Assembly (NCBI GenBank): GCA_947258975.1
Contig: CAMYKK010000037.1
Span: 1-59,524, forward strand
DNA from: an uncultured Gammaproteobacteria bacterium
GTDB lineage: Bacteria; Pseudomonadota; Gammaproteobacteria; Arenicellales; JAANXG01
Length of the DNA: 59,524 nucleotides
Reading direction: 5' to 3'
The position numbers and the translations under genes were made by a program. Under the pieces are notes generated by a model, which did not search any database, was not told the origin of the DNA, and saw only the letters and a list, made by a program, of their open reading frames with translations. Position 1 is the first letter of the stretch; every line of letters starts with the position of its first letter. Below, in pieces: positions 1-59,524 of this stretch.

Positions 1-60
1 GCATCTCTTGCCAAATATTGGTGGCAGGAACGCCGCGATGCCGATTCCAAGTTAAACTAG
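1..60 (+). CDS. possible C-terminal end of a gene cut by the window edge
   Basis: Frame 1 is open from the first base to a TAG at 58-60 and would encode 19 residues ending in DADSKLN. A small hairpin with a short T run follows at once, which fits a gene end. The stretch is too short to recognise a family, and an open frame of this size is common by chance, so this is a guess from position only. Confidence 0.22.
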   Translation, partial: ASLAKYWWQERRDADSKLN

Positions 61-62
61 GC

Positions 63-84
63 CGCGGCAAATAACCGCGCTTTT
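63..84 (+). terminator. weak terminator-like hairpin
   Basis: CGCGG and CCGCG form a 5-bp stem around the 7-base loop CAAATAA, followed by CTTTT. It lies just after the possible partial gene at the left edge and before the 3' end of the convergent flippase gene. The stem is short, so the call is weak. Confidence 0.3.
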
Positions 85-132
85 ACTCCGGCAACAACAA
101 CGGTAGTAGACAGGCCGTCAGGATGCGGTCCC

Positions 133-1446
133 TCAATTCTCAGGTGTGGAAAACTGCGCGGGGAGGTTACTGGAATAAATACTCCTGGTCTTCATGTAGA
201 ACGCGATTCGTGTCTTCTTGGTGGCAAGATCAACCAGATATGCACTGCACAGCAATGATATGAGTGTGGCGACAGCAGCGCCCTGAATACCAAGCCCGGG
301 AATCAGGACAAAGTTTAATACGACGTTGATTGTTACACCCATCGCTGCTCGATACAGCGCGAATTTGTGTAACTGTTCTGCGGCAAGCCATTTTCCGCTT
401 CCCAGGCTCCAGAATACGAAGATCGAGGACCAGATGTGGATCGACAGAACGGTGCCCGACTCGACGAATTCGAGGCCAAATATAAGCGTTACTATAGGTT
501 TAGCCGCCAATGCGAATGGCGTCGCAATACCCAAGGCCAACCACGTCAGTAACCAATAGAATTTCTGTAGGCGGCGGTAATACAGGTGCGCGTCCTGTAT
601 TTTAGCCTGCATGATCGCCGGAAACAGCGACGCTGATATCGCCAGGGGGATGAAATACCAGGCTTCGCTGATCTTGACGGCGGCTGAATACAGCCCCACC
701 TCAGCAACGCCGAGCATCTCCTTGATCATGACCTGGTCAATACGCATATAGGTTGATACAAGAATGCTTGACAGGAATAGTGGCCACGATGCACTTAACA
801 TGGAAACTGCAAGACTTCGTTGAAACTTCCAAGGGAATGCCTTCGCGTTCTGCTTTGCGTAAAAGATCAACAAGCCGATTGCGAGGATGGTCGCGTCCAA
901 CAGAAGCATGAAAACGAAATAAAGTACTTCGGCGCCGAACACCATACCGAGGAGTTTGGCGGCAGCAGAGATGACGGTCTGGGAGAGCCGAGCATACGCT
1001 GTATACTTCGATGTGACCTCGGCCTGAAAGTGAAACTCAATGACAGACGTAGCCTGCATCAGAAACCCCGCGCTGACGATAAGCAGCATCAATGTCTGGT
1101 CGGGATCATCAGCTGTTAACCGGGAAATCACGTATATCAACACAATAGCGATCGTCCCGCCGATCAATTTCATCACGAATGCGGTTCCAAGCACCTCGTA
1201 ACGGTTCAACGGTGCGTAGATGAGTTCGCGTACTACGATCGTTTCCAGCCCCAACATTGAAAATGCTGTGAATAAGGCAACGAAACTTGCAACATAGTTT
1301 AAGGTGCCGAAATCTGCCGGACCGAGGTACCGCGCGAGAGCGACGCTGACTACGAGTGCGACTCCCATGCTGATCACGCGCTCAGCGACTACCCAGGTGG
1401 TGTTGGCGAAGTATTTCTTAAACCCCGTTGTCAATCTAAATTTCAT
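133..1446 (-). CDS. Wzx-type polysaccharide/oligosaccharide flippase
   Basis: A 437-residue, almost entirely hydrophobic protein with about 12 predicted membrane segments. It looks like the polysaccharide-transport (PST) branch of the MOP superfamily, which moves lipid-linked sugar units across the inner membrane. The N-terminal pattern (ARYLGPADFGTLNYV, then a GLETIVVREL stretch) is typical of Wzx/RfbX-like flippases. It starts at the ATG at 1446, with the charged segment RLTTGFKKYF before the first membrane helix. It diverges from a glycosyltransferase gene across 132 bases, so both probably belong to a surface polysaccharide locus extending to the left. The substrate cannot be told. The C-terminal tail (about 20 residues) is polar. 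Confidence 0.85.
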   Translation of the reverse strand: MKFRLTTGFKKYFANTTWVVAERVISMGVALVVSVALARYLGPADFGTLNYVASFVALFTAFSMLGLETIVVRELIYAPLNRYEVLGTAFVMKLIGGTIAIVLIYVISRLTADDPDQTLMLLIVSAGFLMQATSVIEFHFQAEVTSKYTAYARLSQTVISAAAKLLGMVFGAEVLYFVFMLLLDATILAIGLLIFYAKQNAKAFPWKFQRSLAVSMLSASWPLFLSSILVSTYMRIDQVMIKEMLGVAEVGLYSAAVKISEAWYFIPLAISASLFPAIMQAKIQDAHLYYRRLQKFYWLLTWLALGIATPFALAAKPIVTLIFGLEFVESGTVLSIHIWSSIFVFWSLGSGKWLAAEQLHKFALYRAAMGVTINVVLNFVLIPGLGIQGAAVATLISLLCSAYLVDLATKKTRIAFYMKTRSIYSSNLPAQFSTPEN

Positions 1447-1578
1447 CTACGCATCGAGTTCGGGTTCCAGCTAGAGTATAGAGAGAATAACCTCGCTTTA
1501 TGAACTACCCCAATAGAAAATCACCAAAGGAGATATCTGTCGAAGGTTGGTTCTTCCAGTTAATCAGGTAGACGTTAA

Positions 1579-2649
1579 TTGAATCTCATTTTCCTGTGCA
1601 AGAGGCGGCCGCAACAACGGGATTTGGTGACCAGTCCCTACGGTCGCTTTTACAACATCCCAGACTATCTCGCACGACAGGGGCATCAGGTATCAATCGT
1701 ATTGGCAAACTACAGAAGGGAAGCCGAGGTGGTCGCTTCAATAGGAAACGTGGAAGTTCATAGTGTGAACATACTCCCACAGCCCCTTCGCTATGTGCGC
1801 TACGCAACCCGTTTGGCCATGATGTCGAACGCTGATTGGGTTGTCGGTTTGTCCGATACCTATTTTGGCATTCTTGCAACGCGTATAGCCCGAACTGCCG
1901 GTTGCCGCTCATTGATCGATGCCTATGATAATTATGAGTCCTATATACCGTGGGCGAAACCGCTACACTGGGCATGGCGCAAGGCACTGAACAACACCCA
2001 CGCTATCACGGCCGCCGGACCGGGCTTGCTGAATTTGATGCGAAAGTTTTCTGATCAATGTCATGCACAGGCTGTGATACCGATGGCAGCCGATGAAAAA
2101 TTTCGGCCAGCTGAAACGCTCGATTGCAGAAGACGTTTAGGGCTGCCTGAAAAACCCAAGCTTGTCGGATACTGTGGATCGGCGGTTGCTAGCCGAGGTT
2201 TTGCCGCGCTGATACCGATTCTAAATCAGCTGGCGATACATGATCCCGATATTCAATTTATTGTTTCGGGGCGCAAAGACAGCCACTATAGCCTACCGAC
2301 CAATACTTTACATCTTGGCTTCTTGCACGACGACCAAGTTCCATTATTCGTCAATAGTCTGGATCTGGCGATTGCAGTCAACAAAAGGGGCGCCTTCGGC
2401 GACCACAGCTACCCGGTAAAAATATATGAAGCGCTGGCTTGCGAAATCCCCGTTATCGCGAGTCGAACGTCAGCCACAGAATGGATCTTCGGACAGGACG
2501 AAGATTTCCTGTTCGATATCGATGACCACGAACAAACAATCAACAAAATAAGGAAATTCACGTCAACACGTCGACTGCCAAACGTGGACACACCGACTTG
2601 GACGGAAGTCGGCGGAAGATTTGCACGGCTCCTCGAACAAACCGCATGA
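1579..2649 (+). CDS. GT4-like glycosyltransferase
   Basis: 356 residues with two Rossmann-like halves (GT-B fold). The N-terminus (LIFLCKRRPQQRDLVTSPYG) is characteristic of a proteobacterial family of exopolysaccharide glycosyltransferases. The C-terminal half has the nucleotide-sugar binding stretch YPVKIYEALACEIPVIAS (residues about 278-295), whose spaced acidic residue and small-residue run match the E-x7-E region of family 4. The start is a TTG: a stop codon lies directly upstream in frame and no ATG occurs for many residues. It diverges from the flippase gene, which supports a role in surface polysaccharide assembly. Donor and acceptor are unknown. Confidence 0.82.
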   Translation: MNLIFLCKRRPQQRDLVTSPYGRFYNIPDYLARQGHQVSIVLANYRREAEVVASIGNVEVHSVNILPQPLRYVRYATRLAMMSNADWVVGLSDTYFGILATRIARTAGCRSLIDAYDNYESYIPWAKPLHWAWRKALNNTHAITAAGPGLLNLMRKFSDQCHAQAVIPMAADEKFRPAETLDCRRRLGLPEKPKLVGYCGSAVASRGFAALIPILNQLAIHDPDIQFIVSGRKDSHYSLPTNTLHLGFLHDDQVPLFVNSLDLAIAVNKRGAFGDHSYPVKIYEALACEIPVIASRTSATEWIFGQDEDFLFDIDDHEQTINKIRKFTSTRRLPNVDTPTWTEVGGRFARLLEQTA

Positions 2650-2997
2650 CATTCTTGACAAGCCGCATCTGCACCGAAGCACAATGGAAAATAGTGCTCA
2701 CTCAGTGTCACTGGCACCGGCGCATTTATTTTTATGCGTGACCGCAAGTCTGGCCGTTCAGTCGCCGCTGGGCAGGGATAAGCGACCCCACGGGGCGCCA
2801 ACCATATTTCTGAATCTAAACAAGCCCTTAGCCTCTGTTTGTGGGTGCGTGATGCGCCGGGCGAGCGTAGACGAGAGAGTGCGTAAAAGCGGGAAAATGA
2901 CAATGTTTAATGATTCGCGCCGCGGGTCGGGCGCAGACTCGGCACATTTTCTGCTATATTTAATCAGAAAATACCTAATGAATATTTGGAAATATTG
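2650..2997. other. 348-base intergenic region upstream of pilB
   Basis: No convincing gene. It holds a sigma-54-like promoter near its right end and a pair of degenerate inverted sequences (2661-2675 and 2844-2866) that resemble the ends of the dispersed element described elsewhere in this window. No pilin gene (pilA) lies here, although pilA often sits next to pilB. Confidence 0.6.
2940..2956 (+). promoter_or_regulatory. sigma-54 (RpoN) -24/-12 type promoter of pilB
   Basis: The sequence CGGCACATTTTCTGCTA has GG at 2941-2942 and GC at 2953-2954, giving the required 10-base gap, and agrees with the TGGCAC-N5-TTGCW consensus at most positions. It lies about 42 bases before the pilB ATG, so transcription would begin near 2966. 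RpoN control of type IV pilus genes is known in Pseudomonas. No activator site was identified. Confidence 0.55.
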
Positions 2998-4716
2998 ATG
3001 GCGACACCAAGCACAGCCTTCCAGTTGAGCGGCTTGGCCCTACGGCTCGTGCGGGCCGATCTCCTGTCACGGGATGTCGCTGAAAAGCTGCAGGAAAAAG
3101 CGATCCATAAGGGCCGCTCGTTCTTCACTCAGGTTGCGCATGGCAAGATAATCCCCACCGATCAGCTGAGTTGGGCGGCATCGGAAGAGTTCGGTTTGCC
3201 GCTGCTCGACATCAGCGCAATAGACTTGGAACAGGCGCCAGTGGAGTTGGTCGCCGATGCTTTGATCGAAAAGCACAAAGTCCTCCCGCTTTACAAGCGC
3301 GGTACAAAGTTGTTCCTCGCCATATCGGACCCCACAGACCGGCGCGCTCTGGAAGATGTTAAATTTCACACCGGCCTTGGCGTGGAGCCCATCCTCGTGG
3401 CCCAAGACCAATTGTCAACCGCCATCGACCGGGCACAAGAAGCCAATGACAGCACGTACTCCGACTTGGTCGGTGACGATGAAGGACTCGAGGACATCGA
3501 CATCTCGTCGGAAGACGATGAGAACAAAGCCGAAGAGGGCATCGTTGAACAAATCGACACGCCAATCGTTCGCTTTGTAAACAAGATGCTCCTGGACGCG
3601 ATAAAGAAAAGCGCATCTGATATTCATATCGAACCCTATGAAAAGAAACTCCGTGTCCGATTTCGCGTTGACGGTGTGCTCCACGAATTGGCATCACCAC
3701 CGGTTAATCTGGCTGCCCGAATCGCCGCGCGCGTAAAAATCCTCTCAAGACTCGACATCGCAGAGCGCCGCGTACCGCAAGACGGTCGCATGAAGCTGAG
3801 ATTGTCCCGCAACCGTTCAATTGACTTTCGTGTCAGTACGCTACCGACGCTGTACGGCGAGAAAACAGTGATTCGTCTCCTTGATGGCAGCGGCGCCCAG
3901 TTGGGGTTGGAGAATCTCGGGTTCGAAAGTTTTCAGAAAGACAACTATCTGGAAGCGATTAAAAGACCCTATGGCATGATCTTGGTGACCGGACCCACCG
4001 GTAGCGGTAAAACGGTCACTCTATACACGGCGCTCGGTATGCTCAATAAACCGGAGCGCAATATCTGTACCGTCGAAGATCCGGTGGAAATCAATATGGC
4101 GGGAATCAATCAGGTAAACATTAACGAACGTGCGAACTTGACTTTTGCGTCTGCATTGCGGGCATTTCTACGTCAGGACCCGGATGTCATAATGGTTGGC
4201 GAGATCCGGGATCTGGAGACCGCTGATATTGCCGTTAAGGCCTCTCAGACTGGTCATCTCGTATTATCGACCCTGCACACCAATGACGCGCCTTCTACGC
4301 TCACGCGGCTGCTAAATATGGGCGTGGCACCTTTCAATATCGCCTCTGCCGTCCATCTGATAATGGCGCAGCGTTTAGTGCGACGCCTGTGTGACGCTTG
4401 CAAAAAACCCTTGGATATTCCCGAAAAGGCGTTGTTGGCGTCGGGATTTGAGGAGCATGAAATCGACGACCTGCAATTGTTTGAACCAGTGGGCTGTGAC
4501 GCGTGCACCGAAGGCTACCGGGGACGTATTGCCGTATTTCAAGTGATGCCGGTGTCCGAGCAGATGGGTAATCTCATCATGGAAGGGTGCACGGAACACG
4601 ACATCGAGAATATGGCTAAGATGGAGGGTGTGGTTGGCCTGCGTCGCGCTGGCCTGCTCAAGGTTCAACAAGGCGCCACGAGTCTGGACGAAGTGGAAAG
4701 AGTAACAAATCAATAA
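2998..4716 (+). CDS. pilB: type IV pilus assembly ATPase PilB
   Basis: Hexameric cytoplasmic ATPase that powers pilus extension. 572 residues, the usual PilB length. An N-terminal GspE-N domain (about 1-150, RDV..KLQEKA, LPLLDISAID) precedes a linker rich in Asp and Glu and the ATPase core. Walker A is GPTGSGKT (332-339), followed by the Asp box, the FLRQDPDVIMVGEIRD Walker B/His region, and the zinc-binding pairs CDAC (C465, C468) and CDAC (C500, C503) that mark PilB/GspE and are absent from PilT. I chose the ATG at 2998 (MATPSTAFQL), with GGAAA about 11 bases upstream; a TTG four codons earlier is possible. pilC begins two bases after its stop codon. Confidence 0.97.
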   Translation: MATPSTAFQLSGLALRLVRADLLSRDVAEKLQEKAIHKGRSFFTQVAHGKIIPTDQLSWAASEEFGLPLLDISAIDLEQAPVELVADALIEKHKVLPLYKRGTKLFLAISDPTDRRALEDVKFHTGLGVEPILVAQDQLSTAIDRAQEANDSTYSDLVGDDEGLEDIDISSEDDENKAEEGIVEQIDTPIVRFVNKMLLDAIKKSASDIHIEPYEKKLRVRFRVDGVLHELASPPVNLAARIAARVKILSRLDIAERRVPQDGRMKLRLSRNRSIDFRVSTLPTLYGEKTVIRLLDGSGAQLGLENLGFESFQKDNYLEAIKRPYGMILVTGPTGSGKTVTLYTALGMLNKPERNICTVEDPVEINMAGINQVNINERANLTFASALRAFLRQDPDVIMVGEIRDLETADIAVKASQTGHLVLSTLHTNDAPSTLTRLLNMGVAPFNIASAVHLIMAQRLVRRLCDACKKPLDIPEKALLASGFEEHEIDDLQLFEPVGCDACTEGYRGRIAVFQVMPVSEQMGNLIMEGCTEHDIENMAKMEGVVGLRRAGLLKVQQGATSLDEVERVTNQ

Positions 4717-4717
4717 T

Positions 4718-5935
4718 ATGGCTAAGCGAACACAAAAACTGACTGCGTTCACCTGGGAGGGCACCGACGCGAAAGGCCGTCGCGTTAAGGGGGATAACGA
4801 AGCAACGAGCGCCGCTTATATCAAGGCAACATTGAGGCGGCAAGGCATCCGCGAGATCAAGGTGCGGAAGAAGCCCCAGCCATTATTCAGCATAAGAAAA
4901 CCGATCAAGCCAAAGGATGTCACGTTCTTCACTCGCCAGTTGTCTACCATGATCAGCGCCGGTATACCGGTCGCGCAATCGATTGACGCCATCGCCACAG
5001 GTCATGAGAATCCTAGTGTGCACAATTTGTTGACCTCCATCCGGCAAGAAGTGGAGTCGGGCACCAGTCTTAGTAACTCGATGATGCGCTATCCTATGCA
5101 TTTCGATCGCCTGTATACGAGTCTCGTCGCGGCGGGCGAACAATCAGGTACGCTGGATGTATTATTAGAAAAAGTAGCATCCTACAAAGAAAAAGTTGAG
5201 GCGTTAAAGGGTAAGGTTAAAGCAGCAATGATGTACCCCACTGCGGTACTAGTCGTCGCGGTCATCGTTGTGGCTCTATTATTGATCTTTGTAATCCCAC
5301 AGTTTGAGCAATTATTCCGCAACTTCGGTGGTGAACTGCCGACGTTAACCGCATCCATCGTAGAGATGTCTCGATGGTTTCAAAAGTGGTGGATAATTTT
5401 CTTCGCCGTCTTGATCGGATCGATCGTTGGCATCATGTATACGTACAAACGTTCCGATAAACTGCAGTTTATGGTTGACCGCATCACATTACGGCTGCCC
5501 ATCTTTGGCGCGATTTTCAAAAAGGCAACCATCGCACGCGTCTCGCGAACGCTATCCACGATGTTTGGCGCCGGAGTACCCCTGGTGGATGCGCTGGAAT
5601 CGGTGGCCTCGGCCTCGGGCAACCGCGTTTATTACAATGGGATAATCAACATTCGCAATGAAGTCAGTACCGGCCGCACACTGGAGACATCCATGGCGCA
5701 AACAGGCTTGTTTCCGAGCATGGTCCTGCAGATGGTCTCCACCGGCGAGGAATCGGGCGAGTTGGAACTCATGCTCGCGAAGATCGCTGAGTTCTATGAG
5801 CAGGAAGTCGACGATGCGGTCGCCGCGTTGAGCAGCCTGATCGAGCCAATTATGATCGTGGTGCTGGGGGGGATCATTGGCACCATGGTGGTCGCTATGT
5901 ACTTACCGATCTTCAAGATGGCGGCAGTATTCTAA
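4718..5935 (+). CDS. pilC: type IV pilus inner-membrane platform protein PilC
   Basis: 405 residues, typical of PilC/GspF. It has two T2SSF domains (about 70-195 and 270-395), each with the recognisable core: TFFTRQLSTMISAGIPVAQS in the first, and RVSRTLSTMFGAGVPLVDAL in the second. Three membrane helices are visible (about 170-195, 222-242, 375-398). It forms the inner-membrane base on which PilB acts during pilin polymerisation. The N-terminus has the usual FTWEGTDAKGRRVKG start. It is surely cotranscribed with pilB, two bases upstream. A hairpin with a short T-rich tail follows the gene and may reduce transcription into pilD. Confidence 0.97.
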   Translation: MAKRTQKLTAFTWEGTDAKGRRVKGDNEATSAAYIKATLRRQGIREIKVRKKPQPLFSIRKPIKPKDVTFFTRQLSTMISAGIPVAQSIDAIATGHENPSVHNLLTSIRQEVESGTSLSNSMMRYPMHFDRLYTSLVAAGEQSGTLDVLLEKVASYKEKVEALKGKVKAAMMYPTAVLVVAVIVVALLLIFVIPQFEQLFRNFGGELPTLTASIVEMSRWFQKWWIIFFAVLIGSIVGIMYTYKRSDKLQFMVDRITLRLPIFGAIFKKATIARVSRTLSTMFGAGVPLVDALESVASASGNRVYYNGIINIRNEVSTGRTLETSMAQTGLFPSMVLQMVSTGEESGELELMLAKIAEFYEQEVDDAVAALSSLIEPIMIVVLGGIIGTMVVAMYLPIFKMAAVF

Positions 5936-5946
5936 ACCTCCCACGG

Positions 5947-5967
5947 GCGGTCGCAGGCCGCTATTTT
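5947..5967 (+). terminator. possible intrinsic terminator or attenuator between pilC and pilD
   Basis: GCGGTC and GGCCGC pair (6 bp, one T-G) around the loop GCA, followed directly by TATTTT. It sits in the 60-base gap between pilC and pilD, so it may attenuate rather than end the operon. Confidence 0.4.
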
Positions 5968-5995
5968 CGCCGATCGTACACATCGACAACACTTC

Positions 5996-6868
5996 GTGTT
6001 CCAAGCATTTGCGGAAAGCACTCCACTCTTCCTGATCTCCGTGGCGCTGTTGGGCCTGCTGGTCGGAAGCTTCCTGAATGTCGTTATTCATCGTGTGCCC
6101 ATCATGTTGCAGCGCGCGTGGCGGGACCAGTGTCATGAAGTGTTGCAGATGCCCACCGCTGAAGCTCTGGAAGCGGAGGCTGTATCCCTTGTACGTCCAC
6201 GTTCGCAATGTCCACACTGCGGCGTCACGATCAAGGCAAGTGACAACATCCCGCTGCTGAGCTTCTTGCTTCTCAAAGGTCGATGTGCAAACTGCGCCAA
6301 GCGTATTTCGTGGCGTTATCCCGTTGTGGAAGCACTGACTGCCGTATTGTCTTTGATCGTCGCATGGCGCCTGGGCTTCAACGTTCCCACAATTTGGGCT
6401 CTGTTGCTCACGTGGTGTTTGATCGCGCTTAGCTTTATTGATCTGGACCATCAAATTCTTCCCGATAACATCACGCTGCCGGTGTTGTGGCTGGGCCTGT
6501 TGGCGAATGTCTTCAATACATTCACGGATCTACAGTCCGCGGTATTGGGGGCAGTCGCGGGCTACGCCTCCCTATGGCTGGTGTTCCACGGCTTCAAATT
6601 GCTCACCGGAAAGGAAGGCATGGGTTTTGGCGATTTCAAACTTTTTGCGGTTTTTGGCGCCTGGCTGGGATGGCAGGCCCTGCCACTCATCATCTTGCTC
6701 TCTGCATTCTCGGGAGCTGTTATTGGTATCCTGCTGATCACGCTGCGCGGCCGGGATCGTGACATACCGATTCCCTTCGGGCCTTACCTATCGGTCGCCG
6801 GCTGGATCGCGCTGTTATGGGGTGAACAAATCACCCGCGCCTATCTGCAGTTTGCCCGACTGACTTAG
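5996..6868 (+). CDS. pilD: prepilin leader peptidase / N-methyltransferase PilD
   Basis: Integral inner-membrane aspartyl protease that cleaves and N-methylates type IV prepilins. 290 residues, a normal length. It has the cytoplasmic zinc cysteines CPHC (C72, C75) and CANC (C97, C100) in the first loop, then multiple membrane helices. The two catalytic aspartates fit FIDLDHQILPD and GMGFGDFKLF (the GxGD motif). The start is a GTG at 5996 (VFQAFAESTPLFLISVALLG); no closer ATG gives a full first membrane helix. coaE follows after only seven bases, so the two are cotranscribed. Confidence 0.95.
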   Translation: MFQAFAESTPLFLISVALLGLLVGSFLNVVIHRVPIMLQRAWRDQCHEVLQMPTAEALEAEAVSLVRPRSQCPHCGVTIKASDNIPLLSFLLLKGRCANCAKRISWRYPVVEALTAVLSLIVAWRLGFNVPTIWALLLTWCLIALSFIDLDHQILPDNITLPVLWLGLLANVFNTFTDLQSAVLGAVAGYASLWLVFHGFKLLTGKEGMGFGDFKLFAVFGAWLGWQALPLIILLSAFSGAVIGILLITLRGRDRDIPIPFGPYLSVAGWIALLWGEQITRAYLQFARLT

Positions 6869-6875
6869 CCCACTA

Positions 6876-7466
6876 ATGCTCCGGATCGGTCTAACTGGAG
6901 GTATCGGCAGTGGTAAGACGGTGGTGTCCGATCGCTTCCGGCATCTGGGTGTCCCGGTCATCGATACGGATGAGATCGCCCATCGCCTGACCACGCACAA
7001 CTCGGCCGCGGTCCGCGAGATCAAGAGAGAGTTCGGCTCCGATGTCGTTCATGGCGGTGAACTCGACCGAAACACGCTGCGTGAGCGGGTCTTCAACGAT
7101 ACCGCAGCACGACACAAGCTGGAGGCAATTTTACATCCACGCATACGCGATGAAGTGAACAGTCGACTGGACGGGCTGGATGCTCCGTACTGCGTGGTCG
7201 TGGTGCCGCTAATGGTGGAAACCGGATTTCAAGATCTGGTCGATCGTGTGCTGGTGGTCGCGGCGCCAACCGAAAAACGACGTCAATGGCTAGCGTCGCG
7301 AAATGGGCTTTCGCCCAGCGTCATTCAGCAGATCTTCTCCGCCCAGGCATCTGATAACGAGCGGGCCGCTATCGCGGATGATCTCATACGCAATGATGGA
7401 GATATTGCACAATTGGTAAAGCGCGTCGATGACTTACACCGGCTCTACACGGCAGCGGCCGGTTGA
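6876..7466 (+). CDS. coaE: dephospho-CoA kinase
   Basis: Last step of coenzyme A synthesis: phosphorylates the ribose 3'-OH of dephospho-CoA with ATP. 196 residues. The P-loop is GLTGGIGSGKT at residues 5-15, followed by the family signature VIDTDEIAH and the later HPRIRDEV and VVVPLMVETG stretches that form the CoA site and lid. Its place behind pilD is a common gammaproteobacterial arrangement. The genes zapD and yacG, which often come next, are absent; a repeat element fills that position. The downstream neighbour is on the opposite strand. Confidence 0.96.
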   Translation: MLRIGLTGGIGSGKTVVSDRFRHLGVPVIDTDEIAHRLTTHNSAAVREIKREFGSDVVHGGELDRNTLRERVFNDTAARHKLEAILHPRIRDEVNSRLDGLDAPYCVVVVPLMVETGFQDLVDRVLVVAAPTEKRRQWLASRNGLSPSVIQQIFSAQASDNERAAIADDLIRNDGDIAQLVKRVDDLHRLYTAAAG

Positions 7467-7468
7467 CC

Positions 7469-7645
7469 CGCGTATTGCAGCGCGAATGTTGCACCATGGA
7501 TTCCGGAAGTCGGCGAAGAGACTTGCACTGTGCGTAGTCGCACACGGTCGATGGGTAAGAACGCCGCGCTGGAACGAAACCCATGGCAAGCTATGGGCCG
7601 AGTGAAGCGCAACTGCAGGCGTTCGTGACCGAGCCGGCGCCGGGG
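7469..7645 (+). repeat. dispersed palindromic element, copy A (partial)
   Basis: This stretch between convergent coaE and the Nudix gene matches two other intergenic segments in the window (12581-12862 and 47353-47605). Shared parts include a GTATTGCA/TTGCACCA end (7474-7494), an internal CGTAGTCGCA segment (7532-7541), the block GCCGCGCTGGAACGAAA (7563-7579), the palindrome CCCATGGC/GCTATGGG, and AGGCGTTCGTGACCGAGCC (compare AGGCATTCGAGACCAAGCC in copy B). The right-hand half and end are missing. No open frame looks real. Confidence 0.75.
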
Positions 7646-7652
7646 ATGCGGG

Positions 7653-8627
7653 TCAACTATTTCCGTTTCCCCACAGCGCACTGATCATGGCGATACCCTG
7701 AGCACCCGCGCGCCGTGCCTGTTGCAGGTCGTTGGGCCGCATCCCCCCCAACGCATATACCGGTAAATTCGCCGTTGCACACAGGACGCCAAACCGACGC
7801 CAGCCCAGTGGCTCGGTCCGCGGGTGGGATCCGGTCCTGGAGACGGGGCCGAGCACGACGAAATCCGCGTTAATGCGTTTGGCCATCATCATCTCCTCCT
7901 CGCTGTGGCAAGATGCGGCTACCCAATAACGGTCGCAAAGCGGTCGCTGATCACAAGCCCGTAATCGAGATGACGTAAGATGGATGCCATCGACGCCCAT
8001 GTCTATCACCGTGCCCGCGCTCGCATTCAGCAACACCTTTGCCCCGCGGCTGCGGGACTTGGCCACAATTTCGCCGACGAATTCCCGCAACTCCGGATGC
8101 GCCATGGATTTTTCCCGCACCTGAATGAGCCCGCCACACTCCAACAATGTGTCAAGCCGGGACAACACCTGCTCACTTCCATATCTCTGCGCATCGGTAA
8201 TCAGGTACTGCGACGGCAACTGCAAGCTGCGCACGACACTCCTATTCCCTTCTAAAAAATCGACTTCTTGAAGATCCTGAGGCTGCAGCCACTGCAGCGC
8301 CTGTCCTTCACGTCCCGTGGGCGCCCCGTCATAGCTCAACACCCGCAACACATTGAGAGCAATAGGTCGATCGGGGTAATCATGATGCACCGTAACCCAC
8401 GATTCCGCCCGCCCGACACGTATTCCCAGCTCCTCCTCCAATTCACGTCGCAACGCCTGTCCAACAGTCTCACCGCGCTTCAGTTTTCCACCTGGGAATT
8501 CCCACTTGCCGCAGTGGTGGTCCGGATACTTGCGCTGCGCGATGAGTATCCTTCCGCCGCCATCCGTCACAATGCCGGCAGCAACCTCAATCCGGTCAGG
8601 TACGGTATTCGGCGTTGATGCGCACAT
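7653..8627 (-). CDS. Nudix (MutT-type) hydrolase fused to a ThiE-like domain
   Basis: 324 residues. The N-terminal half is a MutT-like hydrolase expected to remove 8-oxo-dGTP. Its Nudix box runs from GGKLKRGE through RELEEELG (residues about 46-69), with G46, E53 and the RE..EE cluster in place. The C-terminal half (about 140-324) resembles thiamine phosphate synthase (the VREK, HLTSSRL and FVVLGPVSRTGSH stretches). This fusion is widespread in gammaproteobacteria beside argJ and secA; the role of the ThiE-like part there is unclear. I placed the start at the ATG at 8627 (MCASTPNTVPDRIEVAAGIV), overlapping the end of argJ by 32 bases. Upstream codons in the same open frame are an argJ shadow. 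Confidence 0.9.
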   Translation of the reverse strand: MCASTPNTVPDRIEVAAGIVTDGGGRILIAQRKYPDHHCGKWEFPGGKLKRGETVGQALRRELEEELGIRVGRAESWVTVHHDYPDRPIALNVLRVLSYDGAPTGREGQALQWLQPQDLQEVDFLEGNRSVVRSLQLPSQYLITDAQRYGSEQVLSRLDTLLECGGLIQVREKSMAHPELREFVGEIVAKSRSRGAKVLLNASAGTVIDMGVDGIHLTSSRLRACDQRPLCDRYWVAASCHSEEEMMMAKRINADFVVLGPVSRTGSHPRTEPLGWRRFGVLCATANLPVYALGGMRPNDLQQARRAGAQGIAMISALWGNGNS

Positions 8628-9816
8628 ATTCGTTAGATAAATCGCAAGTCCAAATCGCCGCCTGTTCATCACCGGCGCCCAGATCAACGGACACCAGCAA
8701 CTCCTCGTCAGCCATCGCCGACTGACCGAGCGCTTCGGTATATGTCGGCGCCACTTCACCGCCGGTCACAATGGATTGATTGTTGATGCGGATACTCACT
8801 TTGCTTATATCGAGATTCGATGCTCCTGATCGTCCCACCGCCGCGAGCAGCCGGCCCCAATTGGGATCGCTTGCATAGAAAGCGGTTTTCACCAGCGGGG
8901 AATGAGCAATCGTATAAGCCACTCGCAAACAGTCCGCTTCGGTGGTCCCACCAGTCACCGCGATCTCTACAAATTTTGTGGCCCCTTCCGCATCACGGAC
9001 AATAGCCTGGGCCAAAGTGTTGGCAACCGATGTGAGTGCCTGAGTGAATGCAGGATAATCCGGATGGTCCAGGGTCGTGATCGATGACTGGCGCGCAGCA
9101 CCGGTGGCGAGGAGGACGCAAGCATCGTTGGTGGACGTATCGCCATCTACAGTGATGCGATGAAAGCTTTGCGCAATCACGTGCTCCAGGCAGGTTTGCA
9201 ACACGCTTTGCACCACCGATGCATCCGTAGCGATGTAGGCCAACATCGTCGCCATGTTCGGGCAAATCATTCCCGCGCCCTTCGCTACACCGGTAATAGT
9301 AACGGTCTTCCCTCCCAGGACGGTCTGTACGGAGACACCTTTGGGTACCGTATCGGTAGTCATGATTGCGCGCGCCGCGTGCAGCCAACCGTCGGCCCGT
9401 AACCGTTCACCACATTGACGCACACGCGCTACGATACGATCAACCGGTAAGCGCTCGCCGATTACCCCCGTTGAGAACGGCAGAACCTGCTCCGTCGCCA
9501 CATTGATCTGCTTGGCCACCGCCTGGCAGATCCGTTCCGCATCGTGGTATCCGGCCTCCCCGGTGCCCGCGTTGGCGACACCGCTGTTAACGACCAGCGC
9601 CCGCGGTGATTGAACCTCGAGGTGAACACGGGCCAGCTGTATCGGCGCCGCCACAAACCGATTCCGCGTAAACACAGCGGCAACCCGGGTTTCCGGTATG
9701 CACTCTAGCAGCGCGACATCGTCCCGTTTCGATTGACGAATCGCGGCACACGCTGTCCCCCATCGCACGCCCGACACCGGCAGCAAAGTTTCAGGAGCGC
9801 GTAGTCCGACGGGCAA
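8596..9816 (-). CDS. argJ: bifunctional glutamate N-acetyltransferase / amino-acid acetyltransferase ArgJ
   Basis: Transfers acetyl groups between N-acetylornithine and glutamate in arginine synthesis. 406 residues from a TTG start, which places GAGG nine bases upstream and yields the family's usual beginning (PVGLRAPETLLPVSGVRWG). A GTG 12 codons earlier is possible but would overlap secA. The autoproteolytic site is conserved: KGAGMICPNMATMLAY, with T190 as the new N-terminal nucleophile of the beta chain. It follows secA and precedes the Nudix gene, the usual secA-argJ-mutT order. Confidence 0.95.
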   Translation of the reverse strand: MPVGLRAPETLLPVSGVRWGTACAAIRQSKRDDVALLECIPETRVAAVFTRNRFVAAPIQLARVHLEVQSPRALVVNSGVANAGTGEAGYHDAERICQAVAKQINVATEQVLPFSTGVIGERLPVDRIVARVRQCGERLRADGWLHAARAIMTTDTVPKGVSVQTVLGGKTVTITGVAKGAGMICPNMATMLAYIATDASVVQSVLQTCLEHVIAQSFHRITVDGDTSTNDACVLLATGAARQSSITTLDHPDYPAFTQALTSVANTLAQAIVRDAEGATKFVEIAVTGGTTEADCLRVAYTIAHSPLVKTAFYASDPNWGRLLAAVGRSGASNLDISKVSIRINNQSIVTGGEVAPTYTEALGQSAMADEELLVSVDLGAGDEQAAIWTCDLSNEYVRINAEYRT

Positions 9817-9827
9817 GGTTACAGACC

Positions 9828-12548
9828 TCAGGCGTTGAGGCGGCCGTGACACTGTTTATATTTCTTTCCTGAACCACATGGACAAGGTTCATTACGACCG
9901 ATCTTGCGCCCCTCGCGAACATAGGGTTTAGGCGGGATCTTGACCGCGACATCTGCAGCGTCCCGTGATAGAGCCAAAGGCTCTTCACGCATTTCGGGAT
10001 GAACAAAGTCCATCTGTTGCTGAGTGCGTTGTTGGGCCTCCATTTCTTCGACCTCTCCTTCAGTACGAATTTGTATCTTGGACAAGATGGTGATCACATC
10101 GTGCTTCACTCGGCCCAACAGGTCCTGAAACATCTCAAACGCTTCACGTTTGAATTCTTGCTTGGGGTTTTTTTGCGCATAACCACGCAATCCGATTCCC
10201 TGCCGCAGATGATCCATCGATGCGAGATGCTCTTTCCATTGCGAGTCCAGCACTTGCAACATGACTGCCTTTTCCAAGTGACGCACAACCGGTTCTCCAA
10301 CCTCCTGAGTTTTAGCCGCATAGGCGTCGGTAATCGCGGTTTTGATTCGCTCGCGCAACGTCTCTTCATGCAATTCCGGATCATCCTCCAGCCACTGTTT
10401 GATGGCTAGGTCAATTCCAAGCTCGCCTTCCAGATCACGCTCCAGGCCATCAATGTCCCATTGCTCCTCGAGGCTCTGCGGCGGAACGCTGCGGTTTATG
10501 ACACTGGTTATGACGTCACCGCGCATCACCTCAATGCTCTCGGAAATATCCTCGATATCCATGAGCCGATTTCGCTCTTCGTAAACAATTTTGCGCTGTT
10601 CGTTCGCCACATCGTCGTATTCGAGCAGCTGTTTGCGGATGTCGAAATTTCGACCCTCGACCTTGCGCTGTGCGTTTTCGATGGCACGGGTTACCCAGGG
10701 ATGTTCGATGGCTTCGCCTTCCTCCATGCCGAGTTTCTGCATTAGTCCGGACACCCGCTCGGAACCGAATATGCGCATTAAATTGTCTTCTAGCGACAAA
10801 TAAAATCGCGACGAGCCGGGATCACCCTGCCGGCCGGAGCGGCCGCGTAGCTGATTATCGATACGCCGTGACTCATGCCGCTCAGTGCCAACGACATGCA
10901 GGCCACCCGCAGCAACGACCTGTTCGTGGCGTATCTTCCACGCATCGCGAGCCTGCGGTTTCGCGTCCTGATCCTCGCCCAATTCCTTGAGCTCCATTTC
11001 CAGGTTGCCTCCCAATACGATATCCGTACCGCGACCCGCCATATTGGTGGCGATGGTGATCGCACCGGGGCTTCCGGCCTGGGCGATAATTTGCGCCTCT
11101 TTCTCATGGTGTTTGGCGTTTAATACTTGGTGCTCCAGTTTTTCGTCAGTCAGCAGGCTGGATAACACTTCGGACGCCTCGATCGACGCGGTGCCCAACA
11201 GCACAGGTTGACCACGTTCATGAGATTCGCGGACACCGCCGACAATTGCGGTGAACTTCTCTTTTATGGTTCGATATACGAGGTCCGAATGATCGTTGCG
11301 GACCATGTCCTGGTCGGTGGGAATCACTACGACTTCCAGCCCATAGATCTGCTGAAATTCAGCGGCTTCCGTATCGGCGGTACCGGTCATCCCAGCGAGC
11401 TTGCCGTAAATGCGAAAATAGTTTTGAAACGTTATCGACGCAAGCGTCTGATTTTCTTGTTGCACCTTAGCGCCTTCTTTGGCTTCCACCGCCTGGTGCA
11501 AACCCTCGGACCAACGCCGACCGGGCATCATACGGCCGGTAAATTCATCAATAATGATCACCTGATCGTCGCGAACGATATAATCGACATCTCTTTGGAA
11601 AAGTGTGTGCGCGCGCAAGGCGGCGTTCAAATGATGCAGTAAAGAGATATTCGTTACGTCATAAAGACTGCTATCCTCCGATAACAACCCGACCTCGGTT
11701 AGCAAACGTTCTGATGTTTCATGACCCTGTTCGGTGAGAAATACCTGCTTATTCTTCTCATCCACACTGTAATCGCCGGGCCCCTCTTCCACCTCCTGCC
11801 GGGTCAACCGGGGGATGATCTTGTTCATCTTCCCGTATAGATCCGTACTTTCCTCCGCAGGACCCGATATGATCAGTGGCGTACGTGCTTCATCGATGAG
11901 GATGGAGTCGACTTCGTCGACAATGGCGTAGTGCAATCCTCGCTGCGCCCGATCCTCGGCTGAGAACGCCATGTTGTCGCGAAGGTAGTCGAATCCGAAT
12001 TCGTTATTGGTGCCATATACTATATCCGCCGTGTACGCATCGCGTTTGGCGATTGGATCCTGGCCGGTCGTGATCACACCCACCGTTAGTCCCAGAAACT
12101 TGTATATCTCGCCCATCCATTCGGCGTCGCGGCGCGCCAGATAATCGTTGACCGTCACGATATGCACAGATTGCCCGGCCAGGCTGTTCAAGTAAGCCGG
12201 TAGCGTCGCTACGAGGGTTTTACCTTCGCCGGTGCGCATCTCGGCGATCTTACCCTCATGCAGTACGATACCGCCGATAATCTGCACATCGAAGTGCCGC
12301 ATCTCCAAGGTGCGCTTAGCGGCCTCCCGCACCACGGCGAAGGCTTCCGGTAACAAATCCTCCACCGTTTGTCCTTGTTCAATACGTTCACGAAACTCGG
12401 CCGTCTTCGCGGCCAAATCACTGTCCGAAAGTGCGCTCACCGAGGGTTCCAGCGCATTGACGTCACTGACGGTCTTCGACATCTGTCGGATCAATCTTTC
12501 ATTTCGAGTACCAAAGACCTTTTGCAATAACGATCCGATCATTCCCAA
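9828..12548 (-). CDS. secA: preprotein translocase ATPase SecA
   Basis: Cytoplasmic motor that drives unfolded preproteins through SecYEG. 906 residues, normal for the family. Walker A is MRTGEGKT (104-111), followed by [15 protein letters not shown] around 215, the preprotein cross-linking domain, the second ATPase half ([14 protein letters not shown]) and a C-terminal zinc/SecB-binding tail, [13 protein letters not shown], with C889, C891, C900 and H901. It starts at the ATG at 12548 ([13 protein letters not shown]). Upstream lies a copy of the dispersed element, which therefore sits in the secA promoter region. argJ is immediately downstream. Confidence 0.98.
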
Positions 12549-12580
12549 TCCTTACCTCGCTCTAAACATACGTGGCAATC

Positions 12581-12862
12581 TAACCGCAATACGGCACCAA
12601 GGATCCCAAGATGCTGGCGCAGGGACCTGTGCTGCTCGTAGTCGCAGTGTCGGGCGGCTGGAGGCCGCGCTGGAGCAAAAAGCATACCGCTGCTAGCTAT
12701 GCGTTGAATGAAGCCCAAGTCCAGGCATTCGAGACCAAGCCAGCGCCGGATAGGCGCCAATTCCGCCACGATGTGTTACACAAAATCTTAATCGAATTAC
12801 CGATGCGAAACACTAATGTTAGCTCCTCTTTTCGCCGCCTTGGTGCAGTATGCGGGCTAAAA
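12581..12862 (+). repeat. dispersed palindromic element, copy B (near complete, with terminal inverted repeats)
   Basis: The left end TAACCGCAATACGGCACCAA (12581-12600) and the reverse complement of the right end (TTAGCCCGCATACTGCACC, at about 12844-12862) form imperfect terminal inverted repeats. Inside are the CTGTGCTGCTCGTAGTCGCA segment (12627-12646), the block GCCGCGCTGGAGCAAAA (12664-12680) and a weak palindrome CATA..TATG. The right half shares AATTACCGATGCGAAACAC and GTTAGCTCCTCTTTTCGC with copy C. About 280 bp, no coding capacity, no clear target duplication. It lies between secA and the M23 gene. Confidence 0.8.
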
Positions 12863-12884
12863 GGGTTAGTATGAAGGGTAACGC

Positions 12885-12906
12885 ATCCAATGAAAACTCA
12901 TTGGAT
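12885..12906. repeat. perfect 9-bp inverted repeat downstream of the M23 gene
   Basis: ATCCAATGA and TCATTGGAT pair perfectly around an AAAC loop. It lies 34 bases beyond the stop of the M23 endopeptidase gene and next to element copy B. No T-rich tract follows on either strand, so it is not a standard intrinsic terminator; it may be an RNA 3'-end structure or an operator. Confidence 0.5.
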
Positions 12907-12939
12907 CTTCGAATTGAATCAATGACGCTGCCGGGGAAT

Positions 12940-13896
12940 TTATGAACGCGAGCGGGAAGCTTTCAGATAGCGCCGTGGATTCACCGTCTGGCCGTTTATC
13001 AAGACCTCGAAATGCAGGTGAGGTCCGGTGGAGCGGCCGCTGTTGCCCACGACCGCCACCACCTGTTCTTTCGCGACGCGATCTCCGACCTCCACCACGG
13101 TTGCCAGGGCGTGGGCATATCGGGTCGTGTATCCGTTGCCATGATTTAGCTCAACCATCAACCCGTAGCCGACCTCGATCCCGGCGTGGGTGACAATGCC
13201 AGAGGCCACGGCCTTGATGGAACTTCCGGCCTTGCCGGCGATATCGACGCCGCCGTGAAAGTCACGACGGCCACTAAAAGGATCGGTGCGGTAGCCGTAC
13301 CGCGACGACAACCAGCCCCCGTCCACCGGCCAACCCCGGGGAAACTGCCGCTTGTGTAATGTGCGGTCCATCATCAAGGATTGCAGAATATTCAGCTCCT
13401 CGTGCTGTTCCTGCAAGCGCTTGTCCAGACGGTCAAGGGCATGGATAAGATCGGTTTGCGATTGATTTTGAACCGCGATGGGTGACTCCGGCCCCCCCAA
13501 CGCCGGCTCTTCATTAAAACTGAATTCAGTTGGATCTAGGCCCGCCATTTCCGTCAACCGCTGTCCTAGGGCGTTGATCCGCGACACCTGCGCCTGAAGC
13601 CGGCCAAGATTCCGTCCCAACGCGTCGAGATGGTTGCCTACTTCAGATCGTGCCTTGGCGACGTGTGTTCTTTGCTCCTGAATCCCTTCCTCTATCAACC
13701 CTGCATAGTATTTATAGTCCGGCATTTGACTCGGCGTGCCTGCAACTTGGTGGCTGGTTTTGACATAGTAGCCGGCGATGGCGGATACAAGAGGCAGTAG
13801 GAAAAATACCGTTATCATCAGCGCTGTCACTTTGCGGCGCGTGAGGCTGGTGCTGCGACGTTTACCCGTACCACTGGGAACGATGATTATACGCAT
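12940..13896 (-). CDS. membrane-anchored M23 (LytM-type) murein endopeptidase
   Basis: 318 residues: a basic N-terminus, one membrane helix (about 24-45), a periplasmic coiled-coil-like region (about 75-175) and a C-terminal Peptidase_M23 domain (about 200-310). Zinc-ligand motifs are visible: RDFHGGVDIAG (HxxxD) and GPHLHFEV (HxH, H293 and H295), consistent with an active metallopeptidase cutting peptidoglycan cross-links. Proteins of this type commonly sit next to secA and the dcw cluster. It diverges from the dciA gene across 41 bases, so the promoters are back to back. The exact cleavage specificity is unknown. Confidence 0.9.
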   Translation of the reverse strand: MRIIIVPSGTGKRRSTSLTRRKVTALMITVFFLLPLVSAIAGYYVKTSHQVAGTPSQMPDYKYYAGLIEEGIQEQRTHVAKARSEVGNHLDALGRNLGRLQAQVSRINALGQRLTEMAGLDPTEFSFNEEPALGGPESPIAVQNQSQTDLIHALDRLDKRLQEQHEELNILQSLMMDRTLHKRQFPRGWPVDGGWLSSRYGYRTDPFSGRRDFHGGVDIAGKAGSSIKAVASGIVTHAGIEVGYGLMVELNHGNGYTTRYAHALATVVEVGDRVAKEQVVAVVGNSGRSTGPHLHFEVLINGQTVNPRRYLKASRSRS

Positions 13897-13937
13897 AGGT
13901 TGACGTGACCGTTTATCTATATAATCAGTGATTCACT

Positions 13938-14393
13938 ATGTCTTCAACAACAAAAACCAAGACCTTTCAGTCCGTCGCGGCTTTGCTCGAAACCCGTCAT
14001 GCCGCGGGCGTCTCATTATCGAGCCTCATACGGCAACTCAACAAGATCCAAGATATCTGGGCCACCGTCGTGTCCGCGGAATTGGCGGAACACAGCCGGC
14101 CTACATTCTATGCGAACGGCCGGCTAACCATATCCGCTGACTCGCCGGTATGGGCCAACAGCGTCCGGCATAATCAAACTTCCCTCGTCCGGCTGCTCCG
14201 TCAGCATGGATTACCCGCAGTCACAGCGCTTCAGATTCGTGTACTGCCCGCGGATCAGCAAAGGCGGCGCGTTCCGGTGCGCCGCATGGATCCGTCATCC
14301 GGCACGCAACAGTTGCTACAAAGTGCCGCCGCGGGAATCCAAGACGTAGATCTTAGAACCGCCTTAATAAAGCTTAGCAAAATACGCGGCTAA
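13938..14393 (+). CDS. dciA: DciA-type (DUF721) replicative helicase loader
   Basis: 151 residues with the DUF721 pattern (LNKIQDIWATVVSAELAEHS, then LTISADSPVWANSVRHNQ). DciA is the ancestral bacterial protein that interacts with DnaB and helps load it at origins; lineages that use DnaC or DnaI lack it. Its location between lpxC and the M23/secA genes is common in gammaproteobacteria. The start is the ATG at 13938. There is no clear Shine-Dalgarno, and a perfect TATAAT ends only 12 bases upstream (13920-13925), so the mRNA may have a very short leader. A TTGACG lies 14 bases before it, too close for a standard -35. Confidence 0.85.
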   Translation: MSSTTKTKTFQSVAALLETRHAAGVSLSSLIRQLNKIQDIWATVVSAELAEHSRPTFYANGRLTISADSPVWANSVRHNQTSLVRLLRQHGLPAVTALQIRVLPADQQRRRVPVRRMDPSSGTQQLLQSAAAGIQDVDLRTALIKLSKIRG

Positions 14394-14499
14394 AGGTCCG
14401 CACCAAAGCCAACAGATCCATCATCCTAAAAACGCTCTCTTGACAACACATGTCCACGGCCGACTTGCTTGTTAACGTGGCACCCGCCAATAGTGTGGT

Positions 14500-15414
14500 T
14501 TATGTCGTCGCGGGCACGGTATGCACAAACGCGATTGGCGCTATTTCAGGATCATCAAAGGAGACCAACTCCCAGGCAGAAGTGTCATGGACCAAAGTTC
14601 GAAGCAACTGATTATTTAATGCGTGTCCGGATTTATACGCGCTGAATGCGCCAATTAAAGGATGGCCAAGCAGATATAAATCGCCAATCGCATCTAGAAT
14701 CTTATGCTTGACGAACTCGTCCTCGTAGCGCAAGCCATCATCATTCAAGATATGATATGAATCCATCACGATGGCATTATCCAGGCTGCCTCCACGGGCC
14801 AACCCCGCATCGCGCAAAGCTTCTAGATCCTGCATAAACCCAAATGTGCGCGCCCGGCTTACTTCCTTCACAAAGGAAGTCGTAGAAAAATCAACGCTCG
14901 CTCGTTGGGTAATATTGTTGAAAATCGGGTGATCGAAATCAATGGCGAACGAGACTTTGAAGCCATCCAAGGGATCGAAGCGAACCCATTTGTCCCCTTC
15001 TTCAATCTCCACCTTCTTGGTAATGCGCATGAACTGTTTCGGCACTTCTTGTTCGTCTATGCCCGCTGACTGAATCAAGAATACGAACGGCCCGGCACTT
15101 CCATCCATGATCGGAACTTCACCAGCAGTAAGATCGACATAGGCATTGTCTACGCCGAGACCGGCGAACGCTGACATAAGATGTTCAACGGTGGAGATCT
15201 TGACGCCCTCATTCTCGAGGGTGGTGGATAACCGGGTATCACCAACGTACTCGGAACGCGCGGGAACTTCCACCGGCGGATCCAAGTCGACTCGTCTGAA
15301 TACGATACCGGTGCCTGGCGCCGCTGGCCTTAGCGTCAAATAGACTTTGTCCCCTGTGTGTAACCCGACTCCGGTCGCCCGGATAACGTTTTTCAGCGTG
15401 CGTTGTTTGATCAT
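14500..15414 (-). CDS. lpxC: UDP-3-O-acyl-N-acetylglucosamine deacetylase LpxC
   Basis: Zinc amidase for the first committed step of lipid A synthesis. 304 residues, matching the family. The catalytic and metal residues are all present: E78 and H79 in [11 protein letters not shown]237 and D241 in [10 protein letters not shown], and H264 in SGHALNN. The start is the ATG at 15414 ([19 protein letters not shown]); the open frame extends 26 codons upstream without support. It is the last gene of the dcw run, 124 bases after ftsZ, and converges with dciA. Confidence 0.97.
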
Positions 15415-15538
15415 TGGATTATTCTTGAGCCTTTTGTTATACGACACGCGGCCGTCTACGGGCGTGGCGAGGCCCTCCCCGAAGCGGCGCATCGTACACG
15501 ATTCTTGTGGATTTGTGTAGTCATAGCGGTGCCTGCTC

Positions 15539-16678
15539 TTAATCCGCCTGACGCCTCAAAAACGCTGGGATATCCAGGTAATCCATGTTCTTTTCATCCG
15601 GCATCGCCGGCAAATCCCGGTCCTCGCGGCGATTCCGGATCACCGTGGGGGCCTCGTAATCCTCGTAATTGACCGCCTTTTGGACAGAATGTACCACCCG
15701 GCAGGGTTGCACCTCTGCTTTCGCCTCGCCGATACCCGTGGCCACCATGGTGACCCGCAGATCCCCCTGCATCTCCGGCTCCAACACGGTGCCGATCACC
15801 ACCGTGGCATCATCGGCGGCGAATTCCCGCACCACATTGCCGACTTCCTCGAACTCGCCGATGGACATATCCATCCCAGCCGTGACATTGATCAGGATCC
15901 CACGAGCACCGGAAATACGCGTGTCCTCGAGCAACGGGCTGGATACCGCCGAGCGTGCCGCATCGGCAGCACGCTCAATGCCAGTGGCCGTCGCCGAGCC
16001 CATCATCGCCATGCCCATCTCAGCCATAACGGTGCGAACATCGGCGAAATCCACATTGATGAGGCCGGGACGAGTAATGAGTTCCGATATGCCTTGCACC
16101 GCATTGCGCAGTACCTCATTGGCCTTTGCGAACGCCTCGAGCAACGTCGCCTGTTTACCCATCACGTCCAAAACCCGTTCGTTGGGAATGGTTATCAGCG
16201 AGTCCACGTACTCGGATAGTTCGTCGATACCCGTGGCTGCCACCGACATCCTCTTACCACCCTCGAATGGAAATGGTTTGGTGATCACGGCAACCGTCAA
16301 CGCCCCTTGCTCACGCGCGATCTGCGCCACGATGGGTGCGGCGCCGGTGCCCGTGCCGCCGCCCATACCAGCAGTGATGAATACCATGTCCGCTCCTTGA
16401 ATTGCCTCAGCGATGCGGTCACGATCCTCCATCGCCGCCTGTCGCCCGATTTCCGGATTGGCACCAGCACCAAGCCCTTTCGTAAGATTGGCGCCAAGCT
16501 GCAGAATGGTGTCGGCATTGGTGCGATTGAGAGACTGCACATCGGTGTTGGCGTTAATGAACTCCACACCCTCTATGCTGGCGGAGACCATATGATCCAC
16601 GGCATTACCGCCTCCACCACCAATTCCGACTACCTTTATTACCGCCTGTTGATCAACTGTATCTATTAGTTCAAACAT
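15539..16678 (-). CDS. ftsZ: cell division GTPase FtsZ
   Basis: Tubulin homologue that forms the Z-ring. 379 residues. The tubulin signature GMGGGTGTG is at residues 104-112, the T1 loop is [13 protein letters not shown] (18-30), and the T7 synergy loop NVDFADVR is present. The conserved C-terminal peptide [14 protein letters not shown] (366-379), which binds FtsA and ZipA, is intact after an acidic/basic linker. The start ATG has GGGAG eight bases upstream. It follows ftsA by 88 bases; that gap may hold its own promoter. Confidence 0.99.
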
Positions 16679-16710
16679 ATGAGTACTCCCATGCCTGCGA
16701 AATTCTGGTT

Positions 16711-16741
16711 ATATTAGGACTTCCATCTCGCCATCTGTGAA
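16711..16741 (-). promoter_or_regulatory. possible sigma-70 promoter of ftsZ
   Basis: In the ftsA-ftsZ gap, TTCACA (16741-16736, minus strand) and TAATAT (16716-16711) could act as -35 and -10, but the spacer of 19 bases is long. ftsZ often has extra promoters in dcw clusters, which is the main reason to list it. Confidence 0.3.
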
Positions 16742-16766
16742 TTGTGCTTGCGTCGCATCGACCCTT

Positions 16767-18002
16767 CTAAAAACTCCCTTGAAACCAACCCTTCATGCGT
16801 TCGAATACCGCCTTGAACCCAGACCGGCGTGGTCCTTCGTCGAGCTTCGGGCCCTTGTGACGATTTCCGAATTGAATCAGCCCGACGCCAGTGGAATAAA
16901 TCGGGTTCTTGACCACTTCATTCAGCCCACCGATATATTTCGGCATACCAAGCCGCACCGGTACGTGAAAAACCTCCTCGGCGAGCTCGATCATGCCGTC
17001 CATCTTGGAACTGCCGCCTGTCAGGACGACCCCGGAACCAATCAGCTCTTCAAAACCGCTGCGGCGCAGCTCCCCACGCACCAACTCATACAATTCCTCA
17101 ATGCGAGGCTCGATGACCTCCGCCAGTGTTTGCCGAGATAACTTACGTGGCGGCCGATCGCCCACGCTGGGGGCTTCAATACTTTCGTCACTACCGGCCA
17201 ACTGAGTCAAAGCTGAACCGTACTTCTTCTTGATCTCCTCGGCAGACTGGGTTGGCGTGCGCAGTGCCACGGCGATGTCATTAGTCACTTGATCGCCGGC
17301 GATGGGGATGACCGCGGTGTGCCGGATCGCGCCTTCGGTGAAGATGGCGATGTCGGTGGTCCCACCCCCAATGTCTACCAGGCACACACCCAGGTCTTTC
17401 TCGTCCTCGGTGACCGTCGCCTGACTCGAAGCCAATTGTTCGAGAATAATATCGTCTACTTCCAGGCCGCAGCGACGTATACACTTGATAATGTTCTGCG
17501 CGGCGCTCACCGCTCCGGTAATGATGTGGACCTTGGCTTCCAAACGTACGCCGCTCATGCCAATGGGTTCGCGGATTCCTTCCTGCCCGTCGATGATGAA
17601 CTCTTGTGGCAGAATGTGCAGAACCTTCTGGTCGTTGGGAATCGCCAGCGCGCGCGCCGCTTCGATTACGCGCTCAACGTCTTGACCAGCCACTTCCTTA
17701 TCGCGTATTGCCACCACACCGTGGGAATTGAAACTACTGATATGGGCTCCTGCAATCCCGGCGTAAACGGAGTAGATTTGACATCCGGCCATCAACTCCG
17801 CCTCTTCCACCGCCCGTTGAATGGACTGCACCGTGGACTCGATGTTTGCGACTACCCCTTTGCGCATACCACGCGCCGGATGATGACCGACGCCTATTAT
17901 TTCTATTTCTCCTGCAGGATCGACCTCGCCGACAATCGTTAATACTTTCGACGTTCCAATATCGAGCCCAACGATAAAATGATCATCGTTTTTCTTGGTC
18001 AT
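16767..18002 (-). CDS. ftsA: cell division protein FtsA
   Basis: Actin-like ATPase that tethers FtsZ to the membrane. 411 residues. It shows the early GLDIGTSKV phosphate-1 stretch (about 13-21), CLVDIGGGTTDIAIF (phosphate-2), the adenosine motif VVLTGGSSKMDGM and the C-terminal amphipathic helix ending in MKGWFQGSF. The start ATG overlaps the ftsQ stop codon (ATGA), so translation is coupled. The 1C subdomain region (about 85-165) is intact. Confidence 0.98.
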   Translation of the reverse strand: MTKKNDDHFIVGLDIGTSKVLTIVGEVDPAGEIEIIGVGHHPARGMRKGVVANIESTVQSIQRAVEEAELMAGCQIYSVYAGIAGAHISSFNSHGVVAIRDKEVAGQDVERVIEAARALAIPNDQKVLHILPQEFIIDGQEGIREPIGMSGVRLEAKVHIITGAVSAAQNIIKCIRRCGLEVDDIILEQLASSQATVTEDEKDLGVCLVDIGGGTTDIAIFTEGAIRHTAVIPIAGDQVTNDIAVALRTPTQSAEEIKKKYGSALTQLAGSDESIEAPSVGDRPPRKLSRQTLAEVIEPRIEELYELVRGELRRSGFEELIGSGVVLTGGSSKMDGMIELAEEVFHVPVRLGMPKYIGGLNEVVKNPIYSTGVGLIQFGNRHKGPKLDEGPRRSGFKAVFERMKGWFQGSF

Positions 18003-18832
18003 GTTTTTATGTCCGGGTCTGAATTGTTATTTGATTCCGGTACGGAACGCCTCGCTACCGCAAGCCCATTGGGATACCGCAAGTCAACCCTGGCCATGGC
18101 GTCAACCTGAGCATATAAAGAAGTACGGTACGAGTAGATAAAGCGTTGCAGCCGAGATTCAACTTGCCGAGTGCCGAGCAATACCTCGAATTCGAAAACC
18201 CCGCTCGAAAACGAATCGTTCATTGCCGTGGCCGCTGACGACAACGTCAATATCCACGCATGGCGCTGTGTCAACCTGGCGCCTTTAATCTTAAGGCCAG
18301 ACTCCGCAAGAATGGATTGCCAACGCCGACAACGAGTCAGCATCTCGCGAGACACTTGTGGCGGTCCATCGAGGTGCACTAAATCTTTCAGGTCTGACGA
18401 CGCCGTCAAGGTAATCACCTCGCCATCGGTGTTCAACCAGTTACCGCGACCCCACCGCGCCACCGGCTGTTGTTCGCGAACCTGTACGTGAATGCTGCCC
18501 GGCCACACTCTCCTTACCGTCGCTGCATACACCCAATCCACGGCGAGGACCGCCCGCTCTACGTGTTCCAAGTCCACGGCAAAGTAGTTTCCCTCCATGG
18601 CAACCAATACCTTGTTCCGCAGCTCTTGCGGATCAATATGCACGAATGTTCCTTCAAGACGCACTTGGTCCAATTGAAACGCACTCGGCAAAAACAATCG
18701 ATCCGCCACCACTGCCACGAGCGCGGACACCATCAATAGGGTTGCAGTCACCAACAGCGTGGAGCGCCGAAACCGAATACGCCGCATGGTCCTCCGTTCA
18801 CGTTCCCGCTGCGCCAAAGCCCGCTGTGTCAT
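17999..18832 (-). CDS. ftsQ: cell division protein FtsQ
   Basis: Bitopic membrane protein of the divisome. 277 residues: an Arg-rich cytoplasmic N-terminus, one membrane helix (about 25-47), a POTRA domain (FQLDQVRLEGTFVHIDPQEL, about 52-120) and the beta domain. Both ends overlap their neighbours by four bases: ATGA with ddl upstream and with ftsA downstream. The length and architecture fit the family. Confidence 0.95.
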   Translation of the reverse strand: MTQRALAQRERERRTMRRIRFRRSTLLVTATLLMVSALVAVVADRLFLPSAFQLDQVRLEGTFVHIDPQELRNKVLVAMEGNYFAVDLEHVERAVLAVDWVYAATVRRVWPGSIHVQVREQQPVARWGRGNWLNTDGEVITLTASSDLKDLVHLDGPPQVSREMLTRCRRWQSILAESGLKIKGARLTQRHAWILTLSSAATAMNDSFSSGVFEFEVLLGTRQVESRLQRFIYSYRTSLYAQVDAMARVDLRYPNGLAVARRSVPESNNNSDPDIKT

Positions 18833-19737
18833 AGACTGATCTCCAGGACCCTTCGGACCAGCTGGTCGAACTCCATCCCCATGGCCCGAGCCGCCATGGG
18901 CACCAGGCTGTGATCGGTCATCCCAGGCACCGTATTGACTTCGAGAAAATAGGGTGCATTGTGCTTATCCAACATCAAGTCCACACGCCCCCATCCCGAA
19001 CAGTCCAGCACCCGGAATGCCTGCAAGGACTGCCGCTGGATCGCAAGTTCGAACTCGGCGGCGAGTCCGCTCGGACAGTGATAGACTGTGGAATCTGCTT
19101 CGTATTTTGCGGTGTAGTCATAGAAGGTACGTGGGGTTTCCAAGCGAATAATCGGCAATGCCTCGTTACCGAGGATGCCAACGGTCAACTCCGGACCCTC
19201 GATGCAACGTTCTGCAAGCACCGCGTCGCCGTACTCCTTTGCGGTACGCCAGGCATCTGTCAACTGCGCTTGGGTGGTAATCTTGGTCATACCGATACTG
19301 GAGCCCTCCAAAGATGGTTTTACAAACAACGGCAGGCCCAGCTCACGCACCGCGACATCAAGATCGGTTTCTTCGCTGAGCAGTCTATATGCGGGCGTGG
19401 GAATCCCCGCGCCTTGCCACATGATTTTGGTGCGCAATTTGTCTATCGCCAAGGCCGAGCCAAGCACGCCACTCCCGGTATAGGGAATACCGGCAACTTC
19501 CAACGCCCCTTGTATGACCCCGTCCTCGCCCCACCTGCCGTGTAACGCAATAAAGGCGCGGTCGACCGCGAGTTCGTGCAAGCGCCGCAGGACGGCACGA
19601 TCAGCGTCCACGCCCACTACGTCTAGGGCATGGGCCTGCAACGCCCGCAGAATCCTCGCGCCGCTCTTTAACGAGACCTCTCTTTCGGCAGACAATCCAC
19701 CCATGAGCACTGCTACTTTTCCGATATCTTCATTCAC
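18829..19737 (-). CDS. ddl: D-alanine--D-alanine ligase
   Basis: ATP-grasp enzyme joining two D-alanines for the peptidoglycan stem peptide. 302 residues from a GTG start that overlaps the murB stop (GTGA). The sequence then begins KVAVLMGGLSAEREVSLKSG, the standard DdlB opening. Further signatures are HGRWGEDGVIQGALE, the glycine-rich ATP loop VKPSLEGSSIGMTK and the Mg-binding end YFLEVNTVPGMTDHS. The longer open frame upstream is within murB. DdlB-type by position. Confidence 0.97.
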   Translation of the reverse strand: MNEDIGKVAVLMGGLSAEREVSLKSGARILRALQAHALDVVGVDADRAVLRRLHELAVDRAFIALHGRWGEDGVIQGALEVAGIPYTGSGVLGSALAIDKLRTKIMWQGAGIPTPAYRLLSEETDLDVAVRELGLPLFVKPSLEGSSIGMTKITTQAQLTDAWRTAKEYGDAVLAERCIEGPELTVGILGNEALPIIRLETPRTFYDYTAKYEADSTVYHCPSGLAAEFELAIQRQSLQAFRVLDCSGWGRVDLMLDKHNAPYFLEVNTVPGMTDHSLVPMAARAMGMEFDQLVRRVLEISL

Positions 19738-20654
19738 TGGTGTTCGCCGATAATGCGTATTTCGGGTTCGAGCAAGACGCCATATCTTGTTTCCACCTCC
19801 CGCTGTAATCGCCGCACCAAAAGCTCTATTTGTTCTGCGCTCGCCCCACCGCGGTTCTCGATAAAATTGGCATGTTGTAGCGACACACACGCCTGACCTT
19901 CACACGCACCTTTCAAGCCGCAAGCCTCGATCAGTCTTGCGGCATAGTCACCCGGCGGATTCCGGAACACTGAACCGGCACTGGGGACTTGCACGGGTTG
20001 CGCTAGCGCGCGCTTGGTGAGAAGAGACTTGATCCGCTGCCGTCCGGCATCCGCCTCACCAGGGGTCAAACCCAGCTCGGCGGCAATAAACCACTCGTCA
20101 GGCCGCGGCATGATGACGGATCGGTACCCGATGCGGAACTCAGCGGGAAATCGCCGGCGCACGCGCCCGGATCGGTCCACGGTTTCCGCCGATGTCACCA
20201 CCTTCCACGTTTCCGCACCAAAAGCGCCGGCATTCATGGCAAGCGCGCCACCCAAAGTGCCGGGGATTCCCGCGAAAAACTCGGCCCCGGTAAGACCGGC
20301 GCGCACACTGTAGCGGGCAAGCTTCGCGCCCGGGACCCCGGCCTCGGCATAGATTCCGTGATCACCGAACCGTCGAATGTCACTCAGACCTCCGTGGGTG
20401 GCGATAATCACACCGCGGATACCACCGTCGCGCACCAGCAGATTGCTGCCCAATCCCGCCCACGTCACCGGTACGGCCGGTGAAACATCACGTAGAAACG
20501 ATATTAAATCGTCACGATCCGCCGGCACGAAGAACTGGTCCGCCGGGCCTCCCACACGCCAGCTAGTGTGTTTCGACATCGCTTCGTTATGCCTCAGTTC
20601 ACCACGGATCATCGCTGGCTCATCCACTTGCTGATTGTTTGCGGATTGCAACAT
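19734..20654 (-). CDS. murB: UDP-N-acetylenolpyruvoylglucosamine reductase MurB
   Basis: FAD enzyme that reduces enolpyruvyl-UDP-GlcNAc to UDP-MurNAc. About 306 residues from the ATG at 20654, which has GGAG ten bases upstream inside the end of murC; an ATG at 20612 is also possible. Visible are HTSWRVGGPADQFF, GLGSNLLVRDGGIRGVII (FAD site), GIPGTLGGALAMNAGAFG, the catalytic-serine region PSAGSVFRNP, and ANFIENRGGASAEQI. The AGSVFRNP pattern and overall length fit the shorter MurB class rather than the E. coli type. Confidence 0.96.
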   Translation of the reverse strand: MLQSANNQQVDEPAMIRGELRHNEAMSKHTSWRVGGPADQFFVPADRDDLISFLRDVSPAVPVTWAGLGSNLLVRDGGIRGVIIATHGGLSDIRRFGDHGIYAEAGVPGAKLARYSVRAGLTGAEFFAGIPGTLGGALAMNAGAFGAETWKVVTSAETVDRSGRVRRRFPAEFRIGYRSVIMPRPDEWFIAAELGLTPGEADAGRQRIKSLLTKRALAQPVQVPSAGSVFRNPPGDYAARLIEACGLKGACEGQACVSLQHANFIENRGGASAEQIELLVRRLQREVETRYGVLLEPEIRIIGEHQ

Positions 20655-20659
20655 TGGCG

Positions 20660-22054
20660 CTAATCTCCACAGCCCTCGATAGCCAGCTTTTTTGACGCTT
20701 GCCCAATGTCTCCGGCACCCAAGGTCAGGATCACATCTTGATCCTGCACGATGGACGACAATGCCTGCGGTAAATCCGTTAACGACGGAATGAAAATTGG
20801 ATCGGCCCGTCCCCGCGCACGAATGGCCCGGCACAACGCGCGCCCGTCGGCGCCGCTAAGCAATGGTTCACCCGCAGCGTACACCTCAGTAACGATGAGC
20901 GGATCATGGTCGGCCAAGACCTGGCTGAAGTCATCGATAAGATCCCGCGTGCGCGTATAACGATGGGGCTGAAATACAACCACCAACCGCCGGTCCGGCC
21001 AACTATCGGCAGCGGCGCGTAAGGTCGCATAGATCTCGCGCGGATGGTGGGCGTAATCATCCACCAACAACGCCGAACCATGTTTGACTTTGATCTCGCC
21101 ACGTATGTCAAATCGGCGGTCGATGCCTTGAAAATCTCGCAGCCCGTCCATGAGCGCCTGCTCAGAGACACCCAACTCATCCCCGACTGCGATCGCGGCC
21201 AATGCATTGCGAACATTGTGCCGCCCCGGTATCGGCAATTCGACAGCCAGGGGCGTCCTGCGGCCGGGCCGCATGACCTCGAAACGCATCGCCGGTCCGT
21301 GTTGTTGAATATTAGTGGCATAAACATCAGCTACCGACGTCGTGCCGTAGGTTCGTATTGGTTTTCGTACCTGCGGACTGATCTCACGCACCACTGGATC
21401 ATCAATGCATAAAACCGCAAGACCGTAGAACGGAAGATTCTGAATGAAATCGACAAAGGTTTGCTTGAGCACACCGAAGTCGCCTTCATAGGTATCCATA
21501 TGATCCGCGTCGATATTCGTTACTACTGCTATCAGCGGTTGCAGATGTAAAAATGAGGCATCGCTTTCGTCAGCCTCGGCCACCAGGTATTCGCCGCTTC
21601 CCAACTTGGCGTTGGACATGGCGCTGTTGACCTGGCCGCCGACTACGAACGTCGGATCCAAGCCACCGCGGGCAAGGACGCTTGCCACCAGGCTCGTTGC
21701 GGTGGTCTTTCCATGCGTACCCGCCACTGCGATGCCCTTTCTAAATCGCATCAGTTCTGCGAGCATCTCCGCCCGTGGGATGACCGGGATCTTGGCGTTC
21801 AAGGCCGCGTCGACTTCGGAGTTGTGTTCCTTCACCGCCGTGGATGTGACGACCACATCACAACGACTTACCGCAGCGGCATCATGACCAATACGAATAT
21901 CGGCGCCAAATTTCCGCAATCGCCGGATGGCCGCGTTCTCAATCAGATCAGATCCGGAGACCCGGTAACCCAAGTTGATCAGCACCTCGGCGATACCGCT
22001 CATGCCGCTGCCTCCAATGCCCACGAAATGAATTCGCTGAACGCTGTCACGCAC
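20660..22054 (-). CDS. murC: UDP-N-acetylmuramate--L-alanine ligase MurC
   Basis: First amino-acid ligase of the peptidoglycan precursor pathway. 464 residues: an N-terminal UDP-binding domain (HFVGIGGSGMSGIAEVL, 9-25), P-loop AGTHGKTTATS (111-121), central EADESDASFL and NIDADHMDTY, and a C-terminal domain with VDDYAHHPREI. The start is a GTG overlapping the end of murG by eight bases. Confidence 0.98.
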   Translation of the reverse strand: MRDSVQRIHFVGIGGSGMSGIAEVLINLGYRVSGSDLIENAAIRRLRKFGADIRIGHDAAAVSRCDVVVTSTAVKEHNSEVDAALNAKIPVIPRAEMLAELMRFRKGIAVAGTHGKTTATSLVASVLARGGLDPTFVVGGQVNSAMSNAKLGSGEYLVAEADESDASFLHLQPLIAVVTNIDADHMDTYEGDFGVLKQTFVDFIQNLPFYGLAVLCIDDPVVREISPQVRKPIRTYGTTSVADVYATNIQQHGPAMRFEVMRPGRRTPLAVELPIPGRHNVRNALAAIAVGDELGVSEQALMDGLRDFQGIDRRFDIRGEIKVKHGSALLVDDYAHHPREIYATLRAAADSWPDRRLVVVFQPHRYTRTRDLIDDFSQVLADHDPLIVTEVYAAGEPLLSGADGRALCRAIRARGRADPIFIPSLTDLPQALSSIVQDQDVILTLGAGDIGQASKKLAIEGCGD

Positions 22055-23117
22055 GCAGGACCTCCATGCAGATATCCACGACCCGTACCGTCGCCTGGGG
22101 CCTGGAAAGCTGCCGCGCTCGCCGCGCCATGTCCACGATTTCTCCCCGCTTTTGGCTCCAGCGGCACAGTGTCTCGGTTAATCGTCTCGCAGTAAGATCT
22201 CGTTGCGGAATGACGATGGCCGCGTTCTGTTGAGCGAGGTAATTCGCGTTGGCTGTTTGGTGGTCACCCACCGCGTAGGGAAAGGGAACAAAGATGGTCG
22301 CAACACCCGCCGCACTGACTTCCGCCACGGTCATTGCACCGGCCCGGCAAAGCACCACATCCGCCCAGCCGTACGCTTGCGCCATATCGTCAATGAACTC
22401 ATCGACCCGAACCGCAAGCCCGAACCGTTGATACGCTGCATTGACGGAGTCGGCGTTGCCGGCCCCGGCTTGATGCCAGACTTCCGGCGTGGGCTGCAGC
22501 CCGTTGATCGCTGCGGGGACCAACTCATTGAATACCTTCGCCCCTTGACTGCCACCTACGACCAGCAGCCGCAGTTCGCCATGACGATTCGCGAGCCGCG
22601 ATGTGGGGTCCGGAAGTTGGAAGATCTCTCTGCGCACCGGATTGCCGACGCATTCCGCGTCAACCCCCTTGGGGAAGGTGTCGGGAAAACCGGTCATAAC
22701 TTTAGATCCCAGCCGCGCCAACACCCGGTTCGTGAGACCGGCTATGGCATTTGCCTCGTGAATCAGTAACGGGCGGCGAAGCAACCATGCGACGACGCCA
22801 CCGGGCCCGGCGACAAACCCGCCCATCCCCAATAACGCAGCCGGGCGACGGCGCAAAATCACGCCGATGGTTTGCAGCATCGCGGTGAGCAGCAAAAACG
22901 GCGTGCGCAACAGACCCCACATGCCCTTGCCGCGCAGCCCACGAATGCTGATCCATTCGATGTCAAATCCGGCAGCGGGTACGGAACGGGCTTCGATACC
23001 GGACCTTGTGCCCAACCACACGATGTGGACGCCTCGGCGGCGTAAATTCTCCGCTACCGTGAGCGCAGGAAAAACGTGCCCTCCCGTTCCGCCGGCCATA
23101 ATCAGCAATGTGCTCAT
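22047..23117 (-). CDS. murG: UDP-GlcNAc:lipid I N-acetylglucosaminyltransferase MurG
   Basis: Peripheral inner-membrane GT-B enzyme that makes lipid II. 356 residues. It has MAGGTGGHVFPALTVAE near the N-terminus (7-23), a second G-rich loop GMGGFVAGPGG, IHEANAIAGLTNR, and the C-terminal donor site VVGGSQGAKVFNE and AGAMTVAEVSAAG. It overlaps the ftsW C-terminal ORF by four bases (ATGA). Confidence 0.98.
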   Translation of the reverse strand: MSTLLIMAGGTGGHVFPALTVAENLRRRGVHIVWLGTRSGIEARSVPAAGFDIEWISIRGLRGKGMWGLLRTPFLLLTAMLQTIGVILRRRPAALLGMGGFVAGPGGVVAWLLRRPLLIHEANAIAGLTNRVLARLGSKVMTGFPDTFPKGVDAECVGNPVRREIFQLPDPTSRLANRHGELRLLVVGGSQGAKVFNELVPAAINGLQPTPEVWHQAGAGNADSVNAAYQRFGLAVRVDEFIDDMAQAYGWADVVLCRAGAMTVAEVSAAGVATIFVPFPYAVGDHQTANANYLAQQNAAIVIPQRDLTARRLTETLCRWSQKRGEIVDMARRARQLSRPQATVRVVDICMEVLRA

Positions 23118-23716
23118 CGCACCGCTCCCGGTTTTCGGTGCGATGCGCGGTCAACCGCGAGCAATAAGCCGACCGCGATACAACTGGCGAGCAGGCTTGA
23201 ACCACCGTAACTCAAAAACGGCAGCGTCAAACCCTTGGTCGGCAACACCCCGGTGTTCACACCGATATTGATCATAGCTTGAATCGCCAGAAGCAATCCG
23301 ATCCCCTGGGCGAGACGCGCGGCGTATATTTCTCCAAAGCGTTCTGCACGGCGGGCAATTGCGAATGCGCGCCATAACAGGACACCGAACAACATGATCA
23401 CGAACAACACGCCGATTAGGCCCAGTTCCTCGGCAATTACCGCGAGAAGAAAATCTGTATCGGCATGAGGCAGGTAGTAAAGTTTCTGAATACTGGCACC
23501 CAAGCCCACGCCAAACCATTCGCCGCGACCGAATGCGATCAACGCTTGCACCAGCTGAAATCCGCTGTCAAAGGGGTCCGACCATGGGTTCATGAAGCTC
23601 ATGACACGTTCGGTCCGGTACGGCGAGATAACGGTCAACACCACCATTGCCGCAACACCCAGCAATACACACAACAAAAAATGCCAGAATCGAATGCCAC
23701 CTAGAAATAACATCAT
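23114..23716 (-). CDS. ftsW: FtsW, C-terminal half (split gene)
   Basis: 200 residues matching the second half of the SEDS glycosyltransferase FtsW, from the end of membrane segment 6 onward: MMLFLGGIRFW, then ERVMSFMNPWSDPFDSGFQL, AFGRGEWFGVGLGASIQKL, LPHADTDFLLAVIAEELG and LPTKGLTLPFLSYGGSS. It is in a different frame from the N-terminal half and overlaps it by four bases (ATGA). Its ATG has GGAG eight bases upstream, supplied by the codons for Leu-Glu of the first half, so separate translation is possible. About 12 residues expected between the halves are missing. Confidence 0.85.
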   Translation of the reverse strand: MMLFLGGIRFWHFLLCVLLGVAAMVVLTVISPYRTERVMSFMNPWSDPFDSGFQLVQALIAFGRGEWFGVGLGASIQKLYYLPHADTDFLLAVIAEELGLIGVLFVIMLFGVLLWRAFAIARRAERFGEIYAARLAQGIGLLLAIQAMINIGVNTGVLPTKGLTLPFLSYGGSSLLASCIAVGLLLAVDRASHRKPGAVR

Positions 23717-24243
23717 GAATCGGGCTCCAGAAGCAATAACAGCGCGAGCACCGCTAACACGATGCCGATTACCAATACCCCTTGACTGAATTCCCCTAAC
23801 GCCTCACGGTTGCGTGTGAGATAAGCGGCGGCATAGATCACCGTCGCCACTTTGGTGAACTCGGAAGGCTGAATCCGCAGCGTGCCCAACTCGAGCCAGC
23901 GAACGCTGCCATTCACCTCGATCCCTATACCGGGGAGCAGTAACGCGGCTAACGCCAGGATACATAAAATCAATAACGGTTTGCTGATTCGCTCCCACCA
24001 GCTAATCCGCGTCAACGCGACGAGCAAGATCAGCGCTATGCCAACGGCGGCATGTATCGCGTGCCGCGTAAGATGCTGAAAGCTGGTAGCGAGGGACTGG
24101 CTTCCACTCGCGATTGTCGCCGAATAGACCATCACCATACTGAAACTCAACAGTGCTAGAATCACTCCCGCCAGCCAGGGGTCAACGCGTGGCGCCGGGG
24201 CCGTGTCGTTGGCGCGGATCGCCTGTGAAACAGCGGACGTCAT
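23713..24243 (-). CDS. ftsW: FtsW, N-terminal half (split gene)
   Basis: 176 residues matching FtsW from the N-terminus through membrane segment 5: VDPWLAGVILALLSFSMVMV, SWWERISKPLLIL, GSVRWLELGTLRIQPSEFTK, then GIVLAVLALLLLLEPDS and stop. Normal FtsW continues EPDFG(T/S)..., through segment 6, so the frame ends where about 34 bases appear deleted. The start ATG overlaps the murD stop (ATGA). FtsW polymerises glycan at the septum with FtsI and is normally essential, so this is either a sequence error, a broken gene with a copy elsewhere, or a two-piece protein. Confidence 0.85.
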   Translation of the reverse strand: MTSAVSQAIRANDTAPAPRVDPWLAGVILALLSFSMVMVYSATIASGSQSLATSFQHLTRHAIHAAVGIALILLVALTRISWWERISKPLLILCILALAALLLPGIGIEVNGSVRWLELGTLRIQPSEFTKVATVIYAAAYLTRNREALGEFSQGVLVIGIVLAVLALLLLLEPDS

Positions 24244-25619
24244 GCAGCCAGCTCCTTCACCAGGGAGCAAAAAACATCGCCCCGTTGCTCGAAATTCTCA
24301 AACATGTCGAAGCTGGCACATGCCGGCGACAACATCACTACATCACCGGCTCGCGCCAGCTTGCCCGCAACCTGTACAGCGTCGCGTAGCGTTTTCACGC
24401 GATGACAATGCGTCACGTCGTCAACAACAGCCTCGAGGTTGGCGGCATCCTGACCGAACAGCACTGCCGCGCGCACGTGTTGCGCGACCACATTTCTTAG
24501 CGGAAAAAAATCTGCCGCCTTTCCGTCACCGCCGGCGATAAGAATCACCGGTGACTCACAACCCTTCAATGCCGCCACCGTCGCGCCCACATTGGTGGCC
24601 TTTGAATCATTCACCCAGCGGATCCCGTCTTGCGCCAACACCATCTCGGCACGATGGCGCAGCCCGGCGAAGTGACGTACCGCATGCACCATTGCGCTTG
24701 ATGACACGCCGGCAACGCTTGCCAATGCCATCGCCGCCATCACATTCTCGAGGTTGTGGCCCCCGAACAGCGGTACTTGTTCGCGCGGCATCAACTTTTC
24801 TGCGCCCCGCACCAACCACCACGTACCTCCGTGCGCTATCAATCCGAGCTCATCGTCACGTTGCGGAGCGGAGCACCCAAAGGTGCATGTGGATCTTTGC
24901 GGTGGCACCAGCGCCAACGTCGCGGGGTCATCGCGATTCACCACCGCCACCCCGGCGCCGTGAAAGATCCTCGCCTTGGCCTTTGTATAGGCGTTCAAAT
25001 CGGGATACCGATCCATATGATCGGGACTCACATTCAACACTGCCGCGGCCTTGGGCCGTAGACTCGATGTGGTTTCCAGTTGAAAACTGGATAACTCGAG
25101 CACGTACCAATCCGGCACTCGCTCGGCAGAGGTGAGGAGGTCCAACACCGGCACACCGATATTGCCGCCCAACGGAGCATCCAGCCCAGCCACGCGGCAC
25201 ATTTCGCCGATCAACGCCGTAACGGTGCTTTTTCCATTCGAACCGGTGACCGCAATGATCGGCGCGCGCACATGGCGTGCAAACAATTCCACGTCGCCGG
25301 CCACTTCCACACCGCGTTCGCGGACTTGTTGAATGGCCGGTTCATGAATCGATATCCCGGGGCTGACTACAACGATGTCCGCGTCCGCCATCAACTCGGG
25401 TTCAAAACCAATGTGCAGGGGAACATTCGGATGTAGCGCCGTGAATTGAGTCTTCATCGGCGGAGTCGTGCGGGAATCCACCACTTTGACATGATATCCA
25501 TGATCCGCCAGAAAGCGTACACAACTCATGCCCGTCTTACCGAGCCCCACCACCACCGCGGATGCCTGGGCGCGCGCCACGTCAATCGCCTCGTCGCAGC
25601 ATTGAAGCTCCGCGGTCAT
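24240..25619 (-). CDS. murD: UDP-N-acetylmuramoylalanine--D-glutamate ligase MurD
   Basis: Adds D-glutamate to UDP-MurNAc-L-Ala. About 459 residues from the ATG at 25619; a GTG six codons earlier is possible. Features: VVVGLGKTGMSCVRFLADHG near the N-terminus, the P-loop AVTGSNGKSTVTALIGEMC, central LELSSFQLETTSSL and LNVSPDHMDRY, and the C-terminal NDSKATNVGATVAAL and LSPACASFDMF motifs. It carries about 20 residues more at the N-terminus than E. coli MurD. ftsW overlaps its stop codon. Confidence 0.97.
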   Translation of the reverse strand: MTAELQCCDEAIDVARAQASAVVVGLGKTGMSCVRFLADHGYHVKVVDSRTTPPMKTQFTALHPNVPLHIGFEPELMADADIVVVSPGISIHEPAIQQVRERGVEVAGDVELFARHVRAPIIAVTGSNGKSTVTALIGEMCRVAGLDAPLGGNIGVPVLDLLTSAERVPDWYVLELSSFQLETTSSLRPKAAAVLNVSPDHMDRYPDLNAYTKAKARIFHGAGVAVVNRDDPATLALVPPQRSTCTFGCSAPQRDDELGLIAHGGTWWLVRGAEKLMPREQVPLFGGHNLENVMAAMALASVAGVSSSAMVHAVRHFAGLRHRAEMVLAQDGIRWVNDSKATNVGATVAALKGCESPVILIAGGDGKAADFFPLRNVVAQHVRAAVLFGQDAANLEAVVDDVTHCHRVKTLRDAVQVAGKLARAGDVVMLSPACASFDMFENFEQRGDVFCSLVKELAA

Positions 25620-25659
25620 ACATCCGCCCTTGGCCACAATGTAAATTGCATCGCAGTTA

Positions 25660-26742
25660 TCACCGAATCTTCAACGTTGCCAGACCCACCAGCACTAGAA
25701 TCAGGCTGATGATCCAAAACCGAACACTGACTCGCGGTTCGGGCCACCCCTTCAGTTCAAAATGATGATGCAGCGGTGCCATACGAAATATGCGCTTACC
25801 CACCAGTTTGAATGATGCGACCTGCAGGATGACGGAGACCGTTTCAATAACAAAGATTCCCCCCATGATGCACAACACGATCTCCTGACGGACTACCACC
25901 GCCACCGCACCCAGCGAAGCGCCCAACGCCAGCGCTCCAATGTCGCCCATGAATACCTGGGCGGGATAGGTGTTGAACCATAGAAACCCCAGTCCGGCTC
26001 CCACCAAGGCCGAACAAAACACAAGCACCTCGCCAGTTCCCGGGATGAACGGTATCGCCAGATAATTCGAAAAGATACTGTGGCCGGTGACATAGGCGAA
26101 TATACCCAGGCCTCCGGCGACCAGGACCGTGGGCATGATCGCCAGTCCGTCCAAGCCGTCGGTAAGATTGACCGCGTTGCTCGAGCCAACGATCACCAGG
26201 TAGGTTAGCAAGATGAACCAGGGACCCAGGCTGATCGCCACCTCCTTGAAGAACGGCACGATCAGTGTGGTCTCCAACGGAGATTGTGCGCTGAAGTACA
26301 AAAATAGAGCGCTTACAATGCCCGCGATGCTCTGCCAGAAAAATTTAGCACGGGCGCCGATACCACGCGGATTCTTATCAATCAGCTTGCGGTAATCGTC
26401 GACCCATCCGATCAGCCCAAACGACAAACACGTAAACAACACAACCCATACGAAACGATTCGTCAGATCCGCCCATAACAGCGTAGTGGCGATAACGGAC
26501 ACTAGTATCAATGCGCCACCCATAGTGGGCGTGCCGACCTTCTCGAAATGGGTCGGCGGTCCGTCTTGGCGAACGGTCTGCCCAATCTGATAATGACTCA
26601 GCTTGCGGATCATCATGGGACCGAGCACAAAACACGCAACTAGCGCGGTGATGACACCGCAAATACCGCGGAAAGTGAGGTAGCGAAATACGTTGAACAC
26701 GCTGTATTCTTTGGCCAGGGCATCGAACAAGTAAAGCAGCAT
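25660..26742 (-). CDS. mraY: phospho-N-acetylmuramoyl-pentapeptide transferase MraY
   Basis: Polytopic inner-membrane enzyme that makes lipid I. 360 residues, identical to the usual length. The start is the ATG at 26742, sharing one base with the murF stop (TGATG). Motifs: [25 protein letters not shown] (conserved aspartate pair), [26 protein letters not shown] and [13 protein letters not shown]. About ten membrane helices. The longer open frame upstream is inside murF. Confidence 0.98.
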
Positions 26743-28106
26743 CAGTGGCACCCCTCGTTCGACACGGTGTCGTATTGTTGCATGATCTGTGAAACAACTT
26801 GTTCCATGCGCATACACCGCGACCCCTTTACCAAAACCGTAGTACCGTCGTTTAGCTCATCGCGCAATGCACGAATCAATGCGTTCCGATTCTGAAAATG
26901 AGTACCGCGATCACCAAAAGCCCGCACCGTTTGCTCGCTCAGCGGGCCCAGCGCAAACAGTCTATCAATATCATTCTCGCGGGCGTAATTGCCGATCTGG
27001 CGATGCAGCGCCGCCTGTTGCTCTCCCAATTCCGCCATGTCGCCCAACACCAGCACTGTCTTACCGGCGGTCCGGGACAGGAAATCGATGGCGACTCGCG
27101 CGGAGGCAGGATTGGCGTTGTAGGTGTCGTCATAGACGATCGCACCGCGTATTCCCTCGCGCCGCTGCAGGCGTCCGGAAACCGGCGTCATCGCACCAAG
27201 ACCGTCCTTGACCCGCGCCAGCCCGACTCCGACCGCAAGTACCGCGCAGGTCGCGGCCAAGGCGTTAACCACGTTGTGTAAACCAGGTAATGGCAATGTT
27301 ACATCGATATCTCCCGCAAAGGTCCGCATGCGCAGCCGCGACGTCTCAGCCCCCAATTCATACTCAGCCATAACATCCGCTTGCTGATGCACCGCAAAGC
27401 ACAGGCAACGCCGAGGGGCGGCTCGCTGCTTCCACAATGGCGCATACGCATCGTCCGCATTGATCACGGCGATGCCCGCATCATCCAGGCCATTGAAAAT
27501 CTCCCCCTTGGCTGCGGCCACCGTCTCGATGTCACCCAATCCCTCCAAGTGCGCGGCGGCCGCGTTGGTGATAACCGCGACTCCAGGTCGCGTCATGCGG
27601 CTGAGATGGTCGATCTCTCCAACATGGTTGGTGCCCATCTCGACGACCGCGTACCGATGCGTGTCGCGGAGACGCAATAAGGTCAGCGGCACCCCGATTT
27701 CATTGTTTAGATTTCCTGCGGTGAGCAGTGTGTCGTCTTTCGTGTTGAGAATGGACCCGATCATTTGCTTTACGGTGGTCTTACCATTGCTTCCCGTGAT
27801 ACCGATCACAGGAATAGCAAATTTGGCACGCCAGTGTGCCGCCAGTTCGCCCAGTGCGGTTTTGGCGTCGGCAACTCGAACCGTGTTGAGACTGGTCTCA
27901 ACGGTTTCGTCGATCAGTGCGCCCGCCGCTCGGCGCCGCGCTGCTTCGTCAATGAACCGATGTCCGTTGAAGTGCGGGCCACGCAGGGCGACAAAAAGAT
28001 CACTGGAATGTATCGCCCTCGTGTCCGTCGAGACGCCTTGGATCACGATATCGCGGCCCATCAACTTACCGTCTACTGCCTTGGCCACTTCATGTAATCG
28101 CATCAC
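26742..28106 (-). CDS. murF: UDP-MurNAc-tripeptide--D-Ala-D-Ala ligase MurF
   Basis: Completes the UDP-MurNAc-pentapeptide. 454 residues, standard. P-loop [17 protein letters not shown] around residue 105, [15 protein letters not shown] (carbamylated-lysine and Mg region nearby), [15 protein letters not shown], and [17 protein letters not shown] in the C-terminal domain. The start ATG overlaps murE by four bases. Confidence 0.97.
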
Positions 28107-29572
28107 GCCGCCATTCCCAGTGTCTGCCTCACAATGTCACGATCGCTTAGCGGTAACTTTCGATCGCCGACCTGCTGCACCAGCTCGTGACCCTTGCCCG
28201 CCACAAGAACCCAGTCCCGGGATTCCGCATTGTGAATCGCCCAGCGAATCGCTTGGGATCGATCGTGGATTACTTTGGGTGCCGCTTCCATACCGGCAAT
28301 AATCTCGGCGACGATGGCCTGCGGTCTCTCCAAACGGGGATTATCGTCGGTGAGGACAACGACATCGGCAAGCGTCTCTGCCATCTTACCCATCATCGGC
28401 CGTTTGGCACGGTCTCGATCGCCGCCACACCCGAACACACACCACAACCGCTGAGCGCAGTACTCGCGGATAGACCGCAGTGCGTGGGACAGGGCGTCTG
28501 GTGTATGCGCATAGTCGACGACGACGGTGGGCGTCTCGTTGACGCTGCGGAACAACTCCATGCGTCCGGGAACGGGCCGAAGGCGCTCCATCACCGCGAC
28601 GACATGATCTGTGTCACACCCAGACGCGAGCAACACCGCGGTTACAGCCAACAGGTTCGCTGCGTTGATACGGCCAATCAAAGAGGATCGCACGGTGAAT
28701 ACCTGCTCGCTGGCTCTCATCACTACAGTGAGACCCGCATCGTCAGGCGTTACAGACTCGGCGCACACGTCTCCGGCTTCCAACCCGAAGGTCCAGCTGT
28801 TTTGCGCGCTGGTTCGGCGGCGCAATGTATAGCTGAAGGGGTCATCGTGATTGAGCACCGCAATTTGCAGCGAGGCGCAATCAAACAACAGTGCCTTGCT
28901 GCCTCCATAGGCGGCCATATCCTCGTGATAGTCCAGATGATCATGGCTGAGATTCGTGAACACCGCGGCATCGAAGGCAACACCGGCTACACGTCCTTGA
29001 TCCAAGGCATGAGAAGACACCTCCATGCATACGTGGCTGGCGCCGTTGTCTCGAAAACGCCGCAATTCACGGTGTAATCGCACCGGATCCGGTGTCGTCT
29101 GCAATCCTGGCGTAATGTCATCGATAAAACCTATGCCCAGTGTTCCGATTAAGCCGCACCGTCCTCCGAGAGATTCAAGGGCTTGAGTCAGAAGATGCGT
29201 ACACGTGGTTTTACCGTTCGTTCCAGTTACCCCGGTGACCATCAGTTCCCGGGATGGATTTCCGTAAAACCGGCTCGCAATAACGCCGATTTTCTGTTGC
29301 AGACGAAATACCGGATAACACGCTACGCTGGTTTGCGGGGCGATCGCGCCGTCGGCTTCGTAGATCACTGCGGCTGCGCCTTGATCAACGGCCTGTTGCA
29401 CGTAATCGCGGCCATCACGGTGGTTTCCGGGGTAGGCGAAAAACATATCCCCCGCCCTGACCTCACGACTATCCAGCGTGATACCGGTTATCATGATGTC
29501 TGCGGTGGGTGCGATCGCAGCGAGGTCTCGCAGCAGTTCGCCCAAACGGATTTTCTGCCGAGTATCGTTCAT
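28103..29572 (-). CDS. murE: UDP-MurNAc-dipeptide--meso-diaminopimelate ligase MurE
   Basis: 489 residues. P-loop GVTGTNGKTTCTHLLTQAL, CMEVSSHALDQGRVAG, TNLSHDHLDYHEDM, and the DNPR motif in LTDDNPRLERPQAIV, which marks enzymes adding meso-diaminopimelate rather than lysine. The cell wall is therefore predicted to be of the mDAP type. The start overlaps the ftsI stop by four bases. Confidence 0.97.
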   Translation of the reverse strand: MNDTRQKIRLGELLRDLAAIAPTADIMITGITLDSREVRAGDMFFAYPGNHRDGRDYVQQAVDQGAAAVIYEADGAIAPQTSVACYPVFRLQQKIGVIASRFYGNPSRELMVTGVTGTNGKTTCTHLLTQALESLGGRCGLIGTLGIGFIDDITPGLQTTPDPVRLHRELRRFRDNGASHVCMEVSSHALDQGRVAGVAFDAAVFTNLSHDHLDYHEDMAAYGGSKALLFDCASLQIAVLNHDDPFSYTLRRRTSAQNSWTFGLEAGDVCAESVTPDDAGLTVVMRASEQVFTVRSSLIGRINAANLLAVTAVLLASGCDTDHVVAVMERLRPVPGRMELFRSVNETPTVVVDYAHTPDALSHALRSIREYCAQRLWCVFGCGGDRDRAKRPMMGKMAETLADVVVLTDDNPRLERPQAIVAEIIAGMEAAPKVIHDRSQAIRWAIHNAESRDWVLVAGKGHELVQQVGDRKLPLSDRDIVRQTLGMAA

Positions 29573-31281
29573 ACTCCCGCACCTTTTATATCGGCCTGAC
29601 GCTCGGGTTCCGCGTGACGATCCGGGGGTAGATTCAATAGCCGAAGTGCACCCGCCATGACCTTTGAAAACACCGGAGCCGCGACCTCGCCGCCGTAATA
29701 GTTTTCGCCACGCGGGTCGTTCACGACAACGACCATGACCAACCGCGGGTCACTCGCGGGAGCCATGCCGGCGAATACCGACATATACCTATCTTCCGCA
29801 TAGCCGGACTCGGTCACCTTGTGTACCGTACCGGTCTTTCCCGCGACTCGGTAGCGGTCAACACGAGCCGCTCTCCCGGTGCCATGGTCACTCACCGACT
29901 TCTCCAGCATTTCCCGCATTTGCCGTGCGATCGTGGGCTCCATTACACGGTCACCCACTACCGGTCCTTGCACCGGTGCGATACTGACCGGCAGCAGAAT
30001 ACCGTCGTTGGCCAACACCGCGTAAGCGCGCGCAAGCTGTAATGGGGTGGACGACAGCCCATATCCGAACGCCAGGGTGGCCTGTTCGATGGGACGCCAA
30101 CGGCGGCGCGCAGGCAAGGTGCCGGAAACCTCGCCCGGTAGCCCCACGCCGGTGGCATAGCCAAAACCGAGCGCCTTCAAGGCCGCGAACAGGCGCTGCG
30201 GTTCAAATTCCATGGCGATCTTGGCCGCACCGACGTTGCTGGACTTAACGATCACCCGCGACACCGTCAACAATCCATAATCCTTCACGTCACGTATGCG
30301 ATGGCGGCCAACCAGGAGATGACCGGGCGCGGTGTCGACACGTGTATCCGGTCCGAAACGACCACTCGCGAGCGCCATCGCGACGGTAAACGGCTTGATC
30401 GTGGAGCCCGGTTCAAACACATCGGTCACTGCGCGATTGCGAAATCGGCTACCACGGATATCGTCGCGGTTATTGGGATTGAAACTCGGGGCATTGACCA
30501 TCGCCAATACTTCTCCAGTCTTGGCATCCAATACCACAACCGACGCGCTTTTTGCTTGGTGGCGGTGCATCGCCGCTTGCAGATAGCGGTGGGCCAGAAA
30601 CTGTATACGGGCGTCGAGGCTGATACGGAGGTCGCGGCCGTTTATCACCGGCTGGATACGTTCGACGCGTTCCACGATGTGCCCCAGCCGATCTTTGAGT
30701 ACCCGGGTCGTGCCGGCGACGCCGGTCAAATGCGCGTTGTGCGCCAACTCAATGCCTTCCTGACCTTCATCGTCGATATTGGTGAAACCGAGCACGTGAC
30801 CGGTATAGGGTCCAGCGGGATAGTAACGCCGATACTCCCTCACCAGATCCACGCCGGGTATTTTCAGGCTCATGATGCGCTTGACGGTGTCGGGAGGAAG
30901 ATGGCGTTTCAGGTACGTGAACTCTCGTTGTCGATTTTTTCGGCACAGCTTTTTTAAATGCGCGGGCGACACCTTCAGCAAGCGCGCGAGCTTGCGCCAC
31001 GAATGACCTTGCTTCAGCAATGTTCCCGGATGCGCCCACACCGAATCGACAGGCGTACTCACAGCGAGCGGCTCACCGTTTCGGTCAATGATCATTCCAC
31101 GGGTGGGCGGTGTGTGCACCACGCGCAGGTAACGCGCATCGCCCTGGGCTTTGAGATAATCGGTATCGACGACCTGCAGGAACACCGCTCGAGCGGCAAG
31201 TAATCCAAGGCTCAAGAACAATACAACTAATACCAGCCAATGGCGGCCGGCAAACGCGATGGGTTGCTGCCGCGCGTTCAT
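29569..31281 (-). CDS. ftsI: septal peptidoglycan transpeptidase FtsI (PBP3)
   Basis: Class B penicillin-binding protein of the divisome. 570 residues: a membrane helix at about 15-33, a pedestal domain (RGMIIDRNGEPLAVSTPVDS, 61-80) and a transpeptidase domain with the three active-site motifs S293-TI-K296, SSN 347-349 and KTGT 482-485. It overlaps ftsL and murE by four bases each. Its SEDS partner FtsW is split in this sequence, whereas FtsI looks fully intact. Confidence 0.98.
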   Translation of the reverse strand: MNARQQPIAFAGRHWLVLVVLFLSLGLLAARAVFLQVVDTDYLKAQGDARYLRVVHTPPTRGMIIDRNGEPLAVSTPVDSVWAHPGTLLKQGHSWRKLARLLKVSPAHLKKLCRKNRQREFTYLKRHLPPDTVKRIMSLKIPGVDLVREYRRYYPAGPYTGHVLGFTNIDDEGQEGIELAHNAHLTGVAGTTRVLKDRLGHIVERVERIQPVINGRDLRISLDARIQFLAHRYLQAAMHRHQAKSASVVVLDAKTGEVLAMVNAPSFNPNNRDDIRGSRFRNRAVTDVFEPGSTIKPFTVAMALASGRFGPDTRVDTAPGHLLVGRHRIRDVKDYGLLTVSRVIVKSSNVGAAKIAMEFEPQRLFAALKALGFGYATGVGLPGEVSGTLPARRRWRPIEQATLAFGYGLSSTPLQLARAYAVLANDGILLPVSIAPVQGPVVGDRVMEPTIARQMREMLEKSVSDHGTGRAARVDRYRVAGKTGTVHKVTESGYAEDRYMSVFAGMAPASDPRLVMVVVVNDPRGENYYGGEVAAPVFSKVMAGALRLLNLPPDRHAEPERQADIKGAGV

Positions 31282-31547
31282 TGAGGCGGTTCCGACAATA
31301 TCAACATGTTATCGGAGCTCGGAATGATCATGCCCAGTTTCTCGTGGGCGTTTCTTTCCACCAAGCGGTGCAACGACCAGGTACTTTCTTCCAGCAACAA
31401 TTGCCGCCATTCAATATTCAACTGATCGCGTTGCAATTGTGCGTCAGTGAGGGCAATAAACGTCAATCGATGCTGATGACGAACATAGACAACCGCGATC
31501 CCGCTGATCACAACCACCGCAAGCAACACCAGCATCGCGTTACGCAT
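31278..31547 (-). CDS. ftsL: cell division protein FtsL
   Basis: 89 residues: a short N-terminus, one membrane helix (about 4-22) and a periplasmic coiled-coil segment (LTDAQLQRDQLNIEWRQLLL). It forms a complex with FtsB and FtsQ. The call rests on size, topology and the place between rsmH and ftsI, since the primary sequence of FtsL is poorly conserved. It overlaps both neighbours (8 and 4 bases). Confidence 0.93.
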   Translation of the reverse strand: MRNAMLVLLAVVVISGIAVVYVRHQHRLTFIALTDAQLQRDQLNIEWRQLLLEESTWSLHRLVERNAHEKLGMIIPSSDNMLILSEPPQ

Positions 31548-32484
31548 ACGCCACCTCGGTTCGCTCGGCGACGCGCATCACTGCGCTGCGCGCGCGTGGA
31601 TTTTGCGTCACTTCCTGTTGGCCCGGTCTGATCGGCCTACCGATTAAACGTAATCGCGGCGTCAACCGGCTGGCAGGTATCGGAAAATCCGGTGGGTAGG
31701 GATCACCCTTTGACTCCCTGCGTAAGAACCGTTTGACAATCCGATCCTCCAATGAATGAAAACTTATGACGACGAGCCGCCCCCCGGCGGCCAACATTTC
31801 GACAGATTGGGGTAACGCGTCACGCAGTTGTTCCAACTCTTGATTCAAAAAAATTCGAATCGCCTGAAACGTCCGCGTGGCGGGATGTTTATGAGGATCC
31901 CGTTTGGGAATGGCTTGTTCTATAATCGCCGCAAGTTGCCGCGTGCGCTGAATAGGCTGCTGTTGACGGGCAGCCGCGATTGCGAACGCGATCCGTCTTG
32001 CATAGCGCTCCTCACCCAAGTTACGGATCACCCGTTCGAGTTCCTTGACATCCACGGTTTCCAGCCATTCGTTTGCCGGAACTCCGGTCCGTGTGTCCAT
32101 ACGCATATCCAAGGGGCCGTCATCTCTAAAACTGAACCCACGCGTTGCATCGTCCAATTGCGGAGACGACATTCCGAGGTCAAAGACTATCCCGTTTACT
32201 TTGCCGGTAATCGACAGTGACTCCGTGGCCCGCTTCAAGTCCGAGAACCGGTGATGAAGGATGATCACGCGACAGTCCCGCACCAGCAATGACCGCGCTG
32301 CTGCAACAGCGTCGGGATCCTGATCAATGACAATCAATCGGCCCCGGTCCGCAAGCAAGTCGAGGATCGCACTGCTGTGTCCGCCACGGCCAAATGTCGC
32401 GTCTATGAAAATTCCGTTCGGCTCAATGTTTAGTGCTTTCACCACTTCACTTGTCAGTACCGGATTATGCCTTTGTGTAACCAC
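31540..32484 (-). CDS. rsmH: 16S rRNA (cytosine-1402 N4) methyltransferase RsmH
   Basis: SAM-dependent methyltransferase (formerly MraW) acting on the ribosomal P site; RsmI, encoded nearby, modifies the ribose of the same nucleotide. 314 residues: HNPVLTSEVVKALNI, the SAM loop FIDATFGRGGHSSAIL (28-43), GIVFDLGMSSPQLDDATRGF, and ARSAVMRVAERTEVAYA at the C-terminus. 18 bases after mraZ. Confidence 0.98.
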   Translation of the reverse strand: MVTQRHNPVLTSEVVKALNIEPNGIFIDATFGRGGHSSAILDLLADRGRLIVIDQDPDAVAAARSLLVRDCRVIILHHRFSDLKRATESLSITGKVNGIVFDLGMSSPQLDDATRGFSFRDDGPLDMRMDTRTGVPANEWLETVDVKELERVIRNLGEERYARRIAFAIAAARQQQPIQRTRQLAAIIEQAIPKRDPHKHPATRTFQAIRIFLNQELEQLRDALPQSVEMLAAGGRLVVISFHSLEDRIVKRFLRRESKGDPYPPDFPIPASRLTPRLRLIGRPIRPGQQEVTQNPRARSAVMRVAERTEVAYA

Positions 32485-32502
32485 GGCGATATAACATCGG
32501 CG

Positions 32503-32961
32503 TCATAGGGACAATGATTCCAGTTCCACAGGTAACGGGCCTTCTTCTTCCATGTCCCTTGACAGCCATTCTTCGCGTCGAGAATTCCACAGTTCTTCGT
32601 TCCAGATTTCGAACTTGTTGCCTTGTCCGATCATGACCACACGCTTTTTCAGCTCGGCAAAATCACGCAGGGGCCCGGGCAGTAGCACACGGCCACTGGC
32701 GTCGAGGTCGCAATCGTTTGCGTGGCCGATTAGGATGCGTTTTAATCGCTGCGCGTTGCCGTTGAGACTGGGCAGATTGACCAGTTTCCGCTCGATCACT
32801 TCCCACTCGATCAGCGGATAAAGCCATAGGCAGCGTTCGTTGTCGTTGATGGTGACCACCATCCGGCCTTCGGTTTGCCGAAGCAGGCCATCCCGATAGC
32901 GCGTTGGGATTGCCAGCCGGCCTTTGGCATCCAGGTTAAGCGTGTTGACGCCGCGGAACAT
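32503..32961 (-). CDS. mraZ: transcriptional regulator MraZ
   Basis: 152 residues with two SpoVT/AbrB-like halves (FRGVNTLNLDAKGRLAIPTR, and ANDCDLDASGRVLLPGPLRD), each with the DxxGR core. MraZ forms rings that bind short TGGGN repeats in its own promoter and repress the dcw operon. Matching repeats are present just upstream. First gene of the dcw run. Confidence 0.97.
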   Translation of the reverse strand: MFRGVNTLNLDAKGRLAIPTRYRDGLLRQTEGRMVVTINDNERCLWLYPLIEWEVIERKLVNLPSLNGNAQRLKRILIGHANDCDLDASGRVLLPGPLRDFAELKKRVVMIGQGNKFEIWNEELWNSRREEWLSRDMEEEGPLPVELESLSL

Positions 32962-32982
32962 TGCCCCTCACCTGCCCGATTT

Positions 32983-33007
32983 ATCCACGTTTTCCCACTT
33001 CTCCCCA
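32983..33007 (-). promoter_or_regulatory. MraZ operator: three direct repeats upstream of mraZ
   Basis: On the minus strand TGGGG (33007-33003), TGGGA (32997-32993) and TGGAT (32987-32983) repeat every 10 bases, matching the TGGGN-N5 direct repeats bound by MraZ in E. coli and other bacteria. They lie between the promoter and the start codon, where binding would block transcription. Confidence 0.75.
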
Positions 33008-33018
33008 CTAATAAACAC

Positions 33019-33048
33019 ACTATAGAGAGGTCAAATGGCCGGTGTCAA
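33019..33048 (-). promoter_or_regulatory. sigma-70 promoter of the dcw operon
   Basis: A perfect -35 TTGACA (33048-33043) and a -10 TATAGT (33024-33019, 5 of 6) are separated by 18 bases on the minus strand. Transcription would begin near 33012, just before the MraZ repeats and about 50 bases before the mraZ ATG. Confidence 0.75.
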
Positions 33049-33301
33049 GCAAAAAACGGTTCCGATCCAACCAAGATTCTCCCTTATCTGACAATCGGTT
33101 ACGTCGTTTTTACTCGAGCCCGCGTGCACCGCGCGGCACACCTCAACGGCGGCGGGAAGCTCCCACCGCGCTCCAATCGCGAATCCCCCGCGATAACCGG
33201 ACCTAGCCTTTTGAAATTAATGGGCATTTTGGGCACTGACGCGCGCACGGCGGGAGTGCCCGCGCGGCGTGCGCGGATGCGGCGTGCGCGAGAGAGGGGA
33301 T

Positions 33302-33714
33302 GAGAGTCAGCCTGTAAGCCGGGTTCTGTCGGGGACAATCATTCATCTGGGACAGGCGTCGCCACCTGCCTCGAGCGACCTACCCGGACCCGGTGCGGGC
33401 CACACCAAGGGGTCCCTATGCGGTCTTGCTCCAGGTGGGGTTTGCCCTGCCACGGGCGTTACCGCCCGCGCGGTGCGCTCTTACCGCACCTTTTCACCCT
33501 TACCGGCCACCTACCCTCGGACGACCCAGTACAGACCGGTACACCGTCTCTCGCGCCGTGTACACGGGTCCTGACGCGCCCCAGGGTAGGCGACCGGCGG
33601 TATATTTTCTGTGGCACTTTCCGTCGGCTCGCGCCGCCCAGGCGTTACCTGGCACCCTGCCCTATGGAGCCCGGACTTTCCTCCCCCGAAGGGGCGACTG
33701 TCCGGCTGACTCTC
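33302..33714 (-). ncRNA. rnpB: RNase P RNA (class A)
   Basis: Catalytic RNA that matures tRNA 5' ends. On the minus strand the 5' part contains GGACAGTCGCCCC, then GAGGAAAGTCCGGGCTCC. The middle has GGTAAGGGTGAAAAGGTGCG and GTAAGAGCGCACC, and the 3' part has AGATGAATGATTGTCC and ACAGAACCCGGCTTACAGG. The terminal GAGTCAGCC/GGCTGACTC pairing closes the molecule. About 413 bases, slightly long for the family. Between rsmI and mraZ, as in many gammaproteobacteria. Ends are approximate. Confidence 0.96.
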
Positions 33715-33757
33715 CAGTTCACGATACAAGATCGGGACCACTTGATACAAGTGCTTC

Positions 33758-34609
33758 TTAACCCCGGGATTGACGGAGCGCCAGTCGATAGACCTCGTTC
33801 CTGCTGGCGCCGGTGATATGCGCCGCCAGGTCCACCGCCTGCTTCAACGGCACGGCGGCCCGCAACAACGTCAGCACGCGCTGCAATTCCGCCGTCTCCG
33901 GTGCAGTATCCGGTCGTCCGTGCACCAGGAGGACGAATTCCCCCTTTTGCTGCCGGGGTTCGTTCTCCAGCCATGCCAGCAGGTTTGCGAGCGTATCGCG
34001 CTTGACGGTTTCGAACTTTTTTGTCATCTCGCGCGCAATGACCGCTTCACGATGCGCATCGAATATCGACACCATGTCGCGTAGCGTGGCGAGTATGCGA
34101 TGCACGGATTCATAGGCGATGATCGTGCGTGATTCGTCTTTCAGGGCCTCGAGACGGCGCCGCCTGGGCGCCGCCTTGGATGGGAGAAACCCTTCGAAAA
34201 CAAAGCGATCAGTTGGCAACCCGGCAATTGACAATGCGTTAATGACCGCGCAGGGACCGGGCGCCGCAGTCACGCGGATGCCATGTTCTTGCGCCAAGCG
34301 CACGAGGTGATAACCCGCATCGTTGATAAGCGGTGTGCCGGCATCGCTGATCAGCGCAATTTCCTCTCCGTGCACCAACCTATCCAATAATTCCGGGGCC
34401 CGTCGCCGCTCGTTGTGATCATGGTAGGCGATCATGGGAGTGTCGATGCGGTAGCGATCCGCAAGTTTACGGCTGACGCGCGTGTCTTCCGCGGCAATCA
34501 CATCGACTTGCGAAAGAATGCCAATTGCCCGCGGGCTGATGTCTCCCAGATTCCCGATCGGTGTTGCCACAATATATAAGATTCCACCTTTGCCTGGCTG
34601 CTTGGCCAC
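33758..34609 (-). CDS. rsmI: 16S rRNA (cytidine-1402 2'-O) methyltransferase RsmI
   Basis: 283 residues of the tetrapyrrole-methylase fold: LYIVATPIGNLGDISPRAI (11-29), AAEDTRVSRKL, ALISDAGTPLINDAGYHLV, AAPGPCAVINALSIAGLPTD, and FVFEGFLPSK. It methylates the ribose of the nucleotide whose base is methylated by RsmH. It diverges from lpoA across 46 bases, and rnpB lies just downstream on the same strand. Confidence 0.97.
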   Translation of the reverse strand: MAKQPGKGGILYIVATPIGNLGDISPRAIGILSQVDVIAAEDTRVSRKLADRYRIDTPMIAYHDHNERRRAPELLDRLVHGEEIALISDAGTPLINDAGYHLVRLAQEHGIRVTAAPGPCAVINALSIAGLPTDRFVFEGFLPSKAAPRRRRLEALKDESRTIIAYESVHRILATLRDMVSIFDAHREAVIAREMTKKFETVKRDTLANLLAWLENEPRQQKGEFVLLVHGRPDTAPETAELQRVLTLLRAAVPLKQAVDLAAHITGASRNEVYRLALRQSRG

Positions 34610-34619
34610 TCGCTATACT
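34590..34619 (+). promoter_or_regulatory. possible sigma-70 promoter of lpoA
   Basis: TTGCCT (34590-34595) and TATACT (34614-34619) are separated by 18 bases and lie about 37 bases before the lpoA GTG. They overlap the start of the divergent rsmI gene. Confidence 0.45.
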
Positions 34620-34655
34620 CCGTTTGCCCTGGTTTCAATAAGATCCTGCTCAATT

Positions 34656-36632
34656 GTGAACATCCGACTCATTACAACCGTCGCCGCCTTTGCTATCGCC
34701 GGCTGCGCATCGCACCCGGCACCGCAAATCCCCGCAACGCGGACCATAGAAATCAATGAAGTGCCGGGTTCCCCTGCCGATGAATCTGCCGCCAAGACGC
34801 CGACGGCACAGGAACTCCTCAACTCCGCCTCCGAGTACCTTACCCGCGCTGAGGGCGCGTTACCACCAGAGCGCGCTGACTACCAATTCAAAGCCGCCGC
34901 GGCATTAATTCAATCGGGACGCCATGATCCGGCCTCGCGTCTCCTAAACTCCATGGATCTGAACGGACTGGCGCCCGTCTATGAAACGCGCCGCCAATTA
35001 CTCAGGGGGCGCATCGCGATAGGTACAAACCGTCCCAATACGGCCTTTGTACTATTGTCCGGTGTTGAAAAGCGGCCCAACCTCGACCCCCAACTGAGCG
35101 CCCAGTTGTGGCTGCTGAGAGCGCGGACGAATCTGCTCGTGGAACGCCCGCTGGAAGCGGTTCGCAATTTAATCATGCGCGAAACATACTTGGTCGATCC
35201 GGAGGAACTGCTGTTCAATCAACGTCGGATTTGGGCCTTGCTCAATCGGACAAGAATGAATCAACTGCTCGACGTACGCCAGACTGTTCCCGATGAGGAA
35301 TTGTCCGGTTGGATCGATCTCACCCTGATCCATATGGAGCATGGCCACGATGCATTCCGCCTCGAAAATGAGATTCGGCGATGGCAGTCGCTGTATCCAC
35401 AACACAGCGCGCGTCTGTTCTTGCAACGACGCGCCAGCGCGTTCAGTGGAGCATCAATCATTGCGGCCCGACAGGTTGCGTTGTTGTTGCCGCTAGCCTC
35501 GGAATATGGACGCGCAGCGCAAGCGGTGCATGACGGGTTTACGGCGGTTCACAATGCCAATGGCGATCCCAACAAACCGGAGATCGTTGTATACGACATC
35601 GGGTCTGAAGCTGGGCTGTCACCGATCTATTATCGGCTGGCGGCGCAGGAGGGCGCTGACTTGATCGTCGGACCGCTGGGTAAAGAGGCTGTCGCTGCGT
35701 TGCTTACAACCGAGACACTCGCAGTCCCCACTTTGCTGCTTGGCGGTACGCACGGGGGTGAATCGCTTCCTAAAAATGGATTTCAATTTGATCTGTCACC
35801 GGAACAAGACGCGGAACAGACCGCATTGCGCGCCTATCTTGATGGACACCGTACCGCGGCGGTGCTGTATCCGGAAACGACGTGGGGCCAGCGCGTCCAA
35901 GACGCCTTCAGCGCGCGCTGGCAGGAATTGGGGGGAGTGGTGGTGGAAAGCCGTCCCTATGTGGAAAACCGGCCGGATTACTCCACGCCTATCAAGGAGG
36001 TCTTGAATCTCGACAACAGCGAGGGGCGCAAGCATGCACTGTCAGCGGTGATAAAAACGAAACTGGTATTTCAACCTCGACGCCGACAGGACATCGACTT
36101 TCTGTTCGTCGCCGCAAAGACAGCAACTGCTCGATTATTGAAACCACAGATCAACTTTTTTCAGGCGCACAACGTGCCGGTGTACGCGACCTCGCATATC
36201 TATTCGGGGAAGCCCGACCCGGTGAACGATGTCGACCTGAACGGCATCGTATTCGGTGATATGCCATGGCTACTGGGAAATGATGGGCGGATTCGCAATG
36301 CTCGCAAGCGCATTCAGGGTCCTTGGCCATATGCCTTCAGCCCACTGGATCGGCTATTCGCCCTAGGCATGGACAGCTATGCGATAATCCCGGCTCTTGC
36401 GCGATTGCGTGAAGACCAAGATTTACTCATCGAGGGCGTCACCGCAAATTTGAGCATGGAGCGGACAGGACGGGTCATACGTCACTTGAGTTGGGCGCGG
36501 TTCGAAAATGGACGACCGGTATTGCAGGAGCCTGCGGTGGGCGAGCGACGCGCTGATTTGTACGAATCTGGGAACGAGGCACTTGGCATTCCATTTGAAA
36601 CGAGGGCAGCAGGCGGAGCGCAAAGCCCGTGA
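34656..36632 (+). CDS. lpoA: outer-membrane lipoprotein LpoA, activator of PBP1A
   Basis: 658 residues. I chose the GTG at 34656 because it gives a lipoprotein signal (VNIRLITTVAAFAIAGC, lipobox Cys about 17); the open frame before it lies in the rsmI promoter and 5' end. An N-terminal TPR-like helical domain (about 40-280) is followed by a C-terminal periplasmic-binding-protein-like domain (about 290-640; VALLLPLASEYGRAAQAVHD, DLIVGPLGKEAVAAL). LpoA spans the periplasm from the outer membrane to stimulate the transpeptidase of PBP1A. The block rsmI-lpoA-yraN-gmhA-dolP is conserved in Pseudomonas and relatives. Confidence 0.93.
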   Translation: MNIRLITTVAAFAIAGCASHPAPQIPATRTIEINEVPGSPADESAAKTPTAQELLNSASEYLTRAEGALPPERADYQFKAAAALIQSGRHDPASRLLNSMDLNGLAPVYETRRQLLRGRIAIGTNRPNTAFVLLSGVEKRPNLDPQLSAQLWLLRARTNLLVERPLEAVRNLIMRETYLVDPEELLFNQRRIWALLNRTRMNQLLDVRQTVPDEELSGWIDLTLIHMEHGHDAFRLENEIRRWQSLYPQHSARLFLQRRASAFSGASIIAARQVALLLPLASEYGRAAQAVHDGFTAVHNANGDPNKPEIVVYDIGSEAGLSPIYYRLAAQEGADLIVGPLGKEAVAALLTTETLAVPTLLLGGTHGGESLPKNGFQFDLSPEQDAEQTALRAYLDGHRTAAVLYPETTWGQRVQDAFSARWQELGGVVVESRPYVENRPDYSTPIKEVLNLDNSEGRKHALSAVIKTKLVFQPRRRQDIDFLFVAAKTATARLLKPQINFFQAHNVPVYATSHIYSGKPDPVNDVDLNGIVFGDMPWLLGNDGRIRNARKRIQGPWPYAFSPLDRLFALGMDSYAIIPALARLREDQDLLIEGVTANLSMERTGRVIRHLSWARFENGRPVLQEPAVGERRADLYESGNEALGIPFETRAAGGAQSP

Positions 36633-36939
36633 CTTCTTGATCCGAAAAGGTTTACGGCATATTGACTCAAACTACCGCTGTCCCTGCGGGGAACTCGATC
36701 TGGTAATGGACGATGGGGAGTACGTCGTTTTCGTGGAGGTCCGTTATCGGAACAGTAACCAGTTCGGCGGTGCGTTAGACAGCATCGATTCACGAAAACA
36801 AAAAAGATTGCGCGCCTCCGCCGAACATTATCGTCAACGCCACAAACCGATCAGCAAACGTCCGTGCCGTTTCGATGTCATATGTCTTACCGGTAATATC
36901 GACTCTGTGAATCCAGATTGGATAAAAGATGCATTTTGA
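36583..36939 (+). CDS. yraN: YraN family (UPF0102) nuclease-fold protein
   Basis: 118 residues from a TTG start, chosen because GGAACGAGG lies a few bases upstream and the protein then begins MAFHLKRGQQAERKARDFL, as in the family. The restriction-endonuclease-like core is visible: NYRCPCGELDLVMDDGEYVV with E and D in the catalytic positions, then FVEVRYRNS (ExK-like variant E-V-R). It overlaps the end of lpoA by 50 bases. A role in DNA processing is suspected for the family but not settled. Confidence 0.88.
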   Translation: MAFHLKRGQQAERKARDFLIRKGLRHIDSNYRCPCGELDLVMDDGEYVVFVEVRYRNSNQFGGALDSIDSRKQKRLRASAEHYRQRHKPISKRPCRFDVICLTGNIDSVNPDWIKDAF

Positions 36940-36993
36940 TATAGGGCATGCACCGCCGGATAAAATTTATCATAACCATGTGCGCTAATTGTT

Positions 36994-37587
36994 ATGACCA
37001 GTGACCCGATACAGCGTGTTCTTGGTAACTTTCAAGAGAGCATGGACGTTATTCGCAATGCCATGGATAACATTGCCGCCGATATCGTCGCCGCGGCGCA
37101 GCTAATGACAGACGCACTGTATCAGGGCCGTAAGCTGCTTTGCTGCGGAAACGGCGGTTCGGCTGCAGACTCACAGCATTTTTCGGCAGAGATGCTGAAC
37201 CGTTTTGAGGCCGAACGCCCAGGTCTGGCGGCGTTGGCGCTGACCACCGACAGTTCCACGCTGACATCAATCGCCAACGATTACAGTTATGATGACGTGT
37301 TTAGAAAGCAAGTGATGGCTCTGGGTCAGCCACACGATATATTGTTCGTGATTACCACATCGGGCAACTCATCAAACATCCTGCGCGCGGTGGCTGCCGC
37401 GCATGAACGCGAGATGCCATGCGTCGCCTTGAACGGAAAAGCAGGTGGCGAACTTACACACCTGCTGGACCACAATGACGTGAACATTCTGGTGCCCGGA
37501 CCGTCCACCGCCAGGATACAGGAAGTGCATGGCATAATAATCCACTGCATTTGTGATTTAATCGATCGACAACTATTGGGCCAATGA
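36994..37587 (+). CDS. gmhA: SIS-domain phosphoheptose isomerase (GmhA; alternatively DiaA)
   Basis: 197 residues with one SIS domain: LLCCGNGGSAADSQHFSAEM, TTSGNSSNILRAV, and ARIQEVHGIIIHCICDLID. The active-site glutamate (in QHFSAEML) and histidine (in IQEVH) of GmhA align with those of the E. coli enzyme, favouring sedoheptulose-7-phosphate isomerase activity for LPS heptose. The same locus in other gammaproteobacteria encodes DiaA, a DnaA-binding paralogue, so that role cannot be excluded. hldC two genes downstream supports the heptose reading. dolP overlaps its stop codon. Confidence 0.85.
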   Translation: MTSDPIQRVLGNFQESMDVIRNAMDNIAADIVAAAQLMTDALYQGRKLLCCGNGGSAADSQHFSAEMLNRFEAERPGLAALALTTDSSTLTSIANDYSYDDVFRKQVMALGQPHDILFVITTSGNSSNILRAVAAAHEREMPCVALNGKAGGELTHLLDHNDVNILVPGPSTARIQEVHGIIIHCICDLIDRQLLGQ

Positions 37588-38171
37588 TGACTCTCCGCTG
37601 TACTTCAATAATCGCCACCCTATTAATTTCCATCGCACTCTTGACTTCTTGTGTCGCCACATTGGTCGGCACCACAGCGGTCACTGCGGTAGACGTCGCC
37701 CATGACCGGCGCACTGTGGGCTCGTACATCGACGATGGCGCCGTTGAAATCAAGATCAGAGAATATGTGGTGCGCGACCCAGAATTGCGGAAAAACGCAC
37801 ATATTAGTGTCACCAGTTTGAATGGTATCGTGCTGCTGACCGGCGAAGCGCCGACGATGGAATTGCGCAACAAGGTACAAGCCGCAGCCAAGAAGGTGTC
37901 AGGCGTGCGCCAGCTCGTTAACGAAGTTCGCGTCGCGGGGAAAACCGCCTTGTTCAGTCGTGCCAATGACACCTGGCTGACGAGCAAGGTCAAGACGCGC
38001 CTCATCAAAGACACCGGACTCGACGCCAATCGCATAAAAGTGGTTTCCGAATACGGCAACGTGTACCTGCTGGGAGTCGTCACCCGGGCGGAGGGAGCGG
38101 CTGCCACCGACGCGGTGCGCAGGGTCGGCGGTGTGGTGCGCGTCGTCAAGGTGTTTGAGTATACGGATTGA
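37584..38171 (+). CDS. dolP: dual-BON-domain outer-membrane lipoprotein DolP (YraP)
   Basis: 195 residues. Lipoprotein signal with lipobox LLTSC (Cys23), then two BON domains: about 48-115 ([38 protein letters not shown]) and about 128-193 ([40 protein letters not shown]). DolP sits at anionic phospholipids of the outer membrane and supports envelope integrity and BAM function in E. coli. It overlaps gmhA and hldC by four bases each, so translation is coupled. Confidence 0.93.
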
Positions 38172-38650
38172 GTTCCAGCGCCGCGAAGATTGTTGACGAT
38201 GCGGCCCAGTTGGCGCAACTGCTGGACACGCTGGGTCGCCCCTTCGTGTTTACCAACGGCTGCTTCGATGTCCTTCACCGCGGACATGTCGCGTATCTAG
38301 AACGAGCCGCGCGATTGGGCAACACCTTGGTTGTCGGAATTAATGACGACGCCTCGGTGCGGCGCCAGAATAAGGGCCGCGGCCGTCCGATTAATCCCCT
38401 TGCGGACCGGGCCGCAGTGCTGGCTGCGCTGGCCTGCGTCGATCTCGTGGTCCCATTTGGCGAGGACACGCCATTGACATTGATTATGACGGTACAACCG
38501 GATCATCTGGTGAAAGGTGGGGACTGGCCCGTGAACCAGATTGTCGGCGCACAGCAAGTACAGGAACGCGGTGGGCAGGTGCACGCGATACCGATTCAGT
38601 ACCAACGCTCCACCACCGATCTTATCAAGCGTATTCGTGGCGATGCCTGA
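38168..38650 (+). CDS. hldC: D-glycero-beta-D-manno-heptose 1-phosphate adenylyltransferase
   Basis: 160 residues, equivalent to the C-terminal domain of HldE (RfaE2). Nucleotidyltransferase motif [20 protein letters not shown] with the HxGH signature, [20 protein letters not shown], and the C-terminal [13 protein letters not shown]. It makes ADP-heptose precursor from heptose-1-phosphate and ATP. The kinase half (HldA-like) is not in this window. TTG start overlapping the dolP stop (TTGA); the next gene starts inside its last codons. Confidence 0.92.
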
Positions 38651-40049
38651 GTTACCCGCCTCGTTCGTCAGCCAGATACAGGCGGTTACCGGAGCGCATC
38701 AAGTGCTGAGCGATCCCGCCGACACTTGGACCTATGGATACGACAATTCGCGCAAACACCAGGCCCCGGACCTGGTGGTGTTCGCAACATCTCATGATCA
38801 CGTCGTGAAACTAGTTCGCTTGTGCAACGAGTTCAATGTACCGATCGTCGCGCGCGGAAGGGGCACGGGCACCACCGGTGGTTGTATCCCGTTGCAGCAC
38901 GGTGTGGTGTTGTCGCTGGAGCGCATGGACAAAATTCTACACATGGATGCGGCCAACCGCGCGCTAACCGTGGAACCGGGGGTGCTCAATCAGCGGGTAC
39001 AGGAATGCGCTGGGGAGCATGGCTTCTTCTGGCCGCCGGACCCGAGCAGCGGCGCTTTTTGTACCGTCGGCGGCAATCTGGCGTTCAATGGCGCGGGGCC
39101 ACGAGCGGTGAAATACGGCACGCCACGCGAGAATATTCTCGGTCTGAAGGCGGTGACCGGCGCCGGCGCCGAAATCCGTACCGGCGTGCACACCACCAAG
39201 GGCGTGGTGGGTTACGATCTCACCCGATTGATTGTCGGGTCGGAGGGCACGCTGGCAATCATTACCGAAGCGACACTCAAGCTGACGCCGCTCGCGGAGG
39301 CCAAACGCACGCTGCAGGCGATCTATCGTGACATCGGCAGCGCCGTGCGAGCGGTGGTAAGGTTGATGAGTCAACCAATCACGCCGTGCGCCTTGGAGTT
39401 TATCGACGGCCACGCGATAGACGTCATTCGGGATTATTCCCATGCGTCTCTTCCCGACAACGCCGGCGCCATGTTGATAATCGAAATCGACGGGCCCGCG
39501 GCTGCCATGGATGCCGCATCCCAAGCTATGTCGATCGCCGCCAGCGGCGACGGATTGCTGTGGCTGAAAGCCGCCGCAAACGACCAGGAAGTTGCCGCGT
39601 TATGGGAGACCAGAAAGGCCCTGTCGCCGGCATTGCGCAACATCGCGCCGAACAAACTGAATGAGGACGTCGTCGTGCCGGTGACGAAGATTCCTGCGCT
39701 AATTTCCGGGCTCGATGAATTGAGCCGGGAATTCGGTATTGCCATCGTGAATTTCGGACACGCCGGCAACGGCAACATTCATGTAAATTTACTATACGAC
39801 ACCCAGGACCCTGAACAACAACGTAACGCTCGTCCGTGCCTGGACCGGGTTTTCGATCTGGTGGTCGGCCTGAACGGGACGCTATCCGGCGAACACGGTG
39901 TGGGACAAGAAAAGCGCAACTACATCACGAAAGAGATAGATCCCGTCACCCTGGATTTAATGCGGCGGATTAAGCGCGAATTCGATCCCAAAGGACTGTT
40001 AAACCCGGATAAGATATTTCCACACACCGATCAGCAGTCAGCCCTCTGA
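38643..40049 (+). CDS. FAD-linked oxidase, GlcD / D-lactate dehydrogenase family
   Basis: 468 residues from the ATG at 38643, which overlaps the hldC stop. An N-terminal FAD-binding PCMH domain (about 35-215: [55 protein letters not shown]) precedes the C-terminal substrate domain ending [15 protein letters not shown] and [11 protein letters not shown]. The family oxidises 2-hydroxy acids such as glycolate or D-lactate. No GlcE or GlcF partner is adjacent, so a single-subunit D-lactate dehydrogenase is as likely as glycolate oxidase. Confidence 0.88.
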
Positions 40050-41270
40050 GCGGAAATACGCCTCGATCACCTTACGCGCCACAAAAGCGGATTTTACGGT
40101 CCAACGCTCTTTGTTGACGGTCAGCGATGCGTACGCGATCTTACGCTGACCCAGGCTCGCATAACCCACAAACCATTCGTTCCTGCCTTTTGGCGCAGTG
40201 CCAGTCAAGGATCCGGTCTTGCCGCCCACGTCGACGTTCTCGAATTCGCCGCGAAAAAACCCCCGGAAGCCTCTGCGCGCCGATCCTCGTTGTACCGTCT
40301 CGCGCATTAATCGTCTCAGCTTGCCGGCGGACTCGGGACTGATAGAGGGCGGTAGCTCGCGGCGTTGGTGAGTGTAAAGCGGCAATCCAAATTCATCGGT
40401 AACCGCCTTGACGATATACGGTCGTACCATAATGCCGTTGTTGACCGCGGCACTCGCCAACATCGCTCCATGCCAGGGACTCAATCTATTAGCGCGCGTG
40501 TATCCGGAGGCGGCCTCGGCGAGTGCCCATTGGTCGTCCGGAGACAACGACATGGTGCTCGCTTTAATCACCAGATCGCCTTCGAATTCCTGGTTGAAAC
40601 CAAAGCGTTTCGCGTAGTTCTGCAGGGTCTGAGCGCCCAACTGAAACACTCCGATCCGCGCGAATACCGAGTTGACGGATTCAGCGAACGCCTTGGCGAG
40701 GGTGGGGCGCCGCGTCCATTTATTATCGCGATGCCGAAAGACCTGTCGTTTATATAAGCTGGATCGCTTACCGTTAAACGGCAGGATTGTGTCCGGCTCG
40801 ACCTTGCCCTGATCCAGCGCCGCAGCCGCGGTGACGATCTTGAATATGGAAGCCGCCGGATAGTCACTGCGCAGGGCCAGATTGCCGAGCCCGCTGCGTT
40901 GCTTGTCCCAACTGCTCAACGCGATGACTTCTCCGCTGGTTGGATCCAAGGCTACAAACGCGGCGTAGTCCGGGCGGTAACGGCGATAGAGTCGCTCCAA
41001 CACCGCCTGGATATCGGCATCGAACGTATATTCGATGCGTCCCTGATATTCTTGATGACGGCCCGACAAGGTGAGCGTGTCGGGAAATTGATTGCGCTTG
41101 GCATAGTCGGTGAGCACTTCGGCGATGACCGACTGATCGATACCGAATAGGTCCAATCGATCAAAACGAACAGCAGCGAGTTCGATCGGTAGCACCGAAA
41201 GGTAGATAAACAAAGCGATCGCGCCTAACCCGATATACCGAGGCATTTTCGGCTGATCACTCCGTGTCAT
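40038..41270 (-). CDS. small class B-like penicillin-binding protein (transpeptidase domain only)
   Basis: 410 residues from the ATG at 41270, which overlaps the macro-domain stop codon by 14 bases; an ATG at 41246 is an alternative. One membrane helix (about 11-33) and a short linker lead to a transpeptidase domain with all three motifs: S141-IF-K144, SVN 198-200 and KTG from K351. The pedestal domain usual in PBP2 and PBP3 is nearly absent, giving an organisation like PbpA-type proteins. Probably acts in periplasmic peptidoglycan cross-linking, exact role unknown. It converges with the FAD oxidase, overlapping its stop by 12 bases. Confidence 0.85.
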
Positions 41271-41751
41271 AAAGCGCGAGATACACCGTTTTATCATCAC
41301 TGGTGAAACAACAAACTATGATTTCATCGAAGCGATCATCGTAGTGGCGCATTACGTTCAACGCGATCCTGGCTGCTGCTTGTTTGGGATAACCATAAAC
41401 ACCAGTACTGATCCCAGGGAAGGCAATTGAGTGAATATCGTGAGCCCATGCGGTCTCCAATGATTGCGTATAACAGGATTCTAGCAAATCCGCTTCTCCC
41501 TTATCACCTCCGCGCCATACCGGACCCACCGTGTGAATCACCCACTTGGAAGGTAATGCGAACCCAGGCGTTATGCGCACTTCCCCGGTGGGACAACCAC
41601 CGATTTCCCTGCACGCCATCAACAGATCAGGGCCCGCTGCGCGATGGATCGCACCATCCACCCCTCCCCCACCCAATAAAGTGGTGTTAGCGGCATTAAT
41701 AATCGCGCCGACGTGAAGCTCAGTAATGTCCCCTTGCACCACCCTGATCAT
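41257..41751 (-). CDS. macro-domain ADP-ribose hydrolase (YmdB-like)
   Basis: 164 residues, one macro domain. It has [19 protein letters not shown], the loop [29 protein letters not shown] and the phosphate loop [17 protein letters not shown]. These match YmdB/MacroD-type enzymes, which deacetylate O-acetyl-ADP-ribose and remove ADP-ribose from proteins. Cytoplasmic. The downstream PBP gene starts inside its last codons, so the two are translationally coupled, though their activities lie on opposite sides of the membrane. Confidence 0.92.
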
Positions 41752-41833
41752 AGAACATCATTTAAACGCAACTCGCGACTAAAGTGAACCGCATTCGTGA
41801 GTTATCTCGCAACTGCCTGCTATACTCAATTCG

Positions 41834-42376
41834 ATGCCATCGCGAACTGTGACTACGTATAAGATCCGTTGGCTCGCGTGCGCGCTGAATTGCTTGTTGT
41901 GCGGCGTGAGTATTGCGCAGACGGCGCCTGACCAACCCGTCACGCCGGCCGATCTGGTCCTGCGCTACCTGCAACAAGACATGTTCTTACGCCCCGGCAG
42001 CGGATTCCAGCGGATCCACATCGGCCAAACGTTCACTCAAGCCGCAAAGACATGGGGCAATCCAAAGCGTGCACAACGCAAACGCCTGAGTAAGACCAAT
42101 AAATGGGTCTACGAGGCCGCCGACGGCACGACGATGATTCTGAACGGAAAACACACGATCCAAACGATCACCGTCGCGGGCGCATCGAGTTCACTGTATC
42201 AATCTGCGCAGGGGGCACGCTTCGGCATGACGCCCGCCGAGGTCGCCCGGCTATACCCCGGACCCCCTCCGCGAGGCAAGGTAAAACAGCTTTCCTATCC
42301 GCGTCTGGGCATTTCCTTTAGCTTCACCCACGGCACCTTGGCCGCAATGCAGGTGTTCCCGCCCGGCAGTCCGTAG
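41834..42376 (+). CDS. secreted protein of unknown function
   Basis: 180 residues, not recognised. A signal peptide is evident (WLACALNCLLCGVSIAQT, cleavage about residue 29). The mature part shows two related stretches, IHIGQTFTQAAKTWGNP (about 60-76) and ARFGMTPAEVARLYPGPP (about 131-148), each followed by predicted strands. This layout recalls the small BamE/SmpA-type fold, where a GM-x-EV turn leads into a helix, but the similarity is only a pattern. A TATACT at 41821-41826 could be its -10. It stands alone between the macro-domain gene (divergent) and the RND pump (convergent). Confidence 0.7.
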   Translation: MPSRTVTTYKIRWLACALNCLLCGVSIAQTAPDQPVTPADLVLRYLQQDMFLRPGSGFQRIHIGQTFTQAAKTWGNPKRAQRKRLSKTNKWVYEAADGTTMILNGKHTIQTITVAGASSSLYQSAQGARFGMTPAEVARLYPGPPPRGKVKQLSYPRLGISFSFTHGTLAAMQVFPPGSP

Positions 42377-42397
42377 CCCAAATGCCGTTCCAAGGTA

Positions 42398-42466
42398 TGT
42401 GGGAGCGGCTTAGTCGTGGGAGCGGCTCTCAGCCGCGAAATATCGTGCCTGCAGGCACTCCCACAA
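42398..42466. repeat. REP-type palindromic repeat pair
   Basis: TGTGGGAGCGGCTTAG and GTGGGAGCGGCTCTCAGCC repeat in tandem, followed by GCCTGCAGGC and the inverted end CTCCCACAA. The GTGGGAGCGGCT core is typical of extragenic palindromes of gammaproteobacteria. It sits between the convergent ends of the unknown secreted protein and the RND pump, where it could also end or stabilise both transcripts. Confidence 0.75.
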
Positions 42467-42517
42467 CAGAGCATGACCAGACGATGGGTCGGAATCCGCG
42501 CCGCGACGCTACCGGTT

Positions 42518-45500
42518 TCACCGCGGTTGACGATGACCAGGAACGCGGGGCTTCGGTACCGTCTCCGCACCCGCAGCCGGCGACATGGAACTGATACCGG
42601 CGCGCCGTATTTGATGAACCAACAGGTACACTGCCGGGACCAGCCCCAGGCTGACAATCATTGCGAATGCCAGCCCGGCGACGATGGTAACCGCCAGCGG
42701 TTGCAGCATTTCCGCACCTTCGCCAAGCCCTAACGCCAACGGCGACATCCCTACCACCGTAGTCAAGGTGGTCATTAGAATCGGACGCAGGCGTAGCCGT
42801 GCAGCATGCGCAATGGCGTGCTGCAGTGCCTCGCCGCGCTCCCGCAGTATCTCTATATATTCCACCAACACAATCGAGTTGTTGACGACGATGCCGGCGA
42901 GCATGATCAAGCCCAACCAGATCGGCATCGATAACGGCAAATCTGCGACAACCAGTCCAATCGCCACCCCAATTACGGTAAAGGGCACACATAACATAAT
43001 CACCAGCGGATTGCGCAGCGATTCATACTGCACCGCCAAAACAACGAACACCAGAAACAGAGCCAGCGACAACACAGTAGTCGCAATTCCTTGCCCCTTT
43101 TGTAACGACTCCTCGGCCCCGCCAAAATACATCGCGTAACCAGGTGGAAAATCAATCATGCTCATTTCGTCCCGCACTGCTTCAATCACCTGGCCCAAGG
43201 TGAAGCTTGCCTTGGGTGCGGCGGTCACCTCGATGATGCGGTGTTGATTATCACGATGCAGTTCCAGCGGCGCCGGTACCAATTCAACTTCGGCCACGTC
43301 ACCGAGGTAAATGGCCGAACGCGCAGCGGCGACTGGAAATAACAGCACCGAATCCAAATCTTCGGGATGCTCAAACTGCGTGCGCGGCAAGCGCACCAAA
43401 ATCGGATAGGCACGATCACCTTCGAGAAAATCACTGGCGACCACACCTTGCAAGGCAATGCGTACTTGTTCTCCCACCTGCGCCACATCAACACCGAGAT
43501 CCGCTATACGTTCTCGGTCTACGGTAATAGCAAACTCCTGCCGCACCTCCTCCGCAGTGTGTTCGACGTTCTTGAGTCCGGGAATCGCGTTTAGGCCGAC
43601 GGCAATCCGTCCCGCGAGCTGATTGAGAACGCTGAGCTCTGGTCCTTGGACGCGGACGCTGATTTCCTGTTCGGAGCGGCCGAATCGCAACCCGCGGATG
43701 CTTCGCGCCCGGGATCGCATCTTGATGCCTGCGATCTCGGCGTTGCGAAATGCGTTGCCGAAGCGGCGCACCCACTCGCGGTTGCTCACCGGCCGATTAG
43801 CGCGGGATACGAGCTGAACCTTTAGCGTGGTGCGGTTCGAGACCTGCCGCTCGGTGCGGCCAAAGATATATCCACCGACAACGGTGAACACCGATTGCAC
43901 ATGATCTTGATCCCATATGAGTTGCTCGATCCGCCGTACCTTGTCATCCATATCGTCTACCGAACGGCTCGGATCGGCAGTGATATCGACTCTGACCCGT
44001 CCGTCATCCAATCTTGGCAGGAACTCTCTTTTGTCGGACGTGAAAACCGGTATTACGAGTACCAGCGCGAGCACCGCCGTTGACAACAATATCCAATAAC
44101 GGCGTCCGGTCAGTATCCACACGACGAATGCGCCATAACCGCCACTCAATCGGTTCATGAGCCGGTCGACCAGATCACGAAACCACCCGCTTCCGGACCG
44201 TTCTATGTGCGCCGCCAAACTAGGCACCAAGGTCAACGCTACGACCATGGACGCCAGTATTGCCGCAGAAATCGTAAAGATCAGCTCGCGAAACAACAGC
44301 GCGACCAATCCGCCAATGAACAAGAATGGCAACACCGCGGCGAGATTGGTCGAGGTCGAAGCCACAATTGCGCTGGTCACTTCCGCCGCCGCATTGCGTC
44401 CGGCCTCGAGCGGTAGTTCTCCCTGCTGTTGGTGACGGGTCATGTTTTCCAACATGACGATCGTATTATCCACCAACAAGCCGACTCCCAACGCGAGCCC
44501 GCCGAGGGTCATAATATTCAGTGTCAAACCACCGGCACCCATGATCGCGAATGTGACCATGATGGATATAGGAATCGCGGTGCCGATAATCAGGGTGCGG
44601 CGAAGACTGCCGAGAAACAGATACACGACGATCATCGCCAGCAGCGCGCCCATCACCGCGGCATAGGTGGCATTGCGCAACGCGTTTCGAACATAGGTGG
44701 ATTGATCCGCCACGATGTCGATGCGCATGTCCTCCGGGATCAACTGGTTGGTGCGTAACCACGCCATTCGCGCCTGCACGACATCGGCAACGTCCACAGT
44801 GTTGGCATCGGGCTGCTTTTGTACTGAAATCTTCACTCCCGGCACGCCGTTCAACCGTACTCGCAGACGGTTATCTTCATGGGCGTCAATAACCTGAGCT
44901 ACCTCGCTGAGCCGCACGTGCTCATCTGTGTGTGTGCTGATCGGTAGTTGCCTCAATTGTTCCAGGCTTTCCAAGCGCCCCGCAGTGCGGCTGCCAAATT
45001 CCAGTCCCGGCAAGGTCAATCTCCCACCCGGTTGGTCCACGTTGCCACGGTCTATGGCGTTGACAACATCGTTGATGGTCAAACCGAGTCCGGCCAAGCG
45101 ATGTTGATCCGGCACCACGTGGATCTCGCGTACGAGGCCGCCGCCCACCTCTATCGCGGCCACCCCCGGCAAATTCAAAAAAAATTTCGCGAACACATCG
45201 TCAGCCCAAGTACGCAGCGCTACCGGATCGCGCTTGATGGAACTCAGCACATATTCCGCGATTGGTATCTGACTGGGATCTAGCTTGTAGATAATTGGCG
45301 AATCTATGGTATCCGGCAGGAAGCGTTTGGCACGATCAAGACGCGTGCTCGCGTCCCGTAACGCGACATCAATGTCCTTACCATAGGGGAAGGACAGACT
45401 CACTGTGCTAGTGCCCTCGATGGTTTTAGACTCCACATGTATCGCATCTTCGGTGATCGCAAGTTGCTCTTCGAGCTGCCGGGTTACCTGGTCCTCCATG

Positions 45501-45700
45501 ACCTTGGCCGATACGCCGGCGTCGATGATACGCACCCTGATCTGCGGGTAGATAAGCTTTGGCAGCAGATCCACCGCCAATCGATCCAACACCGACAGGC
45601 CAAGGATCACCACCGCCAGCGCGATCATGACGGTCCCGACCGGATGGCGTATCGACCAAACCGCTAGGCCGCCGCTGCGTAACCTGCCGTTAACCGCCAT
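42518..45700 (-). CDS. RND efflux pump permease (HAE/AcrB family)
   Basis: 1060 residues with 12 predicted membrane helices and two large periplasmic loops. It opens with WSIRHPVGTVMIALAVVILG and shows the helix-4 region GGLALGVGLLVDNTIVMLEN with the proton-relay acidic residue, and the C-terminal GIVVNNSIVLVEYIEILRER. The KTIEGTSTVSLSFPYGKDID stretch is typical of the pore domain. It works with the adaptor encoded 11 bases overlapping upstream and an outer-membrane channel encoded elsewhere. Substrates are unknown; the family includes multidrug and lipid-like substrate pumps. Confidence 0.95.
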   Translation of the reverse strand: MAVNGRLRSGGLAVWSIRHPVGTVMIALAVVILGLSVLDRLAVDLLPKLIYPQIRVRIIDAGVSAKVMEDQVTRQLEEQLAITEDAIHVESKTIEGTSTVSLSFPYGKDIDVALRDASTRLDRAKRFLPDTIDSPIIYKLDPSQIPIAEYVLSSIKRDPVALRTWADDVFAKFFLNLPGVAAIEVGGGLVREIHVVPDQHRLAGLGLTINDVVNAIDRGNVDQPGGRLTLPGLEFGSRTAGRLESLEQLRQLPISTHTDEHVRLSEVAQVIDAHEDNRLRVRLNGVPGVKISVQKQPDANTVDVADVVQARMAWLRTNQLIPEDMRIDIVADQSTYVRNALRNATYAAVMGALLAMIVVYLFLGSLRRTLIIGTAIPISIMVTFAIMGAGGLTLNIMTLGGLALGVGLLVDNTIVMLENMTRHQQQGELPLEAGRNAAAEVTSAIVASTSTNLAAVLPFLFIGGLVALLFRELIFTISAAILASMVVALTLVPSLAAHIERSGSGWFRDLVDRLMNRLSGGYGAFVVWILTGRRYWILLSTAVLALVLVIPVFTSDKREFLPRLDDGRVRVDITADPSRSVDDMDDKVRRIEQLIWDQDHVQSVFTVVGGYIFGRTERQVSNRTTLKVQLVSRANRPVSNREWVRRFGNAFRNAEIAGIKMRSRARSIRGLRFGRSEQEISVRVQGPELSVLNQLAGRIAVGLNAIPGLKNVEHTAEEVRQEFAITVDRERIADLGVDVAQVGEQVRIALQGVVASDFLEGDRAYPILVRLPRTQFEHPEDLDSVLLFPVAAARSAIYLGDVAEVELVPAPLELHRDNQHRIIEVTAAPKASFTLGQVIEAVRDEMSMIDFPPGYAMYFGGAEESLQKGQGIATTVLSLALFLVFVVLAVQYESLRNPLVIMLCVPFTVIGVAIGLVVADLPLSMPIWLGLIMLAGIVVNNSIVLVEYIEILRERGEALQHAIAHAARLRLRPILMTTLTTVVGMSPLALGLGEGAEMLQPLAVTIVAGLAFAMIVSLGLVPAVYLLVHQIRRAGISSMSPAAGAETVPKPRVPGHRQPR

Positions 45701-46784
45701 CAGTCACTCGATGCGTCACTGTCGAAGGCACGGGTTTAACCGTTTGTCCGGCCCGCAAACCCAGGAACCCCGTTGTCACCACCCGCTCCCCGCTATTCAC
45801 CCCAAAAATAACTTCCACTGAATCCGACAGCCGCAATCCAGTGCGGATCCCCCGGCGCTGGATTTGCAGATCCGCATCAACAACGAACACAAATTCCCCT
45901 TGTTCATCGCGTCTTAGTGCGGGCAACGGTATCGTGATTGCGTTCGAGCGCCGGCTGGTAATGCGCACCCGGCAAAATTGGCCGGCCCGCGCTGACGCCG
46001 GGACCTGTTCCAGAACCACCTCCAGCTTTCCCCTGCGGGTCTGCGGATTGATCGTGGGATAGATGCGACTGATCACACCCGGTAATCCCCGCCTCCCCAA
46101 GGCATCAATACTAACCACCACTTTGTCACCCGCTTGCAAACCCGGTAACAGCAACTCCGATACTCCAACATCCGTGACCAGAGATGAGGAATCGACCAGC
46201 GTCAATAAATGTTGATGTTTTGCTGCGACATCGCCCACGTTCACGAGGCGTTGCGAAATGGTGCCGGCGAATGGCGACTTAATCGTCATATATTCGTGCC
46301 GCGTCTCCAGCAGTCTTTCGTCGGCTACCGCCATGTGCAGCTCGGTTTTCGCTTTAGTCAATGCTTCCTCGCTGGACAACTTCTTATTGCGCAGACGCTG
46401 CAATCGCTTTACGTCACTGTCGAACTGCCTGCGTTGCGCTATCGCCTTGTCCAACTCAGCGGCTAAAACCCGGTCATCCAAACGCACCAATACGTCACCG
46501 GCTGCGACGTCGTCACCCTCACGCGCCAATACCCGCAATACAGCGCCCTCTTCCTGGCTGATAATGCGGGCTTCACGCAACGCACGTAACGTACCCGAAT
46601 GCTCGAAGTCATGACTGAGGGTCTGTTGCTTCACGTCGTTCACTTCCACCAGATGTGGTGAATCGCGAGGCTGGGTTTTTACTGCTCCCGCAGGACTTTT
46701 GCTGTCCACAGAACATCCGGCCAACACCAGCATTAACGGCGCCCATAACCATCGGATACGACGGTGTCCGATCAAGATTGTCAC
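45690..46784 (-). CDS. RND efflux periplasmic adaptor lipoprotein (membrane fusion protein)
   Basis: 364 residues from a GTG start. Lipobox LVLAGC (Cys24). The order is that of HlyD/AcrA adaptors: a lipoyl half (AREGDDVAAGDVLVRLDD), an alpha-helical hairpin (about 105-160), the second lipoyl half (IKSPFAGTISQRLVNVGDV), a beta-barrel and a membrane-proximal domain. It bridges the pump to an outer-membrane channel. It starts 15 bases after rppH and overlaps the pump gene by 11 bases, so rppH, adaptor and pump probably share a transcript. Confidence 0.93.
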   Translation of the reverse strand: MTILIGHRRIRWLWAPLMLVLAGCSVDSKSPAGAVKTQPRDSPHLVEVNDVKQQTLSHDFEHSGTLRALREARIISQEEGAVLRVLAREGDDVAAGDVLVRLDDRVLAAELDKAIAQRRQFDSDVKRLQRLRNKKLSSEEALTKAKTELHMAVADERLLETRHEYMTIKSPFAGTISQRLVNVGDVAAKHQHLLTLVDSSSLVTDVGVSELLLPGLQAGDKVVVSIDALGRRGLPGVISRIYPTINPQTRRGKLEVVLEQVPASARAGQFCRVRITSRRSNAITIPLPALRRDEQGEFVFVVDADLQIQRRGIRTGLRLSDSVEVIFGVNSGERVVTTGFLGLRAGQTVKPVPSTVTHRVTDGG

Positions 46785-46799
46785 GACGTAGTGCCTAAT

Positions 46800-47330
46800 C
46801 TAGCGGTTGCGGCGGGAACTGAACGATAGGTTGGGCAGAAAACACTCGAGCTCTGTCAGCGCCATTTCGTATACCTGACGCTTGAAATCCACGATCTGAT
46901 CCACGGCACGCCAGTAATCGATCCATCGCCATTCATCAAACTCTGGTTTGGACGATGCATTGAGACACACCTTGGAATCTTCACACAGCAAACGCAACAA
47001 GAACCATATTTGCTTCTGACCCATGAAGTTTTCGGTCTTTGAACGCTGTCTGCGACGCAATGGATACGGCAGGTCGTATTTCAGCCAGTCCTGAGTTCTG
47101 GCAATCACGCGAACCTGGTCGCGGGTCAGTCCGACTTCTTCGTACAACTCCCTGAACAACGCCTCCTCAGGCGTTTCATCGGCGTGCACCCCTCCCTGCG
47201 GAAACTGCCAGCCGTCATGTGCGCGCCGCCGAGCCCAAAGTACTTGATTATAACGGTTAAAAAGGATGATCCCGACATTGGGCCGGTAGAATTCTTCCTT
47301 AGAGATACAATCGTAATCCCGGTCAACCAT
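46800..47330 (-). CDS. rppH: RNA pyrophosphohydrolase RppH
   Basis: Nudix enzyme that removes pyrophosphate from 5' triphosphate mRNA and so starts decay. 176 residues: YRPNVGIILFNRYNQVLWAR, then the Nudix box starting GGVHADE and ending RELYEEVGL (46-68), and the later PYPLRRRQ. Between the usual M-(I/V)-D start and YRPNVG there are about eight extra residues (YDCISKEE). The 5' end lies 23 bases from element copy C, so the rppH promoter must be inside or beyond that element. Confidence 0.94.
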   Translation of the reverse strand: MVDRDYDCISKEEFYRPNVGIILFNRYNQVLWARRRAHDGWQFPQGGVHADETPEEALFRELYEEVGLTRDQVRVIARTQDWLKYDLPYPLRRRQRSKTENFMGQKQIWFLLRLLCEDSKVCLNASSKPEFDEWRWIDYWRAVDQIVDFKRQVYEMALTELECFLPNLSFSSRRNR

Positions 47331-47352
47331 AAGCGTTTAAAGTCATGGGAAC

Positions 47353-47605
47353 CAGCCGCCATGCCGCCCCAGGGATCGCGGATAATCGCGGTGAGAACGT
47401 AAGTCTGGACGCGGCGCTGGAACGAAATCCATAGCGGGCGGCTATGGTTGAACTGCGAGTCAAGCGCGGGTGCGCGAGCACCCGCCAGTGTCGGAATGGG
47501 CCCGACGCAGGGCACAAAAGGCGGTACGGAATGATTATCCAATTCCTCATCTAAAACAGACTGTTAGCCCCTCTTATCGCGGTCTTGGTGTAACATGCGC
47601 GCGAC
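47353..47605 (+). repeat. dispersed palindromic element, copy C (near complete)
   Basis: Matches copy B at both ends and in the core. Left end: CCGCCCCAGGGATCGCGG (compare CGGCACCAAGGATCCCAAG). Core: GCGGCGCTGGAACGAAA (47411-47427), then a perfect 7-bp palindrome CCATAGC-GGGCG-GCTATGG (47429-47447). Right half: AATTCCTCATCTAAAACAG, GTTAGCCCCTCTTATCGC and the end TCTTGGTGTAACATGCG. The CGTAGTCGCA internal segment of copies A and B is missing. It lies between divergent rppH and the HAD phosphatase gene and so carries or separates their promoters. Confidence 0.78.
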
Positions 47606-47724
47606 GCCTACATTGTTTCATGAAGGGCACCTTGCCGCAATCGCCCGATCACGGCACTTTAATTTACAATCGCGCGACGGCCGCTATGCGGAGGAAATTT
47701 GCGCTACAACAGTCTCATTTATTC

Positions 47725-48396
47725 ATGACGTTAGCGATATTCGATCTCGACAATACGCTTTTGAGCGGTGACAGCGATCACGCTTGGGGACTTTTTCTGG
47801 CTGAACTCAACGTCGTTGACGCCGATCATCACCAGCGGGAACAGGAGCGTTACTATGCCGATTACGTTGCCGGCACTCTGGATATTCGTGAGTTCCTGCG
47901 CTTTCAGCTCCGGGCACTCAAAGACAACGACCCGAGGGATCTAAGACAATGGCGAGACCGCTTTGTGGCGGAGAAGATCCTGCCGATGATCAGCCAGCAT
48001 GCTTGCGATCTCGTACAACGGCATCGCGTTCCGGGTCATACGCTGATGATCATCACTGCTACAAACCGCTTTATCACGCAACCGATCGCTCGCGAGTTCG
48101 GTGCCGACGTATTAATCGCTACCGAACCGGAGATGGTCAACGGCCGTTTTACCGGCGAGGTAAGGGGCGTGCCGTGCTTTCAAGATGGTAAGGTACTGTT
48201 ACTAAAAGCATGGCTTAGGGAACATAACGCGGACCTTGATGGCAGTTGGTGCTACACCGATTCACACAATGATCTGCCCATCATGCGGGTGGTGGATCAT
48301 CCGGTAGCGGTAAATCCCGATCCCGTCCTCACCGCGGAGGCCGAGCGTCACGGCTGGCCGATCGTTGAGTTTCGACACGACTACGATCACGCTTAA
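47725..48396 (+). CDS. HAD subfamily IB phosphatase (SerB-like)
   Basis: 223 residues from the ATG at 47725, which puts the nucleophile motif at the N-terminus (AIFDLDNTLLSGDSD, D7 and D9), as the family requires; the open frame extends upstream into repeat sequence. Motif II is LMIITATNRF and motif III is CYTDSHNDLPIMRVV. HAD-IB members include phosphoserine phosphatase and phosphatases acting on phospholipid head groups or histidinol phosphate, so the substrate is open. A strong terminator follows. Confidence 0.9.
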   Translation: MTLAIFDLDNTLLSGDSDHAWGLFLAELNVVDADHHQREQERYYADYVAGTLDIREFLRFQLRALKDNDPRDLRQWRDRFVAEKILPMISQHACDLVQRHRVPGHTLMIITATNRFITQPIAREFGADVLIATEPEMVNGRFTGEVRGVPCFQDGKVLLLKAWLREHNADLDGSWCYTDSHNDLPIMRVVDHPVAVNPDPVLTAEAERHGWPIVEFRHDYDHA

Positions 48397-48466
48397 CCCG
48401 TGTTCTCACCAGGATGCCGGATGCCGGCGCACACTGCGAGTGCGCGGGGTCGGTGCGTGACGAAAG

Positions 48467-48500
48467 GGGGTCAGAGTCTGTGACTCCGACCCCGTTTTTT
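48467..48500 (+). terminator. intrinsic terminator after the HAD phosphatase gene
   Basis: GGGGTC-A-GAGTC pairs with GACTC-C-GACCCC (11 bp with one mismatch) around a TGT loop, followed by GTTTTTT. 70 bases after the stop codon. Confidence 0.85.
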
Positions 48501-48589
48501 CGTAACACCCTGTAGTTCGCAACTGCGACACCATGCCTTAAGTTTCAAGACGTACTCAGAGTCTGGCACCGCCTGGTGAGCCATGCGGG

Positions 48590-48979
48590 TTAACTATTAT
48601 TTTGAGCGCGCGTTTTATCGTAGTGTTCGCGAAATAGCTGCTCGAGCTCATCGATGATATCCAGCGCCGCTCTACCGCGCATGACGTGCTGTGTCATGAG
48701 GCTCGATGCTTGGGTGAATAGTTCTTTGGTTTCCAACATCGGATAGGTCTTGGTCAACCGTTTCATTGCGCTCACCACACTTTCGTTTTCGGGGCGCGGA
48801 ATACTTAGTGGCTCCGTCGCCGTTGGCGTTTGGTCAACGCAGCGTGCGCTCAAGAATTCAGCGAAATCCAGCAGGCTGTCTTGCTCACCGCTGCCGAGGC
48901 GACGAAACAGATTCAGGAGTCTCTGTTCCCGCGAGTTCAACCGTGACGACCAGTGCCCAGGTTGATCATATTTTCTCAC
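48590..48979 (-). CDS. small conserved-looking protein of unknown function, coupled to a LysR gene
   Basis: 129 residues, function not recognised. GTG start overlapping the LysR stop by 14 bases, so it is translated together with the regulator. The protein is soluble and helical: LNSREQRLLNLFRRLGSGEQ and SLLDFAEFLSAR near the N-terminus, then a helical C-terminal half (TKTYPMLETKELFTQASSLM, DIIDELEQLFREHYDKTRAQ). No membrane segment or signal. The DFAEFL stretch also occurs in some antitoxin-like proteins, but nothing else supports that reading. Confidence 0.75.
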   Translation of the reverse strand: MRKYDQPGHWSSRLNSREQRLLNLFRRLGSGEQDSLLDFAEFLSARCVDQTPTATEPLSIPRPENESVVSAMKRLTKTYPMLETKELFTQASSLMTQHVMRGRAALDIIDELEQLFREHYDKTRAQNNS

Positions 48980-49871
48980 AGTGCTTTGCAGCGAAGTTCA
49001 GGAATTCTTCCATCGCCCGCAGCCGAAACTTTTGTCGCTGATAAACGATGGAGAAAGGACGTATTATCGGTGGATCCAGCGGCACCGCTGCCAGCGTACC
49101 CAGCTTGAGCTCCTTGTGGAGCGTGGACTCCGAAATGAGGGTGATGCCCAGCCCGGATTCCACAGCACTCTTTATCGATTCCGGACTACCGAACTCCATG
49201 ATCAGGTTCAAGTCATTGAGCGTCAGTCCGTGTTCCTTCAAATAGCTGACAATGACGTCCAGGGTGCCCGAACCTTCCTCGCGGCATATAAACGGAAACG
49301 TCAGGATTTCCTTGATATCGACGGTAGCTTTGTTTGCCAGAGGGTGATCCGGCGGAAATACCGCCATCAACTGGTCATGCCAACACACCTTGACCACGAG
49401 GTTTTTATTGGTCACCGGCGCTTCCACTATTCCCACGTCGATCTCGTTGTCTTCCACCATGTGCACGATGCCCACGGTATTGGAGACCTTCAGACGCACC
49501 TTGACGTCGGAATATTGCGCCTGAAACCGCCCCAACAAACTGGGAATCCGGTATTCGGCAATCGTAGTACTGGCACCGATCACCAACACCCCAATGACAT
49601 CGCCAGTCAAGGTGCGGACCTGATTGTCCATCTCGTTGTACAGGCCGATGATGCGTTCGGCGTAGGTAAAAACCTGCCCCCCGGCCTCAGTGAGGCTGAT
49701 CTTATTATGGGTGCGGTCGAACAGCCGGGTATTGAAGTATTCCTCGAGTTGGCGAATCTGGAAGGTGACTGCCGGCTGAGTCATATGCAATGCCTCCGCG
49801 GCCTTGGTAAAGCTCAGTAACCTTGCGACCGTATAAAACACCTGAAGACGACGATCCGCCATACCCGTCAT
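48966..49871 (-). CDS. LysR-type transcriptional regulator (CysL-like)
   Basis: 301 residues. Winged HTH at about 5-64 (LQVFYTVARLLSFTKAAEAL, MTQPAVTFQIRQLEEYFNTR), then a two-lobe co-inducer domain (about 92-295). The VLVIGASTTIAEYRIPSLLG and MVEDNEIDVGIVEAPV stretches resemble the CysL/YeiE branch, some of whose members respond to sulfur or anion metabolites. No divergent target gene is adjacent: the upstream neighbour is cleared by 115 bases and is on the other side of the pilT-like gene end. The co-inducer is unknown. Confidence 0.88.
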   Translation of the reverse strand: MTGMADRRLQVFYTVARLLSFTKAAEALHMTQPAVTFQIRQLEEYFNTRLFDRTHNKISLTEAGGQVFTYAERIIGLYNEMDNQVRTLTGDVIGVLVIGASTTIAEYRIPSLLGRFQAQYSDVKVRLKVSNTVGIVHMVEDNEIDVGIVEAPVTNKNLVVKVCWHDQLMAVFPPDHPLANKATVDIKEILTFPFICREEGSGTLDVIVSYLKEHGLTLNDLNLIMEFGSPESIKSAVESGLGITLISESTLHKELKLGTLAAVPLDPPIIRPFSIVYQRQKFRLRAMEEFLNFAAKHCEKI

Positions 49872-49985
49872 AAACCCAGTCTGTGGAAACAGGCGTGAAT
49901 TATAAAGAATTTTTATATAAGGCGCGAACGCGGCCCGGCGGGGGTCGCCAACCGCTTAGCGAGAGCGCCGCAGGGTCGCGGCGAA

Positions 49986-51164
49986 TTAAAAACCGTCCAG
50001 CTTCAGCCTCAGGTCGGTGGCACTGCTCGCATGTTGCAGTGCCGTTTCTTCGGTGATATCACCGCCGCGGCACAGTTCAAACAAATGCTGATCGAATGAC
50101 AGCATGCCTTCGACCGTCGATTCCTTGCGTACCAGGTCGGCGATTTCTTTTACCCGCAGCGGATCGAGTACCAGTTCACGTACCCGGCTGCTCACTGTCA
50201 GCACCTCACAAGCCACGGTACGTCCCTCCCCATCGGCCTTGGGTAATAATCTTTGCGCGACGACAGCACGCAGGTTCTGCGCCAGTTTGGAACGAATCGT
50301 CGGCTGTGCATCGGGCGAGAACGCGGATATCATACGCGTCACCGTCTCGGCGGTGGCTGGCGCATGTAAGGTCGAAAACACCAAGTGGCCGGTCTCCGCA
50401 GCCGTGAGCGCGGTCTCGATGGTCTCTGGATCGCGCATCTCACCGAGCAGGATAACGTCGGGATCTTCACGCAGGGCCGCCTTCATGGACATCCCGAACG
50501 TGGTCGCATCGACCCCCAACTCCCGTTGCGAGATGATGCATCTGTTCTCGTTGAAAATGAATTCGACCGGGTCCTCGATGGTAATAATATGCTTGGCGTA
50601 ATTGAAGTTGATCTCATTAATCATCGACGCAATGGTCGTCGATTTACCTGACCCCGTCGCGCCGGTCAGAATCACCAACCCCCGCTCGAGGCGGGTAAAG
50701 TCAGTGATCATTGCGGGCAGCTTGAGGTCTTCGGGTGTCGGGATCTGGGTCTGAATAACACGCAACGCCATCGCCACGGTTCCACGCTGGAAATAAGCGT
50801 TGACACGCACGCGTCCAATTCCTTTCAGACCAAACGATAAATCGACTTGATAATCGCGCTCGAACACCGCCCAGTGTCTCGGACTCATGATCTTTTGCGC
50901 CAGGACCTCCATATCGGTCACGGATAGAACCGGGAATTGACGCAACGGGCGCAGGACACTGTCGATCCGCACAATGGGATGGTTTTTGGCCCGAAAATGG
51001 ATGTCGGACGCACGATTTCGAACAGCCGTCGCCAGCACCAAACCCAGATATTTCAATGGCTCACCGGACTCACCCGAGGGTGGCGGCACGTCTGGCTTAG
51101 GGATTTCCGACACCATGGACACCGTGGGAGTTTTTGGGTTTTCCGTGTTTTCCGTGTTTTCCAT
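49986..51164 (-). CDS. PilT/PilU-type twitching motility ATPase
   Basis: 392 residues. N-terminal domain ASDIHFRAKNHPIVRIDSVL (about 52-71), Walker A GATGSGKST (168-176), IIITEDPVEF-like Asp box, ALREDPDVILLGEMRDPETI (Walker B), and a C-terminal VLTVSSRVRELV. It lacks the zinc cysteines of PilB, so it is a retraction-type ATPase rather than an extension motor. It has an unusual 35-residue N-terminal extension with the micro-repeat ENTENTEN, encoded by repeated GAAAACACG. PilU-like proteins are this long, PilT is shorter. Not near other pil genes. Confidence 0.88.
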   Translation of the reverse strand: MENTENTENPKTPTVSMVSEIPKPDVPPPSGESGEPLKYLGLVLATAVRNRASDIHFRAKNHPIVRIDSVLRPLRQFPVLSVTDMEVLAQKIMSPRHWAVFERDYQVDLSFGLKGIGRVRVNAYFQRGTVAMALRVIQTQIPTPEDLKLPAMITDFTRLERGLVILTGATGSGKSTTIASMINEINFNYAKHIITIEDPVEFIFNENRCIISQRELGVDATTFGMSMKAALREDPDVILLGEMRDPETIETALTAAETGHLVFSTLHAPATAETVTRMISAFSPDAQPTIRSKLAQNLRAVVAQRLLPKADGEGRTVACEVLTVSSRVRELVLDPLRVKEIADLVRKESTVEGMLSFDQHLFELCRGGDITEETALQHASSATDLRLKLDGF

Positions 51165-51317
51165 GAGTCAACCCCAGCAGATTATGCGATGTGCGTTCAT
51201 GTTACGTGCAAAGCTGGCAATCACCAACCTGGCCGATGCGCTACTACACCTACAGAATAGCAATTGCCAGGGATTATGGAAGGATTTCTCGGGTGGTAAT
51301 GACGGGGATGGACATCC

Positions 51318-51342
51318 GGGGCCGCGCTGCCGGCCCGGCCCC
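51318..51342 (-). terminator. GC-rich hairpin after the SCP2-like gene
   Basis: GGGGCCG (51318-51324) and CGGCCCC (51336-51342) can pair. The hairpin lies 10 bases beyond the stop of the SCP2-like gene on the minus strand. No T run follows in that direction, so it may only protect the 3' end. Confidence 0.3.
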
Positions 51343-51351
51343 CTGTTTCAC

Positions 51352-51867
51352 TCAAGGACAACCCTCGGCTGATGACGGCACCTGACCCACCAACAGCAGA
51401 AACTTCTTGAATGGACCCATATTGTTCATGGCCTCCATCTTGGGGCCTTTAAACTTGAGGCGAAAGCTCATCATCGCCCACATCGGGCCGTATTCTCCGT
51501 TACCCATTTGTACCCAGCGCTCGGTTTTCGCATGCATGATGTAATCGACATCCAGGTCGGGATCAGTTTCCACCTTACCTCCGTAGACACACTTGGCCTT
51601 GCCGTCTTGTTCCGCGATGCGCAGTTCCACCCGCGGGCTGTCGGCACAGTCGGTGCGGTACACGTGCATGATCTTATGGCCATGATCCTTGTTGTTGGCC
51701 ACCCAACCGGACTGGGCCAACTCATCCGTCAATACCGGTTCAGCGTTCCACGCCTCACACGCTTTGACGCCCCAATCTGTGGACATCAATACCGTCTCGG
51801 CGTGCGCCACCGAGGTAAGTACCAGTATCGTTGCGGCAACACCCCCCCAAACAACCCATACTCTCAT
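51352..51867 (-). CDS. periplasmic protein with an SCP2-like (sterol carrier) pattern
   Basis: 171 residues with a signal peptide (VVWGGVAATILVLTSVAHA, cleavage about residue 23). The mature part ends with TERWVQMGNGEYGPMWAMMS followed by FRLKFKGPKMEAMNN, which follows the SCP2 order of a hydrophobic cavity helix (gk.nPm.Amms) and a strand (lkfkGdm..a). SCP2 domains bind lipids. It stands 91 bases after a FadL-type porin on the same strand, suggesting the pair takes up and carries a hydrophobic compound. The family assignment is from pattern only. Two Cys may form a disulfide in the periplasm. Confidence 0.65.
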   Translation of the reverse strand: MRVWVVWGGVAATILVLTSVAHAETVLMSTDWGVKACEAWNAEPVLTDELAQSGWVANNKDHGHKIMHVYRTDCADSPRVELRIAEQDGKAKCVYGGKVETDPDLDVDYIMHAKTERWVQMGNGEYGPMWAMMSFRLKFKGPKMEAMNNMGPFKKFLLLVGQVPSSAEGCP

Positions 51868-51915
51868 ATGTACTCCCGCTCATATCGATATGTGACTGAT
51901 ATATGTATATGAAAC

Positions 51916-51943
51916 AGAGCCATGGGCCCGTGCCCACGGCTCT
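51916..51943 (-). terminator. hairpin between fadL-like and SCP2-like genes
   Basis: AGAGCC-G-TGGGC and GCCCA-T-GGCTCT pair over 12 bp (one G-T) around ACGG, followed by GTTTC on the minus strand. 15 bases after the porin stop codon. The weak T run suggests partial termination or mRNA protection. Confidence 0.55.
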
Positions 51944-51958
51944 GCGCTGGTTGTACGA

Positions 51959-53287
51959 TTAGAAACCTTTGGTGTATTGCACCGCGACTTCGTATTGCTT
52001 CATCTCAATTTCAATCGTCTGCGCACCGGGCGCCTCCAGCGGATTAGGTCCCGACGCCGAGTTCGACGGGGCGTACATGAACGACACATCGAGCCCGGAA
52101 TTGTCACTTAGCGCTTTGGTGAATCCAAACGTCAGATGTTCCTTGATCACGCCGGGCGCGAGGATGTTGAACTGCACCTCCGACGATGGAATCGGTTGCC
52201 GGTTCGCGACGCTCCCGCCGACCCGCCACGTCCATCCGCCACTCGTCTCCCACTGGACGCCAAGCTTGTAAACCGTCATGTCCCGCCAGCCAAAACCGAT
52301 ACCATTGCTCCCGCCCAGACAGCTCGGATCGGTCGGCATCGCCCGCGCGGAACAGGTGGCAAACTGCGGAAACTGCGGATTGGCGATGGCCTTGACATCG
52401 CTGTAGTCAATCCATTGTACGTCGGCCATGATCGTCGCGCCTTCGCTGATATCATAAGCCAGGCCCGCGGTCACCGTCTGCGGGATATCGAAATCGCCCT
52501 GCTCGGCAAACAGTCCGGAGTAATCGATCTCGTCCATGTAAATCTTGCTCTGATACGAGGCGCCGAGCCGGAAGCCGGCTCCCACTTCGCCCGTTACGCC
52601 CAACTTGCCTCCGAACCCGAATGAATCTTTGTGCCCCAAGTTCGTGAGACGGCTGGGATCGTTGGACACCCCCGCGAAGGTGGCCACACCGTTAGCCTTG
52701 AACCGATGGTAGGCCATGATGGCGCTGGCGCCCCAGGACGCCTTGCCGCCGGCGAACTTGCGCGCATACGTGCCGTTGACGAACAACTGCGAATAATCGA
52801 CGCCTGCATCGCCGGCGCCGAACACGCCGGTACCGCCACCGATCCCGGACGCCTTCCAGTCGCTATTCATGCCGCCGTTGCCGTAAATCGACAGACCGAG
52901 CGACGCATCCTCGCTCAGCATCCAGTTCGCACCGAAATTGGGGATAAAGAAATGGTCGCTGTCGCTTTCGAAGTTTCCGGGCACCTGGCCGAAGGTGCCG
53001 GGAAAGCCCGATGGCGCGCCCGCGACCGAGTACTCGCGGCGGGGGCTGAACCATGTCAGGCCAATATTCCACTCCTGACCAACCATCACCATATTGGCGG
53101 GATTGACCGCCGCATCCATGGCATCCATGGGCATCGCCACACCGGCGCCACCAAGGGCCTTGGCCTTGACACCATACCCATGGGCGAAATACCCGTTGGT
53201 GGCGCTTGCGCCGAGCGGCGCCAACAGCCCGGCCAACAACACGCCGGTGCCGCCAAGTACTTGATAATACTTTGTTTTCTTGGTCAT
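51959..53287 (-). CDS. OmpP1/FadL/TodX-family outer-membrane transporter
   Basis: 442 residues. Signal peptide (GVLLAGLLAPLGASA, cleavage about residue 29) followed by the family's N-terminal hatch sequence TNGYFAHGYGVKAKALGGAG and NPANM. The rest alternates short strands, and the protein ends with an aromatic residue (YEVAVQYTKGF), as outer-membrane barrels do. FadL porins import long-chain fatty acids, hydrocarbons or aromatic compounds by lateral diffusion. The SCP2-like periplasmic protein downstream is a plausible partner. The substrate is unknown. Confidence 0.92.
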   Translation of the reverse strand: MTKKTKYYQVLGGTGVLLAGLLAPLGASATNGYFAHGYGVKAKALGGAGVAMPMDAMDAAVNPANMVMVGQEWNIGLTWFSPRREYSVAGAPSGFPGTFGQVPGNFESDSDHFFIPNFGANWMLSEDASLGLSIYGNGGMNSDWKASGIGGGTGVFGAGDAGVDYSQLFVNGTYARKFAGGKASWGASAIMAYHRFKANGVATFAGVSNDPSRLTNLGHKDSFGFGGKLGVTGEVGAGFRLGASYQSKIYMDEIDYSGLFAEQGDFDIPQTVTAGLAYDISEGATIMADVQWIDYSDVKAIANPQFPQFATCSARAMPTDPSCLGGSNGIGFGWRDMTVYKLGVQWETSGGWTWRVGGSVANRQPIPSSEVQFNILAPGVIKEHLTFGFTKALSDNSGLDVSFMYAPSNSASGPNPLEAPGAQTIEIEMKQYEVAVQYTKGF

Positions 53288-53579
53288 TATTACCCTCTCT
53301 CGTGTATAGTAATGCGACTCGGTTGTAAATCGTTGCTAGTATAGTCGGTTAGAAGGTTACTGCATTCTGCGCCAAAGAATAACCAAGGATTTTGATGGCG
53401 GAACATAACTTGCGTTTATCGCCTCCCGCCAGCGCATGATAGCTGCCATGATCAATCCCCGCCATGCCGCAGCGGAAAGAATTCGACAGGTCAACGCCAG
53501 GCATTTCCGCATGGACGATCCGCCGTGCCTGTTGGTTTACGCACCCGTTGGGGTGCCGCTATGATCCACCCGCTTATTC
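53288..53579. other. intergenic region between the FadL-type porin and the Sel1 gene
   Basis: Together with the repeat end that follows, 336 bases without a recognised gene. It must hold the promoter of the porin gene (minus strand). A 38-codon frame on the plus strand (53448-53564, starting MINPRHAAAERIRQVNARHF) is open and has an ATG but no recognisable family; it may be a remnant or chance. Confidence 0.5.
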
Positions 53580-53613
53580 TAACCCGCATATTGCACCAAG
53601 GCGGAATTAAAGG
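53580..53613 (+). repeat. dispersed palindromic element, solitary end (copy D)
   Basis: TAACCCGCATATTGCACCAA followed by GGCGGAATTAAAGGAG matches the reverse complement of the right end of copy B (GCCCGCATACTGCACCAAGG, CGGCGAAAAGAGGAG). No other part of the element is found beside it. Its terminal AAAGGAG doubles as the Shine-Dalgarno of the Sel1 gene that starts at 53624. Confidence 0.65.
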
Positions 53614-53623
53614 AGCGCGACTG

Positions 53624-54064
53624 ATGCCTGAGACCGACGACGAGATGAATCTAGCCAGCGGAATCGCGGCGTTCGAAGCCAAGCACTTCGCGCGCGCCCT
53701 GCAACTGCTCGCGCCGATTGCCGACCAAGGTCACCCCGCGGCGCAATACCGGCTGGCGATCATGTATCAAAATGGGCTGGGGACGGTGCGCAATGAGATC
53801 GCCGCCCGCAAGTGGATGCGGACGGCCGCCGAGCAAGGTCTGGGGCTCGCCCAGCACGGCCTGGGATTCATGTTCATGGAGGGGGACTGCGTGGAGCGGA
53901 ACGGGGATGAGGCAGTAAAGTGGTTCACCAAGGCCGCTAATCAAGGGCTCGTAGGCTCGCAGACCACGCTGGCCATGATTTACGAAGAAGGCCGCGTGGT
54001 GCCAAAGGATCTGCAAAAAGCCAGACAGTGGTATACAAAGGCCGGCTTCGAGGACCAGGTATAA
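53624..54064 (+). CDS. Sel1-like repeat protein
   Basis: 146 residues from the ATG at 53624, which has AAAGGAG 11 bases upstream; the open frame extends 33 codons further without support. About three Sel1 repeats: PAAQYRLAIMYQNGLGTVRN, LAQHGLGFMFMEGDCVERN and SQTTLAMIYEEGRVVPKDLQ, each with the following AxxWxxxAAxQG pattern. No signal peptide, so cytoplasmic. Such solenoids mediate protein-protein contacts; no partner is evident. Its ribosome site lies in a repeat-element end. Confidence 0.85.
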   Translation: MPETDDEMNLASGIAAFEAKHFARALQLLAPIADQGHPAAQYRLAIMYQNGLGTVRNEIAARKWMRTAAEQGLGLAQHGLGFMFMEGDCVERNGDEAVKWFTKAANQGLVGSQTTLAMIYEEGRVVPKDLQKARQWYTKAGFEDQV

Positions 54065-54073
54065 CGGGGGCAT

Positions 54074-54113
54074 GTCCGCGGCATCTTGCTCCGCGGCAGC
54101 AAGCCCGCTCCAC
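54074..54113. repeat. REP-like inverted repeat after the Sel1 gene
   Basis: CCGCGG occurs at 54076-54081 and 54091-54096 and can form a 6-bp hairpin. The following AGCAAGCCCGCTCCACA is the reverse of the GGAGCGGGCTTGCT motif found in extragenic palindromes of gammaproteobacteria. The rest of the 54065-54319 gap shows nothing I can name. Confidence 0.45.
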
Positions 54114-54319
54114 AGCGCTTAGTGCGTGTATGGCATCAAGGCGCCCCACCTCTACGTCTTGCCCAGCAACCTGGAGATTGGAATGTCGCCAATTCATGGA
54201 CGACACGCTGCGGCGCTTTCCGCTGCGGACCGTGAATAGAGGCGGGACTATCCCGGCCCTGGCTGGTTGTCGCACATCTGCACTTGGCAATCACTCGTGA
54301 AGCTGGCGCAGCGAATCTG

Positions 54320-55519
54320 TCAGTTCAATTGGATCCGCTGTCCCCAGGGGACATGGGTCTTGCCTTTGATCACCCAAAGCACGGGATAGGCCGGTTCCTG
54401 TTCCGGAAACGCGCCTTGGGCGTCGGTAAAGTACACCAACAAGTCGGGCGGCATAATCCGTGCCTCGACCCAATCGAATACCGGGATAAAACTCGTCCCG
54501 CCACCGCCCTGGATGTTGGCCGGTAACCGTAACTGTTCCCACGCCTCAAACGTCCATGGTGCCCCCGACGCCAGCTGCACGTCACAAGGCAGCAGCGTGA
54601 TGCGTGCCTTCATCTGACCCTTGATGGCGTCAACTTCGGACAGGAACTGATCCATCTCCACTTGCGAAATGGAACCGCTGGTATCGACTCCCACGACGAC
54701 ATCCACTTGTGTGCTTCTGAGGCTAGGCAAAATGGCGTCCCCTTCGCGTCTGGCCGGCCGCGCATAATTGAAATCCTCGCGACCCTGCATGGTCATGTAG
54801 CGTGCCAGCAACATGCGCCACGGCAACTGTGGTTGCAGCAGGTGATCGACCATACGGGCCATCAACCCACTCAGCTTTCCGGCCCGCATAGCCTGCTGCG
54901 CCGCCCCGGCCAGGCGTTGCTGCCATTGAGTCTCCAGCCGGTCCCGCTCGTCGGGCTCCAACGGTGGTGGCTGTGGTGCACCAGCGGCATCCTGGTCCAA
55001 CTCGGCGTCACGGATGTCACAATCGCTCCGCTTTTGCCCGCCAAGCCCCCCGCGGTCCGGTGTCTGCTGGTTGTCAGCATCGTAAATATGCCGGTCCTGC
55101 GGCTGCCGGTCGGTGTTCTCCTCGATCAACGGATAGATTTCCTCCGCGGTCATGCCTTCGTATGCTTCCAAATACAGCGCATTGGGCGGCGGTGACAAGC
55201 CATCCTGAATCAGCAACGGATTCACCGCGAAGTCACAAGCCAGATCCCAGCGCTGCTTTTCGCGGTGCCGGCGCCGGGCGAAATGAGACAACGCGCAGTG
55301 CAGCGCCTCATGCGCAAGTACGAATTGCGTCTGCTCCAATGACAAGGCCTCGATATAGGATGCGTTGTAAAAAAATCCCCGCGCGTCAGTGGCCGTCGTT
55401 GGGCACCACCTGGGATCGGCGGATGTCATCGTCAGCCGCAGCACCAGTGCGCCGAGGAACGGCTTATCGAGGATCAGCCTGGTACGGGCGGCGCTCAGCT
55501 TGGTGTCGATGTCGGCCAT
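54320..55519 (-). CDS. VWA-like domain protein with N-terminal metallopeptidase-like domain (DUF2201 type)
   Basis: 399 residues. The N-terminal half has a zinc-peptidase helix, LAHEALHCAL (H70, E71, H74), followed by a downstream acidic region. The C-terminal half is a VWA-like domain with a MIDAS-type D279-T-S281-G-S283 and GGGGTSFIP. The middle (about 140-200) is polar and low in complexity. This architecture always pairs with a MoxR AAA+ ATPase, encoded 26 bases upstream here. The pair probably works as a metal-dependent chaperone or assembly factor, like RavA-ViaA; the client is unknown. Confidence 0.88.
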   Translation of the reverse strand: MADIDTKLSAARTRLILDKPFLGALVLRLTMTSADPRWCPTTATDARGFFYNASYIEALSLEQTQFVLAHEALHCALSHFARRRHREKQRWDLACDFAVNPLLIQDGLSPPPNALYLEAYEGMTAEEIYPLIEENTDRQPQDRHIYDADNQQTPDRGGLGGQKRSDCDIRDAELDQDAAGAPQPPPLEPDERDRLETQWQQRLAGAAQQAMRAGKLSGLMARMVDHLLQPQLPWRMLLARYMTMQGREDFNYARPARREGDAILPSLRSTQVDVVVGVDTSGSISQVEMDQFLSEVDAIKGQMKARITLLPCDVQLASGAPWTFEAWEQLRLPANIQGGGGTSFIPVFDWVEARIMPPDLLVYFTDAQGAFPEQEPAYPVLWVIKGKTHVPWGQRIQLN

Positions 55520-55545
55520 ACAATCTTCGCGCTCGAAGCGCCGGG

Positions 55546-56598
55546 CTACATCTCAAAAAGCACGACATCGGCCACCGCCTTGGCCCAATTCGCAAACTGC
55601 GGCACGGCAAACAAATCCTGTCCAACCGCGCGGTGCATATCGGAGACCAGCATGACCCCCATCTCACGCTGCGGAAACCGGCCCGCATAATCGATGATGC
55701 GGCCGTACACGCGTTCCTCGTTCCCGTTCCCGCTTCCCTTGGCCTTCGCGGCGCGCCCAACCAAGGCGCTCGCCACCGCGTACTGCAGATCAATCGCATC
55801 GGGCACCTGTGTCTCGGTGCCAGCGAGGATTGCATCGATGTCCGGAAGATTGTCGAGATTCTGAATATAGGCGTTCAATTCAATGCCCGCGGCCGGTCCG
55901 ACACAACCCTGCAGGGCGCCAACCAAAATAGCGGGCAAACGCCCGAACTTCCGCAACGCCCGGTGCGTAAACTCCCATGAACGGGGAGATGGAAACGCGA
56001 CCGGGTTGTGGGCGGGATCGAAGTCGAATAACAGCTCAGGCCGGAAGCGTAGAAATGCGATGACCCGTTCGTCGATGCCGCTGGCGTACGCCCAGGTCAC
56101 CCAGTCGTCCAGATTTACCTCCACTTCAAAATGGGAGAACCGATTCGCCAACGGCGCCGGCATGCTATAGGTAACGCCGCGGTCCCCCTGGCGATTACCG
56201 GCGGCAAAGATCGCCCAACCGCTCGGAACTTGGTAAGCACCAAGACGTCGATCCAGAATCAGCTGATAGGCCGCGGCAGACACGCTGGGCGGCGCCGACG
56301 TAATCTCGTCCAAAAACAAGACACCATTGGCGCCGTGGCGTGTCGCATCGGGCAGCATTGCGGGCACTGCCCATTCCACCAGGTCGCCGACGCGAAACGG
56401 GATGCCCCGCAGATCACTGGGCTCCAACTGCGACAAGCGGATGTCGATGACCGGTACATTATGGTGCCCGGCCGCTTGTGCAACCATTTGTGATTTACCG
56501 ACACCCGGCGGACCCCAGAGCATGACCGGCGTGTGGTGTCCGTGCTGGGCGCTTTGAAATTCGTGGTCGAGAATCTGTAAGATTTGTGCAGGACGCAT
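55546..56598 (-). CDS. MoxR-type AAA+ ATPase
   Basis: 350 residues. Walker A GPPGVGKS (29-36), Walker B GVLFLDEITSAPP (about 95-107), sensor region WAIFAAGNRQGDRGVTY, and a C-terminal helical lid. MoxR ATPases assist maturation of metalloenzymes or membrane complexes together with VWA proteins. It is the first gene of a two-gene unit with the DUF2201-type VWA gene and diverges from the ferredoxin reductase gene across 158 bases. Confidence 0.92.
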   Translation of the reverse strand: MRPAQILQILDHEFQSAQHGHHTPVMLWGPPGVGKSQMVAQAAGHHNVPVIDIRLSQLEPSDLRGIPFRVGDLVEWAVPAMLPDATRHGANGVLFLDEITSAPPSVSAAAYQLILDRRLGAYQVPSGWAIFAAGNRQGDRGVTYSMPAPLANRFSHFEVEVNLDDWVTWAYASGIDERVIAFLRFRPELLFDFDPAHNPVAFPSPRSWEFTHRALRKFGRLPAILVGALQGCVGPAAGIELNAYIQNLDNLPDIDAILAGTETQVPDAIDLQYAVASALVGRAAKAKGSGNGNEERVYGRIIDYAGRFPQREMGVMLVSDMHRAVGQDLFAVPQFANWAKAVADVVLFEM

Positions 56599-56756
56599 GG
56601 CCGATCACCGGTTTCTCTCTGTGCTCGAGTCCCCACTTCTTAGAGAAGAGGTATCCTCGAATCGGGGCGCATGATAATAGGAGCCGCGTGTATCCGTGTC
56701 CAGGCGCAAATTCGGTTATGCTATAACACCGCTTTTTTGAATTTGCGTATCGTGTC

Positions 56757-57785
56757 ATGCCAGGCCTAGTCCGTCTTCAGCCCAGCGGTCATCAATTCCA
56801 TGTTGATGGTAATGATTCCATACTCGACGCCGCACTCCAGGCCGGCTTGCCGTTGGATTACGGTTGCAGCAACGGCAACTGCGGACTGTGTCAGGCACGT
56901 CTGCTGTCCGGCGAAGTCAGCAAAGTCAGTCACCACGATTTCGTCATCGGCGACACCGAAAAACGCATGGGCAACATTCTGCTTTGCTCTTATACTGCAG
57001 TGGGCGATATCGTAATCGAAGTCCCCGAAAGCACGGTGATTCCACAGCAACGAATTACGACTCGGGTAAAGAAGCTGACAGCACTCACTGGCGACATCGT
57101 GTTATTGCACCTGCAGACACCACGGACTCAGCGGCTGCGTTTCTTGGCAGGCCAAAGCGTGCGGCTGGAACTGGGCGGCGAAGTCTCGGCGTCCCATCCA
57201 ATTGCCAGCTGTCCCTGCGACGACCGCAACATCCAGTTTCATATCCGCTTGATCGCGGAGGATGCGTTCTCGCAGCGCATCACATCGCTCAAGCCGGCCA
57301 ACACGGTGCAGATCGTTGGACCATTCGGTGATTTTACGCTCAACTATGACTCTAACCGTCCTATTCTGTTTTTGGCGTTTGACACTGGCTTTGCACCTGT
57401 TAAAAGCGTGATCGAGCACGCCATGCAATTGGAACACAGCGAGATGCTACACCTGTATTGGACCACCGACGCCGAAGAAGAACATTACCTGCAAAATTTG
57501 GTGCGGTCCTGGGTAGATGTATTCGAATTCTTCTCTTACACCCCGTTAGCTGCCAACGATCTTTGTCCACAAGATGCACAGGTGAACCCGGACGGCCGGT
57601 TGCCGGCCGCCGCTTGGCAAAACGTCTCGCTGGCACTGCTCCAGAGAATCAGTGGCGAACGGGACATGTTGTGCGACTATGACATTTATGTCGCAGGTCC
57701 AGATCCCGCGGCACAGGTCGTGCGCGATTTTCTGTTGCGAAATGGCTTTCCCCCGGAACAATTTAAATCGACATCGACCGCGTAA
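56757..57785 (+). CDS. 2Fe-2S ferredoxin / FAD-NAD(P)H reductase fusion
   Basis: 342 residues. An N-terminal plant-type ferredoxin domain with the cluster cysteines C37, C42, C45 (DYGCSNGNCGLCQARLLSGE) and C77 (NILLCSY), then a ferredoxin-NADP reductase-like FAD domain (about 100-200; RFLAGQSVRLEL) and an NAD(P) domain (LFLAFDTGFAPVKSVIEHA). It resembles CDP-6-deoxyglucoseen reductase and oxygenase electron-transfer components. The usual RxYS FAD motif is replaced by SHPIAS. The partner oxygenase or dehydratase is not next to it. Confidence 0.85.
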   Translation: MPGLVRLQPSGHQFHVDGNDSILDAALQAGLPLDYGCSNGNCGLCQARLLSGEVSKVSHHDFVIGDTEKRMGNILLCSYTAVGDIVIEVPESTVIPQQRITTRVKKLTALTGDIVLLHLQTPRTQRLRFLAGQSVRLELGGEVSASHPIASCPCDDRNIQFHIRLIAEDAFSQRITSLKPANTVQIVGPFGDFTLNYDSNRPILFLAFDTGFAPVKSVIEHAMQLEHSEMLHLYWTTDAEEEHYLQNLVRSWVDVFEFFSYTPLAANDLCPQDAQVNPDGRLPAAAWQNVSLALLQRISGERDMLCDYDIYVAGPDPAAQVVRDFLLRNGFPPEQFKSTSTA

Positions 57786-57916
57786 TCGTTCTTGCTCCCT
57801 CACTAACATGTCGCGCGCGCACGTGTTATGTCTAACAACATCAACATATCGACAATAGGATATTCCAAAATTTCCTCTTAACCGATTCAATTAGCAACGC
57901 AACAGACCGCAGATCA

Positions 57917-59302
57917 ATGAAGTTTTTTCCTATTTTCCTGAATATCAAAGACCAGCCGTGCCTGGTGGTGGGCGGCGGCGACGTCGCCGCGCGCAAAGTC
58001 ACGCTGCTTTGCCAGGCCGGCGGGCAGGTGACAGTAGTGGCCCCACGTCTATGCGATCGCCTGTCGGGGCAATGTCAACGCGGCGAGGTCAAATACCAGC
58101 AACGAAACTTTGAACCGGATGATATCGTGGGAAAGCTCATCGTCATCGCCGCCACCGACGACGGAGAAATCAACGGGCGCGTATCGGCATTGGCAAAGCA
58201 GCGGAATATTCCCGTTAACGTAGTCGACCAACCGGCGCTTTGCAGTTTTACCATGCCGTCGATTGTCGATCGCTCGCCGGTAGTAATAGCCGTATCCACG
58301 GGAGGGGCCTCACCGGTCCTGGCCAGGCTGCTGCGGGCAAGATTGGAAACCCTGATTCCCACCGCATACGGCCGCCTGGCGAGGCTGGTGGAAGGATTCC
58401 GGCAACAGGTCAAACAGAAATTCGCGACCAGCGATGAACGCCGGCGCTTCTGGGAAGGCATACTGCAGGGTCCGATCGCCGAGATGCTGCTTGCCGGGCA
58501 GGACCCGGCAGCGCGCAGGGCCTTGGAGAAGGCCGTGGCCCAAGCGCATACCGGCGAGGTGACCGGTGAAGTGTATCTGGTCGGTGCAGGGCCCGGAGAC
58601 CCGGATCTTCTCACCTTTCGAGCCCTGCGCTTGATGCAACAGGCGGATATTATTCTTTACGACCGTCTCGTAAGTCCGGAAATACTGGAACTCACGCGTC
58701 GCGACGCCGATCGCATCTATGTCGGAAAGGAACGATCGAAACACGCGGTGCCGCAAGCAGAGATCAACGAACTGCTGGTTGAGCTTGCGAAAAAAGGTAA
58801 ACGGGTACTGCGCTTGAAGGGGGGCGACCCATTCATATTTGGACGCGGTGGCGAAGAGATCGACCGTTTGACCGATGCAGGCATTCCATTTCAAGTTGTT
58901 CCCGGCATTACCGCCGCCGCCGGATGCGCATCCTACGCGGGCATCCCGTTGACGCACAGGGATTATTCGCAATCCTGCGTATTTGTCACCGGCCACCTGA
59001 AAGACGGTACCACTGATCTAAACTGGGACACGCTTACCCAACCGCATCAGACGGTGGTGATATACATGAGCCTGGCGGGCCTGGAGTTGATCTGCCGCGA
59101 GTTGATCGGTCACGGCCTGCCTGATGCCACGCCGGCGGCACTGATCGAGCAAGGCACTACCCAGCAGCAACGGGTGCTCATCGGCGACCTCAGCACTCTA
59201 CCGGGGATAGTCAAGGCCGCCGACGTGCATGCGCCGACCTTGGTCATCATCGGAAAGGTCGTCGAGCTACACAAAAAATTGTCTTGGTTTCATCCAGCAT
59301 AA
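57917..59302 (+). CDS. cysG: siroheme synthase CysG (trifunctional)
   Basis: 461 residues. The N-terminal part (about 1-210) is precorrin-2 dehydrogenase/ferrochelatase: [17 protein letters not shown] (15-31), [20 protein letters not shown]. The C-terminal part (about 215-455) is uroporphyrinogen-III methyltransferase: [47 protein letters not shown], and [20 protein letters not shown]. Makes siroheme for sulfite or nitrite reductase. It stands alone, with 131 bases of A+T-rich sequence before it. The stop codon is one base before a repeat-element end. Confidence 0.97.
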
Positions 59303-59303
59303 C

Positions 59304-59342
59304 TAACCCGCATATTGCACCAGTATCCGGGCAGCTGGCGCG
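59304..59342 (+). repeat. dispersed palindromic element, left end (copy E)
   Basis: TAACCCGCATATTGCACCAG followed by TATCCGGGCAGCTGGCGCG matches the left end of copy B (TAACCGCAATACGGCACCAA, GGATCCCAAGATGCTGGCGC). It starts directly after cysG and leads into a 24-bp tandem array. Confidence 0.7.
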
Positions 59343-59524
59343 CACTGCGACTTCGCGCAGCACAAGCACTGCGACTTCGCGCAGCACAAGCACTGCAACT
59401 CCGCGCAGCACAAGCACTGCGACTTCGCGCAGCACAAGCACTGCAACTCCGCGCAGCACAAGCACTGCAACTCCGCGCAGCACAAGCACTGCAACTCCGC
59501 GCAGCACAAGCACTGCAACTCCGC
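59343..59524 (+). repeat. 24-bp tandem repeat array, running off the window
   Basis: Seven full units and 14 bases of an eighth, with no spacers. Two variants of the unit occur: CACTGCGACTTCGCGCAG-CACAAG (units 1, 2, 4) and CACTGCAACTCCGCGCAG-CACAAG (units 3, 5, 6, 7, 8). The reverse complement of the first variant matches the internal segment of element copy B at 12627-12649 at 21 of 23 positions. The unit length is a multiple of three, so frames stay open, but no gene is likely. Confidence 0.92.

Follow-up and report, generated by a model that had tools for sequence, protein, structure and literature searches.

In the window, the whole stretch of 59,524 nucleotides that was analysed, the cell division gene ftsW is read as two overlapping open reading frames (ORFs), and this break is probably an artefact of assembly rather than a new kind of enzyme, a cause that we infer from comparison with related genomes. 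Around 34 bases would have been dropped locally when the consensus of a probably metagenome-derived genome was built, so that an intact single-copy ftsW would appear as two ORFs, while the living cell would carry a normal full-length FtsW, polymerising septal peptidoglycan together with FtsI. An assembly cause offers the best explanation because sister assemblies contain out-of-frame deletions of a similar kind, among them one in murD, the loss of which should be lethal. A sequence or assembly error had been named as one alternative in the first-pass annotation, and it is the best supported one, given the intact gene of the relatives and the like deletions in sister assemblies. The window lies on contig C37 of a genome (G000) of 5.49 Mb in 214 contigs, with a completeness of 96% and a contamination of 2.4%. 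The nearest named relatives are metagenome assemblies of uncultured gammaproteobacteria, which makes the same origin probable for this genome.

The two ORFs (Table 1) overlap as ATGA, and their ends and starts, as first annotated, agree with both the sequence and the ORF coordinates. The net loss, put at about 34 bases in that annotation, amounts to exactly 34 nt in comparison to the loci of five same-genus genomes (G001-G005), and the gap at 23718/23717 is the sole internal one in the aligned stretch of the gene. It shifts the frame and removes the first half of the helix following the EPD motif, which by the usual topology would be membrane segment 6. The earlier description of this segment as missing holds for its first half, but the helix is not wholly lost, as MMLFLGG stays. 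EPD is retained and the residues after it are gone, so the conserved PD[FL]G segment with which the next helix begins, and which the intact same-genus relatives have, is absent here. The C-terminal part starts at native Met-Met codons and carries WSDPFDSGFQL, presumably the loop motif of the large periplasmic loop of FtsW. The ftsW start codon overlaps the end of murD, and the end of the C-terminal ORF overlaps the start of murG.

Table 1. Coordinates of the broken ftsW gene and of neighbouring features in the window
Feature	Position	Strand	Details
murG, intact	22047..23117	(-)	Name presumed from cluster position and usual gene order
ftsW, C-terminal part, 200 aa	23114..23716	(-)	ATG 23716 to stop at 23114; starts MMLFLGGIRFW
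ftsW, N-terminal part, 176 aa	23713..24243	(-)	ATG 24243 to frame-shifted TGA 23713; ends LLLLLEPDS
Deletion junction	23717..23718	(-)	34 nt absent here, present in 5/5 same-genus relatives
murD, intact in the window	24240..25637	(-)	TIGR01087, 443.1 bits, over cut-off
RNase P RNA	33299-33713	(-)	RF00010, 324.3 bits; lies immediately upstream of mraZ

Both parts are recognised by family profiles. The C-terminal part scores 232.5 bits with PF01098 (FtsW/RodA/SpoVE; profile 166-354) and 261.1 bits with TIGR02614 (FtsW; positions 169-356), and the N-terminal part scores 100.1 bits (profile 6-153) and 131.5 bits (positions 1-156), respectively; neither half alone reaches the full-length cut-off of TIGR02614 (337.5 bits) in one reading frame. 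The deletion consists of 34 clean bases between well-preserved flanks, free of Ns, and is not a homopolymer slip. No microhomology was seen by eye at the junction, an observation which is uninformative taken alone; the hairpin in the lost segment is weak (DNA fold z-score -1.5, with 17/200 shuffles folding equally well), and a 25-base piece of the segment gave no match against viral contigs.

The lesion is private to this genome among the assemblies compared. The gene is intact in all five same-genus genomes, and the frame is open upstream of the junction, for at least 110 codons, and across it in 62/62 homologous loci, a set made up of ftsW, rodA and further SEDS genes. In a survey of SEDS genes across 60 genomes (G000 and 59 relatives), two pieces of one gene on one contig were found in 0/59 relatives, the partial matches elsewhere being located on different contigs. 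On the scale of the class, FtsW lies above the full-length cut-off in 211 of 232 genomes by tally. Of the 21 below it, 17 were rechecked and no side-by-side split was recognised in them, a single SEDS gene being found in 12; the other four are G000 itself, two genomes of 0.3-0.4 Mb without a match, and G094, whose FtsW is inferred to be near full length from an E-value of 1.9e-100. Among the papers listed from the open-access literature searched, neither a natural split of FtsW nor a break of ftsW by frameshift or pseudogene formation appears in titles or in the opening lines of abstracts.

These comparisons bear on a further reading, namely a working split FtsW in which translation terminates and reinitiates at the ATGA and the two halves come together again in the membrane although part of one helix is lacking. 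We consider it very unlikely. The retention of the WSDPFDSGFQL motif in the C-terminal half is in its favour, and the ATGA overlap, with GGAG upstream, could permit reinitiation. The first-pass annotation had seen in these two features a sign that the break is "not random wreckage", a reading which does not survive the comparison with intact relatives, where both are native codons. GGAG lies within Leu-Glu codons and is found in 3/5 same-genus loci, ATGATG (Met-Met) likewise in 3/5, and the two occur together in 1/5. Moreover, 34 nt is 1 mod 3, so that once they are lost ahead of the Met-Met codons, the first frame runs into the TGA contained in ATGATG. Since the same places are coding in intact relatives and the 34-nt loss itself leads onto this TGA, the overlap and the GGAG are by-products of ancestral codons. 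A working split is further disfavoured by the loss of the F/L-G after PD, common to nearly all FtsW-like loci aligned, by the absence of any window-specific change near the junction, by eye, that would suggest adaptation, and by the lack of any same-contig split in the 59 relatives and of any side-by-side split in the 17 rechecked genomes of the class sample described above. Nothing positive was found for a functioning split SEDS polymerase, and it is most improbable that FtsW exists here naturally as two polypeptides, with half of one helix lost and ATGA reinitiation, while still being essential for division.

Selection on the remains of the gene was assessed through three-taxon branch estimates of dN/dS. 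In the trio with G002 and G004, the window branch gave 0.131 for the N-terminal part (bootstrap 0.068-0.212) and 0.017 for the C-terminal part (bootstrap 0.000-0.047), and in the trio with G005 and G002 the values were 0.113 and 0.026, respectively. The neighbouring genes range from 0.004 to 0.190 (15 genes in the G002/G004 trio, 11 in the G005/G002 trio). Both halves are under purifying selection like their neighbours, and neither has decayed; therefore, the break is either very recent or not real. An artefact, a deletion of very recent date and a working split are all compatible with this result, which counts against an old pseudogene. The purifying selection kept in both halves is a point for a working split, but dN/dS mostly describes the time before the break.

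The first-pass annotation had also named as an alternative that the broken copy is a pseudogene and that the genome holds another, intact ftsW; such a copy would make the loss harmless. This proposal is without support in the assembly, and its probability is close to negligible. A family search of the assembly returned one other SEDS gene, on contig C55, which reads as rodA and lies beside a PBP2-like gene. With the FtsW of a relative as query, the matches were the two pieces and the C55 gene alone, the latter at 33% identity, and the junction DNA of a relative matched only the broken locus. In addition, each of the five same-genus genomes holds two SEDS genes, not three. The assembly being 96% complete, a copy could sit in unassembled DNA, but no second ftsW was found in what has been assembled.

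The gene neighbourhood is otherwise in good order. In agreement with the first annotation, which had described the neighbours in the dcw operon as intact, mraZ, rsmH, ftsI, murE, murF, mraY, murD, murG, murC, murB, ddlB, ftsQ, ftsA, ftsZ and lpxC are all open, with ftsW at its place between murD and murG. The names mraZ, ftsI, ftsQ, ftsA, ftsZ and lpxC were covered by an NCBIfam scan and murD by TIGR01087; the remaining ones (rsmH, murE, murF, mraY, murG, murC, murB and ddlB) are presumed from position and usual gene order, and a frame between ftsI and rsmH is taken to be ftsL-like. When ORFs of G004 with matches in the window were compared (51 in total), two were flagged as split, namely ftsW and an ORF at 33.4 kb over the RNase P RNA. 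A second broken gene at 33.3-33.8 kb was accordingly rejected, because the ORF in question lies over that RNA. ORFs on the strand opposite RNase P RNA mimic a split gene in cross-genome comparison. With other relatives, further rows were flagged: in G005 an ORF in an overlapping frame over ftsW, in G001 and G003 the RNase P ORF, and in G006 one ORF whose N-terminal part matches another frame. As no protein gene of the window other than ftsW is clearly broken, this stretch of the assembly is not generally poor.

Deletions of the same kind were found in sister assemblies. The murD gene of the same-genus genome G005 (L099, G005:C169) carries a clean out-of-frame deletion of 50 nt at about 7760-7805. 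No other murD was found in G005, which is about 90% complete, and among the matches listed this is the only one of the 60 genomes with two adjacent murD pieces. MurD is an essential enzyme and the loss of murD is expected to be lethal; hence, a cell with this break would hardly be viable, and the break is best read as an artefact. In G004, out-of-frame deletions of 89 nt (C14, about 14800), 157 nt (C1, about 5700) and 151 nt (C3, about 105420, where the flanks are less well aligned) affect a gene for a PEP-utilising enzyme I, a YihY-like gene and an FKBP-like gene, respectively. The first was identified by scanning the G000 copy against Pfam, and the other two names come from a reading of the sequence. 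These three genes are not all essential, so the breaks in G004 may be real mutations.

The frequency of such events was estimated from reciprocal ORF comparisons covering 1.25 Mb of G000 and 1.33 Mb of G004. ORFs of G004 gave 265 ortholog-like matches in G000, of which 7 at stretch edges were set aside and 5 were flagged (ftsW, a subtilase-like gene, an in-frame gap of 936 nt and two partial alignments), with ftsW as the clean out-of-frame break. In the opposite direction, 270 ortholog-like matches were obtained, 2 of them at edges and 9 flagged. Three of the nine are the breaks in G004, two are tandem paralogues, one is the RNase P ORF and one a partial alignment, while the subtilase-like gene and the 936-nt gap reappear as reciprocal rows. 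A listing of gaps between the two genomes also gave in-frame gaps, from 12 to 936 nt long; the 151-nt deletion in the FKBP-like gene escaped it, probably since the flanks there are less alike. Furthermore, 216 ortholog comparisons (one self-match) of the window ORFs and the FtsW of one relative with six relatives resulted in 12 flagged rows. One is the murD of G005, 3 lie at edges, 4 belong to RNase P, 2 come from an ORF located between mraZ and RNase P (32875-33300), and 2 are partial alignments in G003.

The subtilase-like gene (L137, G000:C17, 13329-14246) shows several large deletions relative to G004, including an out-of-frame gap of 458 nt which was left out of the count of breaks, and is probably a degraded gene. 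Two further out-of-frame gaps lie near the 5' end of an ORF, one of 29 nt in G000 (L175, G000:C4 37181-38476) and one of 37 nt in the G004 counterpart of window positions 53525-54061; both possibly fall upstream of the true starts, and they were not counted.

Out-of-frame deletions were thus recorded in 1/265 genes of G000 (2 with the subtilase-like gene) and 3/270 genes of G004, which calls for caution: if this rate holds genome-wide, chance alone could make a few essential genes in each assembly look broken. Assuming that all these assemblies share this rate, chance would be expected to produce about one case among the approximately 120 SEDS genes that the 60 genomes carry. On the simplest reading, assemblies in this group hold occasional local deletions, one of which fell in ftsW here.

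An assembly artefact should be private to one assembly with close relatives intact, as is observed, and should show no relaxed selection in the remains, which is likewise observed but would be seen just as well after a real deletion of very recent date. Such a deletion, affecting the sampled strain as a whole or some of its population, ranks second after the assembly cause and is unlikely. Under it, ftsW would be a fresh pseudogene, and the cells would be dying, growing as filaments or saved by some other route. The clean junction agrees with a real event, as does the lack of relaxed selection if the event is very recent, and the out-of-frame deletions of the sister genome G004 hit possibly dispensable genes. 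Against it, the septal glycosyltransferase FtsW is essential in Escherichia coli, according to PMC8078798, and no second ftsW was found in the assembly. FtsW has been described as non-essential in a planctomycete devoid of FtsZ (PMC6952346), but in G000 ftsZ, ftsA, ftsQ, ftsI and all other genes of the cluster are open. The artefact reading has its limits as well, in that the 34 bases are clean, the window is not generally poor, and the murD break concerns a single gene of a single further assembly.

If a working split SEDS polymerase were true, the fold would tolerate both cutting and the loss of part of a core helix. In comparison to known systems, the locus resembles FtsW (TIGR02614 / PF01098; PDB 8bh1) in its dcw place between murD and murG and in the alignment of both halves, and the intact FtsW of a same-genus relative (L034) aligns with 8bh1 chain A over residues 24-376; it differs in the 34 missing nucleotides, the frame shift, the two ORFs and the absence of part of a helix together with the post-EPD residues. 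Many bacterial pseudogenes are assembly errors, according to Cooley and Wright 2024 (PMC11017572), and ftsW resembles such spurious pseudogenes in being a conserved gene broken in one assembly, whole in close relatives and with no second copy found. That paper refers to frameshifts and internal stops in general, whereas the present case is a clean deletion of 34 nt. The murD of G005 is a different gene in a different assembly, with 50 nt lost instead of 34 and a different ORF overlap, but like ftsW it is an essential dcw gene with a clean out-of-frame deletion, seen in one assembly only among the matches listed.
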